NCBI GenBank assembly: GCA_029218405.1
Contig: JAQXRG010000028.1
Location: forward strand, 1-34,810
Reading direction: 5' to 3'
DNA: 34,810 nt
Source of the DNA: Bacteroidales bacterium
Lineage (GTDB): Bacteria; Bacteroidota; Bacteroidia; Bacteroidales; Bacteroidaceae
Part shown: positions 1-34,810 of the stretch, in pieces
Layout: each line of letters begins with the position of its first letter
Position numbering within the stretch: the first letter of the stretch is position 1
Position numbers and translations under genes: made by a program
The notes under the pieces: generated by a model
What the model was told of the DNA's origin: nothing
Database searches by the model: none
The model's input: only the letters and a program-made list of their open reading frames with translations

Positions 1-464
1 CATGGCAGATGAAGGGACGAGGCATGTCCTCGAATGCATCCTCAGATATAATCAAAATTTCGATGACCGGGCATAGACTTTACACTTTTTAAGCAAAAAG
101 AGAGAAAGGCCTAAATATGAATTGTTTAACATTAAAAACCAGAGTGCCAATCCCTACTACAGCTGCTTCTATAGATGTGGGAAACTCAAGTTATTTAGTT
201 AGTCACTTGGCCTTCTTACCCAAATCGAAATGTGAAACATAGTCAGTAGAGTTCACAACGACAGGGCAAGAATACAAAAGATCCGCGAAATAACCAAAGA
301 ATGGGTACAATTTGTCCGACCGGCCAACGGAAAAGCGGAGAACAGCAGACTGTTTCCAGGACAGACAGAACCGCAGCCGTAAACACCAGGCCGCCCGGAC
401 ATCACTGCTCAGGCGGCCTACCCTATCCTACTCATTCAATAAACCTTAAGCAAGTAACATCATC
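1..464. other. AT-rich left-edge region without an intact gene
   Basis: This stretch is visibly richer in A and T than the rest of the window and has no complete open frame with normal codon use. Three partial frames can be seen. On the plus strand, 2-76 is open from the window edge to a TAG. On the minus strand, a frame from about position 81 runs off the left edge (it contains EDMPRPFICH), and another from about 424 down to a TGA at 203-205 ends in VSHFDLGKKAK but has no ATG. They could be edges or remnants of genes, or chance. The only clear structure is the hairpin at 388-419. I see no tRNA and no recognisable insertion-sequence end. Confidence 0.4.
388..419 (-). terminator. Hairpin downstream of the 465-1121 gene
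   Basis: A perfect 8-bp stem (AGGCCGCC at 388-395 with GGCGGCCT at 412-419) encloses a 16-nt loop, starting about 45 bases after the stop codon of the minus-strand gene. There is only a short T-containing tail on the minus strand, so it is a plausible but not classical intrinsic terminator. Confidence 0.5.
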
Positions 465-1121
465 CTATTTCGAGAGTGTCTTTACTACATTCTGGGCAAT
501 CCGTGAGGAACTCTTTCGGCTGTCCTTCTCCAACTGCTCCCGGTTGTCCAGGTCCATGCTGGTGAAATAATGGTTGCCGTGCGCCACCTCACGGTGATGG
601 CTGTCGTAGAGCGAGTAACTCGTGATGTGGAAAAGGGTGCGTAAGGGCTTCTCCTGCCACTTCAGGTAGTGGCGGTTCAGCAGCAGCACATAGTCAGCGC
701 CTGCAGCGTCCATCCACTGCCGGTAAGCCGCCTCGTCCACCTGGCTCAGGTCTGCATACTGTGCCTCCTCGTCCTCACCTTTCACCGACACACGCTCCAC
801 CCATCCGGAAGCCGACCTTCCTTCCACCGGAAGGAACTGGTAACGCCGGTCCTTGTTGGCACGGACAATGTTGTCCGTCACCGCCCGGTTGTAAGCATAG
901 TCGATGCTGTCCTCGGGCATCCCTGTCTCTTCCGCGATCATTGAAAGCGGAAAATAATTGGATTCCACGTTGTCGGGCAGTCCCACCACTAAGATTCGCT
1001 TCACTTCCGCCGCGTCTTCCGACTTGGGGGTTCCCGAAATCCGTCCGGCCAGAACGGTTGTCAGTGTCAATGCGGCCATGCAAGCCATCGCTGCCATCCG
1101 CTTGAAATAAGTTGTTTCCAT
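465..1121 (-). CDS. Secreted protein of unknown function, last gene of the receptor/GDPD cluster
   Basis: This 218-residue protein starts with a signal-peptide-like segment (residues 1-26, hydrophobic core AALTLTTVLAG) and has no lipobox, so it is probably periplasmic. I do not recognise the family. The mature part is hydrophilic and mixed alpha/beta, with a segment reading ADYVLLLNRHY near residue 140 and a Lys/Ser/Arg-rich C-terminus. It follows the GDPD gene by 56 bases, but that gap holds its own promoter. The promoter is strongly similar to the one before the TonB receptor two genes upstream. The shared control suggests a role in the same process, possibly handling of phosphodiesters under phosphate limitation. 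That role is inferred only from the promoter and the neighbours. Confidence 0.8.
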   Translation of the reverse strand: METTYFKRMAAMACMAALTLTTVLAGRISGTPKSEDAAEVKRILVVGLPDNVESNYFPLSMIAEETGMPEDSIDYAYNRAVTDNIVRANKDRRYQFLPVEGRSASGWVERVSVKGEDEEAQYADLSQVDEAAYRQWMDAAGADYVLLLNRHYLKWQEKPLRTLFHITSYSLYDSHHREVAHGNHYFTSMDLDNREQLEKDSRKSSSRIAQNVVKTLSK

Positions 1122-1143
1122 TTGCTTTTTCTCCTTTCTTGAT

Positions 1144-1197
1144 TACGCTGCAAAGATACGGGAGGCATGTTACAGCCTTATTGAGCTGAGGTTACAT
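1144..1197 (-). promoter_or_regulatory. Promoter with PHO-box-like repeats for the 465-1121 gene
   Basis: On the minus strand a perfect Bacteroides -7 box, TATCTTTG, lies at 1151-1158. Ten bases upstream of it is CTGTAAC (1169-1175). A weaker 7-mer, GCTCAAT, is 11 bases further (1180-1186), and ATGTAAC is 22 bases further (1191-1197). This gives 7-mers with 4-base spacers next to the core promoter, the geometry of PhoB sites in Proteobacteria. The element overlaps the end of the GDPD gene. Between 1141 and 1177 it matches the receptor promoter at 5211-5247 in 30 of 37 positions. The -7 box is directly visible; control by a PhoB-like protein is inferred. Confidence 0.65.
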
Positions 1198-1978
1198 TTT
1201 CAACACGCCCATCGGCAGTGCCCTTCAGCAGCCGCAGTGCGTCCACAGGACGGTCGGTGGTGATGAAATCCACCTTTCCCTCGGCCAGCCGCCGGATACG
1301 TGCGTCATCGTTCACCGTCCAGGCATTGACCGTCATGCCCAGCCGGTGTGCCTCGGCCACCCATTCCGGCTTCTCCTCCAACACCTTGTAGTGGTAGTCG
1401 ATGCCGTTGATGCCCAAAGCCTTCAGCTCCTCCGGAGCCTTGTCACTCCGCAAGTAAGAGATGGACGAGGACGGAGTCCGCGCCGCCAACTGCCGGCAGA
1501 CATTCAGGCTGAACGAGATGTATTCCACCTGCCGCTCCATGCCCAGGGCCTTCACGCGGTCCACAATGAGCCGCACCAGTGTGTTCTCCTCCTGCTCGGT
1601 CTTGTGCGGCTTGATTTCCAGGATCAATTGTACTCCCGGCTGCTCCTTGCCGGCCGCTAAATAAGCGTCCAGCGTAGGCAGCACCTCCCCGTTCTTCAGC
1701 CGCAGTTCCTGCAGCCGGGGATAGTCAGTTTCCGAAATGACTCGACCCTCGATGTCATCGTCGTGGTTCACCACCGCCACGCTGTCCTTCGTGAGCTGTA
1801 CGTCAAACTCTGAACCATACACGCCTGCCCGTGCCGCCTCGCGTAGCGAGGCCAACGAGTTTTGGGCACCACCTGCACAGTCCCAGTAGCCCCTGTGGGC
1901 AATCACTCTTGTCTGTCCGTATGCCGTCAGCGCAGTCAGGCCGAACAAGGCATACACGATTCTTTCTTTCCAATTCAT
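1178..1978 (-). CDS. Secreted glycerophosphodiester phosphodiesterase (GDPD family)
   Basis: This 266-residue enzyme is predicted to hydrolyse glycerophosphodiesters to an alcohol and glycerol 3-phosphate. After a signal peptide (about residues 1-21, cleavage near TAYGQ) the GDPD barrel shows its hallmark residues: HRG at 28-30, the metal-binding pair E57 and D59 in SEFDV, H72 in the NHDDD segment, and E121 with K123 in LEIKPH. The closing strands include AWTVND and FITTDRP. Length and order fit the single-domain bacterial GDPD type. It lies 27 bases after the TonB receptor and has no promoter in between, so the two are probably co-transcribed. Periplasmic location next to an outer-membrane receptor suggests import followed by cleavage of a phosphodiester. 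The exact substrate is unknown. Confidence 0.92.
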   Translation of the reverse strand: MNWKERIVYALFGLTALTAYGQTRVIAHRGYWDCAGGAQNSLASLREAARAGVYGSEFDVQLTKDSVAVVNHDDDIEGRVISETDYPRLQELRLKNGEVLPTLDAYLAAGKEQPGVQLILEIKPHKTEQEENTLVRLIVDRVKALGMERQVEYISFSLNVCRQLAARTPSSSISYLRSDKAPEELKALGINGIDYHYKVLEEKPEWVAEAHRLGMTVNAWTVNDDARIRRLAEGKVDFITTDRPVDALRLLKGTADGRVENVTSAQ

Positions 1979-2005
1979 TGTCGTTTATCGTTTTGTTCTT
2001 TCTCA

Positions 2006-5000
2006 TCAGAATCCATATCTCAAGCCTACCTGTACCTGGAACGGCGTACCGCTCAGGCTGGATACCCCCGTATTGGCGTTCACGTTGTAGGTGTACTGTT
2101 TCTGCTCCTGGTCGAAGCCCTTGATGCTATAGACATTCTGTTTGCCCAGATTGTGGTTGGCGCCCCATTTCTTGTTCAGCAGGTTCGCCACGTTGAAGAT
2201 GTCCACGGACACCTCCAGGTTCTGCGTGCCGAAAGTCTTGAACTTCTTCGCGAGGCGCAGGTCCAGCGTGCCGTAGAAGCCGTTCACGCCACCGTTGCGC
2301 TCGGCCACCTTGCCGAAACTCTTGCGCAGGTAGTCCTTCACGCTCTGCTCGGCGTCGGGATTGGACAGAATGGCATTGATGCCGTCGCGCAAGTAAGCGG
2401 GAGTGGCAGGGTCGTTCGGATCGTAAATGTAGGCCAAGTCATTGGAAGAGACAAAGTCGCCGTTCACATTCCCGTTCACCACTAACGAGTAGCGCGTGCC
2501 GCCGATGCCCGAGAAGCGGGCACCGACCGTAATGCCCCAGAACGTGGGTGCTGCCCCATAGACCACCAGCTTGTGACGGAACTGGTTGTTGGAGTAGGTC
2601 ATCCGGCTCAGGTCGCGCGGGTCGTCGGTCACCATCTGCGACAGGGTAGCCGAGTTGGCCACATTACCGTTGTAGGAGGTATTGTCCTTCGTGTCGTTCC
2701 ACGTATAGCTGAACGACAGCTCGCCGTCTTTGTAGTAGCGCCAGGTACCGTCAATGGTCAAGGCAAACTGGTTCACCTTGCCGCCGCTCACCAGTTCGAG
2801 CACACGGCCCACCTTCTCGCTCTTGCGTCCCTGCTGCCAGTCCAGCGTACCGTTGACGTTGATGGTGGAAGCCGGCACATAGACACCCCGGTTTCCCTCG
2901 GCCGCCAGGCGGAAACAAGGTTCATCGACCATGTTGCGGTCCACGTACATATAGTTGTTGCGCCCCAGCGTCATGTAGCCGCCCACGCTCACCTTCAGCC
3001 GGTCGCTGAAGAAGTGCGTGTAGGAGAAGTTCGCCTTATACACCGTGGGCACCTTCGCATCCTTGCCGTTCATGTTGATGGTGGGCACGGCCAGCGAGGC
3101 ATACTTCGGGTCGTTGAGCAGCTGTGTGCCGGGAGCCGTCAAGGGGTCCTTGCGGTAGCTCGGAAAGTCCGGCATCGGCATCAGGTCGGGCTGTCCCGGC
3201 GTGTTCTGGATGTCGAGCGACATGACCTTCGTGCCGTCGAACACCATGTTGTTAATCATCGCGTAGTTGTTGATGTCCGAAGCAAAGATACCGGCTCCCA
3301 CCCGAAGAATATCTACATGGCGGTCGTTGAAGTCCCAGGTCATCTGCACGCGCGGCTGAATCTGGAAGGAAGACAGTCCGTTGTCCGTGCGGAGCCCCAG
3401 TTCGTCATACACTAACTGGCTGAAGTTGCCTTTGTTGAAATAAGTGGCGTTGTCCAAGCGCAGGCCCGCCATCAGCTCGAAGCCTTTGAACAGCTTGGTC
3501 TGCAGCTGGGCATATACCCCCGCGTTGAGGATGTTCTGCCGCACGCGCTGGTCGGGGTTGAGGTACACCTCGCGCACATAGCGGTACGGCTTCATGGCCT
3601 CGAAGTTGTCCAGTCCCGTGAAGTAGAAGCGTCCGTTGGCCTCGCTGCCGTAGCGGGAGTTCATGTTCGTGTACATGAGGTCGAAGCCATAGGTATAGTT
3701 CACCTTGTTGGTGTTATAGTAATAGTTGTCCACCAGCTGCACCACGTGGTTGTAGAAGTTCTCCGGCGAGTAGCGTTGTCCGCCCAACTGGATGGTTGTG
3801 GTGGCCGTCTTGCCGTCAATGTCGGAGGCCACGCGCTCCACGATGGCCCGCGGGATGTTGGCCGACGGCAGCTCACTGCCCGGCATGGATTTCTCTAAGG
3901 TATAGAGGTGCTGCAGCTTCAGCTCGTTGGTGCTGCGCGGCCCCAGCACCGAGCGCAGGGTGGCGGTGGCGCTGTTGTTCAGCGAATGCACGTCGCCATA
4001 CACCTCGTAGATGTTGATGCTGCTGTTATCACCCAGCCCCATGTTGTTCTGGTCGTTCACGAAATTGTCCGTAAACGTCAGCAGGTTCGTGGCATTGATC
4101 TGCCAGTCTAAGCGGCCGAACACGGCATCCGTGCCTTGCTTCTTGTCGAACGCGCCGAACTGTGCGTGGTCGGACACACCGTACTTGCGGCGGGCGATGT
4201 CGAGGAAACGGTCGCGGGTGTCGGCCGTCAGGTTCAACCGTTTCTCGTCGGCCGCGCTTTGGATGTCGGCAATGTAGAGCGGGCGCGAGTCGGACTGGTG
4301 GTCCCACGACAGGAAGAAGTGCAGACGGTCCTTCTTGATGGCTCCGCCCAACGAGGCACCATACTGATAGGTAGAGAAGTCGTTCGAGCGGCGGTTGCCC
4401 CGGATGTCGTAGCGGCTCGACAGCCAGTCGGCCCGCAGGAAGGTGAAGGCACTGCCCGTGAGGCGGTTCGTTCCCGACTTGGTCACGGTGCTGATGGTAC
4501 CACCCCCGGCCCGTCCGTTGGTCACGGCGTACTCGTTGGTCACCACCTTGAACTCACGGATAGCCTCCATCGAGATGGCATAAGGCACACTGTTACGGCT
4601 CGTGGTGCTGCCGCCCGATGTCGGTCCCTTGGCACTCATTCCGTCGATGGTGTAGTTGGTGGACGAGGCCAGCTGCCCCGACAGGCTCGTGCCCGTACTG
4701 AGCGGCGAGAGGTCAATCAGCGAGGTGAAGTTACGTCCGTTCACCGGCAGCTTGTTCAGGTCGTTGGCCGTCACCGAAGTGGCGGCTCCCGTGGTCGATA
4801 CCGTGTTCTTGAGCGAGTTGGCCACCACCTCTACCGCCTGCATCACCACGCTTTCCTCCTTGAGCTGGAAGTCCAGTCGCAGCACGTCCCCCTGGTTCAG
4901 GGTATAGCCTGTCTTCTTCTGGTCGCCATAGCCTACATATTTCACCGTAATAGAATAAGGAGAACCCAGCGGCAGCTGCTTCACAATGTACTCGCCCGAC

Positions 5001-5194
5001 TCGTTCGTGATGGAGCCGGTCGTGAAGCCCGTCGATTCGTTCTTAATCTGTACGGTAGCTCCGATGACCCCTTCTCCGGTCTCGTCGGTGACGATACCCT
5101 TCACGATGGCCCGGTAGTCCTGAGCCGATGCCGTTCCTGCCACTACCACAGCCGGCAACAGAAGGAGGTCTTTCCATGTAAACAATCTTTTCAT
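2006..5194 (-). CDS. Oar-like TonB-dependent outer-membrane receptor
   Basis: This 1062-residue protein has a signal peptide (residues 1-24, ending TASAQ), a carboxypeptidase-D regulatory-like beta-sandwich (about 28-112, with GIVTDETGEGVIGATV), a plug domain (about 120-240, with LPVNGRNFTSL and TISTVTKSGTN) and a long beta-barrel ending in an aromatic residue (VGLRYGF). The plug wording and the absence of a neighbouring SusD gene place it with Oar-type TonB receptors rather than SusC. It takes up an unidentified substrate across the outer membrane using TonB energy. It is the first gene of a cluster with a secreted GDPD and a secreted unknown protein. The start is supported by the signal peptide and by the -7 box 26 bases upstream. 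PHO-box-like repeats in that promoter hint at a phosphorus-containing ligand; this is inference. Confidence 0.93.
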   Translation of the reverse strand: MKRLFTWKDLLLLPAVVVAGTASAQDYRAIVKGIVTDETGEGVIGATVQIKNESTGFTTGSITNESGEYIVKQLPLGSPYSITVKYVGYGDQKKTGYTLNQGDVLRLDFQLKEESVVMQAVEVVANSLKNTVSTTGAATSVTANDLNKLPVNGRNFTSLIDLSPLSTGTSLSGQLASSTNYTIDGMSAKGPTSGGSTTSRNSVPYAISMEAIREFKVVTNEYAVTNGRAGGGTISTVTKSGTNRLTGSAFTFLRADWLSSRYDIRGNRRSNDFSTYQYGASLGGAIKKDRLHFFLSWDHQSDSRPLYIADIQSAADEKRLNLTADTRDRFLDIARRKYGVSDHAQFGAFDKKQGTDAVFGRLDWQINATNLLTFTDNFVNDQNNMGLGDNSSINIYEVYGDVHSLNNSATATLRSVLGPRSTNELKLQHLYTLEKSMPGSELPSANIPRAIVERVASDIDGKTATTTIQLGGQRYSPENFYNHVVQLVDNYYYNTNKVNYTYGFDLMYTNMNSRYGSEANGRFYFTGLDNFEAMKPYRYVREVYLNPDQRVRQNILNAGVYAQLQTKLFKGFELMAGLRLDNATYFNKGNFSQLVYDELGLRTDNGLSSFQIQPRVQMTWDFNDRHVDILRVGAGIFASDINNYAMINNMVFDGTKVMSLDIQNTPGQPDLMPMPDFPSYRKDPLTAPGTQLLNDPKYASLAVPTINMNGKDAKVPTVYKANFSYTHFFSDRLKVSVGGYMTLGRNNYMYVDRNMVDEPCFRLAAEGNRGVYVPASTINVNGTLDWQQGRKSEKVGRVLELVSGGKVNQFALTIDGTWRYYKDGELSFSYTWNDTKDNTSYNGNVANSATLSQMVTDDPRDLSRMTYSNNQFRHKLVVYGAAPTFWGITVGARFSGIGGTRYSLVVNGNVNGDFVSSNDLAYIYDPNDPATPAYLRDGINAILSNPDAEQSVKDYLRKSFGKVAERNGGVNGFYGTLDLRLAKKFKTFGTQNLEVSVDIFNVANLLNKKWGANHNLGKQNVYSIKGFDQEQKQYTYNVNANTGVSSLSGTPFQVQVGLRYGF

Positions 5195-5220
5195 CTTTTT
5201 TGGTTTTTATGATTACGCCG

Positions 5221-5267
5221 CAAAAGTACCCGAGACAGGTTACAGCCGTGTGTCAACAGTGACACAT
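5221..5267 (-). promoter_or_regulatory. Promoter with PHO-box-like repeats for the TonB receptor
   Basis: On the minus strand the -7 box TACTTTTG lies at 5221-5228. Exactly ten bases upstream is CTGTAAC (5239-5245), followed at 11-base steps by TTGACAC (5250-5256) and ATGTGTC (5261-5267). The same layout, with the identical CTGTAAC, precedes the gene at 465-1121. There is no good -33 element, which would fit an activator-dependent promoter. An overlapping small palindrome, TGTCA-N4-TGACA (5251-5264), is also visible. Confidence 0.65.
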
Positions 5268-5605
5268 CTCGGTTGCAGCGCATCACCTTTGTCCTACCTG
5301 AGCAGGAAGACCCAGCCGGTCAGCAGGAGACGAAACCACATTCCGGTAGCATAGCTGCCCGGACCGCAGATTCCAAATATCAAATAAGTGTACACCTCTC
5401 CATTAGAGGACAGGAAGTCGTGCAGTTCGATGATACCCTTGCGTGCCAGCTGGACCTTTCAGGAAAAGACATCTTTCTGCGGCAGCAACAGCAGACCGAC
5501 ATGCGATGAAAGGGGCACGAGGAGAAGCCCCCTGTTTCTTCTCCGACATGCAACCCACCAGGAACCAGTCGGCCAAATCCAACGCTCAAGATTCGTACTC
5601 GATGA
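5268..5605. other. Gene-free stretch with a possible decayed membrane-protein gene
   Basis: No intact gene is evident between the receptor promoter and the Rpn gene. On the minus strand, 5294-5458 is an open frame whose translation ends in a hydrophobic stretch (LLLTGWVFLLR) after a segment with IELHDFLSSNGEVYTYLIFG. An in-frame TGA at 5459-5461 interrupts it, and a further hydrophobic stretch (VGLLLLPQKDVFS) precedes that stop. This could be a frameshifted small membrane-protein gene, but it is short enough to be chance. Confidence 0.25.
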
Positions 5606-6550
5606 CTATCCCTGTAACCGTCCGATTTCCTCTATGGTCAGACCGGTCAGGTCTCTGATGTCTTCAAGCGGCAGTCCCTTCTCCTTCATCTTACAAGCAA
5701 TGGCAAATGCCTTATCCCGCTCGCCTTCGGCGCGTCCTTCCGCGCGTCCTTCAGCACGTCCTTCCGCACGCCCTTGCTCATTGCCCGCAGCAAATCCTTT
5801 TTCCAGACCTTCGGCATATCCTGTCTCACGGCCGCGACGGACGGCACTGTTGAAGATCGTCCGTTCCGTACGGATGATGTCCCAGAACTTGTCGTAACCC
5901 AGCAGCTGCTCGTCGGTGTAGGCGGATTCCTCCACGACAGCCAGGGCCTTACTGATGTCGGGATTGTCCAGAAGTTCCTGTGGGGCGTTGCGCGTGCTCT
6001 CCTCGATTTCCGTGAGATAACGCAGCCAAAGCACCTGCATCCGCTTCTCCGTCATGCTGTGAGGACGGAACTTCGGAAGCTCAACGAAGACAAGGTGCAG
6101 GCCGTCAATGACCTTGTCCGTGTGCATCTCGTGCACCATACGGTAGTAGTGATAGTACTCGGGGATGTCCTTCTCGAAGATGTCGTTGACAAGATTCAGC
6201 GAATAGACCGGCTCCAGCAGGTGGAAGTCCTCCTTCCTGTCCAACTGGCGAACGTACGCCTTAGCCGAGTTGAACATCACACGCTGCATGAATTCGGGAG
6301 ACCAGATCATCTGCATCTCGACGATGAACTGACGGCCCCTGCTGTCCATGCAACGCACATCGACGATGCTGTTCTTGCGGAGCGGGTTCTCGGGAACCAG
6401 CTCCGGGGTGAGATACTGCACGGAAGTGATGTATTCCTTCGCCGTGGTGAAGGGAAGCAGGGCGTTCAGGAGGCTGATGACGAGGTCGGGATGCTCTCCG
6501 AACACTTTCTTGAAGGTCAGGTCAGCCTTCGGGTCAAGATACTTTGCCAT
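5606..6550 (-). CDS. Rpn family recombination-promoting nuclease / putative transposase (PD-(D/E)XK)
   Basis: This 314-residue protein belongs to the PDDEXK_2/Rpn family common in Bacteroidales, recognisable from its start (YLDPKADLTFKKVFGEHPD) and the nuclease core. D64 in IVDVRC and E78-x-Q80 in FIVEMQM are the likely catalytic residues. Family members in Escherichia coli cleave DNA and promote RecA-independent recombination. No terminal inverted repeats or target duplications were seen, so it is treated as a stand-alone gene rather than an insertion sequence. Residues 260-275 are four copies of GRAE encoded by a 12-bp tandem repeat. The C-terminus (ERDKAFAIACKMKEKG onward) is a helical tail often seen in these proteins. 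It has its own promoter at 6574-6604. Confidence 0.9.
   Translation of the reverse strand: MAKYLDPKADLTFKKVFGEHPDLVISLLNALLPFTTAKEYITSVQYLTPELVPENPLRKNSIVDVRCMDSRGRQFIVEMQMIWSPEFMQRVMFNSAKAYVRQLDRKEDFHLLEPVYSLNLVNDIFEKDIPEYYHYYRMVHEMHTDKVIDGLHLVFVELPKFRPHSMTEKRMQVLWLRYLTEIEESTRNAPQELLDNPDISKALAVVEESAYTDEQLLGYDKFWDIIRTERTIFNSAVRRGRETGYAEGLEKGFAAGNEQGRAEGRAEGRAEGRAEGERDKAFAIACKMKEKGLPLEDIRDLTGLTIEEIGRLQG
5726..5773 (-). repeat. 12-bp tandem repeat, 4 units, inside the Rpn gene
   Basis: Four adjacent 12-bp units (consensus TTCCGCGCGTCC on the plus strand, with a few substitutions) encode four GRAE tetrapeptides. Because 12 is a multiple of three, gain or loss of a unit would keep the frame and only change the length of the Gly/Arg/Ala/Glu linker. 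Such repeats commonly vary in copy number between strains. Confidence 0.85.
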
Positions 6551-6573
6551 GATGTCAGATTTTTAGTTACCTG

Positions 6574-6604
6574 CAAAGGTAAGCTATTCCTGACAATTAC
6601 GCAA
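6574..6604 (-). promoter_or_regulatory. Promoter of the Rpn gene
   Basis: A -7 box, TACCTTTG, on the minus strand (6574-6581) is preceded at 20-base spacing by a TTG core (6602-6604). It lies 23 bases upstream of the ATG at 6550. The layout matches the Bacteroides sigma-ABfr promoter. Confidence 0.65.
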
Positions 6605-6768
6605 CTTTTTGAGAAGGCAAGTCAGGGCAAACGCATCTGATTTTTCAGGCTTTTCATTTCGAAAGGGTAAGGAAGGTGGCGGTGGTTGGAGTGTGGTGCT
6701 GGTCGGGGGAGGAAAGCGGTTGTCATAGGCTGAGCAGCCGTATCTTCTTCCCCTTTTGACTGGCTTCC

Positions 6769-7059
6769 ATGACCGACCGCACAAGGCCGTCCAATCGACC
6801 GGACGTAGTCCAGTCGATTTCTCATGGTGCTTTTCTGGAGCAGACGAAAACTTCCGGCATCCGCGCAGGAACCGCCCTTTTCAGGCTGTACGACGGGAAA
6901 GAGCCGACGGCCATGAGCAAAGACAAGGCCTATCACACCATCCAACAGTTGAAGGGACTGGTCTCTGCTCTGGACATCGGCATACATTCGGTCAGGGGAA
7001 AGGGTACCGGATGGCGTTTCCCGCAACTCCGGCTATTACCGCGTCAGGTACTCCACTAA
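6769..7059 (+). pseudogene. Possible fragment of a winged-helix regulator
   Basis: This 96-codon frame has the G/C-rich third positions of local genes. Its second half reads like the end of an OmpR/PhoB-type winged-helix domain: a helix containing DKAYHTIQQLKGLVSAL followed by a hairpin-like IHSVRGKGTGWRF. The first part (about residues 1-28) resembles nothing I know, and no promoter or normal N-terminal domain precedes it. It may therefore be the C-terminal remnant of a regulator. Its end overlaps the stop of the convergent rdgB gene, so the extreme C-terminus is probably not original. The alternative is a chance open frame. Confidence 0.35.
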
Positions 7060-7617
7060 CCGCTGTACGGCACGAGCGCGGTGGCTGATACGGTTCTTCT
7101 CGACACTGCCCATCTCGGCAAAAGTCTCGTCATAGCCCTCGGGACGGAACACGGGATCGTAGCCGAAGCCGGACGTTCCCTGCTTCCGCTCGGTGATACT
7201 GCCCCGCACGATGCCCTCGAACAGACGCTCCTCGCCCCCCTCTATCAGGCAGATGACCGTACGGAACTGCGCCTTCCGGTTCTCCACTCCCTCCAGTTCC
7301 CGCAGCAGCCTGCGCATGTTGGCCTCCGAGTCGTGCCCGTCGCCTCCCGCATAACGGGCGGAATAGACACCCGGCGCTCCTCCGAGTGCCTCAACCTCCA
7401 GGCCGGTATCGTCGGCAAAACAATCGAGGCCGTAGTGACGGTAGATGTACTCCGCCTTCAGGGCGGCGTTTCCTTCCAGCGTGGCGGCAGTTTCGGGGAT
7501 GTCGGCCTCGCAGCCGATGTCCTTCAGACTCAGCATCTCAATACCCTCGCCCAGTATGGCACGGAGCTCCTCCAGCTTATGGGCGTTGTTGGTGGCAAAA
7601 ACTAATTTTCGTTTCAT
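7036..7617 (-). CDS. rdgB: RdgB/HAM1 family non-canonical purine NTP pyrophosphatase
   Basis: The enzyme removes dITP, dXTP and XTP from the nucleotide pool by cleaving them to the monophosphate and pyrophosphate. It shows the nucleotide-binding start ([12 protein letters not shown]), the [24 protein letters not shown] signature, SGFGYDPVF and the terminal ISHRARA motif. The frame is open 21 codons further upstream. The start at 7617 was chosen because [11 protein letters not shown] is the normal family start, and because the -7 box at 7642-7649 would place the transcript start downstream of the longer alternative. This gives 193 residues, the usual length. It is transcribed alone, convergent with the small frame at 6769. 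Confidence 0.95.
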
Positions 7618-7641
7618 ACGTTCATGGTTGGTTTCAGGACG

Positions 7642-7673
7642 CAAAGGTACGCAAAAAACGGGGATTATCCCAA
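7642..7673 (-). promoter_or_regulatory. Promoter of rdgB
   Basis: On the minus strand the -7 box TACCTTTG is at 7642-7649, with a TTG core at 7671-7673 after 21 bases. It overlaps the last codons of the upstream acyltransferase gene. It is 25 bases from the chosen rdgB start. Confidence 0.65.
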
Positions 7674-8828
7674 CAGCCACACAGACTTATCGCCCGTCAG
7701 GCGCTTGGCCAAGGCAGTGAGGCTCCAGGCGCATGCGAGAATCACCAGCGCGGAGCATGGGATGCGCAGACACGAAGGCAACTCCAGGGCATTGGAGACG
7801 CAGAAGCCCAGATAGATGAAAAAATAATGAATCATGTACATGCCAAAGCCGCATCGGGTCAGGTTAGACAACCAGCGGGCCACCCAGCCCTCCGCCTTCG
7901 GCACGACCGCATACAGGGTCACAAACCAGGCCACCGCCATCATGGCGACGTTGGGAGTGCAGTAGGTCCAGAACAGCTCCACCTGCTCAGGGGTCTGGGT
8001 CTCCAACGACATGATGTACTGATAGCCGGACAGACTGACGATGTAGCCTACCGCCCATAAAGGCAGGGACACGGCCACCCGCCGGGTCACGCTCCAACGG
8101 ACATAGGTATGCAGGTAGTGCCCCAGCAGCAGGTAACCGTTGAAACCGGCAAAGTAGTAGAACAGGCCGAAGCTGTTCCATTCGCAGGTGCCGAACGCAT
8201 ACCGCTCCACGAACTCAGTGACATAAGGCAGCAGCAGGCTCACCCCCCAGATACCGAGAAACCACTCCTTCTGCCGCCGCGTGGCCTTCTCCACCCATGC
8301 GGAGAAGACAGGCAGATAGAGGTAGAGGCCGATGAGCACATAAATGTACCATACGTGGCAGGCTAAGAAGCTGAAATGATACGGAATCCTCACAATGAGC
8401 GAAAGCGCCCTCCCCAGCGTCTGGTCGTCCGTCTCCGCCCATGCGAAGAGCCGATAGACCACGCTCTTGTCCATACCGGCCAGCCCTGTGAGCCAGGGCA
8501 TGAGGTAGTACAAGGCTGACCATATCAGGAAGGGGAACAGCACGCGCGGTATCCGCTTCCGATAGAACACTCCCGCCCCTGTCCTCACCGGCAGCAGCAA
8601 CGCGCCGGTCAGCATGACAAACAACGGTATGCAGGGCCTGACGAAAGCCCCGAGCCTTGCGGCCCATTCAGCAAGGTCGGCGGGAACGCTGACTCCCGCA
8701 TTCCCGTACGTAAGATTGGCCATATACGGGTCGGTGGCATGACACATGAACATCATGCTCATGGCCACCAACCGGATCAGGTCGAGCTGAGAAAATCTTC
8801 TTCTTTCCATATCAACATCCTTTTCCAT
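7665..8828 (-). CDS. Acyltransferase-3 family membrane protein
   Basis: This is a polytopic inner-membrane protein of 387 residues with about ten hydrophobic segments. The family transfers acyl groups, often acetyl, to extracytoplasmic sugars. The first segment has the family pattern ([21 protein letters not shown]), including the conserved Arg and His. The next contains [16 protein letters not shown], and the [19 protein letters not shown] cytoplasmic loop is typical. The penultimate segment contains [14 protein letters not shown]. The start MEKDVDM at 8828 is preferred to an ATG nine codons upstream, because the -7 box lies at 8845-8852. It stands alone, and its acceptor is unknown; O-acetylation of a surface glycan is the usual role. 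Confidence 0.9.
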
Positions 8829-8844
8829 TGGTAAACATCGGTCA

Positions 8845-8852
8845 CAAAGATA
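8845..8852 (-). promoter_or_regulatory. -7 box of the acyltransferase gene
   Basis: A perfect TATCTTTG on the minus strand, 16 bases upstream of the chosen start. The position rules out the longer reading frame start at 8855. No clear -33 element was found. Confidence 0.6.
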
Positions 8853-8920
8853 CATCTTTTCCCGCTATCGACCAACTCCCGCCGCTGTTCCTTCCAGTCA
8901 GCCCTGCCTGCATCCGAAGG

Positions 8921-8943
8921 GATGGGGGCTATTGGCCCCCATC
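8921..8943 (-). terminator. Hairpin overlapping the end of the lipoprotein operon
   Basis: A perfect 9-bp stem (GATGGGGGC at 8921-8929, GCCCCCATC at 8935-8943) with a 5-nt loop includes the stop codon of the 8929-10230 gene. The stem is G+C-rich, but no T-run follows on the minus strand. It may end or stabilise the transcript. Confidence 0.5.
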
Positions 8944-10230
8944 GCCCAGAAAATCCTTGGTGGCGTACTTCACGCCCAACGGCCCATAGTCACCGAGCGC
9001 CAGGTGCGCGAGCTGCCTCTCCGGCACTGTCACGTGGTCAATAGGCTCTCCTGCCTCGTCCTTGTAAGCCGTGGGCAGCATGTTGGCGATAGAATGCTCC
9101 CAAGAGGCATCGGGCAGGATATTGCGGTACATCACGGCAATGACCTCGCCGATGGGCTTGCCGTCGATGTTCAGCTTCTCGCTGTCCCACACAAACAGGT
9201 TCACCTGTCCGCCAGCCTGGTTCATCTCGTCCACCTTGGCACGGACATCCGCCAGATGGGGATTGTTCTTCAGGCAAACCACGAAGGTGGATGGCTGGCC
9301 GGGAACGAAACGGGCGTCCTTATCGCACACCGAATAGTAGGAACGCGTGTCGGCGCAGGAGCCGAGGCAGATGGACCAATAGCGCGCCACGGCAGAGGCG
9401 TATTCCTCTGGTTTTGTGGGATAAGGTGCGGGGATGAAGCTGAACACCAGCACCGAGTCGCTTTGCAGGTGAGTACGCGCATAGAGATAAGCCGTAGAGT
9501 TGTTGGGGTAATACCGGCTCACAGGCGCCAGGAAGAAAGGCATCGTGGGGTTCTCGTCAGACTTTTGGGTGAACACCTGCGAGGTAATCTTGTCGATGTT
9601 CGTCGCCACGTGCTCCGGCACCGCCGTCTGCCGGCCCGTAGCCACATCGATGGCGGTGATGGCCGGCAGGTCGGTGCCCCCGTACTCATCGGGGCGAGAC
9701 CCGTCCGGGCTGGTGCCGAGATACTCCCTGACAACGACGGCCACCCGCTCGATATCCGCAGGAAGGCGGCACACATTGCGCAGGCCCAGCCGACTGACGG
9801 TCTGCTCGCTGACAGAGGACGGAACCACGCAGACCGTAAACGAGTGCTCGCCCGTGACCGTCTTCAGAAAGGGGTTCTCGCTCCCCTCGTCAGGGAGGAT
9901 GTTCTTGTCGTCAATGCCTCCGATGACATCGCCCGTGTTGTCATCGTACAACGAGAAACTGAAATAACGGCAATGCGGGAAATCGCCCTTGAAGCAAAGC
10001 ACCTTGTCCTTGTGATCCTTGAGGCGGTAAGTATATTCCCAGTAGTTGACGTACAGGTCGGGATAGGCACCCAGCTCCTCGCCGTTGCCTTTGAGGGTCT
10101 TGCTCCACTGCTCCTTGGGAAGGGGAGCGGGAAGGAGGTCATCGGAATCATCGTTGGAGCACGATGCGGCTGCCAGGCCGAGTCCAAGCGACACGACCCC
10201 TGCGAAAAACAAACGTAACTTCTTGTTCAT
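8929..10230 (-). CDS. Surface-type lipoprotein of unknown function
   Basis: This 433-residue protein has a lipoprotein signal with Cys24 in AASC, followed by SNDDSDD. An acidic run next to the lipid-modified Cys is the kind of signal that sends Bacteroidota lipoproteins to the cell surface, so surface exposure is predicted. I cannot name the family. A conspicuous block near residues 75-125 reads FPHCRYFSFSLYDDNTG and then PDEGSENPF, a pattern I remember only from uncharacterised secreted proteins. It is the second gene of a pair, 33 bases after the 557-residue lipoprotein, and the two very likely act together. No enzymatic motif was recognised. Confidence 0.85.
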   Translation of the reverse strand: MNKKLRLFFAGVVSLGLGLAAASCSNDDSDDLLPAPLPKEQWSKTLKGNGEELGAYPDLYVNYWEYTYRLKDHKDKVLCFKGDFPHCRYFSFSLYDDNTGDVIGGIDDKNILPDEGSENPFLKTVTGEHSFTVCVVPSSVSEQTVSRLGLRNVCRLPADIERVAVVVREYLGTSPDGSRPDEYGGTDLPAITAIDVATGRQTAVPEHVATNIDKITSQVFTQKSDENPTMPFFLAPVSRYYPNNSTAYLYARTHLQSDSVLVFSFIPAPYPTKPEEYASAVARYWSICLGSCADTRSYYSVCDKDARFVPGQPSTFVVCLKNNPHLADVRAKVDEMNQAGGQVNLFVWDSEKLNIDGKPIGEVIAVMYRNILPDASWEHSIANMLPTAYKDEAGEPIDHVTVPERQLAHLALGDYGPLGVKYATKDFLGDGGQ

Positions 10231-10263
10231 AGCTGTTTTTGTGTATTAAATTGAAACATATTG

Positions 10264-11937
10264 TCAATGAGCCCATGCGACCGTTCTGGCCGTCTCGTCC
10301 AGCGCAATGCGCATGGGGCCTGCCACTGAATTGAACAGCAGGTCGCCGTTGGGGAAGTACTGGAGAATGGCATACGCGCCATTGCCACGGTTGTCCTTGC
10401 CGAACCTTACCTGATGGCGGGTCCTGCCTGTCGCCCAGTCGAGGCCTGTCACCTCCCACCCGGTCGCGTCGTACCATCCATCGACAAACACCATGCCGGA
10501 GGCCGTGCTGACGGCAGGTATCATGCTGACCGAACTGATGTCGGCACGGGTCCAGTGGGCCTCCCACTCGTTCGTCCGGGTGTTCCATCTCACGCACTCC
10601 ACGCCTTTCGGACCCTCCAGGACAGGGCCTATGGCCAGCACGCCCACAATCTTGTCGTTCACCTTGCCGCCGCCGGAGCTGATATTGTTCACGACAAAGG
10701 CATCATAGCCACCTACCACCACCGACTGTTCCGACTGTATCCACTCGGCTGCCGGCAGTCCGCATGTGATGCTGAACACGCCCGCCACCCTTGGGTCGCC
10801 GTTGCCCGCCGGCTTCGCGTCGGCCGGAATCTCATCGCGCCAGAAGGCCACAAGGTTCATGCGTTTCGCTCCGTCGGTGATGACCACGAGCTTGTCCTCG
10901 TCATTGCCAAATCCCATCAACGAAGGAGTGGAACCGGTACCGTAACCGAGCTTGATGGACGGTGCCATGGGACCGCCCTCGTATTCGGCCTGCCACGCCC
11001 CGTCGGCAGCAGCGGTGGAGAACTTCCCGCCTCGGCAGATGATTTTCTGCATGAGTCCCTTTCCACCCGGCTGGACACTGTTGCTTGCCACGTAGAGCGC
11101 ACGCTCGTCCAAGGATATGGAGTTCGTCAGAATCTGTTCCTCGGGCAACTGGTAGGTGTCAACGACGGCCAGATCCCTCGTCAGTGTCAGCAAGGCCTTC
11201 TGCGCCGCCACGACCAAGTAGCCATCGTAGGTCATCGATACGCCGACAAGCGTGAACGAACCTGCAATGTGTGGGGCAAGGTCCACCACCCCCACCTGCT
11301 CAATGCCGTCCTCCGGCCTTGCCTCGTTCTTCAACCGGTAGCGTGCCAGCTTGCGGCCGGCATTAGAGTAAACATTGTTTTCTTTGTCGCACAACACATA
11401 GTTGCCATTGGCCATTGACATCTGCGGTTGCTTCCCAAGGACAGACGTGACCGCCTCTTCCAGTGCATCGTACGAGCCGTAAGCGGCCGTGAGCCGCACC
11501 AACTGTTCTTGCGTGCGGACCGTCACGCCTGGCAGGGCACATTCCGCCAGCCGCTCCAGCCTGCCGTCGGCCACGCGCAGGTAAGACACGCGGTCACTGC
11601 TCATGCCCCACATGTAATCGGGCGAGGTCGAAGCGAGGGTCATCAGGTTGACCGGTCCGGCCCAGGCCTGCGCGCATCGCTCCAGGTCCACGTCGTACAC
11701 TCCGTCCTTGACGGCATACGGAAACGCGTCGGTCTGTGCGGAATTGAAGTGTGTGATACTGTAAGTCTCCTGCGCGAGCCAAGGGTTCCTGGCCGGCATG
11801 TTCGCCTCTGCAAGAATGTCACCGGCTCCGTCACCATTCACCGGGGAATCGTCATCGGAACAGCCCGCCATCAATGCCACGGCCATGCCGCAGCACAAAA
11901 AGCCTTTCAAATACTCGCTCATGATTTTCTTTTTCAT
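10264..11937 (-). CDS. Surface-type lipoprotein, probable beta-propeller, unknown function
   Basis: This 557-residue protein has a lipobox with Cys26 in LMAGC, followed by SDDDS, which predicts a surface-exposed lipoprotein. The body has repeated strand-rich segments such as VGVSMTYDGYLVVAAQK, SISLDERALYVASNS and KLVVITDGAKRMNLVAF. These are spaced like blades of a beta-propeller, with a conspicuous YGTGSTPSLMGFG loop in the middle. I recognise no catalytic motif. Binding or processing of an extracellular molecule is a guess. It heads a two-gene unit with the 8929-10230 lipoprotein, and its promoter region carries short direct repeats. A membrane-bound AraC-type regulator is encoded immediately upstream in the same direction. 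Confidence 0.85.
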   Translation of the reverse strand: MKKKIMSEYLKGFLCCGMAVALMAGCSDDDSPVNGDGAGDILAEANMPARNPWLAQETYSITHFNSAQTDAFPYAVKDGVYDVDLERCAQAWAGPVNLMTLASTSPDYMWGMSSDRVSYLRVADGRLERLAECALPGVTVRTQEQLVRLTAAYGSYDALEEAVTSVLGKQPQMSMANGNYVLCDKENNVYSNAGRKLARYRLKNEARPEDGIEQVGVVDLAPHIAGSFTLVGVSMTYDGYLVVAAQKALLTLTRDLAVVDTYQLPEEQILTNSISLDERALYVASNSVQPGGKGLMQKIICRGGKFSTAAADGAWQAEYEGGPMAPSIKLGYGTGSTPSLMGFGNDEDKLVVITDGAKRMNLVAFWRDEIPADAKPAGNGDPRVAGVFSITCGLPAAEWIQSEQSVVVGGYDAFVVNNISSGGGKVNDKIVGVLAIGPVLEGPKGVECVRWNTRTNEWEAHWTRADISSVSMIPAVSTASGMVFVDGWYDATGWEVTGLDWATGRTRHQVRFGKDNRGNGAYAILQYFPNGDLLFNSVAGPMRIALDETARTVAWAH

Positions 11938-11965
11938 ATTCTATCAAATTTTAGGATTAGCGGTG

Positions 11966-12046
11966 CTAAGATAGTGGTTCCTTGGTATATAAGGAGTTTC
12001 ATTCCCCCCGCTGTACGTTTCATAAATAGGGCAAAAGGTGTTTCAT
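11966..12046 (-). promoter_or_regulatory. Promoter and candidate activator sites of the lipoprotein pair
   Basis: A near-consensus -7 box, TATCTTAG, is at 11966-11973 (minus strand), 28 bases upstream of the ATG. There is no -33 TTG in the right place. Instead ATGAAAC occurs three times in the same orientation, at 11996-12002, 12017-12023 and 12040-12046, spaced 21 and 23 bases. Two-turn spacing next to a weak promoter is what an AraC-type activator site looks like, and such a regulator is encoded next door. The repeats are visible; the protein-site link is inferred. Confidence 0.5.
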
Positions 12047-12070
12047 TGCTCGAATGAAACACCTTTTGCC
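12030..12070 (-). terminator. Strong hairpin after the AraC-type regulator gene
   Basis: A perfect 18-bp stem (GGCAAAAGGTGTTTCATT at 12030-12047 and its complement at 12053-12070) with a 5-nt loop lies 28 bases after the regulator's stop codon. It should separate the regulator transcript from the lipoprotein pair. One arm contains the third ATGAAAC repeat, so the structure may also have a regulatory role. Confidence 0.8.
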
Positions 12071-12097
12071 GCCTTTTCTTGCCCGGTTGGGGCCGTC

Positions 12098-13279
12098 TTA
12101 AGCAGAGGGACCGTTGTCCTGACCGAGGGACGGTCTGGCGGTCTGCTCCTTCCACTGCCTCGGAGTCAGGCCGGTCTTTTCCTTGAAAATCTTGTAGAGA
12201 TGAGCGTGCGAGGAGAAGCCGCACTCGAAGGAGATGGCATCGTTGCTGTACTGGGGGAACTCTATCATCATGCGCTGCACCTCCTTGAAGCGTATGTTGC
12301 TGAGCCAGCTCCTGAAGCTGGTGTTCAGGTGCTGGTCGAAGAAACGGGTCAGCACCCATTTGTCAATGTTGAGCTGCAGGGCAAGCAGGGTCATGTTGGC
12401 CTCACTATTCCTGAACCCGCCCGCCTCGCACCACTCGCCCAGCGCAGCCTCCACCTGGGCGATGCGTTCTTCCGTCAGCCAGTCAGGACTGTCTTTCCGG
12501 TCCGGTTCCTTCCCGTCATCACCGTTCCTGTCAGCTGGGCGGACAGCCACTCCGTCTCCAGCAGGGGAGACCTCGTCCACACCGTCGTCCAGCGGTTCGT
12601 AGAAATAGCCCAAGGCCATGAACGACTGCACGAAGAACACCACGGCAAGGAGCATCACAGGCCCCACATACACCAACAAAGCACTGCTGGGAATGACTAA
12701 CGGAAGGGCGGCGGCAATGGCATACAGCAGCGTCACCCCCGACTGCATGTACTTGACATAGGGCTGCAGGTCGCCTCCCGACTGTTTCTCCAGCTGTTTC
12801 CGCCACCGTCGGAGCCCGCGTCGGGTCACCGCTATGGCATACGCCATGCCCAGCACGAAGAGGGCCAGCATGGCGTACAGCATACCCTTCCCGAGCAGGT
12901 GCTGGCCACCTGTACTTCCCAAAGCGAAGCATCCTAAGATGAGGGCATAGGCCGCTGCACTCACCCACAGGTGCCGGCGGAGCAGGCCCTGCTCTGCCTC
13001 TGCCACGTTGAGAATGGCGTAGGAAATGGCAAAGGAAGCAGGGGTATAGACAAGGATGTTGGCCACCGCCCCCACCTCATCGCCCAAATCACGCAGGCCG
13101 AAGGCCATCTGTACATAGTAATGCGCCGCAAAGGTGGACATGGCAATGCAAAGTATCCACCGTGACTGCTCGTAACGCCTGTTGGTCCACCGCACCTGCA
13201 GACGCGACAGGGCCAGCATCAGGGCCAGCACAAGGGTGGCCACGCAACATACAAACTGGAGTGTCTCCATATTCCTCAT
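12098..13279 (-). CDS. Membrane-anchored AraC-type transcriptional regulator
   Basis: The N-terminal 225 residues of this 393-residue protein hold six to seven hydrophobic segments, for example LQFVCCVATLVLALMLAL and ALLVYVGPVMLLAVVFFV. An acidic linker (about 228-265) follows. A C-terminal AraC/XylS double helix-turn-helix (about 290-385) contains the second-helix pattern NDAISFECGFSSHAHLYKIFKEKTGLTPRQWKE. The family binds DNA through the C-terminal part. A membrane sensor fused to it would have to bind DNA from the membrane or be released. It has its own promoter about 80 bases upstream, and it is followed by a strong hairpin and then by two surface lipoproteins in the same direction, which are its most likely targets. 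The signal is unknown. Confidence 0.9.
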   Translation of the reverse strand: MRNMETLQFVCCVATLVLALMLALSRLQVRWTNRRYEQSRWILCIAMSTFAAHYYVQMAFGLRDLGDEVGAVANILVYTPASFAISYAILNVAEAEQGLLRRHLWVSAAAYALILGCFALGSTGGQHLLGKGMLYAMLALFVLGMAYAIAVTRRGLRRWRKQLEKQSGGDLQPYVKYMQSGVTLLYAIAAALPLVIPSSALLVYVGPVMLLAVVFFVQSFMALGYFYEPLDDGVDEVSPAGDGVAVRPADRNGDDGKEPDRKDSPDWLTEERIAQVEAALGEWCEAGGFRNSEANMTLLALQLNIDKWVLTRFFDQHLNTSFRSWLSNIRFKEVQRMMIEFPQYSNDAISFECGFSSHAHLYKIFKEKTGLTPRQWKEQTARPSLGQDNGPSA

Positions 13280-13362
13280 TTTTATTTCTTCTGTTTAGTT
13301 TTCAGTGGCTTGGCAGGACCCGCCTCAGGCACCCCAAGGCAGACCGCCACCCGATACCCAGA

Positions 13363-13370
13363 CAAAGGTA
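13363..13370 (-). promoter_or_regulatory. -7 box of the membrane regulator gene
   Basis: TACCTTTG on the minus strand, leaving an untranslated leader of about 75 bases before the start at 13279. It shares the 255-base intergenic region with the divergent promoter at 13483-13490. Confidence 0.55.
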
Positions 13371-13482
13371 CGGCTTTCCAACCACACTACCAAACGTCCG
13401 GAGAGTTTTTGTTGTGAGAGACGACGGACATATAAAAAAACGAAAAAGCAGGCGTTGCTTAGGGAGGATGACTGAAAATCAT

Positions 13483-13490
13483 TATCTTTG
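13483..13490 (+). promoter_or_regulatory. -7 box of the DUF2723/deacetylase operon
   Basis: A perfect TATCTTTG about 45 bases upstream of the ATG at 13535. A TTG at 13455-13457 is 25 bases upstream, somewhat far for a -33 element. Confidence 0.6.
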
Positions 13491-13534
13491 CCCGATATTT
13501 GCGAATAAAACAGAAGTAAGTAACCATCTGACCA

Positions 13535-16500
13535 ATGAAACAGTACAACAAGATTAACAATCTGGTAGGCTGGCTGGCTTTCGTGATAGCAGCTTTCACG
13601 TATTGCTCGACCATCGAGCCCACCGCCAGTTTTTGGGATTGTCCCGAATTTATCACCACCGGTTATAAACTGGAAGTCGGCCACCCGCCCGGCGCACCCT
13701 TCTTTATGCTGACCGCCAACCTGTTCAGCCAGTTCGCCAGCGACCCCTCGCAGGTGGCGCTGATGGTGAACATCATGAGCGCACTGATGAGCGCGTCCTG
13801 CATCCTGTTCCTGTTCTGGAGCATCACACACCTCACCCGCAAGCTGGTCTGCCCGCATCCGGAAAACATGACCACAGGACAGTTAGTGACCATCATGGGA
13901 GCCGGACTGGTGGGCGCACTGGCCTACACGTGGAGTGACACGTTCTGGTTCAGCGCCGTGGAGGGCGAGGTCTATGCCTACTCCAGCCTGTTCACTGCCG
14001 TGGTGTTCTGGCTCATCCTGAAATGGGAGAACCGGGCGGACGAGCCCCACAGCGACCGCTGGTTGGTGCTCATCGCCTACCTGACAGGATTGTCCATCGG
14101 CGTGCACCTGCTGAACCTGCTGTGCATCCCCGCCATCGTGCTGGTCTATTACTACAAGAAGAACCCGCAAGCCAACCTCAAAGGAAGCCTCATCGCCCTG
14201 GCCGGCTCGATGGTGCTGATCGCTGTCGTGCTCTACGGCATCGTGCCGGGCATCGTGAAGGTGGGAGGATGGTTTGAGCTGCTGTTCGTCAACCAGCTGG
14301 GCTGTCCGTTCAACAGCGGGGTCATCGTCTATATCATCGTGCTCGCCGCCAGCATCATCTGGGGAGTCTATGAGAGCTTCACCGTGCGGAGCGAGAAGCG
14401 CATGAACATCGCCTTCCTGCTGACGGTAGGACTGCTGGGCATCCCCTTCTACGGCTATGGCTGGGGAAGCGCGCTGACCGGCATCGTAGTGCTGGGCGCG
14501 CTGGGCGCCTACCTGTTCGGCCGGCTGCCGCAACGGTTCCGGGTCAGCGCCCGCACCCTGAACACCTCGCTGCTCTGCCTCATGATGATTGTAGTGGGCT
14601 ATTCCTCGTACGCAGTGATTGTCATCCGCTCGGCGGCCAACACGCCGATGGACCAGAACTCACCGGAGGATATCTTCACCCTGGGCGACTACCTGGGACG
14701 CGAGCAGTACGGCACACGTCCGCTGTTCTACGGACAGACGTACGCCTCGAAAGTGGCACTGAAGGAAGTGGACGGCGGCTGTGTGTATGACGTGGAGGAA
14801 GGTGCGCCGGTGTACCAACGCAAGGAGAAGGAAACCCCCGACGAGAAGGACAGTTACGAAATCGTGCGCCACAAGTCGGAATACCACTACGCACAGAACA
14901 TGCTCTTCCCACGCATGTACAGCTCGGACCCGAACCATGTCAAGGCCTACGAGGACTGGCTGGGCGGCATCGAGGGACAACAAGTCCCTTACAACCAGTG
15001 CGGCGAGCTCATCATGGTCAAAGTGCCCACACAGTGGGAGAACATCAAGTTCTTCTTCATCTACCAGCTGAACTTCATGTACTGGCGCTACTTCATGTGG
15101 AACTTTGCCGGACGGCAGAATGACATACAGGGACAAGGCGAGATTGAGCATGGCAACTGGATTACAGGCATCAATTTCATCGACAGCTTCCTCGTGGGCG
15201 ACCAAACCCTGCTGCCCAGCGACCTGAAGGACAACAAGGGACACAACGTGTTCTACTGCCTGCCCCTCATCCTGGGACTCATCGGCCTGTTCTGGCAAGC
15301 CTACAAGGGCGAGGAGGGCATCCAGCAGTTCTGGGTGGTGTTCTTCCTGTTCTTCATGACGGGACTGGCCATTGTGCTCTACCTGAACCAGACCCCACAA
15401 CAGGTACGCGAACGCGACTACGCCTACGCGGGCTCGTTCTATGCCTACGCCATCTGGATAGGCATGGGCACCGCCGCCGTGGCCGAGTACCTGCGGAAGA
15501 AGCTGGACGAGAAACCGGCGGCCATCCTCGCCAGCGTGGCCTGCCTGCTGGTGCCCGTGCAGATGGTAAGCCAGACCTGGGACGACCACGACCGCAGCGG
15601 ACGCTACACATGCCGTGACTTCGGACAGAACTACCTGAACTCCGTGCAGGAGAAGGGCAACCCCATCATCTTCACCAACGGCGACAACGACACCTTCCCC
15701 TTGTGGTACAACCAGGAGACGGAAGGATTCCGCACTGACGTGAGGGTCTGCAACCTGAGCTACCTGCAGACCGACTGGTACATCGACCAGATGCGCCGGC
15801 CGGCCTACGACTCGCCTTCCGTACCCATCAACTGGGAACGAATCGACTATGTGTCGGGCCACAACGAGGCGGTCTATATCCGCCCGGAAGCGATGGCCAC
15901 CATCAACAACTACTACCAGCAGAACCCGGAAGAGGCCGCCAAGGAATTCGGCGACAACCCCTACGAACTGAAGAACATCCTGAAGTACTGGGTACGCGCC
16001 CCGAAGGACGAGGGCCTGCAGATGATTCCGACGGACAGCATCGTCATCCGGCTGGACAAGGAGGCCATCCGACGGTCGGGCATGCTGACACCAGACTCCA
16101 TCCCGGACTATATGACCCTCTCGCTGAAAGGCAAGCGGGTGCTCTACAAGAGCGAGCTGATGATGCTGGAGATGCTGGCCAACACCAACTGGGAACGGCC
16201 CATGTACATGGCCATCACAGTGGGGACGGACAACCACCTGAACCTGACCAACAACTTCCTGCAGGAGGGACTGGCCTACCGCATCACGCCGTTCGACAAC
16301 GTGAAGCTGGGACGACGGATGGACACGGAAAAGATGTACGACAACCTGATGCACAAGTTCAAGTTCGGCGGCATTGACAATCCAGACCTCTACCTGGACG
16401 AGACGGTGCTGCGCATGTGCGACACGCACCGGCGGATGTTCGTGCAGCTGGCTACCCAGCTCATCAAGGAGAACAAGCCGGACAAGGCACTGGAGGCACT

Positions 16501-16876
16501 GGAATACTGCGAGAAGGTGATTCCGGGCACGACCGTGCGCCACGACTATATCTACAGCAGCTCGAAGGAAATGGCGGACAATTTCGTCACGCTCGGAAAA
16601 GCCGAAAAGGCCCTCGACTTGTACAAACAGATGGCCGACAACTCCATCGAGTATGCCGTGTGGTACCTCAGCCTGGACGAGAACCGGTTCTACAACTCCT
16701 ACGAGGACTGCATGCGTCACTTCTACATACTGGACGACCTCTGCAAGAGCCTCGCGCAGCTGAAAGACAAGGAAACGGAAGAGGAAATCGAGGAGGCCGC
16801 CCACTACAACCAGAAGTTCGAACAGCTGTACTCGCTGTTAGAGAAACGACTGGGCAAGGCACCAAAGGAAAAATGA
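13535..16876 (+). CDS. DUF2723 membrane protein, putative protein O-glycosyltransferase
   Basis: This 1113-residue protein starts with the DUF2723 domain (about residues 1-450). The motif TASFWDCPEF near residue 30 lies in the first extracytoplasmic loop, followed by GHPPGAPFF and many transmembrane helices. A second membrane region follows (about 530-690, with PQQVRERDYAYAGSFYAYAIW). The soluble C-terminal part holds a NGDNDTFPLWY motif and ends in TPR-like helices (DKALEALEYCEKV, KAEKALDLYKQM). The family has the fold and acidic motif of protein O-mannosyltransferases, and its human member TMEM260 O-mannosylates protein domains. In Bacteroidota the acceptor is unproven. It is the first gene of a two-gene operon with a polysaccharide deacetylase 7 bases downstream. 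Confidence 0.92.
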   Translation: MKQYNKINNLVGWLAFVIAAFTYCSTIEPTASFWDCPEFITTGYKLEVGHPPGAPFFMLTANLFSQFASDPSQVALMVNIMSALMSASCILFLFWSITHLTRKLVCPHPENMTTGQLVTIMGAGLVGALAYTWSDTFWFSAVEGEVYAYSSLFTAVVFWLILKWENRADEPHSDRWLVLIAYLTGLSIGVHLLNLLCIPAIVLVYYYKKNPQANLKGSLIALAGSMVLIAVVLYGIVPGIVKVGGWFELLFVNQLGCPFNSGVIVYIIVLAASIIWGVYESFTVRSEKRMNIAFLLTVGLLGIPFYGYGWGSALTGIVVLGALGAYLFGRLPQRFRVSARTLNTSLLCLMMIVVGYSSYAVIVIRSAANTPMDQNSPEDIFTLGDYLGREQYGTRPLFYGQTYASKVALKEVDGGCVYDVEEGAPVYQRKEKETPDEKDSYEIVRHKSEYHYAQNMLFPRMYSSDPNHVKAYEDWLGGIEGQQVPYNQCGELIMVKVPTQWENIKFFFIYQLNFMYWRYFMWNFAGRQNDIQGQGEIEHGNWITGINFIDSFLVGDQTLLPSDLKDNKGHNVFYCLPLILGLIGLFWQAYKGEEGIQQFWVVFFLFFMTGLAIVLYLNQTPQQVRERDYAYAGSFYAYAIWIGMGTAAVAEYLRKKLDEKPAAILASVACLLVPVQMVSQTWDDHDRSGRYTCRDFGQNYLNSVQEKGNPIIFTNGDNDTFPLWYNQETEGFRTDVRVCNLSYLQTDWYIDQMRRPAYDSPSVPINWERIDYVSGHNEAVYIRPEAMATINNYYQQNPEEAAKEFGDNPYELKNILKYWVRAPKDEGLQMIPTDSIVIRLDKEAIRRSGMLTPDSIPDYMTLSLKGKRVLYKSELMMLEMLANTNWERPMYMAITVGTDNHLNLTNNFLQEGLAYRITPFDNVKLGRRMDTEKMYDNLMHKFKFGGIDNPDLYLDETVLRMCDTHRRMFVQLATQLIKENKPDKALEALEYCEKVIPGTTVRHDYIYSSSKEMADNFVTLGKAEKALDLYKQMADNSIEYAVWYLSLDENRFYNSYEDCMRHFYILDDLCKSLAQLKDKETEEEIEEAAHYNQKFEQLYSLLEKRLGKAPKEK

Positions 16877-16883
16877 TGACACC

Positions 16884-17492
16884 ATGCTGATAGAACAACC
16901 TCCCCTACTGCTCCGATGGCTCTACCCAAGGGCCTTGTGGCGCATGGATCCGCAGGAGAAAGCGGTGTACCTGACGTTCGACGATGGTCCAATACCCGGG
17001 GTCACTCCCTGGGTATTGGACCTGCTGGACCATTACGGCATCAAGGCTACCTTCTTCATGGTGGGCGACAACGTGCGGAAGCATCCGGAGGAATTCCGGA
17101 GGGTAGTGGAACGGGGACACCGCATCGGCAACCATACGTTCAACCACATCCGTGGCTTCGAGTACCGGGCCAAGAACTACCTGGCCAATACGGAAAAAGC
17201 CAACGAATACCTGCACACGGACCTGTTCCGGCCTCCCCACGGCCACATGGGCTGGATGCAGTACCATGTGCTGAAGAAACAGTACAGGATTGTGATGTGG
17301 GACTTGGTGACGCGCGACTACAGCTGGCGGCTGACCGGCCCGCAAGTGTTCGAGAACGTGAAGAAGTATGTACGGAACGGCTCTATCATCACGTTCCACG
17401 ACTCTCTGAAATCGGAGCCTCGACTGAAATACGCGCTACCCCGCTCCATCGAATGGCTGATGGAGCAGGGGTATGCGTTCAAGACGTTCTAA
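16884..17492 (+). CDS. NodB-family polysaccharide deacetylase
   Basis: This 202-residue enzyme has a single NodB homology domain. The catalytic motifs are all present: TFDDGP with D33 and D34, the metal-binding histidines H84 and H88 in NHTFNH, the RPPHG arginine motif at 116-120, MWDLVTRDYSW at 138-148, and the closing TFHDS. It should remove N- or O-acetyl groups from a glycan. There is no signal peptide, which leaves the compartment open. The gene starts 7 bases after the DUF2723 gene and is almost certainly co-transcribed with it. Its last 4 bases overlap the end of the convergent DUF4861 gene, with no separate terminator visible. Confidence 0.93.
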   Translation: MLIEQPPLLLRWLYPRALWRMDPQEKAVYLTFDDGPIPGVTPWVLDLLDHYGIKATFFMVGDNVRKHPEEFRRVVERGHRIGNHTFNHIRGFEYRAKNYLANTEKANEYLHTDLFRPPHGHMGWMQYHVLKKQYRIVMWDLVTRDYSWRLTGPQVFENVKKYVRNGSIITFHDSLKSEPRLKYALPRSIEWLMEQGYAFKTF

Positions 17493-18718
17493 ATCCTTAC
17501 TTCTAACGGTGCCCGGACCTGGGCGGCCACACGCTCCATGCTGTGGGTCCAGTCGTCCATGGAAGGGATGCCAGCCTTGCTCCATCCTGCCCCCCAGTAG
17601 TAGGTGAAGGTGTCATGGGGCTGGTAGTCGGCAATGCCGATGACATGGCCGATGGCACTGCCCGCCGGCTGCTCCAACGGCACGACTTTCGTGGCGGACA
17701 CCGCTTGCGGGAAGACCATCCCGATGTAGATGACCCCATTGTCATTGTGAGCATTGTTGGTGGAGTCGGCATACGCCACATAGCCCTTCTCCGCCGCCTG
17801 CACATATCCGTCGGGGTGCTGCTGGTGGAGCACGATGCCTGCGGCGACCGGGGTCGTGGCAGACAGGTAGTCGTAGCTGACGATGGTTTTGTTGAGCCAT
17901 GCTCCCTTGTCTAACTGGATATAGCGGGTCTCCACCACGTTCGAGTCGTTCCTGACCGTCTGGGGGGCAAACGTCAGCTTCACGGTGAAGCGCAACGGAC
18001 CGTTGTCCAATATCTCAAACTCCCGGTAGGCCTTGGGATACACCAGGTGGGTGTCATCGCTCATCAACGCCGCCATGCCGGCTCCCAACGTGGGACCCAC
18101 ATCGTACACGTCCATGCCCGTCCCATGGTCCACATGGTACGAGATGGCCCGCTGCAGGCTGTCCGCCTCGGCGTGCTTTCCTTCCTTCCTCAACTCACCG
18201 ATCCGCTGCCTTAACTCGGGATTCAGCTCTAAGGCATAGCGGTCCTCCAGTACCAAGTCGGGGATATTCTTGGTGAAGATGTCGTAGCCGTATAGCCGGT
18301 CGCCCCGGTCCAGGATGGCCGGGCCATAGAGGCGGTACGCGGACTTGTCGTTCTCCCAGCCGATATCGTCGAGCCGCTCGGGATACTGCCGCCCGAACAC
18401 CTGGGCGTTGACAAGCGACGGTGTGCCTTCCTGGATAAGGTAGCGGGAGGTGGCACACGAATCGACCGTAGCCGGGAAGATAATCTTGTTGTCGTGCGTC
18501 AGCTGGTAGGGCACTTCCTCCGCCCGCTCATTATATACCACAATCTGTGCCGTATCCGCCAGTGCCAGCCGGCTGAAGACCTCATCGGCCGAGACCTCCA
18601 CCATCTCACCAGAACGCTGGAAGCCCAACGGATTGGATACTTCCACCTGTACGGACTGCTGCCGTGCGCAACCGGCCAATGCCAGTCCGCACGCAAAAAT
18701 CAAGCCTGTTCTTTTCAT
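17489..18718 (-). CDS. DUF4861 family lipoprotein
   Basis: This 409-residue protein has a lipobox with Cys17 in LAGC, followed by ARQQ. There are no acidic residues, so it is probably retained in the periplasm. The body shows the DUF4861 pattern: SNPLGFQRSGEMVEVSADEV at the start, HVDHGTGMDVYDVGPTLGAG in the middle and FTYYWGAGWSKAG near the end. The family is often found beside pectin- and uronate-degradation genes in Bacteroidota, but its activity is not settled to my knowledge. Upstream, 139 bases away in the same direction, is a gluconate 5-dehydrogenase-like gene. No -7 box was found in the gap, so the two probably form a transcript with a hairpin between them. Confidence 0.88.
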   Translation of the reverse strand: MKRTGLIFACGLALAGCARQQSVQVEVSNPLGFQRSGEMVEVSADEVFSRLALADTAQIVVYNERAEEVPYQLTHDNKIIFPATVDSCATSRYLIQEGTPSLVNAQVFGRQYPERLDDIGWENDKSAYRLYGPAILDRGDRLYGYDIFTKNIPDLVLEDRYALELNPELRQRIGELRKEGKHAEADSLQRAISYHVDHGTGMDVYDVGPTLGAGMAALMSDDTHLVYPKAYREFEILDNGPLRFTVKLTFAPQTVRNDSNVVETRYIQLDKGAWLNKTIVSYDYLSATTPVAAGIVLHQQHPDGYVQAAEKGYVAYADSTNNAHNDNGVIYIGMVFPQAVSATKVVPLEQPAGSAIGHVIGIADYQPHDTFTYYWGAGWSKAGIPSMDDWTHSMERVAAQVRAPLEVRI

Positions 18719-18776
18719 CTGTTATTTATTAAGGTTGTTAGTAGGATTCGTAGGACTTCCAGCGGGGAGACAGCGG

Positions 18777-18826
18777 AAAGTGGGTGTGCCAAAACGTCGT
18801 TTCCGTCGTCTTGATACACCCACTTT
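18777..18826 (-). terminator. Inverted repeat between the dehydrogenase and DUF4861 genes
   Basis: A perfect 11-bp inverted repeat (AAAGTGGGTGT at 18777-18787, ACACCCACTTT at 18816-18826) encloses 28 bases that can form a small inner hairpin (AAAC-GTC-GTTT). It lies 31 bases after the dehydrogenase stop codon. No T-run follows on the minus strand, so it may be a partial terminator or an RNA-stabilising structure that sets the relative amounts of the two products. Confidence 0.5.
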
Positions 18827-18857
18827 ACAGGCCTTCCCCAATGGGGTTATCCGCTTA

Positions 18858-19652
18858 TTATTTCGGCTGCTTGCCGATGTAAGCCAGAATACCGCCGTCC
18901 ACGTACAATACATGGCCGTTCACGAAGTCGGATGCGTCGGAAGCTAAGAAGACGGCAGGACCCATCAGGTCTTCGGGGGTGCCCCAACGGGCAGCCGGTG
19001 TCTTGGCCACGATGAAAGCATCGAACGGATGACGGGAACCGTCAGCCTGACGCTCACGCAAAGGAGCGGTCTGCGGCGTGGCGATGTAGCCCGGGCCGAT
19101 GCCGTTACACTGAATGTTGAACTCGCCGTACTCGGAAGCGATGTTACGGGTCAGCATCTTCAGGCCACCCTTGGCGGCAGCGTAAGCGGAAACGGTCTCA
19201 CGACCCAGCTCGCTCATCATGGAGCAGATGTTGATAATCTTACCGTGCCCCTTCTTGATCATGCCAGGGATGACAACCTTGGAAACGATGAACGGAGCGT
19301 TCAGGTCCACGTCGATGACCTGACGGAACTCGGCTGCGGACATCTCGCACATAGGGATGCGCTTGATGATGCCGGCGTTGTTGACCAGGATGTCAATCAC
19401 GCCCACTTCCTGCTCAATCTGGGCCACCATAGCGCTCACCTGCTCCTCGTTGGTCACGTCGCAGACATAGCCGTGTGCGGTGATTCCTTTTTCCTGATAG
19501 GCAGCGATTCCTTTTTCCACCAGCTCCTGCTTGATGTCGTTGAAAACGATGGTCGCGCCAGCGTTGGCAAATGCGGTGGCGATAGCGAAACCAATACCGT
19601 AAGAAGCGCCTGTTACGAGCGCCACCTTACCTTCGAGTGAAAAGTTTACCAT
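18858..19652 (-). CDS. idnO: Short-chain dehydrogenase, gluconate 5-dehydrogenase-like
   Basis: This NAD(P)-dependent SDR probably interconverts gluconate and 5-ketogluconate or a related deoxy-sugar acid. It shows the cofactor motif TGASYGIG (14-21), NNAG (91-94), the active site Ser144/Ser147 with Y157-x3-K161, and a C-terminal FVNGHVLYVDGG. The overall wording (LEGKVALVTG, IKRIPMCEMSAAEFRQVIDVDLNAPF) matches the IdnO/KduD group, so 2-dehydro-3-deoxygluconate dehydrogenase is the main alternative. The start at 19652 was chosen over an upstream ATG because it gives the usual 264 residues and because the -7 box at 19703-19710 lies inside the longer version. A DUF4861 gene follows, suggesting uronate catabolism. 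The promoter is flanked by operator-like repeats. Confidence 0.85.
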   Translation of the reverse strand: MVNFSLEGKVALVTGASYGIGFAIATAFANAGATIVFNDIKQELVEKGIAAYQEKGITAHGYVCDVTNEEQVSAMVAQIEQEVGVIDILVNNAGIIKRIPMCEMSAAEFRQVIDVDLNAPFIVSKVVIPGMIKKGHGKIINICSMMSELGRETVSAYAAAKGGLKMLTRNIASEYGEFNIQCNGIGPGYIATPQTAPLRERQADGSRHPFDAFIVAKTPAARWGTPEDLMGPAVFLASDASDFVNGHVLYVDGGILAYIGKQPK

Positions 19653-19688
19653 AGTTCTTATCAATATATTAATTAAAAGTTGTGTCCT

Positions 19689-19754
19689 GCGTTTCTGAAC
19701 ATGACAAAAGTACGAAACAAATTGCGGACTCACCTATAATAATTGTTCAGAAAC
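19689..19754 (-). promoter_or_regulatory. Promoter and paired operator candidates of the dehydrogenase operon
   Basis: The -7 box TACTTTTG is at 19703-19710 on the minus strand. It is enclosed by a perfect 11-bp inverted repeat, GTTTCTGAACA (19689-19699) and TGTTCAGAAAC (19744-19754), whose centres are 55 bases apart. Each arm contains the small palindrome TTCTGAA and so could bind a dimer by itself. One site sits near the transcription start and the other upstream of the promoter. This suits repression by looping or an activator-repressor pair. Confidence 0.6.
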
Positions 19755-19820
19755 AGGGAGAAATTTGTCCACTTCCGACTTTTTAACGGCCTTAGACAAC
19801 CGATGGGACATTTTCTTCCC

Positions 19821-21239
19821 CTACTCGGACAGAATTTCACACAGCTGGTCCTGAAACGCACGCGCCTGCCTTACGGACAGTACGTTCTGGTGGAAGATGA
19901 CAAACGCCAGCCGGTGGCCGGACGACTGCTGGCGGACGTATCCGGCCAACGTGCTGACACCGGTCACCGAACCGGTCTTGGCCCGCACGTTGCGGTAGGC
20001 CTTGCCCTTCTTCATCCGGTGCTGCAGGGTACCGTCTATACCGGCAATGGGCAATGCGGCGTATAAAGCCGGGAAAAGCACCGAATCGGCGGCAGCGTAC
20101 TTCAGGTACTCCAAGAGCAGGTCGGGCGAGATGAGATCGTAAGGCGAAAGGCCACTGCCGTCCACAATGACACACTCCTCGGGCGAAAGACCCAGGCGTT
20201 GCCGCATGAACCGACCCACCGCCTCCTGTCCCTGCTCGAACCGCACCGGCAAGGTGCCCGAGGTCACTAATGCGGTATGGAAGAACAAGGCTTCCGCCGA
20301 GAGGTTGTCGCTTTCCTTCAGGGCCCGTTCCACCACCGCCTGCAGCGGACGTTCCACCTTGCCTACCAGCAACGCCTCGGAAGAACAAGGAGCCGTGGCC
20401 ACCCCTCCCGCCAGTTCAATGCCCGACTGCCGCAACCGGTACCGGAGGGTCTGCAGGAAAAAATCGGCCGAACCATATACAGACAATGCTCCGGAAAACG
20501 GACGCGCAGCATTGCCTGTCACCCGGATGTCGTTCTGATGTGTCATCCAGTCACGCGTCACCCGCAGCGGTGCCGCCGTAGCATCGTGGCTGACCGCACG
20601 GTTGTCCACCGTATAGTAATCGGACACCGGAGTCACCTCTACCAGGGGCACTTCGCCTTTCCGGGCAGGCGTGACCCGGATGTCCACACATCCCCGGTTC
20701 AGCATCAGGGGTGACAGATAGGGCTGGAACGCCGATGGGGCGTCATCCCAACACCACCCGCTTCCCCACGGTATGGAGTCCATCAGCGATACATCGCCCA
20801 CCAACCGCCCCTCCACATAGCGGATACCCGCCGATACGGCCGACGCTGCCAGGACCTGCAAATCCTCTTCGGAGAACTCAGGATCGAAGTGCCCCACCAC
20901 GTACAGGTCGCCCTTGAGGGTATCGCCCTGCAGGGTACCGGTCCTGGCCAGTTGGGTACGGAACATATAGTCCGTACCCAATTCTCCCAACGCAGTCACT
21001 GTCGTAATCACCTTTTCGGTCGAAGCCGGACGGAACAGTTTTTCGGCCTGGTAGCGGAACAACGGCTGCTGGTCGGTCAAGTCGTAAACAGCAATGCCCA
21101 CCTCGGAAGTCCGCAGCCACCCGGTAGCCGCCATCAATGCCTCCACCCGCTGCGCCAATGGCTGCGCCACTGCGTCGGCGACATAAATGCACAACAGGAC
21201 AACAAGTCCTATGCCCTTGCCCATCATCCTACAGTTCAC
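19821..21239 (-). CDS. dacB: PBP4-type D-alanyl-D-alanine carboxypeptidase/endopeptidase
   Basis: This 472-residue periplasmic enzyme trims peptidoglycan stem peptides and cuts cross-links (MEROPS S13). After a signal peptide (cleavage near ADAVAQ) the three penicillin-binding motifs are present: S73-T-E-K76, S310-D-N312 and K421-T-G423. The insertion between the first two motifs is typical of class C PBPs. The start at 21239 overlaps the lpdA stop by 11 bases. An ATG at 21227, directly after that stop, would give a cleaner signal peptide and is equally possible. It is the last gene of the PH-domain/lpdA operon, and no promoter was seen before it. Confidence 0.94.
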   Translation of the reverse strand: MNCRMMGKGIGLVVLLCIYVADAVAQPLAQRVEALMAATGWLRTSEVGIAVYDLTDQQPLFRYQAEKLFRPASTEKVITTVTALGELGTDYMFRTQLARTGTLQGDTLKGDLYVVGHFDPEFSEEDLQVLAASAVSAGIRYVEGRLVGDVSLMDSIPWGSGWCWDDAPSAFQPYLSPLMLNRGCVDIRVTPARKGEVPLVEVTPVSDYYTVDNRAVSHDATAAPLRVTRDWMTHQNDIRVTGNAARPFSGALSVYGSADFFLQTLRYRLRQSGIELAGGVATAPCSSEALLVGKVERPLQAVVERALKESDNLSAEALFFHTALVTSGTLPVRFEQGQEAVGRFMRQRLGLSPEECVIVDGSGLSPYDLISPDLLLEYLKYAAADSVLFPALYAALPIAGIDGTLQHRMKKGKAYRNVRAKTGSVTGVSTLAGYVRQQSSGHRLAFVIFHQNVLSVRQARAFQDQLCEILSE

Positions 21240-22572
21240 GGAAAATCTCTCCTACCGTGGGATGCGGGAAGACATACCGCTTCCAGTCCGACAATGTCCG
21301 GCGGTCCTCTATCATCATACCGGCCAGGACAATCAGTTCGGAAGCCGGATTGCCATACAGATGCACGCCCAGCAGCGTGTCATCCTCCTCGGCCACCAAT
21401 ACCTTGCAAATTCCGTTCACACCTTCGTTCTCCGCCACGAACCGGCCAGAGAAGGCCATCGGCAGCTTCCAGCTGCGGTAGGCGGTGCCTGTGGCCTGCA
21501 GCTGCTCCTCACTCTGTCCTACCGAAGCTACCTCCGGATTGGTATAGACCACACCCGGGATGGCCCGATAGCTCATCTCGTCGGGCACGCCCAGCATGTG
21601 ATGGACGGCCACTTCGGCCTCGCGCACCGCCGTATGGGCCAACAGGGAAACCCCGTTCAGGTCGCCGCATGCATAGACCCCTGGTACCGATGTCTGCAGG
21701 TGGCTGTCCACCTTCACCTGTCCGCGTCCGGTCCGCTCCAGCCGCAGGTTCTCCAGGCCAAAGCCCTCCGTGACCGGCCGACGGCCCACACTCATCAACA
21801 CTTTCCCCGCTTTCACACATCCTTCGCCTTCCGCCTGCTCGTACCAGATGTTCGTGCCGTCCTCCGCCTGCTCGAAACAGGTCACCTTGGTCCGCAACAG
21901 GAACTTCACGCCCCGCTTGGCGTAATCGGCCCGCAACAAGGCGGCTATCTCACGGTCAATGCCCCCGAGAATCTCGTCCAGCATCTCGATGACCGTCACC
22001 TGGACCCCTAAGCTGCTGAAGAACGACGCGAACTCCATGCCGATGACACCGCCTCCCACAATCGCCAGCGACTGGGGCAACACCTTGTTGTCGAGCGCGT
22101 CGCGATGGGTCCAGTACGGTACGTTCTCCAGTCCTGGAATGGGCGGTACGAACGTCTGACTGCCGGTGCAGAGCAACAGGTGGTCGCACGAATAGCGCTC
22201 ACCGTTGCAGACCACCGTGTGGGCATCCTCCACCCGTGCCTCGCCTGTCACGACGGTCACGTTCCGGGCAGCTAACTTCGACTTGACCCCCAGCACCAGC
22301 TTGCGGACCACCTTCGACTTGCGGGCGATGATTTTCCCCAGGTCGAACGAGGCTTCGGGCACAGCCACCGCATACTTCGACGCATGGCGTGCGTAATCAT
22401 AGACTTTGGCCGAATACAGCAAGGTTTTCGTAGGGATGCAGCCCTCGTTCAGGCAGACACCTCCCAGGCTGTTCTTCTCAAACAAGACCACACTCCAACC
22501 TGCCTTTCCGGCAGCTTCGGCGGCAGTGTATCCCGCAGGACCTCCACCGATAATGGCTAATTGGTAACTCAT
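21229..22572 (-). CDS. lpdA: Dihydrolipoyl dehydrogenase (E3)
   Basis: This 447-residue flavoprotein reoxidises dihydrolipoamide with NAD+ in 2-oxoacid dehydrogenase or glycine-cleavage complexes. It has the FAD motif GGGPAG near residue 10, the redox disulphide C40-x4-C45 in GGVCLNEGCIPTK, the NAD-binding GGGVIGMEFA, an ACGD FAD site, and the C-terminal catalytic pair H437 and E442 in HPTVGE. No E1, E2 or lipoyl-protein genes lie nearby, so its partner complex is not shown by the context. It follows the PH-domain genes by 20 bases and overlaps the dacB start, so it is in the middle of an operon. Confidence 0.95.
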   Translation of the reverse strand: MSYQLAIIGGGPAGYTAAEAAGKAGWSVVLFEKNSLGGVCLNEGCIPTKTLLYSAKVYDYARHASKYAVAVPEASFDLGKIIARKSKVVRKLVLGVKSKLAARNVTVVTGEARVEDAHTVVCNGERYSCDHLLLCTGSQTFVPPIPGLENVPYWTHRDALDNKVLPQSLAIVGGGVIGMEFASFFSSLGVQVTVIEMLDEILGGIDREIAALLRADYAKRGVKFLLRTKVTCFEQAEDGTNIWYEQAEGEGCVKAGKVLMSVGRRPVTEGFGLENLRLERTGRGQVKVDSHLQTSVPGVYACGDLNGVSLLAHTAVREAEVAVHHMLGVPDEMSYRAIPGVVYTNPEVASVGQSEEQLQATGTAYRSWKLPMAFSGRFVAENEGVNGICKVLVAEEDDTLLGVHLYGNPASELIVLAGMMIEDRRTLSDWKRYVFPHPTVGEIFREL

Positions 22573-22592
22573 AAACTATTCGGATTGGATTG

Positions 22593-22982
22593 TCATTTCT
22601 CTTCGTATTCCATCAAGGGGTTGTGCTCCTTCATGCAGGCAATGAACCCCTTCTTATCGACCGGATTCAGCGTGACATACCCCTTGGTATGCTTCAACTG
22701 GATCTGCTGGCTGGACCATGCCTTCTTGTTGTACACCAACTTCGACACGCCATAGATGCGGACCATGCCGGTGAAGCCGCGCTTCATCCAGACATCCCCG
22801 TTCTCCTGCACGATAATTTTCGACAGGAACTGGTCCACCCAAAGCCCCAACGGGACCACGATGGCGATAAAGACTGTGTACTGATCCACCTTAATGGCGA
22901 ACCACAAAATGAGTGCGATGCACAAGATAGTCAGCAGAATCAGCGGATAAGAAGCCTTTCCCACTCTAAATGTCCTTTCCAT
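22593..22982 (-). CDS. Small membrane protein with bacterial PH-like domain (second copy)
   Basis: This 129-residue protein has two hydrophobic segments (about 13-50, SYPLILLTILCIALILWFA and TVFIAIVVPLGLW) followed by a soluble beta-rich domain. The domain ends with VTLNPVDKKGFIACMKEHNP, the pattern of bacterial PH domains (bPH_6/DUF1200-like). It starts one base after the stop of the similar 137-residue upstream gene, and the two look like diverged tandem paralogues that may form a heteromer. No function is known to me. A link to the downstream lpdA is only co-transcription. Confidence 0.8.
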   Translation of the reverse strand: MERTFRVGKASYPLILLTILCIALILWFAIKVDQYTVFIAIVVPLGLWVDQFLSKIIVQENGDVWMKRGFTGMVRIYGVSKLVYNKKAWSSQQIQLKHTKGYVTLNPVDKKGFIACMKEHNPLMEYEEK

Positions 22983-22983
22983 A

Positions 22984-23397
22984 TTATTCTATTATTAACA
23001 GGTTATTCTTCTTCCGCATCCAGCGCAGGAACTCCTCCTCGTTCTGAGGGGACACCTGTACGGATGCCATTTCCCCGTCGTCTTTGCGGTAATCAATCCG
23101 CAACCGACGCGCCGAGAGGGCCGGAGCCAGACTGAAGGCGCGCACCCGACGGACACGCACGATGGACGACAAAGCGATGTGCCGGCCAGGAACAAAACGT
23201 CCCGACGCAATCCACAGACAGCCGCCGTCCATCCGATAGCATGTGTGAACCAACATCTCAATCTCCAAAATCATTCCCGCGGCGGCCAGGAAAGCCCATC
23301 CTGCCGCATGTAACCAGAAGAAAGACAGCAACAGAGCGGCTGTCACCGCCATCAGCAACCAGTATCCTCCATCCACTCTCGACTGAAATGTTCTCAT
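22984..23397 (-). CDS. Small membrane protein with bacterial PH-like domain (first copy)
   Basis: This 137-residue protein begins with a short basic segment (RTFQSRVDGGYW), then two closely spaced hydrophobic helices (about 12-45). A soluble domain follows, with strands RHIALSSIVRVRRV and LRIDYRKDDGEMASVQVSPQNEEEFLRWM. This is the typical bacterial PH arrangement, ending in the helix that follows the last strands. It is the first gene of the four-gene unit ending with dacB. The weak -7-like TATCTTCA at 23429-23436 may be its promoter. Confidence 0.8.
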   Translation of the reverse strand: MRTFQSRVDGGYWLLMAVTAALLLSFFWLHAAGWAFLAAAGMILEIEMLVHTCYRMDGGCLWIASGRFVPGRHIALSSIVRVRRVRAFSLAPALSARRLRIDYRKDDGEMASVQVSPQNEEEFLRWMRKKNNLLIIE

Positions 23398-23428
23398 CCT
23401 TGCAACGCCTGTTTTTGTTAATTCAGCG

Positions 23429-23448
23429 TGAAGATAGTAATTTATCTT
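23429..23448. promoter_or_regulatory. Small palindrome in the divergent PH-operon/nadB region
   Basis: AAGATA-N6-TATCTT (23431-23436 and 23443-23448) is a perfect inverted repeat. On the minus strand it forms a weak -7 box, TATCTTCA, 31 bases before the PH-domain operon. It could be a promoter, an operator shared by the two directions, or both. Confidence 0.3.
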
Positions 23449-23480
23449 GGAAATCCGAGAATCTTAAACAGGTTTTTTTG

Positions 23481-23488
23481 TAGTTTTG
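23481..23488 (+). promoter_or_regulatory. -7 box of nadB
   Basis: TAGTTTTG fits the TAnnTTTG consensus and lies 28 bases before the ATG at 23517. No matching -33 element was seen. Confidence 0.5.
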
Positions 23489-23516
23489 CAGATGTATCTA
23501 TACATATCGTATCATT

Positions 23517-25097
23517 ATGGTAAGAAAATTCGATTTTCTCGTTATCGGTTCAGGAATTGCCGGAATGAGCTTTGCGCTGAAAGTAGCGCAAAAAGGGTCG
23601 GTCGCACTCATCTGCAAGGCCGGGCTGGAAGAAGCCAATACCTTCTACGCACAAGGGGGCATTGCTTCGGTCACCAACTTAAAGGTGGACAATTTTGAGA
23701 AGCATATCCATGACACGATGGTGGCGGGCGACTGGATCAGCGACCCTGCCGCTGTCGATAAGGTCATCCGTAACGCTCCTTCACAAATCGACGAACTCAT
23801 CCGATGGGGAGTCAATTTCGACAAGAAAGAGAACGGTGAGTTCGACCTGCACCGCGAAGGGGGACACTCTGAGTTCCGTATCCTCCACCACAAGGACAAC
23901 ACAGGCGCGGAAATCCAGACCAGCCTGATTGAGACAGTGAAGAGGCATCCTAACATCACGGTCTTCACCAACTTCTATGCCGTGGAAATCATCACACAGC
24001 ACCACCTCGGTATCATCGTGACCCGCCACACACAGGGCATCAAGTGCTTCGGCGCTTACGTGCTGAACGAGGCGACCGGCGAAGTGGACACTTTCCTGTC
24101 GAAAGTGACCATCATGGCCACCGGTGGCTGTGAGGCCGTGTACCGGCACACCACCAATCCCTTGGTGGCCACGGGCGACGGCATCGCCATGGTCTATCGG
24201 GCGAAAGGCGCTGTGAAGGACATGGAATTCATCCAGTTCCACCCCACGGCCCTTTACCATCCCGGCGACCGTCCCAGCTTCCTCATCACGGAAGCCATGC
24301 GCGGCTATGGAGGCGTGCTGCGCAACCTGGCCGGGGAAGAATTCATGCAGAAATATGACCCGCGACTCTCCCTTGCACCCCGTGACATCGTGGCCCGCGC
24401 CATCGACAGCGAGATGAAGCACCGGGGCGAGGACCATGTCTTCTTGGACGTGACGCACAAGGATCCCGAAGAGACCAAGAAGCATTTCCCCAATATCTAC
24501 AAGAAGTGCATGAGCCTGGGCATCGATATCACCAAGGAGTACATTCCTGTGGCGCCGGCCGCCCACTACCTCTGCGGAGGCATCAAGGTGGACCTCGACG
24601 GACAGTCCAGCATCAAGCGCCTGTACGCCTTGGGCGAATGTTCCTGCACCGGACTGCACGGCGGTAACCGACTGGCCTCGAACTCGCTCATTGAAGCGAT
24701 TGTCTATGCCGACGCAGCCGCCAAGCACGCCATGAGCGTCATCGACCGGTACGAGTTCAACGAGGACATCCCGGAATGGAACGCCGAAGGCACCATGAAC
24801 AACGAGGAACGCATCCTCATCACCCAAAGCATGAAAGAAGTCAACCAGATTATGGAATCGTACGTGGGTATCGTCCGTAGCAACGTGCGCCTGGTACGTG
24901 CCTGGAACCGACTGGACATCCTGTACGAAGAGACCGAACGCCTCTTCAAGCGTGTGAAAGCAACCCGCGAAATCTGCGAGCTGCGCAACATGATCAATGT
25001 GGGCTACCTGATTACCCGCCAGGCCATGGAACGGAAAGAAAGCCGGGGCCTGCACTACACCATCGACTATCCGCATCCGTCCGAGCGGCATGAATGA
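23517..25097 (+). CDS. nadB: L-aspartate oxidase
   Basis: This 526-residue FAD enzyme oxidises L-aspartate to iminoaspartate, the first step of de novo NAD synthesis. The FAD motif GSGIAG is near residues 11-16. The family signatures AQGGIASVT, HREGGHSEFRILHHKD, MEFIQFHPTAL and the flavin-binding stretch around residues 345-390 (APAAHYLCGG, LHGGNRLASNSL) are present. The C-terminal helical domain closes the protein. Those signatures separate it from fumarate reductase and succinate dehydrogenase flavoproteins. nadA and nadC are not in this window, so the gene is transcribed alone. It ends at a strong hairpin shared with the convergent protease operon. Confidence 0.96.
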   Translation: MVRKFDFLVIGSGIAGMSFALKVAQKGSVALICKAGLEEANTFYAQGGIASVTNLKVDNFEKHIHDTMVAGDWISDPAAVDKVIRNAPSQIDELIRWGVNFDKKENGEFDLHREGGHSEFRILHHKDNTGAEIQTSLIETVKRHPNITVFTNFYAVEIITQHHLGIIVTRHTQGIKCFGAYVLNEATGEVDTFLSKVTIMATGGCEAVYRHTTNPLVATGDGIAMVYRAKGAVKDMEFIQFHPTALYHPGDRPSFLITEAMRGYGGVLRNLAGEEFMQKYDPRLSLAPRDIVARAIDSEMKHRGEDHVFLDVTHKDPEETKKHFPNIYKKCMSLGIDITKEYIPVAPAAHYLCGGIKVDLDGQSSIKRLYALGECSCTGLHGGNRLASNSLIEAIVYADAAAKHAMSVIDRYEFNEDIPEWNAEGTMNNEERILITQSMKEVNQIMESYVGIVRSNVRLVRAWNRLDILYEETERLFKRVKATREICELRNMINVGYLITRQAMERKESRGLHYTIDYPHPSERHE

Positions 25098-25100
25098 TGA

Positions 25101-25151
25101 GTACGGCCGGAGGGGACTGTGCAGCGGATGCAGCACCCCCTCCGGCCGTAC
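25101..25151. terminator. Bidirectional hairpin between nadB and the protease operon
   Basis: A perfect 15-bp G+C-rich stem (GTACGGCCGGAGGGG at 25101-25115, complement at 25137-25151) fills almost the whole 60-base gap between two convergent genes. It has a 21-nt loop that can itself fold. Neither strand has a long T-run, but the stem strength and position indicate a shared transcript end. Confidence 0.8.
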
Positions 25152-25157
25152 ACTCAA

Positions 25158-27584
25158 TTACTCACCTGTCTTCAAGGCTTTCGCTATCGAGTTAGCCATC
25201 GCCGCCCAATGGGCGCGAGTGGGAACGTCAGTGACCGCGGCAGAGGCCGTCTGTGCCTGACGTTGTATCTTCATGACTTCCTCGCGCACCAGTGCCTTGG
25301 CCTCGCCATCGCCTTTCGGGTCGTCCAGCAGCGACAATGCCTGCTCCACCCACCGCCGTTGCAGGTAACGACGGTACGTGTCCACCGGCTTCCGGGCCGG
25401 CAGTTCCGTAAACACGCAAGCCACCAAGTCTGACAAATACTCCTCGGGACGGTAGTTCTCCGGCGAACGGTCCGCAAACTGCCGCATACGTGCCAACGCT
25501 TCCAGATTGAGCAACGCCGTTGACCGAGCATTGACGGCCTGGTCCACCAACCGATAGACATACTGGTCGGGCTGGTCAGTCAGTCTGAACAGGTAGTCCT
25601 CGGCCACCAACCATTCGGGCTTATGAAACAGATGACGGTCCAGGAAGCCGAGCGCCTCCCGCTGGCGTTCCTTGGATACCGGAACATAAACAGGACCGGC
25701 TTCCTCCACACTCTTGTAATTCCGGTGAATACCGCCGATATTCGCACAGACATGACCCAGGTAGCGCCCGTACTGGGCGATGACTTCCCCATAAATACGG
25801 GCCAGGCCGGTATTCATATCCGCTTCCTGACGCGTCCAGTCAGGCAATGCCTGAACAATCCGACGCAGGTTCTTCAACCCATATTCGCTGGCCTTCATGG
25901 AATTGTCCCCCAAGTCCTCCCGTTGGCTGCGGGGGTCGATGCGGATTTCCTCACTGCCGAACCACAACCGGGGATTGGCTTCCAGCCGCGCGACAATCTC
26001 ACGGTTCCAAGCCAGATGGTCGGCTTCCTCATCTTCCAGGAACAGCGGCTTATATCCATACTCAATCGCCCATTTGTCGTACTCCCCGATGCGCGGATAA
26101 ATGCCCTTGGGCGAAATGTTGTCTTCGGGCTGGGCGACATAATTGAACCGGGCATAATCCATGATGGAAATGGTGTGCCCGTTGGCTTCCACCCATTCCT
26201 TGTCACGCAGCTTCTCCACAGGAGTCTGGCTGCTGGCCCCCATGTTATGACGGAGTCCCAACGTATGACCCACCTCATGGGAGGAGACAAAACGGACCAA
26301 GTCGCCCATCAGTTCCTCATCGAACTGCATCTTACGTGCCCGGGGGTCAATGGCACCCGCCTGAATCATGTACCAGTCGTGCACCAGCTTCATCACATTA
26401 TGGTACCAGCCGATATGGCTCTCGATAATCTCGCCGGAACGAGGGTCGTGCACCTGGGGCCCGTACGCATTGGGAATATCAGACGCTAAGTAGCGGATGA
26501 CCGAGAAACGGGCGTCTTCCAGGCTCATGGTCGAGTCATTCGGCCATTCCAGCGCATAGATAGCGTTCTTGAAACCGGCCCGTTCGAAGGCGGCCTGCCA
26601 ATCATTGACACCTGCTATGAGGTACTTGACCCATTGTTTGGGCGTGGCAGGGTCAATGTAGAACACAATAGGCTTCTGAGGCTCCACCAGCTCTCCCCGC
26701 TTCATCTTCTCCACATCCTCGGGACGAGGTTCCAACCGCCAGCGGGTGATGAACTTGCACTCCTTCACACTCTGCTGGTCGTCGGAGAACCACTGGAAGG
26801 AATCGGTGAAATAGCCCACCCGCAAGTCGAACCACCGTCGCTGCATGGGCTCTGTGGGCAACAGGACAAAAGAAGTGTTCAACAAGACGGACACCACACC
26901 GGTCTGTACACCAGCAGGCAGCACCGCTCCTGAAGAGCGGGTAGGCGTCCCCTGCTGCCGTGCGTTTTCCGGAGCGACGAAACGAAAGGTCTTCGTGGTA
27001 GTCACCTCCGTATTGATGGGATAGGTACGTATGCTCTGGATGGAAGAAGCCTCTTTCTTCAATTCCCCCAAGTGATACGCCTTCTTGCCTCTGGCATCGA
27101 AGGAAAAGGCCTGCACCTCTCCGGCAAAGAACGATGTCACGTTAATGCGGCTGGCTCCTTGCGCCCGACCCGTTATCTTGAAAACACCGAGAATCGGGTC
27201 TTCGCTGGAAATCCTGACGGCTTGCGCAATCCGGCTGCCCGGTGCGGCAGCCGCCTTCAGAATCATGGACCGCAACACCAACGTGCTGTCCACTCCTTTT
27301 TCCCAATAGACCGTCTGGTTGTTCACCATCTCACCGCCGTACACGCCGGCATTGACAGGGCTGGCCACATAACGGGTCACCGCCAGGACAGGACGCCCCA
27401 TGAGGGAGTCAGGCACCGACAGATACCAGTCCGCCCCTTTCCGGGCCACCCCAAACAGTCCTTCCTGCCAGGTCATTTCCGACAGGGGCTGCCGCGTGCC
27501 GGCAGGGTGCTTGACACGCTTGGCCACTGCCGATGCCAACAGACAGACCGACAGGACCATATATACTACTACTCGTTTCATCAT
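25158..27584 (-). CDS. Secreted zinc-dependent metalloprotease (DUF5117/DUF5118-type, metzincin-like)
   Basis: This 808-residue protein has a signal peptide (about 1-21, ending ASAVA). N-terminal DUF5118/DUF5117-like regions follow (about 40-400, with DSLMGRPVLAVTRY and FYIDPATPKQWVKYLIAGVNDWQAAFE). The catalytic site is HEVGHTLGLRH, with zinc ligands H436, H440 and H446 and base E437. It is followed by SIMDYARFNY, which looks like the Met-turn of metzincins. A long helical C-terminal domain completes it. It should degrade proteins or large peptides in the periplasm or outside the cell. It starts 6 bases after the S9 peptidase stop and is the last gene of the SusC/SusD operon, so its products are probably imported or used by that system. 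Confidence 0.92.
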   Translation of the reverse strand: MMKRVVVYMVLSVCLLASAVAKRVKHPAGTRQPLSEMTWQEGLFGVARKGADWYLSVPDSLMGRPVLAVTRYVASPVNAGVYGGEMVNNQTVYWEKGVDSTLVLRSMILKAAAAPGSRIAQAVRISSEDPILGVFKITGRAQGASRINVTSFFAGEVQAFSFDARGKKAYHLGELKKEASSIQSIRTYPINTEVTTTKTFRFVAPENARQQGTPTRSSGAVLPAGVQTGVVSVLLNTSFVLLPTEPMQRRWFDLRVGYFTDSFQWFSDDQQSVKECKFITRWRLEPRPEDVEKMKRGELVEPQKPIVFYIDPATPKQWVKYLIAGVNDWQAAFERAGFKNAIYALEWPNDSTMSLEDARFSVIRYLASDIPNAYGPQVHDPRSGEIIESHIGWYHNVMKLVHDWYMIQAGAIDPRARKMQFDEELMGDLVRFVSSHEVGHTLGLRHNMGASSQTPVEKLRDKEWVEANGHTISIMDYARFNYVAQPEDNISPKGIYPRIGEYDKWAIEYGYKPLFLEDEEADHLAWNREIVARLEANPRLWFGSEEIRIDPRSQREDLGDNSMKASEYGLKNLRRIVQALPDWTRQEADMNTGLARIYGEVIAQYGRYLGHVCANIGGIHRNYKSVEEAGPVYVPVSKERQREALGFLDRHLFHKPEWLVAEDYLFRLTDQPDQYVYRLVDQAVNARSTALLNLEALARMRQFADRSPENYRPEEYLSDLVACVFTELPARKPVDTYRRYLQRRWVEQALSLLDDPKGDGEAKALVREEVMKIQRQAQTASAAVTDVPTRAHWAAMANSIAKALKTGE

Positions 27585-27590
27585 CAGCTG

Positions 27591-29564
27591 TTATTTGATT
27601 TCCTTATGTTCAATCACTTCCTCAATGAAACGGAAACACTCATGGTAGAAGCGGTAGCTGTTCGCCTTGCCTTTCACGCCGTGTCCCAGTCCCTCGAACT
27701 CCAGGTACCGGTGCGGCAGACGCAGATGAACCAGCATGCGGTCCATCAACCGGGAACCTTCGATGTCCACACGGTTGTCATGGTTGCCGTGCACCAGCAA
27801 CAACGGACCGCTCAGCTTCTCCGCATGAAACAAGGGTGAACGGTCCACAATCTTGGCTTGGTCAGTGACCGGATTTCCGGCTTCCAGTTCCGTCCAGTCG
27901 GGAATGTTGGAATGTGTATGTTGGTAGATGATGTCACAGAATCCAGCCGTCTCTACTCCAAACCCGAAGGGGAAGGAAGCCTTGTGGCCGTTCACCTCGC
28001 CGGGGAACGTCAGCAGACGCATGGTCGCATAACCGCCATGGCTGACCCCGAAACAGCCGACCCGTTCGGCGGGGATGTTCAGCTTTTCCGAAATGTACTT
28101 GGCACACTCAATGATGTCGATTATCTCATTTCCCCCCAGGTCCTTGTCGTTCAAGGCTGCAAAGTCCCGGCCGAAACCGGAGCTGCCACGGGGCGAAGCA
28201 CTGAGCACGTAAATGCCGGCCTTTCCGTAAATCTGGTATTCCTGGTCGTAACGGTTGTCTCCGCCATAGAATGACTCGAGCATCACACAGCTCTTGTCAG
28301 CAGGCAGCGGATGCTTGGGCTTGAACAGATATGCATGAATCATGCGGGACTTGCCCGTGGCCGGATCGATGTCGAACGTGGGGATGGACAGGCGTTCCAC
28401 ATCAGTCTGGATCAGCTTGTCCTTCAGGTCCTGGGGCAGGTCGAACGACACACGTGTATCCATTTTCTTCTTGCCCACGGTAATGTCCTGAATCTGGAAG
28501 AGGGTGGTCACATTGCTGGCCAACAGCTTCACTTGGTTGCCCTTGTGGGCCGCCACACTCAGCTCCATGTCAGAGGTCTGGCGGTAAACAACCTTGCACG
28601 AAGGTATCTCTAACAACATCATGGAAGTCTCTATCGGAGTGGACTGCAAGGCAAAAAGATACTTGGACTTTCCCACGGTCACATAGCATACATCCCCCAG
28701 GTCGGCCGTGAAGTGGGTCTTTTGTTCCACCTGCATCGTACGGGCATTGAAGGAATATAGGTTCTTGAAACCATCTTGGTCGGAGAAGAAGAAGCACTCA
28801 TCATTGCTGGCCCACTCCTCCATCACGTCACAACCCGCATAACTGGCCTTCAGCGAAGGATTGGTCAGGACAGTGGACTCCTTGGTTTCCAAATCAATAT
28901 ACAACACATTGCAGTACTGACGATCCATCTCCTTGAGGGCCAGCAACAGCAAGCCCTTTCCATCAGGACGCCAGCTGATGCTTCCCCACGTATAACGGAA
29001 ATCCGCCTTGTCCGTACAAATGAGCCGGTCCTCCAACGTGGTAAGGTCCAGAATATGCAGTTCGTCCAGACGCTGCTCGTTCTGTCCCATGCGGGAGACA
29101 TAAGCAATCTTGTCTTGAGTGGGATTGAAGTCCCAGGCATAGATATACGGGACATCAGTCAGTCTCACATTCTTCGGATTCGTCAGGTCACTCCGGTAGA
29201 TGTTGATGATTTCCTCGTTGCTCTCGTCACCAATCCAGTACATGCAGTTGTCCTTGGCGTTGTAACGAGGACTCCAGCAATTGCGTTTCGACAGATTGGC
29301 GTCGATGGCATCCTTGGCCTGGTCCAGTGTAGCGGTCCCGTCCAATGGAATCCATTGCAGGCGGTTCTCGTCAGAGGTCTTCAAAAAGAACAGTTTGTCA
29401 CCCTCCTTACTCACCGAGAACTGCGAGTAAGGAAATTCTTCAAAGAAAGGCGCGATCTCGATGGTGCGCCCTTCGAACTCAATCGCTGAACCAGGAACGG
29501 CTGGTTGCGAAAAAGCCGGCGACCCTATAAGGGCCACCAGCCATGCAATGATATATTTATTCAT
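27591..29564 (-). CDS. S9 family serine peptidase (prolyl oligopeptidase/DPP type)
   Basis: This 657-residue exported peptidase has a signal peptide (ending PAFSQ) and an N-terminal beta-propeller (about 30-390, with repeats such as SWRPDGKGLLLLAL). The C-terminal alpha/beta-hydrolase domain has a complete triad: S508 in GVSHGGY, D596 in HGNHDNRVD and H628 in GLGHGVKGK. S9 enzymes release short or dipeptides, often after proline; the propeller limits access to oligopeptides. It lies 13 bases after SusD and 6 bases before the zinc protease, so the three are co-transcribed. Its specificity (DPP IV-like, oligopeptidase or acylaminoacyl type) cannot be read from the sequence. Confidence 0.93.
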   Translation of the reverse strand: MNKYIIAWLVALIGSPAFSQPAVPGSAIEFEGRTIEIAPFFEEFPYSQFSVSKEGDKLFFLKTSDENRLQWIPLDGTATLDQAKDAIDANLSKRNCWSPRYNAKDNCMYWIGDESNEEIINIYRSDLTNPKNVRLTDVPYIYAWDFNPTQDKIAYVSRMGQNEQRLDELHILDLTTLEDRLICTDKADFRYTWGSISWRPDGKGLLLLALKEMDRQYCNVLYIDLETKESTVLTNPSLKASYAGCDVMEEWASNDECFFFSDQDGFKNLYSFNARTMQVEQKTHFTADLGDVCYVTVGKSKYLFALQSTPIETSMMLLEIPSCKVVYRQTSDMELSVAAHKGNQVKLLASNVTTLFQIQDITVGKKKMDTRVSFDLPQDLKDKLIQTDVERLSIPTFDIDPATGKSRMIHAYLFKPKHPLPADKSCVMLESFYGGDNRYDQEYQIYGKAGIYVLSASPRGSSGFGRDFAALNDKDLGGNEIIDIIECAKYISEKLNIPAERVGCFGVSHGGYATMRLLTFPGEVNGHKASFPFGFGVETAGFCDIIYQHTHSNIPDWTELEAGNPVTDQAKIVDRSPLFHAEKLSGPLLLVHGNHDNRVDIEGSRLMDRMLVHLRLPHRYLEFEGLGHGVKGKANSYRFYHECFRFIEEVIEHKEIK

Positions 29565-29577
29565 TCAATTAAAAGAG

Positions 29578-31155
29578 TTACTTTGCCCAATAATCATTCT
29601 GTCCGGCACTGTAGTTATCCTTGTAATTCGGATTGTACTTCAACTCTGTGTCAGGAATCGGGAACATCATACGGGGGCTGTTGGCCGACAGATGCTTCAG
29701 GTCTTCGTCACACCAATGGTCCTCGCCCACACGGTTCAGCGGCATCTGCAGACGCTTGATGTCACCGATGGCAAACCCTTCGCCATACAACTCGCGACGG
29801 CGTTCCTGGTAAATCTCATCCATATTAATGGAAGTGGAGACACGGCCGTTGCGTTGCTGCTGCAAGGCATTGAGTACGTTCAAGGCATCTTGGGGCTTGT
29901 TTTGACGGAACAGGGCCTCGGCCTCAATCAGGTAAGCCTCGGCGATACGTGCCAACGGATAATCGGCGATACCCAACGAACCATCGTTGTTGAACTTGGC
30001 GGTGAAGAAGCCGTCTTCCGGACTGATGTAGCAGGGGAAGAGGGCACGGCAGTCGGTGAAAATGCCGTTCTCATCCTTCGCAAAGGTATTGACAAACGAG
30101 GCGGCCACGCGCACGGTGCTGTAACCTTGCATATAGTCCACTCCTTTTGTACTCAGGTACGAGTATCTTTCTGACACGGAGCTGCCGGGCACCTGGGTGC
30201 CATAAGCGGCCGTACCGAAACCGGAGTGCTCATCCATGGCAGTGGCGGCATGATAGAACGAAGGAATGGACGCATAAATGTTAGTGGTTTCCGAGTTGAA
30301 GTTGGCTCCCCACAACCATTCGCTGTTAGCGTGCATGAAGCCGGCCTGGTATTCGCTCGGGCTCATCAGGTTACTGCCGTCAAAGGTATTGGAAGCGGCA
30401 ATCTCCGCATACTTGGAGGCATTGGTGTAATCGTTGATTTCCAGATAGGTGCGGGCCAGCAAGAGGGCGGCAGCCTTGGGATTGATGTAATAGAAGTTGT
30501 TGGAAGCACTGACGTGCTCATAAGCATACTTCAGGTCACTGATAATCTGGTCCAGCGATTCCTTCAGGTTCGAACGGGTCACCATCAGGGTGTTGTCGGC
30601 ACTGGCGGGAGTCAGTCGGAGGAACAGTCCCTTTCCGTTGTCGCCTCCGTACTGAGGATTGTTGTAGGCGGCACAATAAAGGCGGTACAGGTTCAGGAAA
30701 TTCCATCCGCGCACGCCATGTGCCTGCGCCACCAGGTCCTCACACCCGGCCGGCAGTTTCTCTGCGTTCGAAATCAACATGTTGCAGTTACCGATGGCCG
30801 TATAGGCCTTCACCCACATATAAGGAGAATAGGCACTCCACCAACCGTCCACCACCGCAGGATACTGCGTGTAGTTATAAGCATACATCAGCCACTTGTA
30901 CGTGGAATAGCCGAAGTTACCGTTCGTTATCTTGATGTCATTTCCCATCACCTCCTGGGCAATCTGTCCGATGGTCAGGTAATGGAAATGTTCCGTAGCG
31001 GCATAGGCACCCATCAGCACCGTCTTGGCGTTTTCATAAGAGGTCACCACTGTCTCGTCCGACAAAGAGGTACTGGGATTCTGATAAAGTTCATCATCCG
31101 AACAAGCCGTAGCCAAGGCCAACAGGCCAGACAAAAACAAATATTTAGCTTTCAT
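29578..31155 (-). CDS. RagB/SusD-family surface lipoprotein
   Basis: This 525-residue protein has a lipobox with Cys18 in LATAC, followed by SDDELY, which predicts a surface lipoprotein. The SusD-like N-terminal region (NAKTVLMGAYAATEHFHYL, AVVDGWWSAYSPYMWVKAYTAIGNCN, AHGVRGWNFLNLYRLYCAAY) and the C-terminal SusD domain (LARIAEAYLIEAEALFRQN, IYQERRRELYGEGFAIGDIKRL) are both clear. SusD proteins form a lid over a SusC barrel and capture the ligand. It follows SusC by 26 bases. Because the downstream genes are peptidases and not glycosidases, the ligand is likely oligopeptides, as for RagB of Porphyromonas gingivalis. Confidence 0.95.
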   Translation of the reverse strand: MKAKYLFLSGLLALATACSDDELYQNPSTSLSDETVVTSYENAKTVLMGAYAATEHFHYLTIGQIAQEVMGNDIKITNGNFGYSTYKWLMYAYNYTQYPAVVDGWWSAYSPYMWVKAYTAIGNCNMLISNAEKLPAGCEDLVAQAHGVRGWNFLNLYRLYCAAYNNPQYGGDNGKGLFLRLTPASADNTLMVTRSNLKESLDQIISDLKYAYEHVSASNNFYYINPKAAALLLARTYLEINDYTNASKYAEIAASNTFDGSNLMSPSEYQAGFMHANSEWLWGANFNSETTNIYASIPSFYHAATAMDEHSGFGTAAYGTQVPGSSVSERYSYLSTKGVDYMQGYSTVRVAASFVNTFAKDENGIFTDCRALFPCYISPEDGFFTAKFNNDGSLGIADYPLARIAEAYLIEAEALFRQNKPQDALNVLNALQQQRNGRVSTSINMDEIYQERRRELYGEGFAIGDIKRLQMPLNRVGEDHWCDEDLKHLSANSPRMMFPIPDTELKYNPNYKDNYSAGQNDYWAK

Positions 31156-31181
31156 ACAGGATTCTATAGATTATAAATAAA

Positions 31182-34100
31182 TTAGAAAGTAACATTCACA
31201 CCCACTGTCCAGGTTCTGGGAGTCGGAGTGGCAGGATAGAGACGGTAACCGTGTACACCGTAAACATCCAGGTCATCATACCCCTGATAGTCGGACATGA
31301 ACCATGTGGCGAGATTGTCCACACTGGCGAACACACGGGCGCTGCTGACAGCGTTGGCCAAGCACGGAATGCGCGGTAAGGTGTACGACAGTGTAATGTT
31401 CTTCACCTTCAGGTACGAAGCGTCATACAAGAACCGGCTCGACAAGCTGCTGGAAGCTGCGTTGGCACCAATCTTCGGGAACTCGCTGTTCTTGTTGCTT
31501 TCCGACCAGGCGTTCAGGTTGTCCGTATGCATGTTGGTACCGAAGTTGCTGCTACCGTCCATCAACGTAGCATACAATCCATCATACACCTTGCCACCGA
31601 ACTGATAGTTCAACTGAATGGAGAGGTCGAAGTTCCTGTACGACAGTTTGTTGGTGAAACCACCATAGACATCGGGGGTAGAACGGCCCTGACGTTCGTA
31701 CGTTGCCTCACTGTACGTGCTGGTGGTCGTGCGTGTTCCGTTCGCATCTACCTTGTACCACAACGGCTGTCCGTTGCTCGAGTCCACACCTGCCCAGGTC
31801 GGCATGTAGAACTCGTACTGGCTGCCCCCTACGCTCCAAATCTTCTGGTAGGAGGTCTGCTGGATATCGTTGTCACCATAGAGGTCCTTGATCTCATCCT
31901 TGATGAAGGAAGCGTTCAGTTCCATGTTCCACTTCAACGGAGTGTCGCGGAGCACCTGTGCGCCCAATACCAGTTCCACACCATAGTTGGCAGTCTTGGC
32001 AGCGTTCATCTTCAGTTTGGTCAGACCGGTCTCCGAAGAGATGGGCAGGTCATACAGCAGGCCGTCGGAGGTCTTGTTGAAGTAGTCCACCGAACCATAG
32101 AAACGGTTCCAGAAGCTGAAGTCCACACCCACGTTGAGCATCTTCTGCTTTTCCCAACCCAGGTTCGTATTGGCCAGCTGGGTCAGCCACGCACCGTTAT
32201 ATACATCGTATTTGTAATCAGCGCTGACTTCCCACAAGCCCAAGGACTGGTAGCGTTCCAAGCCGCCCTTGTTACCGGAAGTACCATAACTCAGACGGAG
32301 CTTCAGGTTGTCAATCCACTCCACGTCTTTCAGGAAGTCTTCCTGCTTCAGGCGCCAGGAGAAACCGGCACTCCAGAAAGAACCCCACTTGGTGTCGGTA
32401 CCGAACACGGACGAACCGTCCCGACGGATGCTGAACGAAGCGTTGTACTTGTCATTGTACGAATACTCACCACGGCCGAAGTACGAGATCAGCACTTCTT
32501 TCGTAGAATAAGAAGACGGAGAAAAACTGCCCGCAGCGACATCCAGTTCCTGCATGTCACCCAGCAGGTCACGGCCGCCGGCATACAAGTACTCGTACTG
32601 GCTCCGCCAATACTCCATACCTGCCATCAGGTTCATCTGGTGTTTTTCAGCGAACGTACGTGCATAAGAGATGGTATTGGTAGAAGTGTACATCAAATCC
32701 ACTGTGTGGTACTTGTCCAAACGGCCGTTGTAAGCGGGGCCGTTACCGTGCTCCTTGTTCCAGTAACGATGCTCATCGTTCGTGATGAAGTCCGGCGAGA
32801 AGACTGTCTTCAGCTTCAGACCGGCAATCGGTTCGAGTTCCAGGTACGTCGTTGCCAACAGACGGTAGGTCTTGGTGCGGTGTGTGTCCATATTCGGAAT
32901 GGCCAGCGGGTTGAAATCCAACGAAACGGGATTGGTGAAATTGTACTGGAGCTCACCGTTGGCATCCAATACCGGTTTGCCTTCCTTGTCCACCACGTAA
33001 ACAGGCACACCACCAGGGAACGTCAAAGAGTTGTACAGAGGGCTGGCACCGGCCGAACCGGCCACTGTCGTGTTCTGGACAGAATGAGAGAAGTTCACGT
33101 TCAAGCCCGCACGCAACCAGTTATTGGCCTTTGTGTCAATGTTGATTTTAGCGGAATAACGTTTGTAGTCAGCTGCCGGGGCGATACCGTCCTGATTCAG
33201 GTAACCCACCGAGAAGAAATGAGTCGTACGGTCGTTACCACCGCTCACGTTGACAGTATAGTCCTGTGTGGCGGCTGTCTTGAACACTTCCTTCTGCCAG
33301 TCAGTGTCCACCACAATGCGTGCGCCGCTGACCACGTTTCCGTTGGTGTCCAAAGGATAGTCGTTGTTATAGGGGTTGTGCGTAATGGCCCCCTGCGTCT
33401 GCTCGTTGGCCCAATCCGATCCCTTGCCCTGTGCGTTGTAGTAGTTGAACAAGGTCTTGTAGTATTGTTCCGAGTTCATGATGTCATAGGCCTCCCCCAG
33501 TTTGGCCCAAGAGAACTTGGCGTCCAAGGAGACTTTTGTCTTACCGCTCTTACCACTTTTGGTCGTAATCAGCACGACACCATTAGCGGCACGTGAGCCG
33601 TACAAGGCAGCGGCAGCGGCATCCTTCAGCACTGTAATCGACTCAATGTCGTTCGAGTTTAAGGAAGCTAGAATGTTACTGGAAGAATCGTTACCATCTG
33701 CCACCTGGCTGTACTCCATATTGGAAGTAGCCACACCGTCAATCACAATCAACGGCTCGTTCGAAGCGTTCAGAGAACCGGATCCACGGATGCGGAACGA
33801 AGTGGAAGAACCCGGCTGACCACCGGCAGAGAGAACTTGCACACCTGCCAGCTGACCGGCAAGCGACTTATCGACAGAAGCGGCAGGAGTCTTAATCTTT
33901 TCCTGGTCCAAGACAGCGGCCGAACCCGTAAAGGCAGAACGCTTGGTAGTACCATACGCCACTACCATCACTTCATCCAACTCTTCCGAGTCTGTTTTCA
34001 ACACTACCCGTACATTGGGACGCACAGCCACTTTCTGGGACTTCATGCCAATGTAGGAAATCACCAAATGCTTCACAGAAGCCGGAAGATTGCTCAACGA

Positions 34101-34280
34101 GAAATGGCCGTCAATGTCGGTAATGGTACCAATAGTGGTTCCCTCAGCCAAAATGGAAGCACCGACAACAGGCTGCTCATCCTCTTCAGAGATAACGATA
34201 CCCGAGACTTTTGCGGTCTGGGCCATTACACCTATCGTAATAAACACATAGGTGAGGAGTAACATTAACTTCTTACTCAT
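31182..34280 (-). CDS. RagA/SusC-family TonB-linked outer-membrane protein
   Basis: This 1032-residue protein has a signal peptide (1-20, ending GVMAQ), a carboxypeptidase-D regulatory-like domain (about 23-105, VSGIVISEEDEQPVVGASI) and the SusC plug signature (DEVMVVAYGTTKRSAFTGS near 112). The plug proper includes LAGQLAGVQVLS and VLKDAAAAALYGSRAANGVVLITTKSG. A 22-strand-type barrel follows, ending VGVNVTF. It has no N-terminal STN domain, so it is not the kind that signals to an anti-sigma factor. It forms the import pore of the pair with SusD and heads the four-gene operon ending in two peptidases. The promoter and a palindrome lie directly upstream. Confidence 0.95.
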   Translation of the reverse strand: MSKKLMLLLTYVFITIGVMAQTAKVSGIVISEEDEQPVVGASILAEGTTIGTITDIDGHFSLSNLPASVKHLVISYIGMKSQKVAVRPNVRVVLKTDSEELDEVMVVAYGTTKRSAFTGSAAVLDQEKIKTPAASVDKSLAGQLAGVQVLSAGGQPGSSTSFRIRGSGSLNASNEPLIVIDGVATSNMEYSQVADGNDSSSNILASLNSNDIESITVLKDAAAAALYGSRAANGVVLITTKSGKSGKTKVSLDAKFSWAKLGEAYDIMNSEQYYKTLFNYYNAQGKGSDWANEQTQGAITHNPYNNDYPLDTNGNVVSGARIVVDTDWQKEVFKTAATQDYTVNVSGGNDRTTHFFSVGYLNQDGIAPAADYKRYSAKINIDTKANNWLRAGLNVNFSHSVQNTTVAGSAGASPLYNSLTFPGGVPVYVVDKEGKPVLDANGELQYNFTNPVSLDFNPLAIPNMDTHRTKTYRLLATTYLELEPIAGLKLKTVFSPDFITNDEHRYWNKEHGNGPAYNGRLDKYHTVDLMYTSTNTISYARTFAEKHQMNLMAGMEYWRSQYEYLYAGGRDLLGDMQELDVAAGSFSPSSYSTKEVLISYFGRGEYSYNDKYNASFSIRRDGSSVFGTDTKWGSFWSAGFSWRLKQEDFLKDVEWIDNLKLRLSYGTSGNKGGLERYQSLGLWEVSADYKYDVYNGAWLTQLANTNLGWEKQKMLNVGVDFSFWNRFYGSVDYFNKTSDGLLYDLPISSETGLTKLKMNAAKTANYGVELVLGAQVLRDTPLKWNMELNASFIKDEIKDLYGDNDIQQTSYQKIWSVGGSQYEFYMPTWAGVDSSNGQPLWYKVDANGTRTTTSTYSEATYERQGRSTPDVYGGFTNKLSYRNFDLSIQLNYQFGGKVYDGLYATLMDGSSNFGTNMHTDNLNAWSESNKNSEFPKIGANAASSSLSSRFLYDASYLKVKNITLSYTLPRIPCLANAVSSARVFASVDNLATWFMSDYQGYDDLDVYGVHGYRLYPATPTPRTWTVGVNVTF

Positions 34281-34326
34281 ACACTCTCATTTAATTTAAA
34301 TAAATATAGTTATTATTAATCGGGCG

Positions 34327-34375
34327 CAAAGATAGAGATATTCCAGTAAGTATGCAATACCAAAAGAATGGTATT
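34327..34375 (-). promoter_or_regulatory. Promoter and palindromic operator candidate of the peptide-utilisation operon
   Basis: A perfect -7 box, TATCTTTG, is at 34327-34334 (minus strand), with a TTG core at 34355-34357 after 20 bases. Just upstream, overlapping the -33 region by two bases, is a perfect palindrome, AATACCA-N6-TGGTATT (34356-34375). A protein bound there could either block or contact RNA polymerase. Upstream to about 34560 the DNA is very AT-rich, with a small TGCAT-N5-ATGCA repeat (34418-34432) and no gene. Confidence 0.6.
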
Positions 34376-34660
34376 TTGTCACCAAATGAAGAAAAAGATT
34401 AATAAATTATAGATATATGCATAAAAAATGCACAATATGATACTATTTTTCGCCAAAAATATAACTCAAATAAAGCAGGAAGGACGAAAAAAAGAGGAAG
34501 ACAAAAAGGCTTGATTCTTAAAAACAGGGGAAACAATTAAGGAATCATAACATTTCAGCCATCCTCAGAAGGCCCTACAAACACTTCCTGCGCACCTCCC
34601 GTAGCCAAAGGGAGATGACGGGCCTCACGAAACAGAGAAGAAGACTCAGCCAACTGCTCT
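34376..34660. other. Gene-free spacer between the rRNA operon and the SusC promoter
   Basis: No open frame, tRNA or repeat of note is seen here. The left part is strongly A/T-rich with A-runs, which may serve as an UP-like element for the promoter to its left. The right part is of average composition. Confidence 0.6.
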
Positions 34661-34703
34661 GAAAAAAGGAAAAGCCCCGGAGAACCTTTCGGCTTCCGGG
34701 GCT
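34661..34703 (-). terminator. Intrinsic terminator of the rRNA operon
   Basis: On the minus strand a perfect 9-bp stem (AGCCCCGGA at 34673-34681, TCCGGGGCT at 34695-34703) with a 13-nt loop is followed by a T-rich tail (complement of 34662-34672). It lies 6 bases after the 5S rRNA end, a textbook position. Confidence 0.9.
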
Positions 34704-34708
34704 TCCAA

Positions 34709-34810
<102 letters not shown>

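Follow-up and report, generated by a model that had tools for sequence, protein, structure and literature searches.

In Escherichia coli, the last repeat of a PHO box lies close to a core promoter element. The box itself is based on the motif CTGTCAT and is made of two 11-base direct units of 7 conserved and 4 less conserved bases, as described in the part of a Pho review used here (PMC4415409). For Bacteroides fragilis, the sections of PMC3547664 used here report that PhoB binds the pst promoter and that pst, ppk, alkaline phosphatases, and a phosphate permease are PhoB-dependent; those sections give no box sequence for this PhoB, and neither a TonB receptor nor a GDPD is among the representative genes of its Table 2. 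The phosphate utilisation systems (PUS) of Flavobacterium johnsoniae comprise outer-membrane TonB-type receptors and phosphodiesterases and are induced by phosphate depletion (PMC8115612, in the sections used here).

The locus described here shares with the E. coli PHO box, as outlined in that part of the review, its 7-base direct repeats at 11-base steps, but differs from it in the core TGTAA(C/T), in the presence of three repeats with a degenerate middle one, and in the use of a Bacteroidetes -7 box, TAnnTTTG. As in the B. fragilis PhoRB regulon (PMC3547664, same sections), a PhoB/PhoR pair is encoded, and counterparts of the pst, ppk, permease, and phosphatase genes are preceded by the box. 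The pairing of a receptor gene with a phosphodiesterase gene is also that of the PUS, whereas a lone Oar-like receptor without SusD, an accompanying protein with a predicted TolB-N-like fold, and a gut Phocaeicola-like host distinguish this locus from the F. johnsoniae systems in those sections of PMC8115612. No SusC and SusD pair is present at the module, and neither the GDPD nor the accompanying protein was matched by SusD models. Outer-membrane systems for phosphate utilisation are already known; the version with a lone Oar-like receptor would be new.

The window, meaning the whole stretch of 34,810 nucleotides that was analysed, is contig C28 of a host genome of 2.71 Mb in 188 contigs (83% complete). 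The genus was read as Phocaeicola-like from the protein relatives of the GDPD, which include proteins from an uncultured Bacteroides MAG (84%), a Phocaeicola plebeius MAG (83%), and a Prevotella MAG (59%), together with the GDPD of P. coprocola DSM 17136 (57% identity). On the minus strand, the gene for the Oar-like receptor is followed by the GDPD gene and then by a gene for a 218-aa protein (Table 1). The first two genes are separated by 27 bases, a spacing that would fit a single transcript. Because the stop codon of the GDPD gene lies at 1180-1178, the first two 7-mers of the promoter of the 218-aa protein sit within the 3' end of the GDPD gene. Directly upstream of the receptor promoter, at 5606-6550, a gene resembling Rpn-type PDDEXK nucleases/transposases was seen, with a GRAEGRAEG-type repeat close to its C-terminus, and a Met-zincin protein (DUF4953/DUF5117/DUF5118) with no relation to the promoter finding is encoded at 25158-27584.

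Table 1. Features of the module and of its two putative PHO-box promoters, in window positions
Feature	Position	Strand	Length	Details
Putative PHO-box promoter of the receptor	5221..5267	-		ATGTGTC-actg-TTGACAC-acgg-CTGTAAC-N10-TACTTTTG; matrix-model E 4.4e-5, itself a training site
Elements of the receptor promoter	5267-5261; 5256-5250; 5245-5239; 5228-5221	-		ATGTGTC; TTGACAC; CTGTAAC; -7 box TACTTTTG
Oar-like outer-membrane receptor	2006..5194	-	1062 aa	Carboxypeptidase-regulatory-like N-terminal domain and OMP_b-brl_4 barrel
GDPD-family phosphodiesterase	1178..1978	-	266 aa	PF03009
Putative PHO-box promoter of the 218-aa protein	1151..1197	-		ATGTAAC-ctca-GCTCAAT-aagg-CTGTAAC-N10-TATCTTTG; matrix-model E 1.9e-6, itself a training site
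Elements of that promoter	1197-1191; 1186-1180; 1175-1169; 1158-1151	-		ATGTAAC; GCTCAAT; CTGTAAC; -7 box TATCTTTG
218-aa protein	465..1121	-	218 aa	Probably exported (N-terminus judged by eye)

The first-pass annotation had counted 30 identical bases of 37 between the two promoters (5211-5247 against 1141-1177), and a recount gave exactly this number. The segment 1141-1177 matched no other place on the plus strand of the window at 22 or more of 37 bases, the opposite strand gave at most 20, and 200 mononucleotide shuffles gave at most 24. The geometry described in the same annotation, with CTGTAAC 10 bases ahead of TAnnTTTG in both promoters and 7-mers stepping by 11 bases, was likewise recovered, and CTGTAAC-N10-TAnnTTTG occurs exactly twice in the window at up to one mismatch, against 0.03 expected. 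Both promoters have a degenerate middle repeat, and the strict adjacent pair TGTNAY-N5-TGTNAY therefore has no match in the window. A share of the 30 identities comes from the stretch 3' of the -7 box (GCGTAATC), so that conservation between species applies to the box and not to all 37 bases. In box-type promoters, the last repeat is expected about 10 bases from a core promoter element, with the -33 element absent. As in E. coli, the last repeat here stands near the core promoter element; the 10-base spacing holds in the sites (for most of them, it was a criterion of selection), and TTTG was found 17-23 bases ahead of the -7 box in 0 of 24 sites, a count confined to these box-led sites. An A followed by C or T occupies columns 5, 16, and 27 in 21, 22, and 24 of the 24 sites, respectively, only the third position having been selected for, and these columns give the direct 7-base repeats with an 11-base period that characterise a PHO box.

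Among 40 GDPD loci fetched from relatives, the receptor adjoins the GDPD gene in 11, and the gene for the 218-aa protein follows it in 11. The promoter pattern was kept before orthologous receptors and 218-aa proteins in related species, as scoring with the promoter matrix showed, with the best site about 8-70 bases 5' of the start for 12 receptors and 13 218-aa proteins; these are the genes with enough upstream DNA, loci L053 and L177 included, and the printed distances extend 15 bases past the start. Scores ranged from 22 to 53 bits with the exception of the receptors of L116 (6.4), L118 (8.8), and L053 (13.6). As 18 of the 25 scored sites served in training or nearly copy a site that did, seven are non-training sites, namely these three weak ones and four others at 41.7, 29.5, 22.5, and 21.9 bits. 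Spacers diverge in relatives, whereas the repeats and the 10-base spacing persist. Of the 29 GDPD genes without the receptor, 3 (L117, L127, and L136) have a strict box directly upstream and 26 have none there within the DNA fetched. At four loci (L117, L125, L133, and L135), a box is retained behind the GDPD gene without a detectable gene for the 218-aa protein.

The first-pass annotation had suggested checking whether phosphate genes carry the motif. In its strict form, this search found only the two window sites in the host genome, which together with the absence of a PstS match makes the literal motif uninformative there; it was rejected as a regulon test, and a profile was built instead, with which sites were found before ppk and a PHO4 permease. 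This promoter model of 47 columns was made from sequence only, using 24 sites that all come from loci of this GDPD, without any site from a pst, ppk, or permease gene, and 150 first-look candidates were scored per genome. Six matches at E<=10 were obtained in the host genome: the two window training sites, one at the end of contig C80, one before ppk (PF13089, the N-terminal frame of a polyphosphate kinase), and two adjoining part-matches within one promoter before the PHO4 permease (PF01384). The ppk and permease matches are individually weak (E 0.7-1.2). The host ppk frame (L157:1064-1477, contig C145) stops after 138 aa with only its N-terminal domain matched, which points to a broken gene or an assembly fault.

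Across 16 relatives, hand-chosen out of 60, the model gave 98 matches at E<=1, of which 37 reached E<=0.1. Fifteen of these 37 lie at this module or at its GDPD and 218-aa parts, 14 of them being training sites. In the remaining 22, a phosphate or phosphoester gene comes next in 10 cases, a SusC-SusD-GDPD/GH92 locus in 2, and the gene of another TonB receptor, with no phosphate link, in 2; the last 8 have an unrelated gene or no clear gene downstream. The 10 genes encode PHO4 permeases (3), calcineurin-type phosphoesterases (3), a ppk product, a Na/Pi cotransporter, a PHP/DUF5001 protein (frame 207 bases downstream), and a porin-like protein heading pst; 3 of the 10 were assigned through 93-96% identity with a tested protein. 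Sites were also found ahead of genes with no link to phosphate (Peptidase_C11, FecCD, and DUF4302). At E 0.13-0.4, where some matches were inspected, sites precede a PHO4 permease, two PafA-type phosphatases, a pst porin, and a phosphoesterase, and also unrelated genes (one DksA-like by look, one for a 235-aa protein without a Pfam match). The two PafA-type genes belong to two relatives, one (L205) being an NF042991 equivalog and the other (L206) 72% identical to it. For plant-associated Bacteroidetes, the sections of PMC8115612 used here connect PafA with a constitutive phosphatase activity, against which the box-led state of L205 and L206 stands out.

As a control, columns 1-29 of the model were shuffled with the -7 half kept, and the same 16 genomes and the host were searched. 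At E<=1, it matched 40 sites, 4 of which reached E<=0.1; the host genome contributed none. None of the 30 loci inspected out of these 40 precedes a recognised phosphate gene; a frame follows in 24 of the 30, in no case with a product like those to which the unshuffled model had led, and the 10 of these 24 that were compared with Pfam gave no phosphate family and one general MFS transporter. In 14 genomes of other genera, the unshuffled model gave 21 matches at E<=0.5, of which 6 precede genes that look phosphate-type by sequence: a PHO4 permease, two pst-porin-like genes, a PhoU-like gene, a PafA-like gene divergent from a GDPD gene, and a gene for a PhoB-like response regulator. A plain count of TGTAAY-N10-TAnnTTTG over 60 genomes (210, against 127 for the reversed motif) showed enrichment and was set aside as too loose to define a regulon alone.

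The matrix derived from the module was also applied to pst loci. The idea of a single PstS behind PF12849 was discarded, as at least two classes exist, of 272 and about 350 aa, and 30 loci were scored, a part of the PstS places found in the survey. Upstream of the 350-aa class, 12 of the 15 fetched loci exceeded all shuffles (dinucleotide shuffles, 200 per locus, of a 1.5-kb upstream stretch), and the other three gave p values of 0.010, 0.015, and 0.065; for the 272-aa class, 7 of 15 exceeded all shuffles and 8 did not. Eight of 15 pst loci have an off-consensus -7 box (CATTTTTG or GACCTTTG) with the 10-base spacing retained. In the loci inspected, the 350-aa class is preceded by a porin-like gene, so called from its position and look, since Pfam gave only a sub-threshold BBP2 match. 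No PstS match at E<=1e-15 was found in the host genome (an 83%-complete assembly), and its own pst promoter is consequently not readable; in the close relative G018, the box stands ahead of the pst porin-like gene. One box is shared by pst and other phosphate genes.

PhoB and PhoR are encoded next to each other in the host genome, both above the cut-offs of the NCBIfam Bacteroides equivalogs (NF053854, 369 bits against 270; NF053855, 720 bits against 500). By eye, TTGACAC-N4-TTGTAAC-N4-GTTTCAT can be recognised upstream of host phoB, a site that the promoter model did not list in that genome. Because phosphate genes are box-led, the shuffled control finds none of them in the 30 of its 40 loci inspected, and PhoB and PhoR are encoded, the boxes are very likely PhoB sites, that is, PHO boxes, which would place the module in the Pho regulon; the same evidence supports the phosphate-starvation control put forward in the first-pass annotation. 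We infer that PhoB recognises the TGTAAY box and induces the module through it. With good confidence, the module can be explained jointly by PhoB-activated promoters, import by the receptor, cleavage by the GDPD, and a partner role of the 218-aa protein. When phosphate is scarce, the response regulator PhoB would activate both promoters from the 7-base direct repeats at 11-base spacing, the last of them 10 bases before the Bacteroidetes -7 box, and these repeats would stand in for the usual -33 element. One promoter would give the receptor-GDPD transcript and the other the 218-aa protein. The receptor would probably carry an organic phosphate, likely a phosphodiester, across the outer membrane, where the periplasmic GDPD would cut the imported compound; a PafA-like phosphatase and Pst/Pit transporters would complete the route, and the 218-aa protein would act as a periplasmic partner of the receptor.

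The substrate is where this explanation meets its most serious alternative. The receptor has the carboxypeptidase-regulatory domain and outer-membrane barrel of Oar-like receptors (PF13620, 9.2e-20; PF25183, 3.4e-35), and Pfam reported no TonB plug (PF07715) at E<=0.001. Its orthologues are 77-97% identical in 11 relatives. The GDPD is placed by PF03009 (5.3e-29; 102.5 bits against a gathering cut-off of 23.6), its hydrophobic N-terminus was taken by eye for a signal peptide, and the closest solved structure, 3no3, covers nearly the whole mature protein (E 6.4e-69). The module probably scavenges phosphorus from organic molecules, to judge from its genes and boxes. Import of phosphodiesters by the receptor is plausible, with the chances about even, and glycerophosphodiesters as the GDPD substrate are a guess at the level of the family. 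It is a real, if somewhat less than even, possibility that the module belongs to the Pho regulon yet the receptor does not serve glycerophosphodiesters, the GDPD handling small diesters that enter through porins while the receptor imports teichoic-acid fragments, phosphorylated glycans, or nucleotides, or exports or assembles a surface protein. Some Oar proteins do export or assemble a surface protein, small diesters would require no energised receptor, and 42 of the 61 genomes of the genus encode the GDPD, against 12 for the receptor (at least 77% identity). A paralogue of the receptor (60%), found in G021 and G038 between a DUF5001 protein and a calcineurin-type phosphoesterase, has quite different phosphoesterases as partners. 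Against this alternative, the receptor at that identity directly adjoins the GDPD gene in all 12 receptor genomes, host included. The paralogue operons are themselves box-led (22.9 and 24.4 bits; L271:1428-7421 and L272:3026-9008), a second tie between the receptor family and organic phosphate, one that does not depend on the GDPD; the PHP domain of their DUF5001 protein is barely over threshold in one of the two species. In the two closest relatives, the receptor is 95-97% conserved, compared with 83-84% for the GDPD and 66-83% for the 218-aa protein.

The 218-aa protein had no Pfam, NCBIfam, PDB-sequence, or meaningful PHROGs match. It occurs in 14 of 149 genomes searched, host included, all within the genus, and in every one of the 12 receptor genomes (Fisher 5e-11 for the 61 genomes of the genus, kinship ignored); as the GDPD is far more widespread in the genus, the protein travels with the receptor and not with the GDPD. 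In G056, its gene lies about 36 kb away with its own box kept. An AlphaFold2 model from 13 sequences (pLDDT 79.5, the first 36 residues of low confidence) predicts a fold that past residue 36 may resemble FlgT, TolB-N, CsgG, PelC, and LptE, as judged from a VIA-align second look at the structural matches; sequence similarity to this group was undetected, and the likeness does not imply function. LpoB, which had been guessed as a fold match, was not among the 50 matches listed. The protein could be a periplasmic partner of the receptor, a possible but rather doubtful role.

It is unlikely that another OmpR-family regulator such as RprY, or several, uses the boxes and that the link to phosphate is partial. 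The host genome also encodes RprY (NF051850), whose winged-helix domain is of the same Pfam family, and certain box-led genes have no obvious connection with phosphate, but the box stands ahead of pst, phosphate permeases, ppk, a PafA-type phosphatase, and, by eye, phoB. In B. fragilis, moreover, a phoB deletion leaves only a trace of pstC expression and slows growth at low phosphate, and deletion of a second candidate regulator, BF2185, differs from it (PMC3547664, same sections). Hardly credible is the proposal that the promoters are alike through a recombination copy or a shared strong core promoter and hold no regulatory site, for although one module holds both sites at a distance of about 4 kb and their identity runs on past the -7 box, spacers drift in relatives around conserved repeats at a fixed distance, and the box also precedes unrelated phosphate genes that are absent from the inspected loci of the shuffled-repeat model.

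Under PhoB control, the regulon might extend further. Box-led SusC-SusD loci with a GDPD and a GH92 mannosidase were noted at L264:667-9986 (G013), L265:648-8548 (G058), and L266:2727-11111 (G051), with GDPD and GH92 fused in G058 and the SusD of L266 assigned by look. The promoter at the end of host contig C80 is the same as that in G013, where such a locus follows. From their gene content, these look like phosphate-starvation loci for phosphodiester-linked mannose. There is an even chance, in our estimate, that the Bacteroidales use a PHO box specific to them (TGTAAY in 11-base steps, the last copy 10 bases before TAnnTTTG) that runs a phosphoester-scavenging outer-membrane regulon. Its members would be the lone Oar-like receptor with its GDPD and TolB-N-fold partner, the paralogue with its DUF5001/PHP protein and calcineurin-type phosphoesterase, and the SusCD-GDPD-GH92 loci, which may mine phosphodiester-linked mannans.

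With the box, control by phosphate starvation in the Bacteroidales can be put as a concrete rule at the level of sequence. No such rule was found in print in the open-access literature, which was the scope of the search, or in the part of the Pho review used here (PMC4415409). With it, the Pho regulon of gut Bacteroidales becomes readable from sequence. The module points to receptor-based uptake of organic phosphorus in the gut and makes the 218-aa protein a named candidate for a partner of the receptor. If the wider reading is true, gut bacteria would harvest glycans and lipids for phosphorus besides carbon.
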